Shown here in pieces: positions 1 through 64,000 of a stretch of DNA of 64,000 nt. Numbering within the stretch: the first letter of the stretch is position 1; each line of letters begins with the position of its first letter. This stretch comes from Rhodamnia argentea. Lineage: Eukaryota; Streptophyta; Magnoliopsida; Myrtales; Myrtaceae. Below the pieces are notes generated by a model. It had not been told where the DNA came from. It was given only the letters and a program-made list of their open reading frames with translations, and made no database searches. The stretch lies in NCBI RefSeq assembly GCF_020921035.1, contig NC_063158.1, positions 8,228,001 to 8,292,000 of the forward strand, written 5' to 3'. A program made the translations under genes and the position numbers.

Positions 1-385
1 ATGAGTTATGAGCCAACATGGATATATTAATTGCTTTAAACCACTTCAATTTTCAATGTGGAATTTCTTTAACACAACTCACTTACATGTGCATCCTAAC
101 AATCCCTCCTTCACGTGAGAGCTCAATGTTAGGTTCGCTCCTCCTTAATTCGGGTATCATTTCACATCAGCTTATCTCAAGTTGAATCTCCATCAAAACC
201 CAACTTCATAACCATGAAGCCCACCTTTGGGCCTACTCGGTAATCTCAAGGGACACCAACAATCTGCTCTGATACCATTTGATGGGAGCGCACGTGCGAA
301 GTCCGATACCTTTGTTTAGGGAGATCACCAAGAGAGAGCTCAAGTTCGAGCCTGTTAATATATCCAGTCAAACCCATAGTGACTT
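1..385 (-). mobile_element. TRIM (LTR miniature retrotransposon), cut by window edge
   Basis: Read on the minus strand, an LTR ends with CTCCCATCA at 280. After two bases comes TGGTATCAGAGC, a primer-binding site matching initiator tRNA-Met (266-277). A very short internal region with no coding capacity follows, then a purine-rich tract, then a second LTR beginning TGTTAGGATGC at 101 that runs out of the window. The right LTR copy resembles the solo LTR at 27089-27309 over about 100 bp (280 to about 385) and then stops matching, so it looks truncated. Too short to encode proteins; it would have needed enzymes in trans. Confidence 0.75.
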
Positions 386-444
386 TAGAAAAGCTGAACA
401 GAGAGCACTTCGGGACGACGGACTCTAGAATACGCGGAGATTAG

Positions 445-1235
445 TATTGGGTGGTCTTGGGCTCTCTCATCTCAAAAGCTAGCTCAAAGGGTGAGCCTTT
501 CCCTTACGTTTATAAACCGACCACTAGCCCCTTTCATAACCGATGTGGGACAGCCCTCGCAATCTTCCCCTCACATATCGGGCCATGGGTAAAAAGCAGC
601 AACAACCCGTATTTCTCTCGTATGATTGTTGGGTCCAGACTTGTTGGTAACCTTGGCTCTGATACCAATGTTGGATAGTCTTAGGCATCTATCATCCCAA
701 AAGCTAGCTCAAAGGATGAGGTTTTCCCTCACACTTATAAACGGACCACCAGCCCGTTCCACAACCGATGTAGGATAACCCCAACAATCTCCTCCTTACA
801 CATTGGGCCATAGGTTGGAGGCAACGACAACTCGTATCTCTCCTGTGTGATTGTTAGGTCCAGACTTGTTGGTAATCCGGGCTTTGATACTAGTGTGAGT
901 GGTCTTGAGCCTCTCTCTTCCCAAAAGCTAACTCAATGGATATGGCTTTCCCTTATACTTATAAACCAACCACCAGTCCTTTCCACAATCGATATGGGAC
1001 AACCCCAACAATCTCCCCTTCACACGTTGGCCCATGGGTGGGAAGCAACGATAACCCGTATCTCTCCCGAGTGATTGTTGCATCCAGACTTGTTAGTAAT
1101 TTGGACTTTGATACTAGTGTTGGGTGGTCTTGGACCTTTCTCTTCCCAAAAGCTAACTCAAAGGATGAGGCTTTCTCTCACACTTATAAATCGATCACCA
1201 ACTCTTTCCACAACCGATATGGGATAACCCCAACA
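445..1235 (-). mobile_element. Tandem array of a mini-TRIM: four LTRs, three internal segments
   Basis: Four copies of a 117-118 bp LTR lie at 445-561, 669-786, 894-1010 and 1118-1235. Ends follow TGTTGGG...CCCAACA (first copy TATTGGG), and each contains a TATAAA-like motif followed by an ACCGATGTGGGA-type motif. They are separated by three internal segments of about 107 bp. At the right end of each internal segment is the reverse complement of the initiator-Met primer-binding site (clearest as GCTCTGATACCA at 656-667), so the element reads on the minus strand. Start-to-start spacing is 224, 225 and 224 bp. Copies have drifted by point mutation, so the array is not recent. No target-site duplication is visible. 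Confidence 0.85.
656..667 (-). other. Primer-binding site of the mini-TRIM
   Basis: On the minus strand this reads TGGTATCAGAGC, the standard initiator-methionine tRNA primer site of plant LTR elements. It lies one base downstream of the CA end of the LTR at 669-786. Decayed versions occur at the equivalent places near 881-892 and 1105-1116. Confidence 0.8.
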
Positions 1236-1640
1236 CCGGCCAAGGTCACGGCCCTCACTTGTTGCGGGTAACGGCGGTGACCCTCGCCAGGTCCGGGTGA
1301 GGGTGCCTTGTTTAAGCCCTCATTGGCTGATAGAGAGGTAACCCTCGCCCAAATCTTGCGTGGGTCAACCTCTCGTCCGGCCTACGAGAGCAGCACTCGC
1401 CGGATTGGGTGAGGGCGACCCTCACCTATCCTTCTCCGGCCATAGCACTGGCAGCTTTGCACGGGACGATCAACGCTAACTAGACGGGCATGTCAACGTT
1501 TTTCGATCATGATTGGTCGGAAGGACTATATTAACAAATCATCAAAAGGTTTAGGACGTAATTGGCACAATTGAAATATTTATGATTAAGTTGGCACAAT
1601 TGTAATAGGTTTATGATTTTTTTTTTTGTAATTTTTCATG
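1236..1640. mobile_element. Half of a foldback MITE (GC-rich core plus right arm)
   Basis: A GC-rich core full of GGCGAGGGT/CCCTCGCC-like words is followed at about 1505-1625 by an arm of degenerate repeats reading 'aaaggtttaggacgtaattggcacaattg'-like phrases. The same core and arm occur in complete elements near 4629, 29280, 31110 and 47250. The left arm is missing here, where the mini-TRIM array abuts. No protein-coding capacity is seen. Confidence 0.5.
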
Positions 1641-2652
1641 TAAAAAATTACATAAGTGTTACATCCCAATTTCACATGTAAAATCTATAATATTTAAACA
1701 TGAACTATAAAAATTTAACCTCTTTCTTTTGTACTTACACTTGAAAATGCTTGCCGTTAAAGACTTATAAAATCTGCAAAAGCACTGATTAGGAATGACT
1801 CAACAAAATTTTACACACACGGATATATGTCATGACTAATTTTATTCGACATAGCTTTCTAGAAATAAATTTGAATTAATGCATGCAATGTGCAAGGCAA
1901 AACACTAGCTTTAGTCTGATAACCACTTTAGTTGTACAACTAAAATCAAAGTGTTACGTAGAATTTTATTAATCAGTCTAAAATAATTCGTGTTTCAGGT
2001 AAAAGTATTGTCATTATCCGCATGTTGATTGGTCTAAATTCAAGATGGCGATAGTACTTGAATGATACAGAGGAGAGATTTTTCTCTTTCTAGCGTTTTT
2101 GCTTCTAGAAATAATTTCTAAGCAGAAATGATTCTTCTGATTTTGGTCCCGGGAATAGTTTCTGAACAGCCCTAAAAATTTATATTCCTAATCTCTTTTG
2201 TATAATTATAAAATATCAGTGGAGGCAGCGGGGACCGGAGGCGGCGACGACAAGTGACCGGCAAAGGCGGTGATTAATGACCGGCGATGGAATTGTGGTT
2301 GTAAAGACGAGCGTTAAGTTACACCGAGTTTATTTTTATAAAATGACATTGTTTCTCTTTTTGTTCTTGAGAATAAAAAGCTACTTTTTTTTTACTTCTT
2401 GTTTTTGTTTTCGAGAACAAAAAATCAATTAACGTACACTAATAGTTTTTTTTTCTATTCCAATGGATAAAAGAATAGAAAAATAGAGAATTAGAACCTT
2501 TATGAAACCAACCCTAATCATAAAAGTGAAAGGTTAAATCTTAAGTTGATGTTCTACATCATTCGTCGTCCTCTTCATCATCCTCTTCGGGTGTCTCTCT
2601 CAACCACGACACCATCAGAAAGAACTTGCAATTATTGTGAGGAGTCAACATA
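1641..2652. other. AT-rich intergenic DNA, nothing recognised
   Basis: AT-rich sequence with homopolymer T runs and one GC-rich patch near 2220-2290. I found no convincing coding exon, RNA gene or transposon end. Confidence 0.5.
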
Positions 2653-3150
2653 GGATTAATACCACAAAAAACCCCAAACTAGTACACATGTAACAAATTT
2701 ACCCCAAACTATTTTTTTATTCACAAAAAACCCTAAACCGATACACTTGTGACAAATTTATCCCCGAGGTGGTATATCGTGATAAATTTACCCTTCGTTA
2801 GTTTTTATTAAGTCTAACCATCAAATTGCTGAGTTGGATGACACATGACATTTATTGGGATTTTTAATATCACGGATGTATCAATTTAGGATTTTTTGTG
2901 GTATTAACTCAATTTAATGGAGGGTAAATTTGTCACGGATGTACCATTTTAAGATTTTTTGTGGTCAAAATAATTAATTTAGGATAAATTTGTCACATAT
3001 GTACCAGTTTAAGTTTTTTGGTAGTAAAAAAAATAGTTTAGCATAAATTTGTCACGGTTGTATCGGTTTGGAGTTTTTCATGATAAAAAAATAATTTAGG
3101 ATAAATTTATCATAGGTATACCAATTTGAGATTTTTCATGATATTACCCC
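2653..3150. mobile_element. Mutator-type non-autonomous foldback element
   Basis: The ends are inverted copies of each other (GGATTAATACCAC at left; GGGGTAATATCATG on the opposite strand at right). The flanks GTCAACATA (2644-2652) and GTCAATATA (3151-3159) form a 9-bp target-site duplication with one mismatch, the size typical of Mutator-like elements. Each arm is a short tandem series of roughly 60-bp units built on the phrase 'AAAAACCCCAAACxGGTACAxxTGTGACAAATTTACCCC'. No transposase is encoded. A longer relative lies at 26142-26934. Confidence 0.75.
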
Positions 3151-4628
3151 GTCAATATAAGAGGAGAAGTGGACGCTCATCTCTGAAAAGAAAGGAGAGG
3201 GTTAGAAGAAGAAAGTAGAAAAAAGAAAATGGGTACACCAAGTCAAGTCAGTTTAACTTCTTTTTGCAATGCTTGATAAGGATCCAAGCCCCTTTGTTTA
3301 TCTAATCGGAGTAATTTCATAGTTAAAACATAAATTCGAAAATAAAGATTAAAGCGTTGTGGAGCCATGGGGTTTAAAGAAAATTGATTTGGAATAACAA
3401 TTTAGTCGGAATGAAATTTTGAACTTTCGCACTCGAACTTTGGATTACATAAAGCTTTGACTATCTGTTTTGAACGAGCATTTTGTTGGCGCATAAGAGT
3501 CATTTTGCCAAAGACTAAGCTTAGGTTGGTTGATTTGTACTTGAGGTAGCGTTTTAGTTGATTTTTTACGTTGTTTCTCGCGTATTTAATAGGATTGCGA
3601 GTTCAACGGTTCGAGTAAACTTCGTAATTTAGTTTTAAGCTTTCTCGAGGGAGTGGTGCTTATCTATTCTTGGAATTTAGAAAATCATATCACGAATGTG
3701 ATATGAACTAGTTATGTTATGAGTTATGAAATTGCATTGTTGTTGCATATAATCTGGATCACGCATTTATCATTTTTTGGTTATATACGAATGGTTTGAA
3801 AAATATGTTATGAAAGGTATTGTGAAATTTTATTTATATGTATTGCTTTTTGAATATAGTTTATGAAGTGAATTATGAAATGATTTGAGAAATACTTTAA
3901 GAAAGGTATTCTGACTAATGAATCGAGTTGTGAAAAACTATACACATGATCGCTATGAACCAGTTAGGAGTTTCTAATTATGCATACTAGTTTCAAGATA
4001 TCATTTTATGTCGAGTTCTTGTCTGATAATAAATGGAGACCTTACGAATGGGGAATTTTGGTCGCTTTGTCATGAGGCATTGTGTCATGACCATGGTAGG
4101 ATATTGAACACTTAATTGATCAATGTAATAGACTATTGACATATGTTTTAATGAAGATTGGTCAATAGACTTGACTATTCATGTTTGAATTGTGATGGTG
4201 GATTAAATGAGTATTTCTGATTTATGTAAAACTTTGTCAAAATAAAACAACTCATATTTGATTTGATATGTATTTTATATGTTGAGTTTGGATTATGAGC
4301 TTTTGGTATTGGTTTATATGTGCATACTGCATAGTGGATACTCAATCTATTTAAATGATATATACTAATAATTGAGTTGTGGTTACTCATATCGTTTGTC
4401 TTTAATGTTTTTCAGATTCTTCGGTTAGTGAAAGTAAGGTGAAAGTGCTACCAGCCAAAAAAACTTTGATGGTAGGATTTTTTAATATGAGTTAAGTTAG
4501 TTGTATATTTTTGACTTGTATATGATTGGGATGAGTTTATTGGGTTTAATTGTTAGTTGGATATGTACACATTCCTTTTGATGAATTATAGAAACTCTAT
4601 TAGTATCGTAAACTTGTCGATTTATAAG
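3151..4628. other. AT-rich intergenic DNA, nothing recognised
   Basis: Contains loosely repetitive words such as ATGAAATGATTTGAG that resemble decayed LTR sequence, but no paired ends, primer-binding site or coding domain was found. Confidence 0.4.
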
Positions 4629-5407
4629 AAATTATTCAAAAAATCCTAAACTTATTGTACGGCTGTCAATTCAGTCCTAAATTTTACAATTGTGCCAATT
4701 TAGTTCTAAACATTTTGAAAATTTGCTAATTTAGTCCTAAACATGTCATTTGTGTAAATTTAGTCTTAAACATGTCAATTGCGCCAATTTAGTCATAAAT
4801 CTTTTGAGGATTTGTAAATTTAGTACTTCTAACTAATTTTGGCAAATAATCACCGATGTGGCTGTTTAGTCAATACCGGTAGTCCTACCCAGTATGGTAA
4901 GCGCTAACGTGGACAATTTTTGCAATTTTTTTTTTCAATTTTCTGAATTTTTTTCTTCTTTTGTTTTCTTTTCCTTTTTATTTTTTTCCCTTTTCCCGGC
5001 CACCAACCATCATCGGGCCTTAACGATGGTAGGGCATAGGTTGCATTCTCGGGTGACGGCAGCCCACGTCAGAGGGAAAAAGGAAAAAAGGAAAAAGAAA
5101 AAGATAATAAAAGTTATAAAGAAGAAAAAAATTGGGAAAATTCCGAAAATTGAAAAAATCATCTAGGTCGGGGTTGGCCGTCCCGACTAGACCACCACGT
5201 CAGCGATTGTTGGCCAAAATTGGCTTGAATGATTAAATTGACAGATCGTCAAAATGTTTAGGATTAAATTGGTGCAATTAAAAAGCTTATGACTCAATTA
5301 CTGATTAATTGAAAGGTTTAAGACTGAATTGGCACAATTGAAAGATTTAAGACCGATTCAATTCAATCGCCATACACTAGAGTTAGGACATTTTGGATAA
5401 TTTTCCC
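4629..5407. mobile_element. Foldback MITE with repeated-phrase arms
   Basis: The left arm (about 4629-4840) repeats phrases like 'gccaatttagtcctaaacatt'; the right arm (about 5220-5407) carries their reverse complement. Between them is a low-complexity core with poly-T/poly-A blocks and a GC-rich centre. The outer ends (ATTATTCAAAAAATCCTAAAC and the inverse of TTAGGACATTTTGGATAAT) match. The open frame at 4894-5166 lies in the low-complexity core and is not a gene. Exact target duplications could not be fixed. Confidence 0.65.
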
Positions 5408-6175
5408 CCGAACAAGACCGTCTTTTTAATTGACATGATGGCAAAATAAAGTTCGTTGTTGAGCGATTATATTATCAAGGTATTATGGATGGCGGAGAAG
5501 CTTGTCGATTACCATTATTATCAACGACCATGATACAGGTAACGACATACGATGGTGACTGGTTGACGACTGATACTTAAAACAAAACCTGGACAAGTTC
5601 TGGAAACTAAAGACAAGGTGAAGATGTCAAGGAGAAGATGCAGATTGATAGTTGAGTCCAATGACAACTGAGGAGTTGTAATCGCTTATAGATAATGATA
5701 ACGTGCGATCATGTAACCGAAAATAATGAGAATGCAATTGTAACTGTTAATTTAAATAATGACAGCTTGTGAGCGGTTGCACTTTGTAAGAAGTTATATA
5801 AAACCATTGAATCATTGTAAAGTGCATTCACAATCATCAAAACAAATTATGTATCTTTCAAATTCTCGCATCTATTTTCATTTAGAGTAATTAGTGCTAG
5901 TTCTTGTTACGCGATGTACTTCTCGTCTGAATTGCCACTGAACCTTACTTAATGAAATTCGAAGGTCAACTTACGGTAAAAGGTATTTCACTGCGTGGAT
6001 CAATTCCCACGAAACAATATTGATCAAATTACAAGGCGTCACCTAACAAGTCGTATGCTATAAAAAATTCCTGAAAATGTCAGTGACAAAGACACTTGGG
6101 AGAGTAACGAATATTGACGGACTCTTGTTTGTGTTTTGATTTCCATATACCATAACAAGATTAATGCACATCAGA
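5408..6175. other. Intergenic DNA, nothing recognised
   Basis: Unique-looking AT-rich sequence with no coding exon or element ends that I can support. Confidence 0.4.
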
Positions 6176-6560
6176 TTGAGATTAAGAAGGTATTATCTGT
6201 CGAATATCTAAATTCGATCCTATCAATGATGCAAGAAAGTAATGGAAATTCGCACAACACAATAATTTACGTGGTTCGGCAGCGAAGATGTTCCGCCTAC
6301 CTACGTCCATGGGGATATGAGTCTGTTTCACTAATAACGTAGAAAAGTATATAGCCGCTCTTTCTCACACCCTCTCTATATAATAGAGACATGTTCCGCC
6401 CTAAATATATATAGCGAAACCCTACATGGCACAAATTACAAAATTGCCCACATAGCCTAAAATATTTAATTTTCCCATAAAAATCATTCTATAACTGAAC
6501 ATAAAACGCCTTTGGCGGCTTGGGAGCGCTGCCCCCGTGCTGTCCGGTCGCAGGGGGCCT
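6176..6560. mobile_element. LTR-like fragment
   Basis: Contains the phrase TTTACGTGGTTCGGC followed by CTACGTCCATGG, a common signature of plant copia-type LTRs and their flanks, plus a TATATAA-like motif near 6379. No complete LTR ends, primer-binding site or pol domain are visible, so this is at best a decayed solo LTR. Confidence 0.35.
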
Positions 6561-6849
6561 TTCGGAACCGCCTCATAATCTCTTGGATAACAGAATACAA
6601 GACATCAACTTCAACATTATCCCCAATCGACTTTTTTCCGAGACTATGAAGGGATATCCTATGGAATCACTAAACGCATCTTCTATCCAATTACCTTGAG
6701 TTTGGAGGCACGAGACGATGTCTTGCATGCCCAACCAAAGAAGTGTTCGTCGCAAATTGAATAAGTCCACGACCCAGAAAGTGCCAGAAGAAAGGGATGA
6801 ACTGTGAATAATCCCTGCCCTACGACAAGAAAAAGGGCATGAGCTATGC

Positions 6850-7340
6850 AATGTCCTGTGTTGTGAGAGGTGGATTGACGTAAATCGATTGGCTTCTACC
6901 AGGGGCGATCGGTTCTCGCTCCGATCCGGTCACACTCTGGAATCGAGAACCCAACCGGGAGGACCTGTTTCGAGTTTCAAGAACTGGGAATCGGAACGGA
7001 CTATCCCGGGACCAGAGCGGTCTGGTTCCCAAGCGGTCCAATCATTAGATCGGCCGTTTTTTTTTTTTTTTTTTGTAATTTATCGTTAAATTTTTCTTGT
7101 TAATCTCTCGTTAATTGCATCGCATTGTCGCTAAACCTGAAAGTCATATTAAGCATCCTAAGTATATTAGGTTTAGGTTTAAGTTTACATTTAGTGATTT
7201 TTTTAGAAAAATATTATTTAGTATCGGATCGACCGTAATCGGTTCTAATTTTATAGAACCGGAAACTAGACCGGAGCCTTCGAAATCGGACAAATGAGCT
7301 GATTTGTTCGATTCGTCATGCTCAACCCTAGCTCCTACGC
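6850..7340. repeat. Dispersed ACCGG-rich repeat, probable hAT-type MITE
   Basis: Rich in GGTTC/ACCGG words (for example ATCCGGTCACACTCTGG and AGAACCGGAAACTAGACCGG) and ends near ATGCTCAACCCTAG. The same vocabulary recurs at 16990-17130 and 17788-18066. No coding capacity. The left boundary is uncertain. Confidence 0.4.
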
Positions 7341-7991
7341 CGGCTCTGGACATCAAATCTGAGAAGATGGGAGAGAGAGATACACGGATAATGTGTCGAA
7401 TGGATCAGCCTCCTGAGCTCCCATCAATTATTGTCATCACCTATGGTTAAACCTAATCTGATGGCGATTAGACATTAACTAAGGAATCAGCTTAAAGGGC
7501 ACCGCTTCATGGAATGTGGTCATTGAACAGCTTCCGTGCAATACTCATTATGCTTCCACAGCCTCTCTAATCTTTTTCTTGCCTGGCCTTATTTTTGCAA
7601 ACTCACTCCTTTATCGTACGGTATATGATAAATCACATGCAATTCTTTCCTGTGTTAATACAATTATCTCGAGATGTATTAACCGCGCACATCAACATCT
7701 TCGATGCCTTATAATTAGGTTTTAGGGAATCAATTTTGGCCGTTATAGAAAAATTAGATCGAGGCTCGAGTGTACAAAATTACAATATAGATAAAAGTCC
7801 ATAGAGCAGCACATAAAGTTCATCTTTATGCCAATTCAAGAAACTTTCTTTCTTTTTGGAGGGAAATTGTAAGTATTGTAAAGTAGATGAATTACAGCAG
7901 CATAGGGGCATCTCTCAGTATTACAAAATGAGCTAATAATTCGAAAAGATGGATGTAGGAAGTCTCCATATAATACCAATACAACGTTTGT

Positions 7992-8267
7992 CTAGGAAGA
8001 TCTGATTTTTTTTGTAGAGCGAAGTTGATCTATTACATTTTCACGTACCTTAGCCATAATAATATGGAACTCAATTGACTTGTTATGAAACCGTCTCATA
8101 TTGTGCTCCATCCAAATGCAATATATGGTTTCTAGGACGGATAACTCAAGGAGTCTGGCAGCCAATTCATTTTCCTCTGTTTCCATAATCATCCATTGGA
8201 GTTCCTCATTCCATCCTCCTAAAGGGCGCCATATCCCATGCCGTGCTGGGATACGGCGCCAATTCAA
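7992..8267 (-). pseudogene. LINE retrotransposon C-terminal fragment
   Basis: The minus-strand frame reads a short protein with the pattern LLELSVLETIYCIWMEHNMRRF, resembling the extreme C-terminus of plant LINE reverse-transcriptase polyproteins after the zf-RVT domain, which typically reads IY.IW.ERN.R.F. Only about 90 residues remain, with no endonuclease or reverse-transcriptase core, so it is a 5'-truncated remnant as is usual for LINEs. The match is by pattern memory only. Confidence 0.45.
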
Positions 8268-10780
8268 GAAACTAATAACAAGAAAAGTTCCTTTTTACGC
8301 GAATAATCATTTGGGGAATGTTTGTGGATTCTATATATGCATATCAAAGTTAAATTACATCTTCCTTAGCAGCATATAAAAGGGTAAACGGGCATGTCCA
8401 AAGCTGATCCATATAAGAGAGTATGAGCCTTTCTTTTATTCTGATGTACATATTAACTAGGGCAAGAAATGTGGTCCCACAACACATAGAACTAAAAAAA
8501 CATGCTAAGTTAAAAGCAAGTGGGCGTTTTGATATTGCCCTTGCGAAGCATATGCCTGTTTGCGATAAAACAAAACGGATAAATGCAATCCATCCATCCC
8601 CGAACATCTTTAACGGGGATTGGATCAATCATCAAACTGAAAATAGTAAAGAAAACTCCATGATTTCTCCCTACGTGGACCAAAGGGAAGTGATCTTTTC
8701 CTTTGTAATTTGCATAGGAATTGTCGTCTTGCGTGGAGCTTGGTTTTCGCGGTCGCTGTCCTCGTCTAGGAATCGAGAGGGGGAGCCTGTTCTGCGGGAT
8801 TAATCATCATCTTTACGAGCTTGATTCGTTGGGGCGTCCGTGTCATCACTCCCCCACATTTTTCACATCAATCTTACGATGGTGTTCAGTTTTAGATCCT
8901 TATCGGTGCGGACTCCTTAAAAACATAACGTTACTGTCAACCGTCTTGATTATCACATGAGCCAAACGAGCGACAACAATTCCCGATCAGCTTTGTGTAC
9001 ACGTAGGGCGCTTCGTTTTTGTAATCGGCTTTGTTCCCCTTGTCTAACCCATGCAACTTCCAAAACTTAAAAAAGAATACTAACTCCATTCCTATCATTA
9101 CAAAGCTGCACGCCTGTTAAGAATCCCCTCGTCTAATTGTCTGTTTATTTCCTATATGTAGTTGATATTGTGAGTGAGGATGCTGACAACTACATAAGTA
9201 TACGAGTGGCAGCTCGTCTTAAACGACCTGCTCAGGTTATTTGCGCGACGACGACAACACTCTCCCAATCATGCCTCCAGAGGCAGCACGACAGACTATT
9301 CGACTCTTGCGGTACCAGAGATTTTGAAGCGATACAAGCCTCCTTGGTAAGTGGCGTGGAATTACCTCGAGTTTGCTCGATGTTCAGCCGTGAAAAGGTT
9401 CATAGTGAACCAAAGAGAACACGACAGCATCTTAGCTACAACAAACACCTTTCACTGTTCGTGCACTGGGAGTACTGAATAGGAAGAAGGGACCGCGGTA
9501 CAAATCAAACCCCCGGTCATCAGTGACGCTCGGCCGGGCCGACCAGTGATGCAAATTACGATTACTATAATCAGACTTGTTGACCCCAAGTTTTTTTTTT
9601 TTTTTTTGGTCGATGTTAACCCCGAGTTGATCCATCATCATATGTCATTTGGACAGTTCCCTGAAAACCATGGACTCGTCGCTAGATGTACACATTTCAT
9701 TGGAGAGGATGGAAAATGACCCCGACAATCCAAACTGTCTGCTAAATAATCTTCACAGATTGATTTCGATTTTGCAAGCGCATTAGTTCCACCATATCCC
9801 ATAGAGCCTCCACCAGGCACTGGCTCCTGTTTATTATGTTACTTACTCGGTTCTATCTTCCGTTGGAGCTTCCAGGATGAAGTCATAGCTTAACAAGCCT
9901 CGACTGCAAATTCATCGTTACAAGAAACCTCGATCGCCTTTCTCCTCGACTCGTTTAGACGTATGACTCTTACGTTATTAGGAAAGTACGCCGCAATCGC
10001 GACGAATGATATGTCTAAAGAGATGGTAAACATTCAAAACCACGCTTTTTGGGTAAAAAATATTCTACCACATCTGACATCGGGGTTTAGCATTTACGCA
10101 CACACTATTAGAATGGCGATAGCAAATCTACTTGATTTAATTATATATCTATATTGAGCAAACATTTGGCTTTGTTAGGCAAGTTACATTGAAGACTAGT
10201 ATATGGTGGCGGCGGATTGTCGCAATCAAGGTATCTATGAATAAATTTCTCGTAGGTTTTGGGCCTCGTTAGTAATTAGAATTGCGGTGAAATGCCCTGC
10301 CTCATGAGTAAAGAGCAGCTTATTCTCTCTCTCCCATGCGACGCCGATTGCGTCGAAGACATGGTGGGTTTGCACTTGCACAAGTAGTAAAATTCAATTC
10401 CAAGTTCGTTACGTCTTGAATGAACGACGGGCTGAGCCGATCTGCACCCCCGTTAAAGCGCGCGTGCGTGGCTTGGTTATTCGATCTGAATCCTTGGAAC
10501 TAGGTAAGTGATCACAGGTGGAGAAGCTCCTATTAGTTTTGACCAGTATGTACGCCGGCTAAAACATTCGAAATCAAGACCATAATATACATCTCCGACA
10601 ACGTCGAGCTAATCAAAGAAAAAGAAGAAAAACCCCTGCAACTCCGAGACATGGACCCCACAAGAAAACCTAAAAACTTAAAATTCGACGACACGCAGAC
10701 CCTCCTCCATAATCTTAACCTACTCTTTGTTCTGGTCTTTGGCAAATCTTTCCCTTTTGAAAAGAAAAAGGCTTATTTGA
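8268..10780. other. Intergenic DNA with no supportable gene
   Basis: Several open frames of 60-126 codons occur on both strands, but none shows a recognisable domain, consistent codon bias or splice structure. One poly-T tract lies at 9593-9607. It includes the 3' flank of the CYP78A gene. Confidence 0.4.
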
Positions 10781-10814
10781 CGATATAATGGTCTTTTTCT
10801 CGGTTTTTATCGTC

Positions 10815-12598
10815 TCAAGAGGGAGATATTTTGGGGCTGACGTGTGCAAAGGCCACACGCCTCGGTCGGAGTCTGACGGCGAGAGGGTTGGCCATCTCGC
10901 ACGAAAGCCTGAGAACCTCCGACAAGTCAACTTTGTCCTCACTCGCCGCCGCCGCCCTCCACTCGCACTCCTGCACCATCGCTGCCACCCAATACGTGAC
11001 AGTCGTCAGCCCCAGCGTCTTCCCTGGGCAGGCCCTTCTTCCCGACCCGAACGGTGCCAGCCTGAGGTCCGACCCGAGCACCGAGAACTCCGCCCCTCCG
11101 CCCAGGAACCTGTCCGGCCTGAACGCGAGCGGGTCGGGCCAGACATGGGGGTCCCTGCAGATGGCCCACATGTTGACCATGGCCGTTGTTCCCGCTGGCA
11201 CGTGATGCCCGTCCACGGTCGCGTCAGTGATGGCCAATCTGGCCCACGACAGCAGTGGGCCCGGCGGGTGCAGCCTCAGCACCTCCTTCACTACCGCTTG
11301 GAGATAAGCCAGGTCCCCTATCTCCGATTCGTTGACCTCCCTTGACCTTCCCACCACCCGGTCCAGCTCCTCCTGGACCCTCCCTTGAACTTCCGGATGA
11401 ACCACCATCCTCGCTAGGATCCACTCCATCAGCACCGCCACCGTGTCCGTCCCTCGAAATATCATTTCCTGCACACTCCTAAATTTTAGTACCAACCTTC
11501 TCGTGAAGAACGTCAATGGTAGACAAGTACCCATGAAAGGACCTCCCCAAGTTTTGACTATTCCTACGCAAAGAAAGTCGTTAAAAGCTTGGTGCTTACC
11601 CACAGAACGGCGATGACATCGAAGTCGGACAGTTTATCAGAACCCTGAAGTGAGAGCAGAACGTCCACAAAGTCCTGGTGGTCGGAGGTCGGTCGAGCTC
11701 GATGCTCTGCGATGATTCGGCCTACAAAGCGGTTGACTTTGGGCACCATCCTGGAGCACCTGAATCTGATCTTTTGAGGATCAAGCTCTGCCATCCAGGG
11801 GAGATGATCAGACCAATTCAGCGTGCCTAATAACTCGTACCCTTCATCCACCAGCTCCGTCAGCGCTTCCACTTCACTGCTCTTGCAGCTCAAGTCGTAG
11901 GATTGCCCAAACACGCAGCTCATCATGTGGTTCAGCGAGGCTCGCTTCAGCACTTGGCGAATGGTCAAGGGTTGCTCGCCGGAAGCGAACAGAGCTGCGA
12001 CCATCTGAGATGCGATGGCTCGCCGCTGAGACTCAGAAGCCTTGATTTTGTTCGGGCAAAAGAGGTGAGCAGCGGCAATTCTCCGGAGGGTTCGCCAGTA
12101 GACGTCGTGGCCAGCGAAGCCAATTGCCCTGTTGAACATCAGCCTGTAAGCTGACTCTTTCACAGGGCGATCAGCAAACACGGAGCTGTTGAGGATTTCT
12201 CTGGCGACTTCAGGGTTACATGTCACGATGACCCGAGTATCGCCCAGGCTGAAGGCCATCAGGCGCTTGGCCCCGAAGGCTTCGGCAGCAGCAGCAACCC
12301 GGTGATGAGCTAAGTGGAGCATGAGGCTCATGCTTCCGAAAAGAGGCAATCCCCTGGGACCGGGGATAGTGCGGGATGGGGACAGAGAATAGGAGGATGG
12401 TGAGAGGAAGAGTGCTTTCCGCCAGAAGTATTTGCCCCAGGCAGGGCCACCAGGGTGAGACCAGTGGAGGAAGGAGATGGCAAGCCAAGTTAAACCCACC
12501 AAGAGGAGGGACCAGGCAATGTTATCATAGGTAAAGGCTCTGCATTTGGAGGCGATGGCAAAAAGCCAGAGGCGTTCGACATCTGAACTCATGGTCAT
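10815..12598 (-). CDS. CYP78A: Cytochrome P450, CYP78A family
   Basis: Plant-specific P450 monooxygenase of family CYP78A; members act in the ER and promote growth of organs, seeds and fruit through an unidentified substrate. Two exons: 11600-12598 and 10815-11468. The splice is GG|GTAAGC to TGTGCAG|GAAATG and restores VLWEMIFRG across the join, giving 550 residues, normal for the family. Visible marks are an N-terminal membrane anchor (about 18-40), the proline hinge PGPRGLP, the [11 protein letters not shown] block typical of CYP78A, the I-helix FRGTDT (337-342), ExxR (Glu395/Arg398), and heme-binding [10 protein letters not shown] with Cys480. The start MTMSSD is preferred because a TATA box lies upstream at 12652-12659; an in-frame ATG at 12688 lies upstream of that box. 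No sign of decay. CYP78A5/A7-like, but the exact orthologue is not resolved. Confidence 0.95.
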
Positions 12599-12651
12599 GC
12601 TTAGTTTAGAAGGAGGTTTAGAGGTAAGTGAATGGTTTTGTTGGGGGCTGG

Positions 12652-12659
12652 TATTTATA
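12652..12659 (-). promoter_or_regulatory. TATA box of CYP78A gene
   Basis: Minus-strand TATAAATA, 54 nt upstream of the chosen start codon at 12598. It predicts transcription starting near 12625 and so excludes the upstream in-frame ATG at 12688. Confidence 0.7.
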
Positions 12660-12689
12660 GGGCAGAGCACTGGGGACAACCCCTGCATA

Positions 12690-15600
12690 AACTAATGGAT
12701 TTATAGTTAGAAGAAAAAAGGAGGGTGAAAGGTGAGCGAGTGTATTGTATTTAAACACTTATATTCGTATATGAATAATCGTTGTGCGTTTCTGTGCGCT
12801 ATCTTATTTTCAAAAAACAACATCCAAGACGGAGAGGAGAAGAAGACGACCAAAGAGAAATGGCAGCGCCGTCACAGAGTGCATGACATGAGTTCAGTGT
12901 AAAAAAAGGCAAATCCCATGCTTCACTCGGGGGAATATCTTACTAAAAATTTCACCGCTTGATGTCGGGGCAGTGTCTCTTAAATCTAGTCGCTAGGGAA
13001 CACGGCTTGTTATTATAGGTCCCATCTATAAAATTTTCAAACCAGTGACGATTAGTATGCGCATGCCAATACTAAAACAGGCGAGTCCGATGAGAGCCTC
13101 GAACAGCAAAGCAGCAGGATCTCGGAGTCAGAGACATCTCTTTTGCTGGAATTTGTTCCCGTCTACTTTCTGGTTGAGAATGCCTATTGGTTGAGAAGAG
13201 AGAGAATGTTACTGGTACGGTGCTGTTATGAAAGACGTATGCTCTGCTTTCCTGCAGCGGAACTCCTCGTCCTATTCGATTCATTGGTAGCTCACCCCCC
13301 CCAAAAAAAAACAAAATAGGAAAAAGGAAAAACAGAGTAGAGTGACGTGATATGGAAAGTCAATGAACCATTCAAAAGTCAGCGACGGCTCCTTTTAATT
13401 AATCCCGAGAACTTTCTACGGGCAAGACGAAAGGGACGCCCAAAAATTGTTTTTCACCAGCTCCTTTGAACATAAAAGAGAGTGAAAGTTTTTTCAATGC
13501 ACGAAGGGCACCGGACATTTCTCGGTAATGATCCTGTAGTTATTTCATTTCATTTGACTCATTCATTCGCCACAAAAGCAGCCATAGTCTCCCATTTCCT
13601 GGAAGGCGGGGAAGGATACGACCCTTGTAAATACTGACTCTGTTTTGCTTTCTTCTTGGTGGAAACAGAGGAAGGAAAGTACGACCAGATTCCTTTTTCT
13701 CCAGGAAAAGTTGAGGGAGAGGACCCCGACATTAATTCTTTTTAATTAAATTAACAATCTATTAATGCTTGCATAAACTATATCCAATCCTAAGTAGGAG
13801 TTCACTACATGTCTCCGAGTAGCAAATCGGTTTCGGTATCTCTATTGTTTTCTTTCTTTGCTTTATGATTACACCTTGACAAGATGCACATACATGCACC
13901 GTGAGCATATATCCAAGGATTTTCGGACTCACTCCCTAAATATTCCAAGGATGGCTAATCAATCTGATTTAGGCGTTGATGGTTGTCGCCTTGGAGGGAT
14001 GCAGGTGGCAAGATGACTTGCAGTCAAGAGACTTGCCGTTCCTGACGGGCCTTGACTTTGGAACATATTCATATCAGGTCGAGATGGAGTCTTATTTTCT
14101 TCCACGTTTCTTCCTTAATTTTTAAACCCCTTGTGTCTTTGACTGGGAGTGGGGAGACCCATTTCAATAAGTCATCTTGAAAATAAGTTGCCCTTTTGTT
14201 AAATGAATTTGGAGGAGAGTCGCTCCTGTTTTAGTCAATTCAACTTGATGGATTCCACATTTTCCTGGATGGAGAGCTGCCCGATGGTGAATCAATTACC
14301 CCTTACAAGAAACAGAGGAATCGTTACCTCATGCTGCACCAGTCCAGACCGCAGTAGTCGTAGCTACTCGCGACCATCTCCTTCCCGGTCTCTCTCTTCG
14401 ACTGATTACCAGACTTAATTTCATTGGTCTGTTTCACGTGTTCACATCTGATGAGTAGACCGCGTAAGCCATGGATGGCCGCTAGTTTATTCTACTGGCT
14501 GGCATTCATTTATGTTGTTTCTGCAGAGGGGATGCTTCTTGCGAGTCAAGTTACAGGTTGCACATGTCCTCTTTACAGGGAAAACACGTAGCCCCCAAAA
14601 CCAATACACACTATGATCATTTGGTGATTCGAAGCGGCATATCTCCACATTAGGAAAATTTGAGGCAATAGGATGTCTGCAACTGCGACTAGCCCTCTTT
14701 TTATATAAGTACAAATTGAAGGGAGCAGCACATGCTTTGGAATATTTACTCTGCCTTTGTTGTTTTGTTGTTCCTTCCCCTTTCAGTTTCAGAGTAGGCA
14801 TAGGCCCCCCGCTATTGATAACCTCCAGGAAGATTCCTGCGTGAGAATGAAAGCCATCATTAACAATGCGATATTCTAAATTGCCCAACCACATCGATAC
14901 ACGAAGAACGTGTATCGCACTTCAGATATAGAATTTAAATATGTGTTTTCTGCCGAACACCGAACGAGAAGCACCCCATCACTTCTACTACCCCATTTTC
15001 ATGAGCTGGCCTTCTCGACTTGAGGTACTAAAATCTCTCCTCTGGATCTGTAATCTCCGTCCGAATGAAAAGTGGACATCCTGTATAACAAAAGGAGCTT
15101 TCAAAATGCTCAACTCAGACTAGCTAGACTAGAGAAGAAAAGATCCTGCCTCAGAAGGAACTAAGCCAGCTGGGTGCGAGACAACAATCTTAATAATATA
15201 ATGTATATGGACCAGACTTACAATTCCAAATGTCTGACAAATTTAATAAGGATATAGATGACAAGTGATGATTAACTATATACAATGCCATGCGACTACG
15301 GAGCGACCTCAACCCAGAAGTTGGTTGGTTGGTCTTAGCAATGGAAAAATCTAATAATAGGCAACTCATGAATCATCGCCGTGGTCATCATGATCATCAA
15401 TCATGTTGCTCCCTCCAATTGAAGACCCTCAATCACGAGACACGTGGGAGTCGCCTTCGACATCAATCTAGAAAAGAACGCCCCCTAAATCAGCTGACGA
15501 AATCTGCGTCGAGGAGTGCCACCTTTACGCAAGCTTTGTCTGATCTGGTGTATTCAACCAGCTGATGAGGATGCCCTGAAACAGAGATCAACCCTTTGAA

Positions 15601-15960
15601 TATGAGAATGAGCATCTCAAGGAAGAAGTAGACGACACGGGCTGGGCGTACAAACGTAGCGCATGCGATCGACGCTCCAAATCCAATATGGTAATGGTGG
15701 GGGCTGCCAACCCACCACTTGCCATAAACAACCCGAGTGATGATTGGATTCGATGCGGAGAGATCCCAATTCTAACTGGCTATATCTTGGTTTTGGTGGT
15801 GTGTGGGGCAGAGAGTGCTCTGGAAAAGATTGCAGATTTTTCTCAAAGTTTGAATCTTTGAATTGGAGGAAGCAAGAATATGTCCTCCTCTCCCTTCTTC
15901 CATTTCCGTGGTCCTTTCACAAAAGCTCCTTTTGCTTCAGACATTTCTTGTGGCTTCCCT
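12690..15960. other. Intergenic DNA upstream of CYP78A, nothing recognised
   Basis: Includes the CYP78A promoter flank. Several open frames (for example 14487-14894 minus, 135 codons) have no domain, no codon bias and no splice context. No transposon ends were identified. Confidence 0.4.
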
Positions 15961-15968
15961 GTGCCACT

Positions 15969-15972
15969 TCTC

Positions 15973-16012
<40 letters not shown>
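15969..16012. repeat. (CT)n microsatellite
   Basis: About 44 bp of CT repeat with one CCC interruption. The open frames across it on both strands (poly Leu-Ser or Arg-Glu) are artefacts of the repeat. Confidence 0.95.
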
Positions 16013-16014
<2 letters not shown>

Positions 16015-17130
16015 CTTTTGACTGAATAAACGGCTTTTCGTTTCGTCACACTATTACATTTAACGAAAGTAAGTAGCTGCATCGATCTAATAGTGCAGAG
16101 GGCATACGAGGGGCGTATCTTTGGATTCCGTGATCGATCTCATTATGCAAATTTTTGATTGACACAACTATAGTGGAGTGTCTATCCGCCACCTTTTTAG
16201 CTTGCCTACAGATTATGTGGGAATATCACCTTGTTTTTAACAGCTAATATGGAAAGTAACCCATTTCTAGTGGAGAGGTCTGCCAAATCAGGATCGCTAG
16301 GTCACATCTGAGTGGTGGGTTGGTCAGCACGTTGCTTTGCACCTGCAGTTCAAGTTTGGTCGGGAAATCAAAGCACAGTCATTTCTGCACTGTAATTTAC
16401 ACGTGAAGATGCTATCTCCCGCGAACATATCTATGTTTTCCGAGAATCAGAACACAAGATAGATGTATAGATAGATAGCTAGAGCCTGCCTTTATGCTTT
16501 GAGAGGCCACTCACTCGTCGAAGTGCATTCGTCCCCGAGTTAGAAAAAGCACAATCTTGCAGATAATATTCTCCTTCCTTCGACTGTGAAGATATGATTC
16601 TCTCGATTACTAATGAAACAACTTCAGGTCGAACAACTCAATTGGGGTTTTGCAACTTGCAAAACTCAATCTTCGCCACTCGTGCACACTGATGTAGGTT
16701 TCCAAATCTCTTTTTGGGGATTTATCTCCCTTTCTCTGATAATATTTAAGTAATGGAGAGATGGGTTGGGTGCCGAACAACTCATTTGTCCTCGCACAGT
16801 AGGACTATTATTCTTTGGCCAGAGCAAAACAAGCGGCATATTCCCAATCCTTCACCTTTCATTCTCGTCATCGATCTCCACACATATTTAATTAAACCTA
16901 GGCTGTTGACCACACCTACTTGGCTAAACCTACATATCCAGTGACTATTTTTTTCCCCATTTGCCTGGTGCATGTATTCTCGCGGGTTAATGACGTTAGC
17001 CAAAACATCAGTAGAGATGACCAAATTAGACCGGATCGGAGGGGTTAGTCCGGTCCTTGAGAAGGGCGGTCCGGTCCTTGGTTCTAGGTGGATGGAACCG
17101 GCCCGGATTGCTTGGACCGAACCACCCATA

Positions 17131-17131
<1 letters not shown>
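16013..17131. other. Intergenic DNA; ACCGG-rich repeat at 16990-17130
   Basis: No gene recognised. The last part (about 16990-17130) repeats GGTCCGGTCCTTG/GGAACCGG words shared with 6850-7340 and 17788-18066, and is likely a decayed MITE of that family. Confidence 0.4.

Positions 17132-17169
<38 letters not shown>
17132..17169. repeat. (AC)n microsatellite
   Basis: About 19 AC dinucleotides, directly abutting the ACCGG-rich repeat. Confidence 0.95.
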
Positions 17170-17172
<3 letters not shown>

Positions 17173-17787
17173 CTAAAAAAATAAAGCTTTCGTTTGTTTT
17201 CAATGTTCATTTCTCGAGTCATTTCCATTGTTAGGCTGTACATTCTTAACAAGGTATCTCCAGAACATTCTGCATAAATTGCATGTCATTTGCCTATCAA
17301 CAATGATAGAAATCGTGAAAGAATTGAGTGGCAGTTCAATTGAAACCATGAAAGCATGTCCGAGTTAAACGCTAGTGAAACCACTTTACAAGAATAGTTT
17401 ATATCAACTTCTCTTTGAAACTCGGACTACCCCTTAATGTTATAAATGCAGTATATCCTATTTATTATGGTCTTTTCCAGTGCATTGTGTCGTGAGTGTA
17501 CACTGGTATGTTCTTTCGAGAAAGAAATAATTCAGCCTGTTTATTTAATATAGTGGTAGCAGTTTCTTCTTGTTCATGTGTTTCATTTGTTCATTTCAAT
17601 GAGTAGTTATGTATTTTGTTTTCGCACACTGCTTGGATACATAATTCATTTAGTGAACAAGATCACTATTAATATGTTTTCGCTAGCCAAGTTTTTTAAA
17701 TTATGTCCTTTATACATCTCTATTGTGTCGCGAGTTAGACCAATATCATTGTTAAGCTTACCATTCCGTGAAGACATGCCTTTATTA
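17170..17787. other. Intergenic DNA, nothing recognised
   Basis: AT-rich sequence; no gene, RNA or transposon end that I can support. Confidence 0.4.
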
Positions 17788-18066
17788 TGAAGGTGAGCAA
17801 ACCTGGACCAGCGTGTTTTTTATTCAATCTGGGGTATAGATTATAAATTAACATGCAATCGAAGCGTGATTCAAGGGTTAGATTTCTATAAGCAGCTTGT
17901 ATTAGCGATCCCATAGGGCTAGGATTGGGATTGGCCCGGACTGTCGATCTCGATGCGGTATGGTCCCGATCCAGTCATTGGTCTCGAAAATTTGGAGACC
18001 GGGACTACTGGTTCGGTCCCCGGTTTCATACTAAGATCGAACCGGTCCGGATTATGCACACCCCTA
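17788..18066. mobile_element. ACCGG-rich MITE, probable hAT type
   Basis: The left end AAGGTGAGCAAACCTGG and the inverse of the right end, TAGGGGTGTGCATAATCCGG, are imperfect inverted repeats with the TAGGGGTG(A/T)GCA style of plant hAT MITEs. The interior is GGTCCCGATCC/ACCGG-rich. Target duplications are not recognisable, so age or boundary error is likely. Confidence 0.5.
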
Positions 18067-18180
18067 GTGGTAAGCGATGAAGGGTTTGGAAGGAGCCCAT
18101 GTTTGTCTTTAGCTGCAATGGAATCTCATAATGATCTCCCTCAACCAACCATCATATTCCCCGATCATTTGATATGCATG

Positions 18181-18588
18181 TAGACCCCTTAAATGGGTGG
18201 AGCCGATCGGGTCATAAATGATCCGATCCAAATAGACCCATTAGTTGCAATGCAAATCTAGTAACTCATACTTCACCGACCCATATTCATAAAACACTTG
18301 CACATTTAGTCTAATCTAGAAAAACTCATAACCAAACTGTGATGAAAGTGCGAAGTGAGTCCGAGATTAATTGAGGACGAGAGAGAATGAAATAGAGTTG
18401 TAGAGTTGAATAGGGTCTGAATAAGTTGTAAATCTATTTATAACCCATTGACGACTCATTTATGATCCATTTAACACTTATAATATGATCGAACTCATTT
18501 ATGACATATTTATTGAATATAACTATCCCCAGCTATGCCCATTATTTATGGTTAAGAAATGGGTTTGTAACTCATTTTGACAGGTCTA
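18181..18588. mobile_element. hAT-type MITE with 8-bp target duplication
   Basis: A 408-bp element with ends TAGACC(C/T)... in inverted orientation (TAGACCCCTTAAATGGGT at left; TAGACCTGTCAAAATGAGTT on the other strand at right). It is flanked by perfect 8-bp direct repeats TATGCATG at 18173-18180 and 18589-18596, the hAT hallmark. The interior consists of GGGTCATAAATG/CCATTTATGAC-like phrases and codes for nothing. Confidence 0.85.
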
Positions 18589-18596
18589 TATGCATG

Positions 18597-19818
18597 TATA
18601 GCTCTTCCACATGCCTTCCAGAGTTCTCATATTATCAAGAGGATCGAGCTGTATGTGCATGCGCGTGTAGGTTATGTACAGCTCTTCAACATACGACGGT
18701 ACTTCCAAGAACACTTCCCAACCGATTCGGTATTAATCCTCCTAGTGCTCGAAAAGGAGCTTCATTTTGACTCAAGTACCTGCCGCGATAGGAAGCCTCT
18801 TTCTATAATTGATGGTGGAAAACTGATGTCCAACAAAATCTTTGGCGCGAAGCTAGTGTCAAAGCCATAAACGCTCGACACTTACGCAGCCTAATCCGTG
18901 ACCTAACCACAAAATTCTACCTACTTATACGTGCACGATAGGATCTACCGAGTTGACTGAGATGTTCTTTGCTAAAGGGTTGACCGAGAAAAAATGAGTC
19001 CGAAGTACACTATGTGCTGGTGAAAAAGATAGGGAGTCAACTTTTGATGCAAAAGTTTGTAATGTCATCCCCCCAAGATTAAGACCACAAAGTTCATCTG
19101 GACTGCCCAACTTTCGTACGCATGGAGAATAGGTCAATCTACACGGCACCCATCATTGCCAAGGATAGATTAAATAAATGACTTTTCAAAGATTATGAAT
19201 CAAGGAAAAGAGGTCTCACTTTGTCAAAGAAGTAGAACTTTCAACACTGTATAAACACTCTTGGGATGAATTGATTTGCCCTCTAAAAGGCAGAGCAGTC
19301 TCGTCCCTTGGAGTAGTTCCCCGCTTATTATTCGAAACAATTTTGAGATGTCGAACTGCATAAAAAGTTATCTCGGTGTTAACATCTGTTTTCTACAACC
19401 GTGGTTGTACAGCAGGCCGGGTAGCGCTATGGGAGTGCCGTAACTTGGGTGCTTAGTAATGCATGTTGCAAAGCTGAAACACATCAAAATTGGGTGAAGT
19501 AGCTTCCTAAAAGATGCGGCTACCGTGAGTAGAGTTTGTCAAAATACCTGCAGAACCCATTTCCCAACTGTAGCTGCTGCGGAGAAATGGTACCAAGCAA
19601 GCACTCAAAAATGTTGGGGTCACAGAATGTTTTCTCAAATAGTTAAGAGGTAAACTCGACTGGAAAAAAAAAAATACAAGAATAAAGAGAGAAAAATAGA
19701 GGTTAGAAGATGCGTACATTGCGCAAAGATGGTCATGTGAAGTTGTTCTTCTTACTTGTTCTCTAATGTTCGAATAAGAACTGTCAAAATGAATCATGGA
19801 TTCATTTCTTAATTCATA
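18597..19818. other. Intergenic DNA, nothing recognised
   Basis: Short open frames only; no domain, splice structure or transposon end supported. Confidence 0.4.
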
Positions 19819-20160
19819 TTTGATGGGCTAAATGGGTCATAATTGGATTTAGAATGGCAAGATCTAAAATAATATGGGTGATAAATGGGTCTACAACTTA
19901 CTTACACCTAACTCATAGCTATGGCCCTCTCTTGCCTCACTTGATCTCGCGCTCGCTCGTTCCGTACTCTCAGCTCAATTTAAGTATTGGATTTCCTAGA
20001 TTAGATTAAATAGGAAAGTATTTTAGCAATATGTTGGGTCGAGATATGTATTGGGTATGGTTCGGATCGAGTACGAGTCAATATATTTGTATTGCATGAA
20101 AATTAGTTGATTTGGGTCAGACTGTTTTTTTACACGACCTAACTGTTTGACAAGTCTAGT
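19819..20160. mobile_element. Diverged copy of the 18181-18588 hAT MITE
   Basis: Shares GGCTAAATGGGTCATAATTGG at left and GTTTGACAAGTCTAG at right with the better-preserved copy. The left terminus is decayed and no target duplication was found. Confidence 0.5.
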
Positions 20161-20572
20161 TTGAACCAGTGGTTCACATAGTGTTTATAACTACGACAAG
20201 TTGTAAATACTTTATTACAAGTAGTTTCGGTCTTTTTCAGGGAAGCAATTCTTCCAAAGAAAGAATTGCAAGTTGGGATAATTTTTTTTTTTTTTTTGTC
20301 AGACGAGTTGGGGGAATTTTTTTTTTTTTTCTGTTTAAGAGTTTGGGAATTAAAAAGAAGCATTCCTTTAATTGGCTTCAGAAAATTGAAACGAAAACTA
20401 CTAGTTCTTCAAAACATTTTAGCGGAGTGAAAAGTAAGAACATGTTTTCTCATTTCTCTAAAACTTAGTAGTCATTGAATTAAAGTGACGTAGGGCTATA
20501 AAAAGATGGGTTGAGTGAGTTTATCACACTTAAATGGAGAGTACCAGGCGAGGCAAGAAAATGAGTTACTAT
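20161..20572. other. Intergenic DNA with two poly-T tracts
   Basis: T15-type runs at about 20281-20297 and 20319-20330; otherwise nothing recognised. Confidence 0.4.
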
Positions 20573-20965
20573 GTAAAACAAATGATATAAATGATCTCCG
20601 AACTTTATTTGAATGCATAAGGCCGTTCATGAATTTTTAATTTATTTGGTGTGATCCATAAGCTTTAGTCCAATATGTAATATCGTCCATGAACTTTTAA
20701 TTTATTTACTATGGTCCCTCTGATGTTCAATATGGTGCATGAACTTTTAAATAATTTCATATGATTTAGGAACTACATTGAACATTTGACCAAAGTTTCG
20801 GGGATCATATTGAGCGGATTAAAATCATAGGGACGACATTGCACATTGAGTCAAACTTCATGGACCATATTCTACAAATTAAAAGTTTGAGGACGCTGAT
20901 TGCACAATGTACCAAAAAGCTTAGAGATCATTGGTGCTATGCTATTATCACTTGTTTTATTTGAG
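20573..20965. mobile_element. Foldback MITE with 'catgaacttttaatttatt' arms
   Basis: The left arm repeats 'ccgttcatgaatttttaatttatttgg' about three times; the right arm carries inverse versions ('catggaccatattctacaaattaaaagtttgagg'). The outer ends are inverted (AACAAATGATATAAATGATCTC at left; ATAAAACAAGTGATAATAGC on the opposite strand at right). Architecture parallels the other foldback families here but the sequence is unrelated. Boundaries are approximate. Confidence 0.6.
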
Positions 20966-23096
20966 GGATTAGGCCTGCCAGACTTGTGGACCGGATGGGC
21001 CGAAATTAACAACATGCTCGACTTGGGGCCGTTTCAAGGGAATCAGCCCAATGGCGAGATGAAGTTTAGCATTGCCGCTATATTTTTGTGCACTTCCCGC
21101 AACATGGTGGATCCACTCGACTTTCTGTAATTAGATTCATGACCATTGTTTCTTTCTTCTTCACATGCTTTGTTGTTCTATCCTTAGTCATTGACGATCA
21201 TGTACGTTCGGTCGTGGTGGTCGTCGGAAACAAACATGTATAGCCCACTGGATAGAGGCCATTTTACTGAATGATTACTCTGTTAGCATCAAGAATTGCT
21301 ACTTAGTGCGGTCTCAATAAGCAACTTCTTGTTCTTGTTCTCCACGCGGGCTAGATAACCAGCTAAAGCTTAGAACTTCCATGCTTTGCTAGGTGCGCAT
21401 GTGAGGGGGGTGTGTCTAGGAAAATTTCCAGAGAGCAAACCCAACTATGTAATTTGGAGCTTGCGCTGTCGCAGCTGGAGCTGGAGAATTTAATATTTGG
21501 ACAAAGATTGTCAGGTCATGTCGACAAGCTCCAGACCTCCAGCCCTCTGGATGCAGCATGACACTCGTGGACCGGATCATCAAAGACTTGGCAGCAAACT
21601 TTGCCAGGAATGATGGATATTCAATTGGCAAGAAGTGAAAAATCGGGGAAAATATCATAATTTCTCTCTAATACCGTCACCTTGGGGTGGAAATGACTGA
21701 ATAAGGTGTAGACATGACGCAGGGGAAGAGATAATTGAAAAAAGCTTTCCAAAGGATATACTAAAATTTTATAGAATGAATTATATCCATTACGTAGGGC
21801 GGATGCCCTTTATATAAATAGAACTCCTTTGAAATTAGGACTGAAATTAAAGATAACATAAAACGAGATATTTAAAATCAAATCTAATCAGAATTCAAAT
21901 CAAATATTGCGATTAGATATATCGCAAAGTTGCCTAAAATCGAAAACTGCCTGAAAATCTATCTAAACAACTCCGAAATGCAAAAATATGACATCAATCA
22001 CAGCAAAATTGTGCGTATTGATCGGAAGCCCGTTTCCATGCCACCGACCAAATTTGAGCACAATCCGAGATACACAGCGAATCAGTGGTGGCAGAATTGC
22101 CTGATTACTGGCGATGGCATTTTTCAAGGAAATCGTACGCCCACTGTTCTATATAAAGACCCCCTTCTACATCAAGACCCCTGCAGGACCTTTGACGGTC
22201 TTATGGAAGCTTCGCCATACATTGCGGAAGCGTTTGGTGCTTGGAATTGGAAGCGCAGAAATAAAGATTGATTCAATCATGAAGAAGCCGCGGTTTTGCT
22301 TATCATGAGGCCGTCGGCAAGTTGGGGACTCTCCGCTTTGTTTATGGAGCTACATTAGATCTATATCTACTGATTTAATCGTGCTGCGCTCATAGTTTTG
22401 TCACAAATCGACTTGGAAGTGTGTGTTCATTTATGTTCCTCAACCGATTTGCCCGAACGGGGTAAGTTTTAGCCTGCCGATCATGGTGACTGTTATGTCA
22501 TCTGTGGCACACAGAAGATCGACAGGGTCATTCGGTGTGTCCCCTCAGGTGGTGTGGTGGGTAAACTTTGGTAATGCTGCTTTTTACTGAATATAGTCGC
22601 TGGGTTTTTCAGATCATATTTCCAGTTCAGTTATCGGAGTGCTGGCATCTACGAAGTATACTACAGAAGATCAAATTTTGATCATGGGCCCTGATCTTGG
22701 ATGTCATACGCCACATCTGCCTGAATTTTTCGCCTTCCTGCATTCTTTCTACCATAAACAGATTCATTGGACTAACTACTGATAGAACATGGACAAAAAT
22801 CCTCCTCTTATTATAGGAGTGTTGGACATTTGTATATACATGTTGGTGGGAGGTTCTCGCTTGTTCTGTGATTCGTTCAGTGCTCAACATCATCTTTAAA
22901 TTACCGCCTAGCTGCAGCAGCAGCAAACTCCCACTATTCAGGGATCGTCAATTGATTTTCATGCTCCTCTTTCTTGGGATGATGCTTGTTTGGAGTCTTT
23001 TGAGTTGGTTCAGATGCTTTGAAGAGGGTACCTCATCCCTTTTGGGGGTTATTGTTTGGTTTGGGTAAATCTGTTTTTCTAAAGAGCCCCGTCCCT
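20966..23096. other. Intergenic DNA downstream of the HD-Zip gene
   Basis: Includes the HD-Zip 3' flank. Around 21790-21830 there is LTR-like wording (GGATGCCCTTTATATAAATAG) but no paired end or primer-binding site. Open frames at 21930-22271 and 22627-22926 show no recognisable domain. Confidence 0.35.
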
Positions 23097-23942
23097 TCAA
23101 GACCAGAAGTCCCACCACTGCGAGCTTCCGGACGACTGGTTGAGAAGATCATCGGTCTCCAAGCTGCCCCAGTGCTCCGGTGATGTCAAGGAGCTATCTG
23201 CAGGGGCAGGTTCGGGATCGGGTTCGGCCATGTTTAGGAGGCTCTGCTCCCCTTCTAGTCCAAAGTAGTCATCCTCGCATGGGATTCCCATCAAACGCAC
23301 CGATTTGTCCGGTAATACAGCAGGCTGGCTATCTTCATGCTTTGGTTCCCCATTGCCGGATTCGCGATCGATGCTGTTCGTTGCCGAATCATGCCTGGAG
23401 CTCTGGCTATCTTCTTGCGGCTTCTCAATCAGTCGGTTGAGTTTGTCAATCTATCAGCGACACATCCATACACATGTTAGTAGCTGCTGCTGCTGCTGCT
23501 GTTTCCATTAAACACACGCGACTTGCGTCCCGAGCGATATTGAAGGAGGAGATTGAGATTGAGATTGAGATGATTATCTAACCTGGGTGATAAGGGATTG
23601 CTTCTCTTTCTTGAGAGATTCGAACCGGGAATAGAGAGCGTTGTAGTTGGCGCGAAGGATGGCGAAGTCACGATCCAGCTGCTTGGACTTCCATCGGGCT
23701 CTCTTGTTCTGGAACCAAATGGCCACCTGGCGGGGCTGAAGCCCCAATTCCCTGGCGAGCTGCATCTTCTTTCGAGGCTCTAGCCTCGACTCGGATTCGA
23801 AGATGGACTCCAATGACCTGATCTGTTCGTCACTGAACCTTCTCTTGTTCACCAGCTTGTTCTTCTTCTTCCTCGCGCTCGGGAGCGAGTTCATGCCTTC
23901 AAAGGCGGCGGCGGCAGCAGAATATTCTCCCGCATTAAACAT
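23097..23942 (-). CDS. HD-Zip class I transcription factor, ATHB7/ATHB12-like
   Basis: Nuclear homeodomain-leucine-zipper regulator. The ATHB7/ATHB12 branch is induced by drought and ABA and restrains growth under water deficit. Two exons: 23583-23942 and 23097-23450, joined at ATCACCCAG|GTTAGA and GATAG|ATTGAC, giving 237 residues (normal size). Basic linker and homeodomain occupy about 25-87, with helix-3 motif [10 protein letters not shown] at 76-85. The zipper has leucines at 89, 96, 103, 110, 117 and 124. The last heptad leucine comes from exon 2, so the splice is supported by the zipper itself. The C-terminal QWWDFWS matches the conserved WRDFWS-type ending of this branch. An acidic, Ser/Pro-rich tail presumably activates. 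An Ala run and basic KKKNK precede the homeodomain. Intact. Confidence 0.95.
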
Positions 23943-24072
23943 GTTAAAAAGAAAACGGTGCTGCTCTGCTCGCTTGAGTCTAATCTAATCTAATGTAATG
24001 CCACAAAGCAGTTACTTGGCCCTGTACTGGGGAAGATAAGAAAGGTTGGGGATTTGGAGTTTGTTGAATTGC

Positions 24073-24081
24073 TTTTATATA
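24073..24081 (-). promoter_or_regulatory. TATA box of HD-Zip I gene
   Basis: Minus-strand TATATAAAA about 130 nt upstream of the start codon at 23942, with a CT-rich stretch upstream. Predicts a leader of about 100 nt. Confidence 0.65.
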
Positions 24082-24249
24082 AATAGAGGGGGGAGCCGTG
24101 AGGCGCTTTTCCTTCACTACTCTCTCTCTCTATCTCTATCAATACCATGGCTAGTTTGGCTTCGACGGCTCGGCTCAGCAGGAGCTGGGAGGCCCGGGTT
24201 ACCAAAGGAAGGGAATCATGGGGCTGTGATCCTGGGATTCGGACCACTT

Positions 24250-26141
24250 AGCAACAAGACAAACGGAGATGATATTTTTATTCAATTAGGGGTCGCATGA
24301 AACTCCTCCCCCCACCCACCCCCCAAATGTTGGCCGTCGGGCGGGTCATTTTCAGGATCGGCGAAGCGTATTTTATGGCAAACCCCTCTGGAACCTCGCT
24401 CGCGGTGCATGAATCACGTGCTGTGATGTTGATGACCAAATTTGCAATCATACAAAGATACAAAAGAAGCGCTCTTCTCCAAAAGCAAGAATCGGCTGGA
24501 GCCATGAGCCGAGGGAGGGGCTCTCAAAGTCGCCATCAAAGAAACAAGACGTAGTGACAACGTGCCCAACTCTGGTTCATACTTATATGCAAAGCCAATG
24601 AAAAGGGAAGTTACCTGTTACCCGTCACACGTCGCCCAATCATGCTCTGCCACCTGACCTCCCCGGTCAAACAGATGAGGTCGTCGTTTTCCGCGGGGCC
24701 AGCAACGTGGCAGTTGGAGAGCTTCTTTTTTTTTTAACTTGCTTTAGAATTTTCAGATGGATCGGACCGGATCGGATCATATCAAAAGGGTTGTTTGGTC
24801 TTTTGGAGAGGGGGTGACGCGTCCCGAGCCGTAACAGGTGGCTGCTTGTTTGTCATTCCTTTTGCCTTGCCTTTCCTTTTCCACACTGGGGGGGGACGGC
24901 TCCTCCAGGGGCACGTGGCCGTCGCCCCTGTCATCGATTCGGCATCCTGCGGATGGAAAATTAATTAACATCGACGACTAAGTTACGATGGCCATAATTA
25001 ATTGAGCCCCTAAACCGAATACGCTGTGTATTTTCCGTCAAACCCCGAGTCTGATATTACCTTCTCTCCACACGAGCAACGCAGCCCTCGAATTCAAATC
25101 GACATATTCGAATTTATGTCATTGAACAAGATGTAAGTATATATTTCTAACACGTACCCAAAATTTAATTGTCAAAAGTTTCTTGCTGTCAGTGCTCTCA
25201 TCCTACTTGATGCTAACTGAGTGACCCGATAAACATGATGAGAAAAATGGTGTGAGCAACCACCGAACCAGTAGTAGCAAATATCTCTTCTAAACAAATC
25301 GAGCACACGCTATACATATTTACCATGTAATATCAAAAACACATAATCCAAACCTAGTATAGAACATGTGTAAAACACCAAAAATGAATTATATCTTATC
25401 AACAAAACTTTATACGTATCAGAAATACTCATTTTAAATCAACAATATCGAATCATCCGTCAATGGTTAATTCCATTGATCAATCTCATACCACATGTAA
25501 AATAGTTTATTCCGTTAATAAATCTCATATCATATCACATCTCAAGATCCTAGAAGTGGCTTCCACGAGACTCAAGTCGTCATCTAGCACTTAGCTCTTG
25601 AGTAATACAAGGCCGTAAAAGTGGCTCTCATGGGACTCGTATCCATGCGTAGCACTTAGCCATTATATAGTATACATACTCACAGCTCTTTATTGGGTTT
25701 ACAATGATCATGCACATCAATCCATCATTCCCAATATTTCACAAAATCGATCAAAATTCTATATCACGGATCGATTTCTCAAATCAAATCGTATCACATT
25801 TCACACCAAAATACTTTTCATCAATCAAAATATATTTTGTTTCACAACTCAGTTCATCAATCATAATATCTTTTCTATAGACATATCTCAAATCATTTAA
25901 CAATTCATTTTATTGACCGGAATATATGTAACCATATATATAGGTCAAACCACATACAAATACGCAAGGTAGTAAATACTCATTCCAGACTTTTATGCAA
26001 TAAAAGGAAATGTCATTCCTTAACTCATAGTTTGACCAATTCATATCGCTTTCAAAATATGATTTTACAACCTCGAAGAAGATTGCTCGAGCTGATGCAC
26101 TTATATTCCTATCAGTTCATAAAAGAATGATATAAATTTTT
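24250..26141. other. Intergenic DNA, nothing recognised
   Basis: GC-moderate up to about 24960, then AT-rich with ATCACA/AAATC wording resembling a decayed LTR (compare 3800-4450 in inverse orientation). No paired ends, primer site or protein domain found. Confidence 0.35.
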
Positions 26142-26934
26142 GGGTTAATACCATGAAAAACCCTAAACCGGTACACCCGTGACAAATTTACCCCAAACTA
26201 TTTTTTTGACCACGAAAAACCCCAAACCGGTACATATGTGACAAATTTACCCCAAACTATTTTTTTTACTACCAAAAACCCTAAACTGGTATATTTGTGA
26301 CAAATTTACCCTAAACTAATTATTTTGACCACGAAATACCCTAAACTGGTACACATGTGACAAATTCACCCCCCGTTAAATCGTCACTTTGTTTTGGCTT
26401 TTGGTCCGCTACGGTATGGGAGGACACAACCCTTGGTGCTCCACCCATCCGTGCGCTATGGATGGTGTCATCGTACAAGAAGAGACTACTGAAGGAAGGA
26501 GGTTCACGATTTGACATAAATAGGTAAGCCTTAGGGGCGATCGGCGGCGAAGATCCCGACCATGGAGACCATGGGGATAACCTGGTAACAATGATACGGA
26601 AAGCAAGTCTTCGATCTTATAAAGAAAGGCGATGGCTCGAAGACCTCATCTCTAATGCTTTTGCCTTCCACGAGACCGTACACGTCGGATCCGAAGATCG
26701 TCTATCTCAAATTGATAAACCCGTAACAAATAGAGGGTTAAAACCTCATATTGGTATACCCGTCAACTATCACATGTCACTAAATCAACAATTTGATAGT
26801 TAAATTTAATGAAAATTAACGGAGGGTAAATTTGTCACATGTGTACCAGTTTAGGGTTTTTTGTGGTCAAAAAAATAATTTGGGGTAAATTTGTCACAAG
26901 TGTACCGGTTTGGGATTTTCCATGGTATTAACCC
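26142..26934. mobile_element. Mutator-type foldback element with 9-bp target duplication
   Basis: The terminal inverted repeat GGGTTAATACCATG starts at 26142 and its inverse ends at 26934. Perfect 9-bp direct repeats TAAATTTTT flank it at 26133-26141 and 26935-26943. The left arm holds four successive units of about 60 bp (each AAAxACCCxAAACxGGTAxAxxTGTGACAAATT); the right arm holds two inverse units. The unique core (about 26375-26800) encodes no recognisable protein. Related to 2653-3150. Confidence 0.85.
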
Positions 26935-27088
26935 TAAATTTTTTGAGTAATGTACTATTTTAACGAACGACTCAATTAAACTACGTTTAATCATCAACCA
27001 ATCGACTCCTACCCATACTTCGAAATCAATTTTCGTCAAACCCTTCGGCTTCACAATACCCTAAACTATCATTTCCATATGAATCCAC

Positions 27089-27309
27089 TGTTAGGATGCA
27101 CGCGTGAATGAGTTGTGTTAAAGAAATCCCACATCGGAGAATCGAAGTGGTGTACGGCGATTAATATATTCATGTTGGTCATAACTCATTAGTTTAAACT
27201 TTTGAGTGAATGTGGATTTGACTGAATATGTTAACTGGCCCGGATTTAGTCTCTTTCTTGGTGATCTCTCGGGATAAATGTATCGGACTTACATTGCGTA
27301 CTCCCATCA
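27089..27309 (+). mobile_element. TRIM solo LTR with 5-bp target duplication
   Basis: A 221-bp LTR starting TGTTAGGATGC and ending CTCCCATCA, flanked by perfect TCCAC repeats at 27084-27088 and 27310-27314. It matches, in opposite orientation, the LTRs of the TRIM at 1-385. No internal region is left, so it arose by LTR-LTR recombination. Confidence 0.85.
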
Positions 27310-27379
27310 TCCACGGCTTAACAGCCCAACCCTTTTGTTGCGTACTCCCATCATCCACGGCTTAACAGCCCAACCCTTA
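27294..27379 (+). repeat. 44-bp direct duplication across the solo-LTR end
   Basis: The stretch TTGCGTACTCCCATCATCCACGG... followed by CTTAACAGCCCAACCCTT occurs twice with a 44-bp period (27294 and 27338). It joins the last 16 bp of the LTR to its right flank, so the duplication happened after insertion. Confidence 0.85.
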
Positions 27380-28100
27380 GAACATATTACAGTCTCAAGT
27401 GGCAAAGAATCGATATCGATGTATCAAGCCTTTCCGTCGATGTGACCTCTTAGGAAAGATAAGCATTACAAATTTTTTTATGACTAGATGAATAGAAAAC
27501 TTGAATCAATATCAGGCATTACAAAGTGGAATTGACTCGACTTGTCAAGAGTGTCCGAATCTCTTTTCCCTCTTGTTATTGTCGCCGCTTTCCTTTCCGT
27601 TTTCTTTAAACGCACGAGAACCCCTTTTAATTTCTTGTTTTGTCCACTGGAGTCGTTCATCCTCCTTCTTCTTCTTCTCTGTTTTTTTATTTATTTTGAA
27701 GGTGGGTGGGTGGGTGGGTGGGTGTTGGTGGGGGAGGATGGGGTGGGCAGGATGGAGGAGGAAGGCGTTTAATGTTGCTGAAGAGGAAAGGAAAATGGGT
27801 TGGGGCGTGGTTTTAGAGGGCATCGTCCTGGACTTTGGGCTTGAAAAGGCTGTTAGTTTTTTTCTTATAAGCCCACTATTACATTTTCCTTGTGAGGGTC
27901 GACACGAAATGGGAATGCTGAGGAGTTGAGTATGCATCCAGGTGATCATTATCATCGTACTCAGATTGGTAGCTGACAATGCCTCATCTATGAAAGAGGG
28001 AACCAAAAAGAAGAGGAAGAATGAAGAGGACATCGTGGGAGGTTGAGAGAAGAACGAGATGAGTCAAATGCTTGCCGGAATAATTAACGCAGAAAGGCAA
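27380..28100. other. Intergenic DNA with a (GGGT)n run
   Basis: A GGTGGGTGGGTGGG run lies at about 27701-27724. Long open frames on both strands (142 and 162 codons) follow pyrimidine-/purine-biased sequence and show no domain. Confidence 0.4.
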
Positions 28101-28119
28101 CAGACGTGTTAAAATTTAT

Positions 28120-28960
28120 GTACAACGGTCATTTTACTGTCAAAATTTTTCACCGGCTCATTTATGTGTTGTAAAAAAACGATCACTTTAGTGCCAACAA
28201 TTACTGATTACGGCCAAACTAATTATGTGGCATTTAATAGTAATTTTTAATATAACGTGGCAAATTTTTTTTAAAAAATCAGTCCACGTGAAGTCTACAT
28301 GGAAATTCTTTTGAAAGATATCATTCCATGTGGAAATTTTTTTTAAAAATTAAATTTAGAAAATAAGCTAAAACCAAAAAAATTAAAGAATAAATAAAAA
28401 ACGAAGGACTTGGCACAACCCTCGTTGCCCCACCATCGTGGTTGTGGCCGATGACCCCACCAAAAAAATTAAAGAATAAATAAAAAACGAAGGACTTGGC
28501 ACAACCCTCGTTGCCCCACCATCGTGGTTGTGGCCGATGACCCCCCCCCCGATCGCAGACGAGGGCACGACATTGCCTAACGACGGCCGGGACCCGTTAT
28601 CCCTAGCGAGGCCTCGCTTTCGTCGGTGGGGCTCGGCGGCGGCGAGAGCTATGCAATCCCTTGCCGGTGCAACCCTTCCATTTTCTTTTTTTTCTTCTTT
28701 TATTAATTTTATTTTTTTAGCTTACTTTTTAGTTTTTTTAAATTTTAATTTTTTTTATTGCTAACTAAAATGCTCCAGTGAGCCACGTAGGGTTAGCTTA
28801 TTAATAATAATAAAAAAATGCCATTAAGATCTCCGGCAAAGTTCATCGGAATTGGCGTTCAAATAATGATTTTTCAAAAAAGTTGGTATTTAAATGATTA
28901 AAAAAATTAGCTTAAAAATAAGCGTCGGATATAAAGTTTGGCATTTCTTTTCCCGAAAAA
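28120..28960. mobile_element. Foldback MITE, 'cactttagtgcc' family, with internal duplication
   Basis: The left arm carries GATCACTTTAGTGCCAACAATT-like phrases; the right arm has inverse wording (TTGGTATTTAAATGATT). A GC-rich core of CTCGTTGCCCCACCATCG type lies between. A related partial copy is at 52960-53290. Boundaries are approximate and no target duplication was established. Confidence 0.5.
28374..28546 (+). repeat. 86-bp perfect tandem duplication
   Basis: The stretch starting CAAAAAAATTAAAGAATAAA and ending GTGGCCGATGACCCC occurs twice in a row with period 86, apparently identical apart from the ends. It lies inside the foldback element and must be recent. Confidence 0.85.
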
Positions 28961-29279
28961 ACACGAAGGATGTCAATCAAGATAAAGGACCAGACCTTCG
29001 GAGGTGGATCCTGGGTTCGCGTGGCAGGCAGTGAGGTCTGCCAGAGGAGGCAAGCTGGCAAGGGATCACTTTTAACATCTCTTCAGCAATCACAGTGGCG
29101 TTGAACCCAGTAAGCTACATTCCCTTTGATTCGTCAAGTGATTCTTTGTACTTTTGATTTCCATGCAATCATCGGCGGACATCAACGAGATGTTCCATTA
29201 TAATTGGCAAAGAGTATGTCATAATCGAATAAGCCCCATAAAAAATTAATCAAGAAAATCTTTCACAATAGGTTTCTTT

Positions 29280-29345
29280 GATAAAATTATCAAAAAAGTC
29301 CTAATCCTGCTACAAGTAAACCAATTCAATGCTACACACACACAC

Positions 29346-29379
<34 letters not shown>

Positions 29380-29880
29380 CAATTGAATCCTCAACATTTT
29401 TGCAGTTGCATCAATAAAGTCCATCCGGTACTGACGTGACAATTTTCATCAATATTTATATTTTTTGCAATTTTTTATTTATTGATTTATTATCTTTTTC
29501 TTTTTATTTCTTCTTATTTTCCTTCTTGCTCCATCCGATCATCAAATCGGCGACCGACCGCAGGCGAGGCTGGTGAGGTTCGGCCTCGCCCAACCATGAC
29601 TTGCTTGAGCCTCGAGTCGTGGGGGGAGGTCAAGCCTAGCCTAGCCATGGTGAGGTTGCCTTCGTCTCTAGCCGATCGCCGGATTGCTGACTGGTTAGAG
29701 GAAGGAGAAGGAGAAGGAGAAGGAAAAAAAAAGAAAGAGAATAAATAAATAATAAACAGATATTTCGAAAAAATATTAAAACATTATTAAAAATTGTTGG
29801 GTCAACGCTGATTGGCCAAAGTTGGTCGGAAGGCCTGAATTGGCACAAATGCAGAAGATTTAGGACTAAAGTACTACAAT
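29280..29880. mobile_element. Foldback MITE of the 'gtcctaaa' family
   Basis: Left arm AAATTATCAAAAAAGTCCTAA and inverse right arm (GCCTGAATTGGCACAAATGCAG...TTTAGGACTAAAG) match the 4629-5407 family. The core contains GGCGAGGCTGGTGAGG-type GC-rich words and an AT-rich block. A (CA)n(TA)n(TG)n microsatellite interrupts the left arm. Confidence 0.6.
29334..29379. repeat. (CA)n(TA)n(TG)n palindromic microsatellite
   Basis: CA repeats, then TA repeats, then TG repeats. Together they form a perfect inverted repeat able to fold on itself. Confidence 0.9.
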
Positions 29881-29889
29881 TATAGATAA

Positions 29890-31100
29890 AACGAAGACAC
29901 GTTGAAATTGGGTGTCTTTTTTTTTTTTTTTCCTGAGACTCGATATATAACTTGCTGAGTAGTATTATTGTAGCCCAAGTGAAAATTCAATGCAGATACG
30001 GCTGTTTCAGTTTGTGGGGATAGCAGTGACGTGCGATAAGAAAGGGAACTGGGGCCTAGCCAGGATCGGACATCCTTAGTTATGGGGGCCAATATAGCTA
30101 AGCAAAGCAGAGTATCTTATTTTGGGCAAGTCTTTCCATCTCCCTTTTCCAAAGGAGCCGCCACGCCATGGAAGAGATGTAGATTATATCTACCTCGTCA
30201 TTCCCATCATCCGCTGTTCTCCAACAATGTCTGTCCCGTGCTCGGTCTTCCCGCTCCGGCGACGGGGCTCCCGGGAAGGACCCGAGCACCAAGATCTTTG
30301 GTGTGATTGGCAGATGTTGACGACTTCATTCACTTGTCTGATAACTGCGAGCGAGCTCAAGAAGCACCCTCCGACAGCCTTCTCACCCTCGTCTGCACTC
30401 CCACGAACTGCAAGTATAGATGTCGGACATGTCTTCCGGGGGACCTGGCCATGATTGATGGCGGAGCTGACACCTACCTCCGCAATCTGGTAGCTTGATG
30501 TGCTGCTCTCCCGATCCCTGTTCACCATCTCAAGGTAATGAGATTCTGCTGGTGGTGAAACATGATTGAGACAAAAGCCAAATTGGCCAATTACCAGCAG
30601 CATCTTCAGCTTCGCTTCTTTTTTTTTTTTTTTTGGGTGTTAAATGGGCAATGAACGTGTATGGCAATTGGATTATCAAATAGGCTCGAAATGACGATAC
30701 GATGATTAGTCCATTTTTCCGTGAGCTAAAGGGGAAAAAGATGGAAGAATACGAAAAGTGCGGTTTTGGATTTCAATTGGCGCGTTTGGTAAGACGTCGT
30801 AGTACTTCCAACAGACATTAGTTGGAAGAAAGCGCTGACGGGAAGGAGAGACCAAGAAGAGAGCACACACCCCCAATCCATCCGTGCATCTTGCACGTTC
30901 CTTGTGCAACAGTTTTCTATCACGCCATGTCCCTCTCTCTCCTTGTGTGGATCACATCTTCTGTTTACCATCATAAGAAACAAAGAAGAACATGGCGGTT
31001 GCCAGTTGCCACAGCGGAGGAGCACCCGTGGCACTGGAAAAAGACTTGTGTTCTGAGAGTGGGCGCTTAGTAGTAGGAGTTCATTTTACTTTGTGCCTTA
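29890..31100. other. Intergenic DNA, no gene supported
   Basis: Two poly-T tracts (29919-29931, 30618-30635). Open frames on both strands at 30082-30603 are GC-richer than the surroundings but show no known domain or mutual consistency; a non-coding transcript or pseudogene remains possible. Confidence 0.35.
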
Positions 31101-31109
31101 CTCGCACCC

Positions 31110-31745
31110 GAAAAAGACCTATTATATTAGTGCCAATTCAGTTGCCACAACAATTTTAACAGTGCTAATTTAGTCATAAAAATTTTGCGTTTGTACCAAT
31201 TGTGTCCATCCGGTCAATTTTGGTTGAAAATCGTTGATGTGGACACCGATTGTCCTATGTGGCACGGATGGCGATGACGTAGATATTTTTTAAATATCTT
31301 TTGGTTTGTTTTTCCTTTTATTTTCTTCACTATTTTATTCTATTAAGGGCAGGGGAGTGTTGCAAGTGCCAGCAAGTGTCGCAGCCCTTGCGGGGTCCGG
31401 GTGAGGGCCGCGGTGCCCTCACCTGGCCCAGATCCGGTGAGGGCGTCGCAGCCTCTCCCCGATTACCATGAGGGCTCTTGCCTAGTGGCCGGCGCCGGCC
31501 CTCAATTGGAAAAAAAAAAGAGTAAAGAAAAGAAAGTTTTAAAAAAATTAAAAAGTATAAAAAATCACATAAGCGTCTATCATGCCACGTAGGATGACCG
31601 GCGCCCATGTCGGTAATTTCCAGTCAAAATTGACTTGATGGATGCAATTGACACAAATGCAAAAAGTTTAAGGCTAAACTAACACAATTAAAAAGATTTA
31701 GAAAAGATTTAGAATTGAATTGGTATCAACGCAATAGGTTTAGAC
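31110..31745. mobile_element. Foldback MITE of the 'gtcctaaa' family
   Basis: The left arm phrases (AGTGCCAATTCAGTTGCCAC; GTGCTAATTTAGTCATAAA) are echoed inversely in the right arm (GCAATTGACACAAATGC; AACTAACACAATT). The GC-rich core reads GGTCCGGGTGAGGGCCGCGG. Same family as 4629-5407, 29280-29880 and 47250-47760. Confidence 0.6.
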
Positions 31746-33938
31746 TTGTGTACATGACATCCGTTGAGATGTGTGTTTATACCACCTCACGAACTCATGT
31801 TCTTCTATTGCTTTAGCATCATACCAATTACAACTTCCAAACGCGGTGACCATGAGGAAAACACGAGTAAAACTCGCAAGAACTGCGCATACCTGCGGGA
31901 AAACACTCATAGAGTCATATTCAGGCAATTTCTCTTTGAATCAATCACAACAAAAGGGAGAAGAACAAGAAAATGTATGCCATCAAAACAAACCCAAAAC
32001 CCGTGCTATAAAGTTGGAAATTCATCCTAGACTATTTGGGCTACAGATATCAAATGGGATGGTAACCATGCTCAGAGAAAACTTCCTAAACTTAGACCTA
32101 TTCTAGTACAAGTACTCCGTAAAGCATAAAGTTCCTTAGCTATAGCTTGACGCCACTCGGTATGTTGTACTGCTTCGCGGTAGCTTGTCGATTCCCGCAC
32201 ATCATGAACAGCAACCAAAAAGGAACCAAACTTGGCAAAATAAGAAGCAGCAACAACATAGCGAGTAGGGATGACGATCCCGAGGAGGATTATGACGCAA
32301 CTCCAAAGAGGTTGAATTGCTGGTGGCAAGGGGAGTAGGAAGGGCAATAGCATGAGGGAGCTCATATGGAGAAGGAGGAATAGAGATACTTGGAGGAGGA
32401 GAAGCAAAGGCATGAGGTGGCTCGGGACAAGGATCGGTTGCGAAGTACATGAAAGGAATAGGTTTAGACATTGAAGACTTAGTAGTAGTAGAGAAGTAAG
32501 GAACGTGCTCATGAAAAGTGGCTTACAAGAAATACCAATATGCTGAGCAATCGGGTCGTAACAACGATAGCCCTTGTGTTTAGTGCTATAGCCCAAGAAT
32601 GCACATGACATGGATTGAGCAATCAATTTTGTACGTTCGGTGGGAGAGAGAAGCACGAAACACGTGCACCCAAAAACTCGAAGATGTGTATAAGTAGGAG
32701 AGCAAGAATGAAGTCGTTGAAAGGGTGTAGCCCGATGAAGAACCGATGAGGGAAGGCGATTAATGAGATGAACCACAGTGAGAAGAGCTTCAACCCGGAG
32801 CTCGGTAGGAACCGAAGTAGAAAGTAAAAGAGCATGAGTAGTTTCAAGAATATGTCAATGCTTACATTCAGCAACCCCATTTTGAGCCGGGACATCGGGA
32901 CAAGAGAGGTGCAGCAATGTCCCATCACTAGCTAAGAGAGAACGAAAAGCACTCGAGAGGTATTCCCCCTAGAGTCAGAGTGAAAGACCTTAATTTTCTT
33001 ATGAAGTTGTGTAAATATCATGGCGGTGAATGTCTAATAAATGGTAAGAAAATCACTGCACTGATGCATAACATAGATCCAAGTATAGCGAGAATAATCG
33101 TCAATAAAAGAAACATAATATTTGAAACCACTCTTGGATGTAATAGGAGTAGGGCCCCATACATCATAATGAACACGATAAAAAATACTGCTAGAGCTAG
33201 AAGTACTTGTAGGAAAAGATAAAGCGGATTGCTTTGCTAAAGAACAAATAGAGTAGGGATTTAGAACACCAAAGGAAACTGGATCAAGAACCCGCTATTG
33301 ATGAAGGATAGAGAGACGACAAAAGGAAGCGTGCCCGAGATGCTGCTGCCATCGTGCAAAGTCCATGGTAGCCAAGACGGGATAAGGAGAGGAAGTGGAG
33401 GTGGATGGAAGGTGGAGAGATCACATAGTGTATATTCCACCATGCCTCTCGCCCTTGCCGATCATCCTGTCATTCGAACGATCCTGTACAAAATAAGAGC
33501 GGTCAGTAAAACTCACAATATAGCCAGCATTAGAAAGTCGGCTAACGGACAACAAATTAAGTGCCAAAGAAGGGACATGCAGCACATCGGGAACATAGAA
33601 ATCCCGAGGATAGATAAGAGTCCTCCGTCGGGTAGCCAAAAAAGGAGAACCATCAGCTGTAAAGAACCTCATTGGAGACTAAAGCTTAGAAAGCTCGGTG
33701 AGACAGATAGCAGAAGTAGAAATGTGTCTAGCAACTCCCGAGTCAAGAATCCACGTAGTAGAAGAACCATCTAGGGGGGAGCAGCAATCGCAGAAGAATC
33801 AACAGGAGTGACAACAATTGAAGGGCCTGAATTGGACAATTGAGAGCCAAGCTGAAACTAATTCAAGCGGGCTAGCCGAGCCGGAATATGAGCGCGTGGA
33901 GTCTAAGAAGAGCACTGTATATCACACCGCTTCTTATA

Positions 33939-33980
33939 ACAGCGAGACTCAATATGACCACGATGATGACAATAAGAGCA
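33939..33980 (-). other. CCHC zinc knuckle of copia gag
   Basis: The minus strand encodes CSYCHHRGHIESRC, a perfect CX2CX4HX4C nucleic-acid-binding knuckle, fixing the gag region of the element. Confidence 0.8.
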
Positions 33981-34973
33981 TCGCGTAGTTTGATGAGAAC
34001 CTTGAGTTGAAGCGGACCGATGAGAACCTTGAGTGGAGCAGATCGAAGAGAACCATGCGTTAGAGCAAACTTATGAGAACCCCGAGTTAGAACATGAAGC
34101 AGTGGCATAGACCGAGCAGCAACCCATGGAGGAGTAGCGAGAATGGCTGTGGGATTAGATACCATAGAAAATGAGAGAAGACCAACCCGAGTTTCCTCGG
34201 ATTGAAGCTCCTTGACAGCATTAAGGAGAGAGGGTAGAGGAATCCTATAAAGAATCTGACTAAGAACACCCTCAAAAGGAGGTTGGAGCTTCATAAAAAA
34301 AATCATAGAGTCATAGAGTTTGTAGCCGATAAGACCGACATGTGGCACAACTAGAACATGTAGAACATAAAGTGAGAGACAGAATGTCTAGCTGAATCCA
34401 AAGTGACTTCAAATAATTATAAAACTCACAGATTGATCGAGCACCCTAAGTAGTAACAACAATGTCTTGATGTAACTGGCATACACGGATAGAGCCGGTC
34501 CGAGTAAACATGTTTGCAAGGCGATTTCAAAGATTCTTTGCACTTGTGACGTGAGCAAACCGTGGACGAAGGGTATGATCAAGAGAGCTAAATATGATGG
34601 CCCAAGCCCTCCGATCGCCAGCAGTCCAATTTCGAATGTCGGATTTACACCGAGCAATCGCATCGTCTGTGAGTTTGGATTGCTCGGTGTCCTTGAATTT
34701 GCCGGGACGGATGTGAACACCCTCAACATGCTCAAATAGATCTCGATAAACTAGTGTAGCCATAGCCGATGGCCACCAAAGAGCGTAATTGGAGCCATCG
34801 AGTTTGACATCAATCCGATCACTCGAATCACCCATATCAACCAACGCTGGATCGCGAAGTCGGCGCGATGAAAACAACATCAAGCAGCCGGCGCAACGAG
34901 GAAGATGAGCGAAAATTTTTTCTTGGGGTGCCGTAATCAAGGATTGGTGTATAGTATTGACAAGAAGCAAACC

Positions 34974-34988
34974 CTTGCTCTAATACCA
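34974..34988 (-). other. Copia primer-binding site
   Basis: Minus-strand TGGTATTAGAGCAAG abuts the LTR terminal CA with no spacer. One mismatch from the usual TGGTATCAGAGC initiator-Met site. Confidence 0.75.
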
Positions 34989-35216
34989 TGATAGAGAAGA
35001 AAGATGCAATAAATTGAGCTGTTTTTGTATTGAGACACGGAATCATAATAAATAGGTACAATGAAACCCGATCTATGATGAAACAATTCTAGAGAATAAA
35101 CAACAATAATTCTGTAATATATACAGAATCGATAAAATATTCTGACATTTTGAAGCCATTTGTCAAATAGACGGATCTGGACATTATTCAAACGGAATCA
35201 CGCATCAATCACTACA
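34989..35216 (-). repeat. 5' LTR of the copia element
   Basis: About 228 bp, ending in CA directly before the primer-binding site. The start is placed at TGTAGTGATTGATG but could be a few bases further in; no second LTR exists for comparison. Confidence 0.6.
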
Positions 35217-36430
35217 CGAGATTAATTGAAAGCCTTGCGCCACCTCCCCTCTCAGCCTATTAAACACGCGATTTAATGTTCTTAATCTCAACCAATGGCC
35301 AACCATTTTATTAAGTAGGATAACCGGATCATTTATCTTCAAAGTTTAGGGGGAAGTGGCTGGTGTACAACCTAACATGGAAGCCATTCTCGTCATACGC
35401 GTTCGAGGGAAGTGAATGCGCCTATAATCCGTAGAGGGCGACGCCAGTACCCCTTTTCTTCCCCCCCAAAAAGTGTAGTGCAGGTAATCTACTTTCTAGG
35501 AAATGATGTGAGACTCGCAACTCTTTCCCGTTCCGTCCGCTCAACCATCTTCTCAAAACAGACCGAATGACATCGTTGCGACTAAAATCCAATGGGAGAA
35601 ACAAACCCATTAATTCAATCAGATAACCTTAATCTGCTCACCGGCCTTCTTGTTGCCTCCTCGTGCCTTCATCGCTTCTAGATTAATGGGGGCTCTCTGT
35701 TCATATTGGGCCCCATCCCAATTAAATTAAGAGAATAGGGACCTCCAACTCCCAAGACTTGTTTCCAATGCTTGCTTGAAAGAAATCTCCAAAGTTCTCA
35801 CGTGGGCAACGGGCCTCCAATCGCCATCCCAACTTGAACCGCTCCAATCGGTTACCCACTCGCCTCCCCCCTCCAAAAAGATACATAACAACAAAAACCA
35901 AGGCTCGTCGTTAGCACACCCCATGTCGCCAACTCAAAACACACAGGTCATCGGGAGAAAGTTCTTGGTCAAGCTTTCCAATATGATATTTACGGTTGGA
36001 GTTGGTCCATTAGGGTATGGTGTGGGAGAAGTAATCGTGTTGGACCTTTCTTCTTCTTCTTCTTCTTTGCAATTCTTTTATTGAATTCTTACTCCTTGAA
36101 TAATGATAATAATACCTAGGAAAGGAACCGAACATGAGCATAAGCATGTCCACATGTGCAGATGCCTCATAAATTTGGGCAAACAGGTCGACGCAATCTT
36201 CCGTTGGTAGTTGAGCAGCATTGATCCTCAAAACTACTCGCCATTAATTCAAACGCTTATCATTTCCAGCTTTCTCCCATTTAATACTCTCTTCCACTAC
36301 TTTCACAATCCTCACATCCGCATTACGACTTAAAAGAGCGGAAGAGGGGGTCCCCCACCTCTTCAACCAAATACCTAATAACGTGAGCGAGGGGTGTTGC
36401 CTTGGGCCTTGGCCTCCCTCCTCCCTCCCC
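35217..36430. other. Intergenic DNA upstream of KCS, nothing recognised
   Basis: Probably contains the distal KCS promoter. Open frames have no recognised domain. A TTC-repeat lies at about 36048-36066. Confidence 0.4.
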
Positions 36431-36437
36431 GTCGTTT

Positions 36438-36443
36438 TATAAA
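36438..36443 (+). promoter_or_regulatory. TATA box of the KCS gene
   Basis: TATAAA about 140 nt before the start codon. It predicts a leader of about 110 nt that contains the (GA)n tract at 36493-36522. Confidence 0.7.
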
Positions 36444-36490
36444 GTGTTGCTGGCTGCTTCTGCACGAGCACCACGAGCACAAAATAAGAG

Positions 36491-36492
<2 letters not shown>

Positions 36493-36522
<30 letters not shown>
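36493..36522. repeat. (GA)n tract in the KCS leader
   Basis: Fifteen GA units between the TATA box and the start codon. In plants such tracts in leaders can bind GAGA-binding (BPC) proteins; here that is only an inference. Confidence 0.9.
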
Positions 36523-36524
<2 letters not shown>

Positions 36525-36580
36525 ATCGTTTTAACATTACCACATACTATACCTCTCCCATCTCCCCAGCCTGAGCTATC

Positions 36581-38257
36581 ATGGAGGGACGTCCTCCTAG
36601 TGGCAGTGGGAGGGATGTGGACAGCATTGAGATTCTCGACAACGAGAGGCTCACCGCCGAGATGGCCTTCGACAAGGACTCCTCCTCCGCCGTCATCAAG
36701 ATCCGACGCCGCTTGCCCGACTTGCTCCAGTCCGTCAAGCTCAAGTACGTCAAGCTGGGCTACGGCTACTCCTGCAACCTCGCCACCGTCCTCAAGCTCC
36801 TCCTCCTCCTCCCTCTCCTCCTCTCCATCCTCATTCATCTCACCGGCCTAGACCACGCCCGCCTCTCCCAGATGTGGAGCAGCCCCGCTGTCGCGCTGGA
36901 TAGCATCGACGTGTCCGCGGCGAAAGCCGGCTCCGCACTCTTCTTGCTGCTCCTCTTGCTCTACGTGTCCAAGCGGACCAGGCCGGTGTATTTGGTGGAC
37001 TTCGCTTGTTACCTACCCGACGACGAGCGGAAAATGTCCGTGGAGTCGTTCCTGAAGATGAGCGAGGAGAGCGGGGCGTTTCAGGAGGACACGCTCCAGT
37101 TCCAGAGGCGGATCTCGAGCCGGTCCGGCCTAGGGGACGAGACTTACTTCCCTAGAGGGATCACGTCTGCACCCCCGAACCTGTGCATGGAGGAGGCGCG
37201 ATTGGAGGCGGAGGCCGTCATGTTCGGGGCCGTGGACGCGCTGTTGGAAAAGACGGGGGTGAGGGCGCAGGACGTGGGGATACTGGTGGTGAACTGCAGC
37301 TTGTTCAACCCGACGCCGTCGCTATCCGCGATGATCGTGAACCACTACAAGATGAGGACGGACATAAAGAGCTACAACCTCGGGGGAATGGGATGCAGCG
37401 CCGGGCTGATATCCATAGACCTGGCCCAGAACCTTCTGAGAGCCAACCCGAACACCTACGCGCTGGTGGTGAGCACCGAGAACATCACCCTCAACTGGTA
37501 CTTCGGCAACGACAAGTCGATGCTGCTGTGCAACTGCATATTCCGCATGGGCGCCGCCGCCGTGCTCCTCTCCAACAGGGCCCAGGACCGGGGGCGCTCC
37601 AAGTACCAGCTGGTGCACACGGTGCGGACCCACCGGGGGGCGGACGACCGGAACTACCGGTGCGTGTACCAGAAGGAGGACGAGCGAGGGACGGTGGGGG
37701 TGTCGCTGGCGAAGGAACTGATGGCAGTGGCGGGGGAGGCCCTGAAGATAAACATAACGACGCTGGGGCCGCTGGTGCTGCCGTGGACGGAGCAGTTCAA
37801 GTTCTTCGTGACGCTGGTGAAGAGGAAGGCGATGGGGGCCAAGGTGAAGCCCTACATCCCGGACTTCAAGCTGGCGTTCGAGCACTTCTGCATCCACGCG
37901 GGGGGGAGGGCGGTGCTGGACGAGATGCAGGAGAACATGCAGCTGAGCGACCGGCACATGGAGCCGTCCCGGATGACGCTCCACCGTTTCGGCAACACGT
38001 CGAGCAGCTCCCTCTGGTACGAGCTGGCGTACACGGAGGCCAAGGGTCGGGTCCGGAACGGGGACAGGGTGTGGCAGATCGCGTTCGGGTCGGGTTTCAA
38101 GTGCAATAGCGCGGTCTGGAAGGCGTTGAGGGGCATCTCGGCAGGCGACTGCGGACCCAACAACCCCTGGCTCAACTGCATAGATAGGTATCCGGTGCCG
38201 GTGGCCACGACGGAAACGACAAAAAGTGTAGCCAAATCCCACACCTCCCCCTCTTGA
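36581..38257 (+). CDS. KCS: 3-ketoacyl-CoA synthase (fatty acid elongase condensing enzyme)
   Basis: Catalyses the first, rate-limiting step of very-long-chain fatty acid elongation in the ER: condensation of acyl-CoA with malonyl-CoA, feeding wax, cutin, suberin and sphingolipid synthesis. Single exon, 558 residues. Two N-terminal hydrophobic segments (about 67-88 and 116-129) fit the usual membrane anchor, preceded by the family motif [11 protein letters not shown] (51-61). FAE1_CUT1/RppA domain about 132-420 and ACP_syn_III C-terminal domain about 435-515. Catalytic Cys272 lies in GGMGCSAG, with His351, His435, His439, His468 and Asn472 at the spacing of the FAE1 catalytic residues. A 40-residue hydrophilic N-terminal extension precedes the motif. 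Intact. Which KCS subfamily it belongs to cannot be settled by eye; the core reads closest to the KCS2/KCS20/KCS11 style. Confidence 0.96.
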
Positions 38258-39109
38258 TTCATTAAAGCGACAATACGTTTTGAGGCTGAATTATAGGTGG
38301 TGGACCAGGACACGACCTCCTCTCTCTCTCTCTCTCTCTCTGCTCTATTATTACCACAAATGTTGTTTTTTTTAATTCAAAAAGAAAAAAAGCCTGTTGA
38401 GTGTTGACTATATAATTCATTGGATAGTGATTTTTACGGGAGAGGCAAATATTGATTTTACTGCGTCAATGTAATGGAAGACGAATACTATACCAATCTA
38501 CGTACGTGTGTTCCCCCGGATTTGCTGGGATGACTGAGAATGAAAGTCATCCAAGAAAGAAGAAAAAAAAAAATTGAAAGGAAGGGTATTTCCGTGGTAA
38601 TCTCTCTGTTTTGCATGATATTTGGATTTTGCTTAACCATCAGCAAGTCTGAGAAATCTATCATGAGTCATGACTCCATGCCATTTCGAAAGACGCTTGT
38701 CCCATGAATCTCTCCGTCTTTCATCGATTTCATCCGTCATCATCCGTGTGGCCAGGCGAAAATCTTGCCTCAGATGAGGGTGGGACTGAGCTAGCCAGCT
38801 AGGTGGTGTGAGCAGTTAAAGAAATTTGGATTCGTCTTCACGTGAATATCCGGGCGTAGGGTACACGACAGTTTCTTTCTTTTTTTATCTTTTTGTGGCC
38901 TCAACACCTCAATGCTCAAAGCATGTATGACGGGTCAAAGGAACGCCATAAAGAAAGAAAGAAAGAAATATGCAGCAGGTGATGTTAAAATGGCTTCGAG
39001 TGTCATGTCATTGGTTAAGCAAGGGGGCTTCGATGGGGGAGGGAACCTACGGCCATCTCTCGGCTACAATAAGGATGAGATGGGAATGGTGGGACGGACA
39101 GAGAGGGTC

Positions 39110-39144
<35 letters not shown>

Positions 39145-39220
39145 TAAAGAGAGATTCGATTTGGGGGGCCCAATTTCTTTCCCGACACCAACCCGCAGCC
39201 GCAGCCACAACCACACAACA
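38258..39220. other. KCS 3' flank and intergenic DNA
   Basis: A (CT)n microsatellite at 38318-38341 probably lies in the KCS 3' UTR. A (GA)n microsatellite at 39111-39141 lies about 90 bp before the TATA box of the next gene. Nothing else recognised. Confidence 0.6.
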
Positions 39221-39230
39221 CTTAGGGATT

Positions 39231-39239
39231 TATATAAAT
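39231..39239 (+). promoter_or_regulatory. TATA box of small gene
   Basis: TATATAAAT; transcription would start near 39262, which places the first two in-frame ATGs (39264, 39276) at the extreme 5' end of the transcript. Confidence 0.5.
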
Positions 39240-39263
39240 CTCTTGAAAGACGTGGAATTGGAA

Positions 39264-39671
39264 ATGGAATTGGAAATGAAATGTGTGCTGATGGTCCTCC
39301 CCACACCAGCTGCTCTTTCTGCCGCTCGTTTGGGAGGCGGCACCACCACGCTAGTCGTCTCAGCCAACCGCAATGATCGGGCCAGTGGCGCTGATGTCCA
39401 GGGGATGAGCGGGTCTGCTGTGCTCCAGGCCCTCGAGAAAGCAACCGCCCATAAGAGGAGCAACAAGAAGAAGATGAAGATGAAGATGGAGAAGACGAAC
39501 CAGTCGAGTGGAGGAGCATCTCCTGCCGATAGACCGGAAGACGTTAGGCCCCTGCGCATCGACTCTGGCTGGGCTGCGCGCTTGGACGAGCTTGAGGAGC
39601 GCCTTACCCGCCTCTCTCTCGCCTCCTCTGATTGCACAAACAATAAAATAGATGCAAAACGCAGTTCGTGA
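39264..39671 (+). CDS. Small uncharacterised plant protein
   Basis: Single open frame of 135 codons (39264), or 126 codons if the ATG at 39291 is used, which fits the TATA box at 39231 better. No domain that I can name. The N-terminus is Ala/Thr/Val-rich with few acids (MVLPTPAALSAARLGGG), a composition compatible with an organelle transit peptide. The middle is a Lys/Met-rich basic stretch (KKKMKMKMEK). Near the C-terminus PLRIDSGWAARLDELEERL is an amphipathic, coiled-coil-like helix. GC content and third-position GC bias resemble the adjacent KCS gene. It is the only long frame on this strand near a proper core promoter. Function unknown; it could also be a spurious frame. Confidence 0.5.
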   Translation: MELEMKCVLMVLPTPAALSAARLGGGTTTLVVSANRNDRASGADVQGMSGSAVLQALEKATAHKRSNKKKMKMKMEKTNQSSGGASPADRPEDVRPLRIDSGWAARLDELEERLTRLSLASSDCTNNKIDAKRSS

Positions 39672-40444
39672 CATCCCTCTGTTTTGACAACACGGAAGGA
39701 AGCTCCTCCTTCAACTGATTCAGTAGTTTCTGGACTGGAATGAACACCCTTTCGTTTCCATGTAAGAGTAAAAGAGTAATTAAGAGTGTCGTGCGACACT
39801 GAGCTATTGATATCTCTCTCTCTCTCTCTCTCTCTGTAAGAGAGTATCTCTTCTTGCAACATTAGACGACAATACTCAACGAAAGTCACGATATGAAAAA
39901 AGGGCCGGTGCTATTTTGTCTCCACTCTGAAAATAAACCAGCCGAAAGGCAGACATTAAAGTCCAGCTGAACACTTCTCTCCCGGAAGAACTAAAAACAT
40001 CACCCACCCCTCATCCCTTAATTCTACTTCTAGCCCATCTTTAGCAACACCAAGATCTTAACTTCACGCCGCCTACTTCTACTTGACTCGGCTATGCATC
40101 TCTCCCCCTCCCATACTCGCCCAAAAAAAAAAAACAAAAATAAATAAATAAAGATTTCTCCTTGAATTTGTCAGACTTGTTGTGTCTGCCGGACGCTGCT
40201 AAATGATCTTTTAGACACAAATCCCGCTACCAAGTAAAGTGATATTACATCAATCGAGAATGATTAACTGTGATTCCTCAGGAAACTGGATGACGTAGGA
40301 CATTAGCCACTCTTTTCTCCGCCACTCTCTTACATCTGGCAAGTCAAATGGACACACAACTTAAGTCATCCATGGCCTTCCCTTCATCCAAATACTCAAA
40401 CCTCTCATCCATCCCACCAGGAACAAAACACATTGCCTGCGATC
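39672..40444. other. Intergenic DNA between two convergent genes
   Basis: Contains a perfect 7-bp hairpin AGTGTCG-TG-CGACACT at about 39785-39800, a (CT)n tract at 39812-39835 and an A-run at 40122-40132. It includes the 3' UTRs of both flanking genes. Confidence 0.5.
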
Positions 40445-43400
40445 CTAGTAGGGTCGATATCTTCTGCTTCGGCTGCCCTCATCGCCACTGCTCCCTCGTC
40501 CTGGCTGTGCACCACTCCCATTGTTCCGATCAACTCTCCGAGGCCGAGGAAGAGGCATTTGTACACCAGGCTGTTGACTGCATAAACCCAAGTAGGAAAG
40601 GGACAGACAGACACATGTTCAAGACCCTTTCATAGCCACCACATGGATATTCAACTTCACAATTAAAGTATTACTTACAAAACGTAGCCTATTCGACCAT
40701 CTGGCAGAACCATTGGCACCATATGCATCCCCGACGGCATTGGTCCCCTACCATATATCACCGGCTGTTCACACATGATGACAGATCAGTTAAAACTGGA
40801 TACATGGAACAGTACCAAGCAAGAACTGAAGGGGAAAACAAATACACAACCAGACCTGCTGAAAACTGGCAGAAACACCATATCCCGTATTCAAAGATCC
40901 ATATGGATTAGCAACAAAACCACCATAGCCAGGATTTTGAAGATGGTTAGCCTGAAGCCCAATACTCAAGCTCTCAGTTTTCTTCTCAGCCTGAGGCTTG
41001 GCAAGGACAACCTCCAATACATGTCCTACAATTTGTATTCCCAAGACATTACAAACCGAACTGCAATTTCTCATGGATCCACCTGAGTGGGCTTTTTCTC
41101 ATCAACAAGGAAAAAAAAATCGCAAGAAGACCAAATCAAGAATGACGGCTTGGAGGAAAGTATAGTTCACAAGTTTATTATTCGGGCAACCCACAGAAAC
41201 TCCTAAAGATTGAATTTGTGAAATTCCTAAAGTGATCAAACAAACCCTAAACATTATCACTGTGCGGACTCGCAGAAGCAGTAGTTGCAGACACGTGCAT
41301 CTGAAGACAACAGATAAACAGAGATGCAATTCAATTTTGTTGCCCCACGCTGCCCCTTCAATGTAATAAATTAAATCAACAAGCCACAGAGTAAGTCTAA
41401 AAATGTTTACCATCAATTTCATGTTTCTCAGAATCTTTGACAGCCTTTAATGCACTTGACCTTTCAGCATAGTGAACAAATCCAAAATCTCGTTTGCTAC
41501 TCCCAGATTTCGAAGGCGGCATGACCACCTTTGTCACTTCTCCATGACGCTGGAATATTTCTTTAAGTTGCTCAGTAGTGGTATTATCAGGGATGTTCTT
41601 CACATAAAGAGCCTTCACCTAGCAGAATAAAAGCAACCAAGTGATTTCACATGATTACCAGCTCATAAATGTTTACTATTAAGACAAGTAACAAGAGACA
41701 ACTTGCTTTAACAACTTGCACGGAAAAACCAGTACTACAGTTAAATAACTAAGTAAATGCTCACCACAGAATCCAAAGCCACAGAAAGTACACAAGGTTC
41801 CTGTCACCCATATTCACCTCAGAAGTGGTTCTTTGGGTCATATATCCATGAAAGGAGATAGAATGTGCCGTGTTATCAAACTAATGGTTAGTGGGGACAC
41901 AATTGACAAACTCACGCAATTTCATGGGATGGACTTCTCTCCAATTTTCTTGTTTAGCAAACTTACATTTCTTATTCGTAAGTAAAAGGTTGGAAGTGGG
42001 AAATTGTGTAATAACCACATGGATGTTACCATCAGAGTTTCACACCTGCCAACAAATATTCGGTTTGTATCATAACTACTCAACCCAGCATTGGGACCAT
42101 TAAAGATTTGGTACACAGACTAGGCTTTTCTATTGGGTCTAAACACTACTCATTCATTCCCATCAATACCCTTATCCTCCATGTTAATGAAAACATGGTA
42201 ATGAAGCACCTTTTCTTCCAATATTTGGTATAAATTCCTCTTAATTCAAAGTTCCCCAATGACCTATGGAAAGGGAACGAAGATCTCAATCCCATTCGAT
42301 TGGCCTTACTCCTTGTAATCAAATAAAGCTTTGATCACATAAACATTTGTCAACAATACATACTATCAAACTGTTCGGAGGCACAAGCAATGAAAAGTGG
42401 AGCAACAAGACACCACGACGACATTCCCATGGCAGCAATCACCGATGGCAACAAGTATTTTGAGAGTACAACTTATTCTATTGACGAAAGACATCGTTGG
42501 TACCCGCAAATGTTAGATCCACATTAGTTCAAGAAAACTAGTAGATTACAGTTAATACACAGCTTCCGAACCCATAGCAAACACTGCTCCTCCACACCCA
42601 ACAATTTTTGGGGAGGAAACACTAATTCTAAGGATCAATGGGTGAGAAAAACCTCATGAAGCCACACAAGACTGTGTGCTTAGTCAGGATACCAATCAAC
42701 AAAAAGGACAAGCTTACATATGTGAAGGGGATGAAAAAAAAAATATCACATATGAAGATGCTGAATATGCTTGTATTCTATAAAGAACTAGCAAAAGGCA
42801 TCATGTTGTACTAATTTTATATCTAAGAATATTCATTAACATGCCAAAGATATGATACTGGTTAGCTGTTCCGTCTGCCTGTCTAGACTCTTCAAATATC
42901 ACGAGTATTCACATCAACGTCAACATAATAACGTTCCAGAGCCAAAAGCAAAAATCACGATGTACTAACAAGGGCAAGATAAAAATAAATAAATACTATG
43001 CAATTGATCGAAGCTGCAAAAAGTAAACTAGTCAGTTAAGTTCAAGCATTAAAAAGATGAATTACTAGCATAGTTTCATTTACAGATACCTGAGATGAAG
43101 CAGAGTGATCAGGTGCACTCTTTGGATCAGCCCATGTGACAGTAGGGGTATTGCCATCCAGCTTGAAATTAGAACTTGCCATTTTTTGCCTTGAATAGTC
43201 AGCACATGCGGTATTGTAGTACAAAATGAAAGCGAATCCACGATTACGACCGGGATTTTGAGGATCCTGCTCTCAATGAGAGAAGAAATAAATAGCATAA
43301 GCATTTAATTACTCATCCACGACAGAATTCATGAGCACAACCAAAATCAAGACCCACCTTTATCAGCTCTATGTTTTCAACCCCAGGTCCAACATCCTCT

Positions 43401-44179
43401 ATGACTTTTCTGAACTCGTCTTCTGTCCAAGACTTGGGAACATTACCAATGAATAGCCTGTTTTTAGTTTCTGACAGTGAACATCTCAATGTTTTACCCT
43501 GCAGCAACAATATACAGGGTGTTGAGCCTCGCATTGAATGGAGTTAAATATAAGGAAAATCTTTCAATAATGAATTACCTTGAACTGTTTACTATGCAAT
43601 TCCTCAATGGCTCTCTGTGCCATTTCCTGTGTCCGGTAAGCTACAAAAGCATAACCTTTGCTTTCACCAGTGCCCTTGTCCTTCATTAACCTAATCTGAA
43701 GAATTATTGCATTAGAAAATGAGGATCCAGATCGACGAAAAGCCTAGCAATCCAGAAGCACAATAGGTCACAGTTCTAACCTCATAAATTTCTCCAATTG
43801 GTTCACAAAGATCTCTTAATTCTTCTTCCAAAATATCCCGCGGGAGGCCTCCAATAAAAACCTCACTTCCATGAGGAGGAAGGGCAAGAATTTGAGCATG
43901 CTTCTCTTTCTCCTCGGCACTCAAGGACACAGCCAGCCTTTCTTCATCCTCGACGGGATTGGGCGCAGCATGACTACTGTCTATGTCCGGGGATTGGTCC
44001 TCTCCAGCAACCCCATCTTTGGAGTCCTCAATTTCTTCAGGATCATCATCAGCATTATCTTCATCAGCCCCATCTCCTGCATCCTCGTCCAGCTGCTCTT
44101 CGATTTCATCATCGATTTCTTCCATGTAATTGTCTTCATCCAGGTCAACCCGGTCATCAACTTCGGCGCCATCTCCCAT
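40445..44179 (-). CDS. LIF2: hnRNP Q-like three-RRM protein, LIF2 type
   Basis: Nuclear RNA-binding protein of the hnRNP-Q/SYNCRIP type. The Arabidopsis LIF2 homologue partners the Polycomb protein LHP1 and tunes flowering and stress genes. Eight exons: 43781-44179, 43579-43695, 43358-43498, 43090-43266, 41411-41618, 40856-41025, 40679-40764 and 40445-40577. All borders are GT-AG and phases close, giving 476 residues. An acidic N-terminus (1-80) is followed by RRM1 (RNP2 VFIGGL 107-112; RNP1 KGYAFVAY 146-153), RRM2 (LFIGNV 187-192; RGFAFILY 228-235) and RRM3 (LYVKNI from 282, later KRDFGFVHY). Then comes a Gly/Pro-rich tail with VPMVLPDGRIGYV and a terminal RG-rich RRYRPY, which matches the LIF2 ending. 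The start at 44179 aligns with the family; further upstream the frame opens only with GTG. A leader intron upstream is likely. Intact. Confidence 0.93.
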
Positions 44180-45650
44180 TTTTGCTCCACACACAAAGGT
44201 TTCCCGTGTGAGAACTGTACGCGAGCGGCACCTAATTTAGAACCAAGCTCATGAAACTGCATAAGTGCATATAGAGAGTAGCAACCTATTTCCAAAGGGG
44301 GGGCACTGTAGAAACATTCATGATGCTCCTTAAGGATGCAGCAATACCAGTTAACTCAAATCATCCGGAGAGACGACAGAAAAACTCTCCAAAGGGATAA
44401 GCACAACGGATTTCCCAGGAATATTTCACCTTTTTACGGCAAAAAAAAAAAAAAAAAATTGGGGAAAACAAATATGCGGATTCCTTTTTAACGCGAAAGC
44501 TAAATAAACTACTACATCCCCAGGTTTTCTTGCATACAATGGCAGCTAAAGGAAAAGCCTTTAAGGAAAAAGTAGGATTGTTTCCCAAGCACCCACAAAT
44601 TATAGGAGAAAAAAAAGAAGCAAACTTGGCTCACCGGAGAGAAAAATCCTCGAAAAAAGAGTCGAAATGGACTATTGGAGAAGATTAGAAGGAGAAATGG
44701 ACAGAGATGATGAAAAATCGAAAACCTGAAGGCCCAGCTAATAAAACAATAAGCGGCGGATACACGGAAACCCTACATCTGAAAATTACGATCGAATAAG
44801 AAACGGAAGGAGGAGGAGACCAGGAGGCAGTGTGGCGATGTATCTCATATAAATGCTGGGAAGACCAAACAAGAAGGAAACTGAAAAAAAAAAAAAAAGA
44901 AGGGGGAAAAAGGAAAAAGGAAAGTCAGCCCGAAGGGAGATCCACAGGGCAGAGAGGAATAGATAGACTGGGGGGAGTGAAAAGGGGAAAGGGCTTCGAG
45001 AACAAGAAAAGGGAGAGGAGGAAAAGTGGGACAGTACCCGAAATTGAGGTCGAGGATGTCCTAACAACTCAGGTTGGAGGTGCGACGGATGGATGTCGCG
45101 CACACTCACAAGCTTCTTCTCCGCCTCGCTCAGCTGCAGTTGCAGTTGCAGTTGCAGGGGCTACGTGGTTTCTCTTCTCAATTGTCCCACCACGAAAAAT
45201 GAAAATCGAGCAGATGCGTGTGTTCTCGTCCAGTCTTCAGACGCACGTTAAAAGGAAGACTGCGTGAGGCAGCAGTGAATGCTAGTGGGCCTCCCAATGC
45301 CTGTTCAAAGCCCAACCTTCATGGGCCTGTCGGCCCATATTGTTTTTCACGTACGCTAGTAAAGAAGACAAACTACTACTTTGTTTTGTACTCTGTGTCG
45401 ACAAGCGGGAAACAAAATGCTGTTCGCTTCAAGGTTTAAACCAAACAAATTTCATTTAATCGATTTGTTCCTTTTGATACTAGGAAAAACACGTAAAAGT
45501 ACATCTTGAACTAGTTTCTTCCCATGGCAATGAAGAGACATTCCAATAGCTTCATCTCATTCTCCGTCCAAATGACTCATGTCCCCGATGGAGATGGAGT
45601 TGAGCAGCTTTGGTTTCCACTTTGAGACCTAAGGGTGTTGATGAAGTCAC
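44180..45650. other. LIF2-like gene 5' region and spacer to GULLO cluster
   Basis: Pyrimidine-rich on the minus strand, with a poly-A/T tract (44440-44458) and (TTGCAG)n at about 45134-45156. Probably holds the leader exon, leader intron and promoter of the RNA-binding-protein gene. Long Lys-rich or Ser/Phe-rich open frames here are low-complexity artefacts. Confidence 0.5.
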
Positions 45651-45654
45651 GCCT

Positions 45655-47586
45655 CTACTGGGTTTTGGAACTTATTCGAGTACAAACTCTAGCTTCTCCG
45701 TAGACTTTTCCCGGTTTGCAATAGTATCCCTTGTTGGGTGCGCAATGTGCATCTTGTGAACAAATGCACAGTCCCTCCAGTGCACATCCGTCCCTCACTA
45801 TGCTCGGTCCCTCCTTGAGTCCAAGAACTTGGTCCGTCCATTCGCTGGAAAACAGCCCCATTGGATCATACATCTTCTTCACTTTCAAAAACTCTTGGGC
45901 ACTTTTGTATCTTTTGATCGCTCCATCGAACGCCAAATTCCTATTCTTCCCCCAATGAGGCAGCGCGCCGTACTTGATCAGTGCCATCTGCTCTATTTCT
46001 TCGAGCACGTCTTCGTATAGCCTCGGGCTCAGCGGATTCTTGCTCCTGTAGTAAGTTATGTCGAAGTCTACCGCGTCCTCCTGCTTCCCTAGGTAAGGAC
46101 TAGATGCCTTGACATAGCGCATGAGGATGCCGTTGTAGAGCTCCACTCCGCACAATGCTTTAGGCTCTAGGGTAATGAGTTTTTGGATGTCTTCGATGAA
46201 GCTCTTTACCACGGAGAGTCCGATGCTAAATGTGGTTTGGTGAAAGAACTCGCCCTTGACTCGGGGATCCCATGGACAAGCAGTAATCAGACCGTCTTGG
46301 AAACTGTCCAGGCAAGTGCCCGAGGATTGCAGCCTGTTCTGATACCCAATCACGGGATATCCCGTGAAGATCACACCTAATCAAAATATGCATATACATC
46401 AACGTGAGCGAAATCTCTATAACAATGAACTTCGTTGACGTGCAACTGAATTACTTAGAGCAGGACACGATACCGTTGTTCGTCAACCCATAAGCACCGG
46501 TCTGGAGGGTAGAAGAAATTAGCTTTGCAGTGTTGCATTTCCCGTCAGCATCGTTTACGGACTCTTGCAATTCTTCTGCTAGGGCAACATCATCGGTAAT
46601 GATCAGAAAAAAAAAAGTGTGGCTAGCTAGGCTAACTCAACTTCTAAATCTAGACTAACACTGTTTAATTGATTTACCTGTGGATCTGACCAGTGCCAAC
46701 GTGAGAGAAGGTGTGGAACGGAATGGGGTGGAATCGTAGAGCCCGTTGCCGGATGCGTCAAGACTGACTCGATCGTCAATCCGATAAACTGCCTTTTGTT
46801 GGCTCGGGTACCACATAATGTCCGCAAACTCATGTTGGTTACCAAAACTAGCCGCTTGTTCTCCCAAGTCCGAATCACCCTTGATCGAATACGTTAAGGA
46901 TCGTTTGAAGAGCGGTTGCAACTTCAGGGTTACCTACAATTGTATATCCAACCATCGAAATCAATGTGGTCTTTTTTCTTTCCACGGAAAATTTAAATAT
47001 ACCTAAATCGCTTCAGGTATCCTTTAGACTAGCTCCTCCTGTGGCAATTAAAGCTGATGCATATGATTGGTCTAAGTTTCTATTTCCCTTGGCTGGCCAT
47101 GGACGTAACTTGCTTACTCTACGAAGTGGTACACATGTGACAAACAAAAAGGAAACGGGGGAATAAAAAGTTACATATTCTTCTTCCAAAATAGGATGAA
47201 ATAGAAGCCCAACAAAACTCAAACGTATGATTTGATGAATACGTGTGAAAAGTCGGGAAAATTATAAAAAAAAGTACTAAACTTATTACAATTGTACCAA
47301 TTAGTTTTTAACTTTTTTTTGCTTTTTCAATCCTTAACCTTTTGTAATTATGTTAATTCAGTCCATCCAAGGTAATTTTGGTCGATCGGCTACATCGATG
47401 ATGCCGGCCACCGGGTGATATAATATTTAAATATATTTTCTTTATTTTTTGAATTTTTTATTTTCTTTTTTTTTTCCTTCCCCTTCCCTCTTCTAACTCG
47501 AGCTTGGTGACCGGCCGGAGGCAATGGCTGTCACGAAGGTCCGACGACCAATTGGAGGTACAAGAGGGAAGGGGAAGGAAAAGAAC

Positions 47587-47636
<50 letters not shown>

Positions 47637-49010
47637 GTCTTCGGCCAGCCGGCATCCACGTCAGCGCCAGTAGGTAAAAATTCACCGGACGAACTAAAAT
47701 AACACAATTACAATAAATTTAAGATTGAATCGGCCAAAAATTACAATACATTTATGAGCTTGGTTTCCCTACTGCTCCGGGTAGATCTATTCATAAGTTT
47801 GTGGTGGGGCATTCATTCCTTTGTCTTTACATCACAGCTAGTATCACTCGCCTAGTATATCTAACATTTTCAAAGATGAGAAAAGTGGATGAGAATTTGT
47901 TGGATTTTGGTCTTATAATCGAGGAAGAATAAGTTTAAACATGATGATAATGGATAGTCAGGCGCATAACCCTTTTTGCCGAATCAGGAGTGAAAAAAAC
48001 TTGATGATCAATATGGTGAGAGCGAGCTTTTCCCTTGTCGGGTTCCGGGTTCGAAACTCCCAACTCGGTTTCGCGATTTAAGTAGGGGGCCCCGACGGTG
48101 GGTTCTTGGGCTAGTCCCCCCGAGGTATAGTCGTGGGACGCAGGCCTAAGCCGTCGCGGCCGTGTGGATCCTCGGTTATAAAAAAAAAAAAAAAAATTGA
48201 TGATCAAGGTGATTCTTTCTCTACGGTTTGATTAAAAAAAAAAAAAAACAAAGGACTGGAGAGTAGCTTGTGTACCTGAGAGATGACTCCTAGAACCCCA
48301 AGCGACACTTTGACCGCGTTCATCTCTGCATGGCTGCTCTTCGTATTCGCATCGAGCGTCCTGATCCTGGCGTAACCATCTCCAGGCCCTCCGGGGCTCA
48401 CTATCCGCATCGCCTCCACGTGATCGTGCAAAGCGCTCCCCTTCCCCCACAGGGAGCTGCCATGCGCGCCCGTCCCCAGCATCCCTCCGACCGTCAAACC
48501 CCACCAGTAGGGCGTGTATGGCAGCGCCATCCCCGCCTTGGCAGCCTCCTCGATCAACTGCCTCAGCGTCACCCCTCCCTCCACGCTCATCCTCATCCCT
48601 TCTTGGTCCACCCTCACTATCCCATTCATGTACTTGGTGCTCACCAGCAGCCCCTCCTCCCCGTCTGGACACACCAGCTTCGGGATGCTGTGAGAGAAGC
48701 GCGTCACCACTTTCATCTTCCTCTTGGACCTTGTCGCGTTCCCCACTACCCACGCGAGCTCTTCTTCCGACGTCGGGTATGCCGCGGCCCCTGCTTTGCA
48801 AGTGGTTCGATCTGGGAAGGCCCCGTAGGAATTGGTTATGGTGCAGCCGCTCGAGGTGCATCTGATGGGATCTGCAGGTGGCGTCGCACTCACCGACATG
48901 ATCATGGCAGTCGCAGCTATTACAATAACATGTAGTGAAGCCCATACAGTTTCAGAATCTGGCATGCCCATTTTGAATCCCTTGCTCCAGCAAGGAGATG
49001 TTGGTGTCAT
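45655..49010 (-). CDS. GULLO: L-gulonolactone oxidase-like protein, copy A
   Basis: Secreted-type FAD oxidase of the aldonolactone oxidoreductase family; plant GULLOs oxidise L-gulono-1,4-lactone towards ascorbate, using O2. Four exons: 48276-49010, 46678-46933, 46474-46575 and 45655-46376. All junctions are GT-AG and in phase, 604 residues. A hydrophobic signal segment lies at about 23-43 ([16 protein letters not shown]). The FAD-binding PCMH domain is about 60-245, with the predicted flavin-linking His107 in RFSHS, and [19 protein letters not shown] around 174-192. The C-terminal ALO domain holds [14 protein letters not shown], and a Cys-rich tail ([15 protein letters not shown]) follows. 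The start is the first ATG; the frame before it opens only with GTG. Intron 1 (1.34 kb) holds a MITE, a (TA)n tract and a SINE. Intact; a near twin of copy B. Confidence 0.93.
47250..47760. mobile_element. Foldback MITE of the 'gtcctaaa' family in GULLO-A intron 1
   Basis: The left arm (AGTACTAAACTTATTACAATTGTACC) and inverse right arm (AACACAATTACAATAAATTTAAG...) enclose a GC-rich core (GGTGACCGGCCGGAGG) and a (TA)n microsatellite. Lies between exons 1 and 2 of copy A; absent from the shorter intron 1 of copy B, so it inserted after the duplication or was lost there. Confidence 0.6.
47590..47633. repeat. (TA)n microsatellite
   Basis: About 22 uninterrupted TA units inside the MITE in intron 1. 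Confidence 0.95.
48012..48196 (+). mobile_element. tRNA-derived SINE with 11-bp target duplication
   Basis: A 185-bp element whose head carries an A-box-like TGGTGAGAGCGAG and a B box GGTTCGAAACTCC (pol III internal promoter). It has a GC-rich body and ends in a 17-A tail. Perfect 11-bp repeats TTGATGATCAA flank it (48001-48011 and 48197-48207). It sits just inside intron 1 of GULLO-A, in the opposite orientation to the gene. Confidence 0.9.
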
Positions 49011-51311
49011 CACGAAGGAATCGCACTTTTACTTGCTAGCTTAGATCCTGATTGGAGTTTAAAGGACGTGGAGCGGATCACAAGTTTGGCGTACAAGGGA
49101 ACGTAGGGAAGGACTTAGGAGAGTGGCTGTCAGTAGAGCATTGCTTTTAGGGCTTGGGAGGGCGACTGGGAGTTAGCTTTTAAGGTAAGAATGAATGTAG
49201 ATGGCTCCACCGGAGATGGAACTTGTCGTTTTCGATTGACTCTGCCGGGAAAACAGTTTGGAAGTTATTCGGAAATGTGTACGATAGGATGGTTGGCGGC
49301 AAATTCGAGTCTTGACAGAACGCAGATGGCCGTCAATGTTCATATAATGTGGAACTTGGTGCTCCATTTGCTGGATTAAATAGTGCCACCTGTAGATAAA
49401 AAGGGTGCAAATGCGCATAGCGAGTCACGGCCAAAGTGTATACATGTCTTCACGCTCCATTCTTGCAACCACCACCCACTACATGTTGGGATTATCCATT
49501 TCTGCAGAAATTGTTATCAAGTGCATCATATGGACCTGGGCAAAAGTTCTTGCTACGTGTCGAATCTTTTGTACGCTTTTAGTGGCGCCTGCCACATTAC
49601 TTGTTAAATTATGTCCGTATACCCATATTGGAATTATCTTTGCCTTAATCCTGATTTGCAAAATTATCTCGAAGCTACGTACACATATTGTTGCGTGTGA
49701 CCACAATTATAACAACGCGATATGTTGTGCGGAGGCAAGCAATCGAATAATAAAATAGAAAAATCAAGAAAATAAATTAGACGCCAAATGTCCGTGATTC
49801 GATCATAAAGAGCTACGTTCATGGAAAGAGCAGTAACGAATTTCATTATAGATCAAGCAATACACGGAGATTACAAAACACATTTGAATTACTCAAACAC
49901 TCTCATTTTTTCTCCAATCTCAATTACATCAAATAACCCATAAATATTTAATCCCCGTAATTTCTCATGAAATAATCTTTTAATGTTATAAACGAATTAA
50001 CAACTCTTATACTCACAAGATTTAATCGATTTCAACACTTAAATTCTTAATATAATTCTACCAAATAAGCCCAACGAATAAGCGCTCAACAAACGGTGCT
50101 TCAAAATCTCGTCACGTTGAGTCAAGGACGGCGCTCTAAAGCGGTCGGCACGCGTCTGCTCCCTTAAATAAGCACCCACTCGTTTCCAAAAGAAAAAAGA
50201 GAATAACCCGTGTACAGGAAAGAATCATGATCGAATCACAGCAAAGTCAACTTCTTCACTCCCCTTTATTGCTTTTCGTGGACCGACTCAACGGAGGAGT
50301 TGATTTCCTTTTCTCAATTTCTGAGCAAAACTAAAAACTCCAAAATCAGGCAACATCCGCAAGTCTATTAGGAATCCATATTCACGGAAATATGTCTTAG
50401 ATATCCACACGCACTTTTAGATCAGATTTATTCACGAGTTCAAATTCGAGACATACTGTAACGCAATAGACACACTTGTTACATTTGTTCTCGTTATGTA
50501 ATACTAGCATAAATGCAAACATGTTGTTGTATGATATAGAAATATACCTGCTTCCGGGTAGGGAAGGTTCATCTGGGAACGGGAGAATCCCGCGAGATGT
50601 TAGATGGAGAAATGGCCTTCAGAGTGTGTCATGGTGAAACTTTTCGAACTGGTTTGTTTGTATGCATCACTAACATTAACATAACCCTTGCAAGTCCTAC
50701 GTGACACTGGGCTAAGGTGCGGTGGAAGCGGGTTGCCTTCTTCACGATTTGGTGAGAAGCAAATGTCAACCATCGTTGAAGCAAAGCCAGCTTGCTTCAA
50801 GGACCGTTAGAGAGGACACAGAGGAAAAGTTTTTCTGTGTACAACTTTTTCATTCCTATATGATGAAAGTTTTTCGAATGGGACGTTAAATCGGTATGGT
50901 GAATGATGATAAACAGAAAATAACGAACTCAAATGTTGAAGAAACAGAGATGTAGTCATTGTGAAGATGAGAATAAGACAAGATGCAGTTCGTCTGCTCT
51001 CAAAATCTAAACATGTCCAAAAACTTGATATTGCTCACCGTAGAAATTGTGACCTATTCCAAGATGTTATTGTGTGGGAAGCTTAACTCGAAGGAAAAAA
51101 AAAAGGATGTGAAAAGTTAGCATCAGCCAATATTGAACTTTGTTTCCTTCCATGGCAATCGAGGACTTTCTAATTTCTTGATCACATTCTCCATCCAAAT
51201 GCCATCATGATCTGCGTAGGGACCCACACATTGCACAGTTAATGCGAACAGATGGAGTTGAGCACCTTGGTTTCCACTTTGAAACCCTAGATTGATGAAA
51301 CCAAGTCTTTA
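49011..51311. other. GULLO-A upstream flank and GULLO-B 3' flank
   Basis: 49030-49750 is repeated, diverged, upstream of copies B (54370-55120) and C (60160-60440), including the phrase ACAGTTTGGAAGTTATTCGGA. The part near 50590-50780 matches 55440-55560. 51130-51300 matches the sequences just downstream of copies A and C. It is therefore part of the tandem duplication unit rather than unique promoter DNA. No other gene. Confidence 0.75.
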
Positions 51312-54300
51312 CTATGTTTTGGAACTAATTCGAGTACAAACTCTGGCCTCTTTGTACACTTTTCCTGGTCTGCAAAAGTAGCCCTTGTTGGGTGCACAGT
51401 GTGCATCTTGCGAACAAATGCACAGCCCCTCCAGTGCGCATCCGTCCCTGACCATGCTCGCTCCCTCCTTGAGTCCAAGAACTTGGTCCGTCCATTCGCT
51501 AGAAAACAACCCCAATGGATCATACATCTCCTTCACTTTAAAAAATTCTTGGGCATTTTTGTATCTTTTGATCACTCCGTCGAATGCCAAATTCCTGTTC
51601 TTCCCCCAGTGAGGGAGTGCGTCGTACTTGAAAAGCGCCATCTGTTCTATTTCTTCGAGAACGTCTTCGTATAGCCTCGGGCTCAGCGGATCCTTGCTCC
51701 TGTAGTAAGTGATGTCGAAGTCTACTGCATCCTCCTGCTTGCCCAAGTAAGCACTGGAGGCCTTGACATAACGCATGAGGATGCCGTTGTAGAGCTCCAC
51801 TCCGCACAATGCTTTAGGCTCTAATGCAATGAGTTGCTGGATGTCTTCGATGAAGCTCTTTACCATGGAGAGTCCGACACTAAATGTGGTTTGGTGAAAG
51901 AACTCACCCTTGACACGCGGATCCCATGGACATGCAGTAATCAGATCGTCTTGGAGACTGTCTAGGCATGTGCCTGACGATTGTAGCCTATTGTGATACC
52001 CAATCACTGGATACCCGGTGAAGATGATACCTAATCAAAACATGCATATACATCAACGAGAGCGAAGTCTCTGGAATAGTGGATGCCATGAGGCGCAACT
52101 ATATTAGTTAACTTAGGATGCGATACCGTTGTTTGTCAACCCATAAGCAAAGGACTCGAGGGTAGAAGAAATTAGCTTTGCACCGTTGCATTTCCCGTCT
52201 GCATCGTTCAAGGATTCTTGCAGTTCCTCTGTTAGGGCAACATCATATCAGAGTTCGAAAAAAGGTATAGTTAGGCTAGTTCAACTTCTAAAATCTAGCT
52301 TAACATTGTTTTCTTGATTTACCGGTGGATCTGAGTAGTGCCAAAATGAGAGAAAGTGTGGAGCGGAACGGGGTGAAATCGTACAGCCCGTTACCAGACG
52401 CGTTGAGATTGACTCGATCATCGATGCGATAGACTGCTTTCTGTTGGCTCGGATACCACATAATGTCTGCAAACTCATGTTGGTTACCAAAACTGGACGC
52501 TTGTTCTCCCAAGTTCGAATCACCCATGATGGAGTACGTTAAGGATCGTTTGAATAGCGGTTGCAACTTTAGTGTTACCTTCAATTATATGTACAAATAT
52601 CAAAATCACTATGATCCGTCATTTTAGAGGGGCCCAAATCGTTTCAGGTATCCTTTAAAATCATGAATCATTTAATTATAAGTTGGAATGGACTTAGAAG
52701 TTTGCGGTGGAGGGATCCCCACATTAGTTTATACGTCACAATTTATATCATACGCCTTAAATTTCTACCATTTTCAAACATGATAAAAGTGAATGAGAGT
52801 TTGTTGAATTTTCGGTGGAAGAAATAATCTTAAACTTATTGATAATGGATAGTCAGGCCCATGGCCAAATCAAGAGTAAACGGTGGTTCTTTTTCTACGA
52901 TTGGACAAACATTTTTTTTGGTGATGTAAATACTTCTTCCGACTGTATTGTATACAATTATGAAAAACACCAAAAGTGCTAAAAGTTGTGTATGATGCTC
53001 ACTTTAGTGTCGAAAGTTTTCCTCGGATCACTTAAGTGTCAATTTTTTAAAAAATGATTACTTAAGTATCAACTCGAATATGCTTGATCGGAAATCTGAC
53101 GTGGTATTTTTTTATTAATATATGAAACCGACGTGGCTCGTCGAACGTCTAGTCAGTAAGAAAAAAGTAAAACTTGAAAAATATAATAGAAAATACAAAT
53201 TTAATTAGATTAAAATATATAAAAAAACTAAAATCTCAAAAAAATGATATGTGTACTAGAGGTCCTAAAACTTGTTAGGAAAGTTATATATATATAAAGA
53301 GGATAATATGCAAGTTCACTTAATTATCATCAAGTGATAATCCCAATATCAGGGTTTACCACAAAAAATTCAAAGAAGAAAAGGCACGAGAGACACCGCG
53401 GGGTTTGTCAAGTATTTTATTTTATTAACTCCCATCACAATTGAAGCACTGAAGACAAGGGAAGGGGGAGATATGAGAACTCTGGCACAGAGATTGCAGA
53501 AGAAACGTCAACAAGACGGAGTATGATACATGAGAAGAATAGAAGAGAAGAGACGTAACATAGTGTAAAGACTGGAGAGTAGCTGTACCTGAGAGATGAC
53601 TCCTAGAACCCCAAGCGACACTTTGACCGCGTCCATCTCTGCATGGCTGCTATTCGCGTTCACATCCAGCGTCCTGATCCTGGCGTAACCATCTTCAGGC
53701 CCTCCCGGGATCACTATCCGCATCGCCTCCACGTAATCGTGCACTGCGCTCCCCTTCCCCCATAGGGAGCTGCCATGCGCGCCCGTCCCCAGCATTCCTC
53801 CGACAGTTAAACCCCACCAGTAGGGCGCGTAAGGTAGCGCCATCCCCGCCTTGGCTGCCTCCTCGATCAACTGCCTCAGCGTCACCCCTCCCTCCACGCT
53901 CATCCTCATACCTTCTTGGTCCACCCTCACAATCCTCGTCATGTACTTGGTGCTCACCAGCAGCCCCTCCTCCCCGCCCGGACACACCAGCTTTGGGATG
54001 CTGTGAGAGAAACGGGTCACCACTTTCATCTTCCTCTTGGACCTCGTCGCGTTCCCCACTACCCACACGAGCTCTTCTTCCGACGTCGGGTACGCCGCGG
54101 CCCCTACTTTGCAAGTGCTTCGGTCCGGGAAGGCCCCGTAGGAATTGGTTGTGGTGCAGCCGTTTGAGGTGCATGTGATAGGGTCTGCCGGTGGGGTTGC
54201 ACTCACCGACATGATCATGGCGGTCGTGGCAATTATAATGATATGTAGTGAAGCACATAGCATTCCAGAACCAGACCACCCCAACCGGAACACCTTGCTC

Positions 54301-54326
54301 AAGCAAGGAGATGTTTGCGTCATCAT
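51312..54326 (-). CDS. GULLO: L-gulonolactone oxidase-like protein, copy B
   Basis: Same enzyme type as copy A. Exons 53589-54326, 52323-52578, 52127-52228 and 51312-52030. Exons 2 and 3 are the same size as in copy A, exons 1 and 4 differ by one codon each, and all borders are GT-AG, giving 604 residues. Contains the signal segment ([15 protein letters not shown]), RFSHS flavin-linking motif, [31 protein letters not shown] in the ALO domain and the C-terminal Cys-rich [15 protein letters not shown]. Start: two adjacent ATGs (54326, 54323); 54326 is given. The longer upstream frame starts only with GTG. Intron 1 is about 1.0 kb and lacks the SINE seen in copy A but contains a 'cactttagtg' MITE piece. 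Intact and probably functional. Confidence 0.93.
52960..53290. mobile_element. Partial 'cactttagtg' MITE in GULLO-B intron 1
   Basis: Phrases GCTCACTTTAGTGTCGAAAG, GGATCACTTAAGTGTC and TGATTACTTAAGTATC match the left arm of the element at 28120-28960. The right arm is lost or decayed. Confidence 0.5.
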
Positions 54327-56040
54327 GACTCTGTAGGGAACAGGCTTGTCTGTGGTGGTCAATGCTTCCACCTTCTAGGTAGCTGGCTTAGCCCTTGATT
54401 GTAGTTAAATGAACGTACTCAGGATCGCTAGTTTGGAGTACAAGGGAACGAAGCAATTGTAGCGAGGTGGAAGGACTTCGGAGAGTGGCCGTGCGTATGC
54501 TTTTAAGTAAAGAATGAACGTAGATGGCCCTAGTGGTGGAGAGGGAAATTGTCGACTTGGATTGGCTACGGGGGAGAACAGTTTGGAAGTTATTCGGAGA
54601 TGTGCATCTCGAATGGTTGTGGGCAAACACCAAGTCCTGAGAAAATATATAGAATGGGAGCTGGTGCTCCATTTGCATTGCATCATCCCACGTGTGATTA
54701 AAGTTTGGAATGCGCATAGGGAGAGATTAACTGCTAAGGGAAATGCTTTTCTGATGTGTGGGTCTACGGTTGAGATTGAACAGTGCCTCACCGCGTGTTT
54801 TGCCTAAAACACTCATTGATTAGTAGATCAAATGGTCAGAAATAACTGACGATCTTGTCAGGCTAACAACTTACAACCGCCAAACCCACCTAAGACAAAC
54901 CCTTTGCAACTTAATTTCCAAATTTAATAGGCCTACAAAGTTAACTTATAAAATGACATGAAAAAGTTCTTATTAAATGTCAAAAACGTTTGACAAAAAA
55001 AAAGGGTCAAAAATTGTGTAGATCAATATTGGAATATCTCACCTTAATCCTGCTCTTTAAATTTAACTAAAAGTTATGTACGCATACGATTGCGTGCAAC
55101 TAAAATAATAACAACGTAAAAAACAGAGACACTTGTTCTCATTACGTAATACTAGCATATACGCGAGCACCTTATGTGTACAATGGAGAAAGATACGTGC
55201 TTCCGAATTAAGTGTTAGATTTAGAGAAGTGAATAATGGAATGCTTAATTTACAATTAGGCACAAGGCCGATATAAGTATACATATAAAGAAGGGTATAA
55301 ACGTAAATACATATACTAAAGGAAAAACCCTAGTCCTAATATATATAATATATCTAACATTAAGAAGGTTAAGCTACAAACGGAAGAATTGTGCAAGATG
55401 TTCTTTGTTACTCGGAGAAAATGGACTAGAAGGGCCCCAATGGTAAAGCTTTTCAAACTCTTCATTTAAATACATAGTACTAGCATTAAGGTGTAATGAA
55501 TGATAAGTGGTAGCGTGTTGCCCTCTTCGCTATTTGGTGAGGAGGTAATGTCGATTGATCCCCCGGAAGAGAATGTACAGCCAAACGAATGAAGAAGAAG
55601 AAGAAGAAGCCCATTTGGAGTTTCAACACATACCAATGGTATGCCCCCGTATTTCTTTGCGGATTTATAGCCAAATAGTTAATATGATCCCGCCAACCAC
55701 GTTTTCATTCCAAAAGACCCAAGTCTTGTTGGTTGAAAAGTTCTTTCATTCCAAAAGAGAGGCTTTCTTTCTTGCTTCACGGTTAGATCTCTTTATAATC
55801 TTTGTTAAATTCTTGTATGTGATGGAAGTCTTTTGAATGCGACGTTAAGTTGGTATCGCGAATAATGATAAACAAAAAATAACAACCTCAAATGTGGTTC
55901 CTTTAAGTTGAAGTTCTCATCGAAAACTTGCGATCGATTGTAAGATGTTTTATTGCTTAGAAAGTTTAACTTGAAGGAAAAATGATTTGGAAAAGGAAAA
56001 TGTTTTCATTATAGTCCGATAGTACTATCATTTTTTTTCC
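54327..56040. other. GULLO-B upstream flank (duplicated)
   Basis: Matches the upstream flanks of copies A and C (see 49011-51311). A (GAA)n run lies at about 55592-55609. No gene found. Confidence 0.6.
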
Positions 56041-57400
56041 GATCGTAAATCCACACACCATCACCGTGTGTTTTGCATAAAGAACTCATTAATTGAAAAA
56101 TCGTGGGGTCGGAAATAATGACAAGACCGTCAAACCGTCAGGCTAGCAATTTCCAAAATACCATCACCAAATCCTTTTCTGTTCACTAGCACTTCATTTT
56201 TTTTTTTGGGTCCAAACTAGCACTTCATTTGGTAAGGTTGTTTGTGAGATAGAAAAAGGGTTAAAATCTTAAAAGTGAACTTTAAGAGATAAAATAGAAT
56301 TATGACTTTACATATTTGCCTATTTGTACCGCAACAACCCGATTCGACGAGGGCAGGGGGTGATTGCTGAGGCTAGAAGGTCCAAATAAGGAGTGACTCC
56401 TGGCAGACTTCTAGGATGGTGAAAAGGGGCATGAATCAACCGAACTATGCACCGAATATGGAGAGAGCAATTATGGAATATATATGCGAAAACTGGAATT
56501 AACTTTCAGGGGCACCTTTTAACAAAATGACAATGGTTAGCTTTAGAACTTCAAAGTTAAGCATGCTCAAGTAGGAGTATTCATAGGATGAGCGACCTCC
56601 TGGGAAGGTGTTCACCTAGCACCCGTATGTCAAAAGACAAAATCGTGAGACACGGTATGGGACGAGCCAAAGCAGACAATATCTCGGTGAGTTAAATCCA
56701 GGATGCCATAGGTACAATGTGGATAAACTAATTAATCAAGAATTATTTTGGAGAAGTAAATGGATTGAGATCTCTGTAAAGTGGGAGATGATCATGTCCT
56801 GTACGTAACGGGAACAAAAAATCCATAAAAAATAAAGAGACGTGGGACATGTGTAGTTCATGCAAATGAAAAATGAAAGATGGTCAGGAAAGAAAAGACG
56901 GGAAACAGTTTGATCGGTTGGGGGCAGGACGGGTACAAAACTTAGCTCCCAATTCTCATGAGGTTGCAGAGAACGCAAGTGAAAAATCTAGGTTGGATTC
57001 TGGAGGCCACAAAATATTGTGGGCCTTGCAATGTCAATGCAGTGGTGGCCAATTCTGAAAATCTGGTATGAGAAGGTTTACAAAAACCGTATGGGAAGGT
57101 TTTTCATTAAGTGTCAAATATGATGTATAGATGTTCACTTCCACCTTGCCACATCACATCACTTGTTAAATTATCTGATTATGTTTGTAAATCAGTATTG
57201 AGAAATCTTACCTTAGTCCTGGTTTTTAAATTTAACTAAAACCTATGCACATATATAATTACATGTGACTAAAATAATAACGATGTGAAAATAGAGACGC
57301 TTTTGCTCATTACATAATACTGGCGAAGATGCACATGCTTTGCTGCGTGCATGCAAAAAATTGACATTCGAAAAATTGTCCAATATCTTCTTACATTTTA
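56041..57400 (-). pseudogene. Ghost unit of the GULLO tandem array (flank only)
   Basis: 56060-56170 matches 54793-54890 upstream of copy B (shared CACCG(C/T)GTGTTTTGC and GTCAGGCTA(A/G)CAA). 57190-57330 matches 55030-55150 and 49640-49720 (shared CCTTAATCCTG/CCTTAGTCCTG, TTTAAATTTAACTAAAA, GACTAAAATAATAAC). These are duplication-unit flanks but no GULLO exon lies beside them, so one unit has lost its gene or only the flank was copied. Confidence 0.6.
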
Positions 57401-57514
57401 ACTGAAACAAACCAAAAGGGAAATATATTAATCTAACATGTTGAGGACTTGTCCACCAGAAAATCACATAAATGTTGCCCAATAACGAGAGCTATGTGAA
57501 CAATGAAATAATTA

Positions 57515-58458
57515 GACTCCGTTTGTTTCACGGAAAATGTTTTTTAAGAAAACATTTTCCCCAATTTCCGATGTTTGGGGGGTGAAAAATGAGTGGTCAA
57601 CGGAAAATGTTTTTGTAAAACTGAGGAAAATAATTTCCATTTTGTAAAACTGGAAATCATTTTCCCAATCTTTGTCGACTTCTGAAGAGGAGGTCATCTG
57701 CATCATGTACGCCAAAATATCACCTTCAACAGACTCAACTCGAGCATCTCCCCATTCAGCTCCCCTTCGCAATCTGATTCTTGATTGGGTTGATGAGCGT
57801 TGACTTCCCGAAGCCGCTGGTGCCTAAGACGGCGAGGATCTCGCCCTCGTGAGCCTCGCTGGAGATGTCGTTGACCAGGACCTTGCTTCGGGTGAAGAGG
57901 CTCTCCCTGACGACAGGGTCCTCGACAGCGATGGAGTCGAGGCGGCGGAGTCGAGCCGGCTACGGTGCAGGAGAGGAGCGAGGACAGCCGACATTACGGC
58001 GAACCTTCATGCTGTATGTGAGGCTGTTGAAGTGGAGGACCAAAGGGAGGGAGCGTGGGTCAAGGCTGACATCGACATCGAGGGTGTTGTGGTAGACGGG
58101 CGTCTTGCCACTGTTGCCAGTGGCGTGCTTGCGAGCATCGCAAACGCACTTGAGGAGCTGAGCGAGGGTCGGCAAGGGAGTGGCAGCCGCGCGGGGAAGG
58201 GAGGATTTTACTGGTGAGGAAATCTGGGTTTGGGATTGAGGGAATTTGCGATTTAGGGCTAGGGGATTTGAGTAGGGTTTGGTCTGATTGAGAGAGATTT
58301 GGGGAAATATTTTTTTCTTTCCAAACAATGAAAAATAATTTCCTATTCATTTTCATGTTTCGGCCAAACGTCGGAAAAGTATAATCATTTTCTTGGAAAA
58401 TGACTTCTTAGAAAATATTTTCCACAAATGTCGCATTTTTCGTGAAACAAACGGAGCC
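57515..58458. mobile_element. PIF/Harbinger-type element carrying an ABCG gene fragment
   Basis: A 944-bp element with terminal inverted repeats G(A/G)CTCCGTTTGTTTCACG, extended by GGAAAATG...TTTTCC subterminal motifs, and flanked by 3-bp TTA duplications (57512-57514, 58459-58461), as expected for PIF/Harbinger. No transposase. The centre (about 57740-58210) is GC-rich coding-like DNA from an ABC transporter gene. It lies immediately 3' of the GULLO pseudogene. Confidence 0.8.
57740..58215 (-). pseudogene. Captured ABCG half-transporter N-terminal fragment
   Basis: On the minus strand the first part reads TLAQLLKCVCDARKHATG, then VYHNTLDVDVS and LPLVLHFNSLTYSMKV, the N-terminal style of the ABCG1/2/6/16/20 group. 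After an in-frame stop the same strand continues with [20 protein letters not shown] and [10 protein letters not shown], i.e. the Walker A region with GASGSGKST altered to GTSGFGKST. It breaks off shortly after Walker A at the inner edge of the transposon arm. Signature motif, Walker B and membrane domain are missing. A dead fragment of a cutin/suberin-type lipid-exporter gene. Confidence 0.75.
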
Positions 58459-58669
58459 TTAGGCAACTGTAACTCTAGACCAAGAACAAGGATAGTGCAT
58501 CTTGAACTAGTTTCCCCACAAGGCAATCGTGCACATTCTAATTTCTTGATCCCATTCTCCATCCAAATACATCATGATACCCGTACCGACGCAAACCTTG
58601 TACCATAAATACGGACAGACGGAGTTGAGTTCCACTTTGAGACTCAAGAGTGATGAAATTAAGTCTTTC

Positions 58670-60118
58670 CTATGTTTTGGAACTAATTCTGAGTACAAAC
58701 TCTAGCCTCTCGGTTGACTTTTCCTTGTTGGGTGCACAATGTGCATCCTGTGAACAAAATGCACAATCCCTGGAGGGCACATCCGTCCCTGACTATGCTC
58801 GCACCCTATTTGAGTCCAAGAACTTGGTAATGTCCATTCGCTAGAAGAAAACAGTCCTAGCGGATCAAACATCTCCTTCACTTTAAAAAATTCTCGGCCT
58901 TTTCTGTATCTTTTGATCGCTCCCTCGAACACCAAATTCCTGTTCTTGCCCCAGTGAGGTAGTCTGCCATACCTGAAAAGCCCCATCTGTTCTCTTTCTT
59001 CGAGCGAGTCTTGGTACAGCATCGGGCTGAACGGATCCTTGATCCTGCTTGGCCAGGTAAGCACCAGAGCCCTTGAAGTTTGATGAACATTCTTTTCTTT
59101 TCTTTTTGTGATGTAAATATTTCTTCTGAGTATAGCGCATATAATCAAAATAACTGAAAATGTACCGCAACAAGATAGACAGCATAACGAAGGAGGGATA
59201 GGTTTGCCACATATATGAAACAAGACAAAGGCACGAGAGACACCACAAGGTTCATCTATTTCTATCTTAATTTAATCACTGAAGACAAGGGAAGGGTGAG
59301 ATATGAGAAGGATAACACAGAGATTGCGGAAGAAGACAAGTCAACAAGACGGGAGTGTGATTTGCGTGAGGGCATAGAAGAGACAGAGAGCCTGAGAGAT
59401 GACTCCTAGAACCCCAAGCGACGCTATGACTGCCTCCATCTCTGCATGAGTGCTTTTTGTATTCACATCCAGCGTCCTGATCCTGGCGTAACCATCTCCA
59501 GGGGATCACCATCCGCATCGCCTCCACGTAATCGTGCAACGCACTCCCCTTCCCCCATAGGGAGTTGCCATGCGCGCCCGTCCCCAGCATCCCTCCGACT
59601 GTCAAACCCCACCAGTAGGGCCTGTATGGCAGCGCCATCCCCGCCTTGGCAGCCTCCTCGATCAACTGCCTCAGCGTCACCCCTCCTTCCACGGTCATCC
59701 TCATCCCTTCTTGGTCCACCCTCACTATCGTCTTCAGGTACTTGGTGCTCACCAGCAGCTCCTCCTCCCCATCCGGTGCACCAGCTTCGAGATGCTGAGA
59801 GAGAAACGTGTCGCCACTTTCATCTTCCTCCTGGACCTCATTGCGTTCCCCACTACCCACACGAGCTCTTCTTCCAGCATCGGGTATGCTGTGGCCCCTA
59901 CTTTGCACGTGCTTCGGTCCGGAAAGGCCCCACAGGAATTGGTTGTGGTGCAGCCGCTCGAGGTGCATATCTGATCGGATCTGCCGTGGGCTTGCACTGG
60001 CCAACATGGTCATGGCCGTCGTGGCCAATACAATGATATGTAGTGAAGCCCTTACCGTTCCAGAGCCCGATCTCCCCAACCTGAACACCTTGCTCAAACA
60101 AGGAGATGGTTACGTCAT
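58670..60118 (-). pseudogene. L-gulonolactone oxidase-like pseudogene, copy C
   Basis: Degenerate third GULLO copy. Exon 1 remnant 59392-60118: ATG is followed by a stop at the third codon (60110-60112, CAA to TAA relative to copy B), then frame changes near 59985 and 59780 and an 8-bp loss near 59500. Between these the [17 protein letters not shown] and [17 protein letters not shown] motifs survive. The exon-1 splice donor is gone: a deletion of about 25 bp leaves CAG followed by GC. Exons 2 and 3 and most of exon 4 are deleted; the remnant (about 58670-59085) keeps [19 protein letters not shown] and FDPLGLFSS. The intron-1 edge resembles that of copy B rather than A. Certainly non-functional. 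Confidence 0.9.
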
Positions 60119-60632
60119 CGCGAATGAATTAAACAGGCTTGGCTGTGGTGCTGGATCCTTCCACTTTCTGGTATAGCCGACCGATTTGGATTAGCTTTGT
60201 GGGGAGAACAGTTTGGAAGTTATTCGGACATGTGTGGTGGCAAATGCAAGTGTCGACAAAAAGAAGACGGCCAACGTATATATTTAGATATAATGAGACT
60301 TGGTGCTCCTCTCAGATTGCATACTGCCGCGAGTGATTAAAGAAGGGTGCAGTGCGCATAGTGAGCGATAGCAAAAGTGCCTCCATGTCTTTATCCGGGG
60401 TTTAAACTATCTTTTCAAAGATCCCCTGCCAATAACTATGATTCTAATCGTGACCATCTCTCCGGTCCCTCGATCTTTCAGAGAATTTCCGAATATCCCC
60501 GTCCCAAGAACTATGTTTCCAAACATGATTTCTCTCCTGAATCTCGATATTTCCTCAACTTTTTTTTGTCCTGACTTGGCCAATTATACTTCTTTTCAAC
60601 TTCAATATCTCGATCTTTCAAAGAATCTTTTC
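60119..60632. other. Upstream flank of GULLO copy C
   Basis: Homologous to the upstream flanks of copies A and B (CAGTTTGGAAGTTATTCGGA at about 60209). It is interrupted by the CACTA element and resumes at 63669. Confidence 0.7.
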
Positions 60633-61401
60633 CACTAAAAAAAAACAAGGATTTAGTGACGAATTTTGCCACGAAAAATTTTGCAAAATTCGTCGCTAAT
60701 TGACTTTTGCGACGAATTTTTCCACGAAAAAAAATTCGTGGCTAATCCGGCGTCACAAAATTTAGCGACGAAAAAAAAAATTCGTGACTAATTAGCGACG
60801 AATTTTGCGACGAATACCTATCCGTGGCTAATTAGCGACGAAAATTTTTCCTTGTTAATTAGTTACGAATTTTCCCACGAAAATAAATTTCGTCGCTAAA
60901 GTTAGCGACCAAAACACAATGTTTCGTCGCTAAATTTAGCGTATTTGGATTAGCCACGAATTTTTTTTCGTGGCAAAATTCGTCACAAAACCCAATTTAG
61001 CGACGAAATTTTATTTTTTTCATATGATAAAATCGTTTTTTTACTTTTCGATTTTAAATTTAATTAAAAGAAAAATTAATTTCTGCAATTTATATTTAAC
61101 ATTGATTAAGCACTTAATAATATCACGGTTCCGTAGGAGTCGGCGGGTTCCTCGAGTTGGGTCAACTTAACGGGTTCGGGTCGCGAGGCTCACGATTCCA
61201 CAATCGACGCTAGTTGGCCGACGCGCCACGGATGGCTAGGGCTCGGATAGTGGCTGGACAACGGCGCCGGGGCTGATGGGGAAGATGGCACGGGACTGCG
61301 GCGGGCTCGTCGTCCTAACCCACAGCAAGCAAGCAAGCACTCGAAATAGAAATATTCATCGATGCTATGTATTCAGAGGACCCGTTCTTTCTTCTTCGTA
61401 C

Positions 61402-61408
61402 TATAAAT
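61402..61408 (+). promoter_or_regulatory. TATA box of the captured gene
   Basis: TATAAAT 93 nt before the captured start codon at 61495, so the capture seems to include a core promoter and leader, not just coding DNA. Confidence 0.6.
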
Positions 61409-61494
61409 GCGCTGCTTTGATCCGACTCTCTAATCCTCTCTTCCCTTGTAGAAGCGATCAGAACCAGCCACCACCGCCTTTCTCGAGAAAAGAA

Positions 61495-61827
61495 ATGGAC
61501 TCGGCGTCGTCCCACAAGTTCGATGTCGTCAAGGCCGAGAAAGCCAAGGCCATGCGCAGGTACCAAAGGACCCGCAAGCTCAGGATCCTCGCCCACGCCC
61601 TCGAGCTCCTCCTCGCCCTGGTCCTGCTCTCCTGGTACTATTCCGGGCTCTCGGCCGCCGCGGGCTACTTCCTCCGCCACCTCGCCATCCTCCTCGCGAA
61701 GCCCCTCGTCGTCTTTCTCACCGGCACGTCGGGTTCACGAGCAGGGAGCTCAAATCGTCGTCGCGGCGGGCTCGTCGTCAGATCTGTGGGTCTCGGCCAG
61801 CTCACGTGGTTGCAGGTGGCTAGGTAA
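61495..61827 (+). pseudogene. Captured DUF4408-like gene fragment, chimeric 3' end
   Basis: The frame begins MDSASSHKFDVVKAEKAKAMRRYQR style and continues with a hydrophobic helix (LELLLALVLLSWYYSG) and a second one (LRHLAILLAKPLVVFL). This is the order seen in the N-terminal DUF4408 region of plant membrane-associated small proteins. After about residue 76 the sequence turns into Gly/Arg/Ser-rich wording unrelated to that family and stops at 61827, so the 3' part is transposon or other captured DNA. It could still be transcribed and yield a 110-residue chimera. The family name is from pattern memory. Confidence 0.6.
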
Positions 61828-62024
61828 CGGTGATCGGTGGCGGCGGAGCTTAGATGGAGGAGGGTCGTGGGCGAAGGTCCCGGGTTTACGGCAACCAGGC
61901 GACGATCTCAGCTGGTTGCGGCTCGCGCGAGGCCGGCTGGCCGTGAGGCGTGACTGGCGACGGGAGTGGACGGAGGGTGGTGGTGCAGGCTGTGGTGGTC
62001 GGGTGGAGGTGGGTCACTCGGCTG

Positions 62025-62190
62025 AAGAAGAAAAAGAAAGGAAGAACAAGAAGAAAAAGAAAGGAAGAAGATGCAGAAGCAAGGAAGAACAAGAAGAAAA
62101 AAGAAAGGAAGAAGATGCAGAAGCAAGGAAGAACAAGAAGAAAAAGGAAGAAGACGCGGCAGTAGAAAAAGAAAGGAAGATAAGGAAGTC
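62025..62190 (+). repeat. AG-rich imperfect tandem repeat inside CACTA
   Basis: Units of about 45-50 bp around GGAAGAAGATGCAGAAGCAAGGAAGAACAAGAAG, roughly three copies. Open in all frames of the plus strand, giving Lys/Glu/Arg-rich artefact proteins. Confidence 0.75.
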
Positions 62191-63668
62191 GTACCAGCAG
62201 ACTGAAGACGTCGTACAAGCATGAGAGAGAGAGGGCAGGAGGCTTTTAAAAAGTACCGCCAAAAGAAAGATTAAAAAGATAAGAGAGAGAAATGTAGCAA
62301 CGAAAAAAATAATTTGTGGCTTATTTAGCGACGAACAAAACAATTCGTTGCTAATTTAGCAACGAAAAAGCTAATTCGTCACTAAATTAGTGACGGAAAA
62401 AAAATTCGTCGCTAATATTTTCTTTTTTATTTTTATTCATATCATGTTAGCGACGAATAATACATTTCGTCGCTAAATTAGCAACGAAAAAATTATTTTC
62501 GTCGCTAAATTGAAATATTTTCTTTTTTATTTTTATTCAAAGTGCTAATTTTGCCACGAACAAAATTGTTCATCGCTAAATTAGCGATGAAAAAGCTAAT
62601 TCGTTGCTAATTTTAATATTTTATTTTTTACTTTTATTTTTATTTATAGCATATTAGCGACGAAAAACGAATTTCGTTGCTAAATTAGCGACGACAAAGT
62701 TAATTCGTCGCTAAATTGAATATTTTATTTTTTTATATTTATATAAAATTAGCGACGAAATATGATTCGTCATTAATTTTAATATTTTATTTCTTATTTC
62801 TATTCATAGTGCTAATTTTGCGACGAAATCAACGTTTGTCACTAATTAGTGACGAGCGGAAATTTTCGTCTCTAAATGATAGCAACAAATTAGTGACGAA
62901 AAACGTGGTTCGTCGCTAATTTGTGACGAAATTTGATTTTCGTTGCTAATTAGCAACCAAAAACATTGCTCGTCGCTAATTATTTTTTATTTTTATTGTG
63001 ATTTTTATTTATATCATATTAGCGACGCAAAATAAATTTCGTTGCTACCTTAGCGACGAAAAAGCTAATTCGTCGCTAAATTGACCATTTTCTTTTTTAT
63101 TTTTATTTCTGTCATATTAGCGACAAAAAGAATGGTTCGTCGGTAATTTTAATATTTTCTTTGTTATTTTTATTCAAAGTGCTAATTTTGCGACGAAAAT
63201 AAAAGTTCGTCGCTAATTAGCGACAAACGTTGATTTTCGTTGCTAACTTTTAAGAGAAGAATTTGCGACAAAAAAAAAATATTCGTCACTAATTGGCGAC
63301 AAAACCTATTGTCGTCGCAAAGGAGATTACGATGATAGATTTTTCGTGGCTATTTTCATCGCAAATTAGTGACGAATTATTTTTTGTGGCTATATTCATT
63401 GCTAATTAGCAACGAAATTTTTTCCGTGGCTATATTCGTCGCTAATTAGCGACGAAATTGTTTCCGTGGCTATATTCGTCGCTAATTAGCGACGGATTTT
63501 TTTTCGTGGCTATATTCGTCGCTAATTAGCGACTAATTTTTTCGTCGCTATTGTCATCACAAATAGCGATGAATATTCATTTTGTCGCTATTTTTGTCGG
63601 AAATTAGCAACGAATTTTTTTCGTCACAAATTTTTCGTGGCTAAATCCATGTTTTTTTGTAGTGTTCC

Positions 63669-64000
63669 AAGGTTACATTCAAGCACTATATTGTAAAACA
63701 AAACAACAAAACTTCTCTCCAGCATCTCCATCTTTCGCCAAACTTTTTTTTTTTCCCAAATTGGCCAATTGTACTTCTCTTCAACATGAGTAACTCTTTG
63801 CAACTTTATTTTAAAATAAATAGGGTTACAAAATTAGCTTACAAAATGATACGAAAAAGGTTCTATTTAATTGTTGAATATAATACATTTTTTTAGATGC
63901 TCACTCGTAGCTTGTCACATCTTACCTTAACCATGCTTTCTTAAATTCAACAAGAATCTATGTACAAGTTAAATTGCATGAGACTAAAATAATAACAGAG
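63669..64000. other. Duplicated GULLO flank beyond the CACTA element
   Basis: 63790-64000 matches 54900-55110 (ACTTTGCAACTT, GCTTA(C/T)AAAATGA(C/T)A, CATGAGACTAAAATAATAACA), so the tandem duplication continues to the window end and another unit may follow. Confidence 0.65.

Follow-up and report, generated by a model that had tools for sequence, protein, structure and literature searches.

The window, the whole 64,000-nucleotide stretch analysed, corresponds to C9:8228001-8292000 in the 346.7-Mb genome of Rhodamnia argentea; positions without a contig name are counted from its first base. Tandem gulonolactone-oxidase-like genes occupy positions 45655-60097 of the minus strand. The copy at 58702-60097 appears to be frameshifted, and a CACTA element is located about 0.5 kb before its start. 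The region upstream of the gulonolactone-oxidase-like copy 54304-55113 is free of the element and colinear with pieces of both element flanks, in an alignment that does not run base by base at the insertion point. The element is non-autonomous, has a length of 3,032 bp (60633-63664, equivalent to C9:8288633-8291664), starts with CACTA, and ends with TAGTG. An earlier note on this DNA had placed it at 60633-63665, with the correct start and an end one base too far. The element and its borders comprise the following features:

60630-60632, no strand: left target site duplication, TTC, adjoining the 5′ terminus
60633-63664, plus strand: Pack-CACTA, a non-autonomous CACTA element that has taken up host DNA, recognised by its termini, target site duplication and relatives, with no Transposase_21 match
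60633-60656, plus strand: 5′ terminal inverted repeat, matching the 3′ end at 22 of 24 bases
60650-61020, no strand: left subterminal repeats of the GCGACGAA type, in motif arrays
62290-63640, no strand: right subterminal repeats, in motif arrays
63641-63664, minus strand: 3′ terminal inverted repeat, pairing with the 5′ end
63665-63667, no strand: right target site duplication, TTC, adjoining the 3′ terminus

The 5′ terminus CACTAAAAAAAAACAAGGATTTAG and the reverse-complemented 3′ end CACTACAAAAAAACATGGATTTAG share 22 of 24 bases, and TTC abuts both borders as a perfect 3-bp target site duplication; both had been recognised in the earlier note. The subterminal repeats described there are likewise present, as 28 of the 30 exact GCGACGAA and TTCGTCGC motifs of the window lie inside the element, arrayed near both ends. 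The terminus pattern CACTACAAAAAAANNNGGATTTAGCNACG occurs 360 times in the genome when up to two mismatches are permitted, and the reversed-pattern control does not occur at all; therefore, the pattern represents a real transposon end. None of the 112 Transposase_21 matches in the genome falls within C9:8288633-8291664. The element thus combines CACTA terminal inverted repeats, a 3-bp target site duplication and subterminal repeats with the absence of a transposase; in addition, it contains host coding DNA that has a separate donor gene, and the composite is found at several sites. The 3.0-kb element is a Pack-CACTA that carries a host gene's promoter region and initial 77 codons.

The centre of the element is GC-rich and contains a TATA-like sequence ACTATAAAT (CTATAAAT from position 61401), a leader, and an ATG-initiated frame starting at 61495, in agreement with the earlier description. 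It can be divided into native, filler and captured parts:

61130-61301, plus strand: left part of the native element centre, common to sister elements without the capture
61298-61314, plus strand: filler of 17 bp at the left junction, with the same sequence as 61763-61779
61317-61726, plus strand: captured host piece of 410 bp, comprising 178 bp upstream of the C2 parent coding sequence and its first 232 bp
61401-61408, plus strand: TATA-like box CTATAAAT, 94 bp 5′ of the ATG and the same in the parent
61495-61827, plus strand: ATG-initiated frame of 110 codons and a stop, with 77 parental codons followed by a tail from the native element
61727-62290, plus strand: right part of the native element centre, with a GAA-rich repeat at 62024-62188
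61763-61779, plus strand: native copy of the 17-mer and likely template of the filler, present in 11 of 14 sisters with at most two mismatches

In 90-base windows starting at 61495-61645, the GC content of the frame at codon positions 1, 2 and 3 is 0.47-0.70, 0.37-0.50 and 0.90-0.97, respectively. This pattern is lost in 90-base windows that span the junction, and its ending there indicates that the frame derives from a real coding sequence. The stretch of the frame after 61731 (GFTSRELKSSS) was considered as the host gene resuming after an internal deletion; this was rejected, as sister elements show that the stretch is native.

A search for a parent gene in the plant's own genome had been set in advance as the test of the capture idea, and the idea survived it, as a second locus was found on contig C2. 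The search with 61130-62230 produced at least 73 matches; 40 of 75 candidates were scored, and all counts are lower bounds. Five full-length composites are among the scored matches, namely the window's own element and copies with 95, 94, 92 and 91% identity. Only one scored locus, C2:8212422-8212835, covers just positions 188-597 of the query, at 93% identity. The other scored matches comprise parts of the two sides of this interval, with the exception of L006 on C3, a composite with a deletion that lies at the same place as L031. The C2 locus contains an intact, uninterrupted open reading frame of 275 amino acids that extends far past the capture border. Upstream of the ATG, 171 of 178 positions are identical between the window and the C2 parent, as are 216 of 232 in the coding sequence.

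The earlier note had named 61130-62230 as the stretch to align in search of the parent gene. Of this stretch, the 410 bp at 61317-61726 are host-derived; the remainder also occurs in sister elements and is therefore native sequence or filler. The captured part had also been called a first exon. Since the parent is one uninterrupted open reading frame, it is instead the 5′ part of an apparently intronless gene. Transfer from the gene to the element is preferred over the opposite direction because the C2 reading frame continues past the junction and the sister elements are without the piece.

The resemblance of the frame to DUF4408 proteins is weak. The captured frame has no match to Pfam DUF4408 at E values up to 10 with the HMMER filters on, and the whole C2 parent protein reaches 16.2 bits against this family (PF14364, residues 67-86), below the cut-off of 22. 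The parent is missing from the 18 DUF4408 matches in the genome, and its comparison with the longest open reading frames of those 18 loci gives 7.2 bits at best. The parent protein is therefore DUF4408-like at most. Searched by itself, the captured frame matched nothing in the collections examined, and the bacterial and viral collections contain no relative of it, as expected for a plant sequence.

Twenty stretches of the genome were fetched for comparison: four full composites, one internally deleted composite (L031), the parent, and 14 sister elements. None of the 14 sisters contains the captured piece. Ten have a native centre, in which 146-203 bp of different sequence correspond in position to the filler plus 410-bp piece of the composites, and four (L034, L036, L038 and L039) carry another insert. 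The junctions are identical in all five full composites, which are distributed over contigs C1, C2, C3 and C9. In a tree of the shared arms, a split with 100% ultrafast-bootstrap support places the six composites on one side and the other 14 elements on the opposite one. Among the composites, four show perfect target site duplications, all different (TTC, TCC, ATC and CTT). Across the family, the script used, which favoured ends with equal duplications, called a perfect one in 14 of the 20 members examined. The two composites without a clean duplication are L028, which lost approximately 120 bp of its 3′ end, and L031, which is flanked by TCT and TCC. The identical junctions, the single clade and the different duplications indicate one capture followed by movement: the host piece was captured once, and the composite then spread to the six sites known. 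The earlier proposal that a CACTA element captured a host promoter region together with an N-terminus is thus borne out by the intact parent elsewhere, the piece-free sisters, the identical junctions in five copies, and the single clade.

The lack of a database match for the frame alone, in the collections tried, is what chance resemblance or an assembly artefact would predict. Against either stand the 93% identity to one gene across 410 bp and the presence of five full composites on C1, C2, C3 and C9. With L031 left aside, four of the composites have perfect target site duplications that differ from one another, and we assign this explanation a negligible probability.

The left border of the captured piece provides information about how the capture may have occurred. 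The 17 bp at 61298-61314 exactly repeat 61763-61779. The left copy is present, with at most two mismatches, in all five full composites and in none of the 14 sisters, four of which lack the corresponding left-arm segment. The right copy belongs to the native element and was found in 11 of the 14 sisters at the same threshold. At the switch point, GGCGG occurs, as read from the alignment, both in the left arm of the native element and in the right-arm template. Such a filler, which derives from the right arm of the same element, speaks for repair by template switching. According to this mechanism, which we infer from one 17-bp filler and a short microhomology in GC-rich sequence, a break in the element centre would have been repaired by synthesis that proceeded from the left arm to 17 bp of the right arm, then to the C2 gene, and then to the right arm again. 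Whatever the mechanism, the 410-bp host piece replaced about 150-200 bp in the centre of a pre-existing element, one time. For animal Pack-TIRs, PMC8277862 outlines a proposal of template switching that involves microhomology, and filler sequences at transposon excisions have been described in rice, according to the account in PMC4423477.

Alternatively, two neighbouring CACTA insertions flanking the gene could have fused with the loss of their inner ends, which is the published Pack-CACTA model as outlined in PMC8903248 and PMC13317346, where it is attributed to Catoni et al. 2019. However, both arms of the composite reach the native centre and only about 150-200 bp are missing between them, so that fusion would require two complementary truncations. 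Furthermore, the filler corresponds to right-arm sequence of the element itself, and in the surroundings of the parent (C2:8200000-8225500) CACTA relatives are absent, apart from a weak match of 69 bp and a single isolated motif. Fusion would therefore be a less natural explanation of the composite than template switching, and we consider it distinctly unlikely. It is very probable that a Pack-CACTA element gained the 410-bp C2 piece once, by template-switching repair, and was then mobilised in trans, with the frame probably a passenger.

The family contains a second class of host insert. The sister elements L034 (C7:22172155), L036 (C10:21901429), L038 (C8:7090280) and L039 (C5:17697325) carry a piece that matches C7:6191820-6192482 in two blocks of 84 and 93% identity. 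A frame located approximately 1.7 kb from the matched part of the C7 donor locus matches RING2 chains in the PDB (best E value 1.1e-11), and Pfam named no family in three pieces of the locus. The RING2 match indicates that the donor is probably a RING1/RING2-type ubiquitin-ligase gene. As read from the alignment, the insert consists of an exon-like frame and intron-like sequence in antisense orientation to the element. Capture of the whole 661-bp insert was considered and rejected, since its right end proved to be native centre. In the tree, the four sisters do not form a well-supported group, with support of 39-67 at deeper nodes. The different donors of the two classes show that host DNA entered the centre of this family at least twice.

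The supply of transposase was approached through the positions of the termini. Among 100 of the 360 termini, listed as far as contig C8, ten face a Transposase_21 match within 10 kb, with 79 of the 112 matches used for the pairing. Nine of the ten have the same orientation, and nine are positioned about 2.5-4.0 kb from the match. Random placement gave a mean of 0.23 such termini and a maximum of three in 1000 trials. Termini near transposase genes are thus far above chance, and it is likely that there are helper elements that share the ends of the composite, the link being made by the 29-base terminus and the distance. A search with the left 498 bp of the element, in which 40 of 564 candidates were scored, yielded at least 143 matches, and none of those listed coincides with any of the ten transposase-facing places. 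Mobilisation of the composite in trans would have relied on transposase from related CACTA elements of full size that share its termini.

In the five full composites, the frame remains open for 110, 110, 101, 110 and 111 codons. Selection for a functional chimeric membrane peptide would account for this openness and for the retention of the parent's TATA box together with the greater part of its leader. However, the 77 captured codons differ by 20 changes among the five copies, of which 19 are replacements; within the hydrophobic stretch, Leu to Pro and Trp to Arg are among them. Moreover, the tail of the frame is native element sequence, and the frame is also open 5′ of the ATG, for 85 codons in four copies and for 29 in the fifth, so that openness is cheap here. 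We regard such a peptide as extremely unlikely, and the expression of a chimeric membrane-helix peptide suggested in the earlier note is unsupported, given the 19 replacements. The captured frame is probably a passenger sequence with no protein function.

The distribution of the changes is odd. Only one of the 20 affects a third codon position (expected share 0.39, P = 0.0007) and one is silent (expected 0.36, P = 0.0015); the third-position bias was found post hoc after the inspection of six frames, and its P values are uncorrected. The sixth copy (L031) adds two changes, both at position 1 or 2 according to the alignment. Simple neutral drift predicts otherwise than this near-invariance of third positions. 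Recombination between copies may play a part, because sites 42, 44 and 47 conflict with the tree. One base out of register, a long frame of 234-289 codons is open in the five copies. It was rejected as a hidden coding frame, as across the 250 alignment columns that follow on the right the changes show an even distribution among the three codon positions (14, 14 and 15).

The parental TATA box is kept in all five full composites, so transcription of the captured piece from its own putative promoter is possible. At 117 positions of the element begins a 21-mer exactly shared with the parent locus, and the longest exact run is 60 bp, so small RNAs that match both could in principle arise. The captured promoter piece might therefore yield RNA or siRNA that silences the parent gene, in line with maize, for which the account in PMC13317346 reports sequences captured by transposons as sources of siRNAs acting on donor genes. 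Against this, the parent open reading frame is intact, and we consider silencing unlikely. For a passenger frame, the most to be expected would be transcription from the captured promoter or a role as a source of parent-matching small RNAs. A wider scheme would make the break-prone GC-rich centre a cargo-exchange site, into which template-switching repair writes host pieces (a promoter with an N-terminus, or an antisense RING1/RING2-like exon with an intron), the promoter piece then evolving in a replacement-biased manner (19:1) as a mobile peptide or RNA; we consider this scheme very unlikely.

The capture described here is clear but ordinary in kind and is an additional example of the known Pack-CACTA type. 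The Pack-CACTA elements of Arabidopsis, rice and maize, as outlined in PMC8903248, similarly have CACTA termini, a 3-bp target site duplication, no transposase, a piece of host coding sequence, and several copies. In contrast to that outline, the present composite took a promoter region and a start codon together, has a filler at one junction, and had its native centre replaced with no visible fusion of neighbours. Tgm-Express1 of soybean is also a CACTA element with host gene pieces; it is described in PMC1947982 as one 5.7-kb element with five gene fragments and demonstrated chimeric transcripts, whereas here each element has one host piece in the two classes seen and is known from its sequence. 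The captures in Chenopodium CACTA elements, as presented in PMC8978399, are likewise short host gene pieces, positioned upstream of a transposase domain. Here, the 3-kb element is without a transposase, and the capture can be placed on a tree with piece-free sisters. Animal Pack-TIRs (PMC8277862), for which gap filling and template switching are outlined, resemble the composite in capture with microhomology and subsequent multicopy spread; they belong to animal hosts, and here the likely source of the filler can be named within the same element. Among the papers listed on CACTA capture, Pack-CACTA, DUF4408, CACTA in Myrtaceae, and CACTA with filler or gap repair, the titles and abstract openings name no such family with this parent.

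The capture record demonstrates no new function. One genome preserves the parent, piece-free elements, composites, an independent second capture and possible helper transposons, and the filler permits a proposed order of repair steps, which bears on how plant Pack-type elements pick up genes. Elsewhere in the family, the elements L037 and L043 (C1:24.378 and 24.399 Mb), located about 21 kb apart, have the same 10-base flanks and the same target site duplication, TAA, which suggests a local duplication that carried the element.
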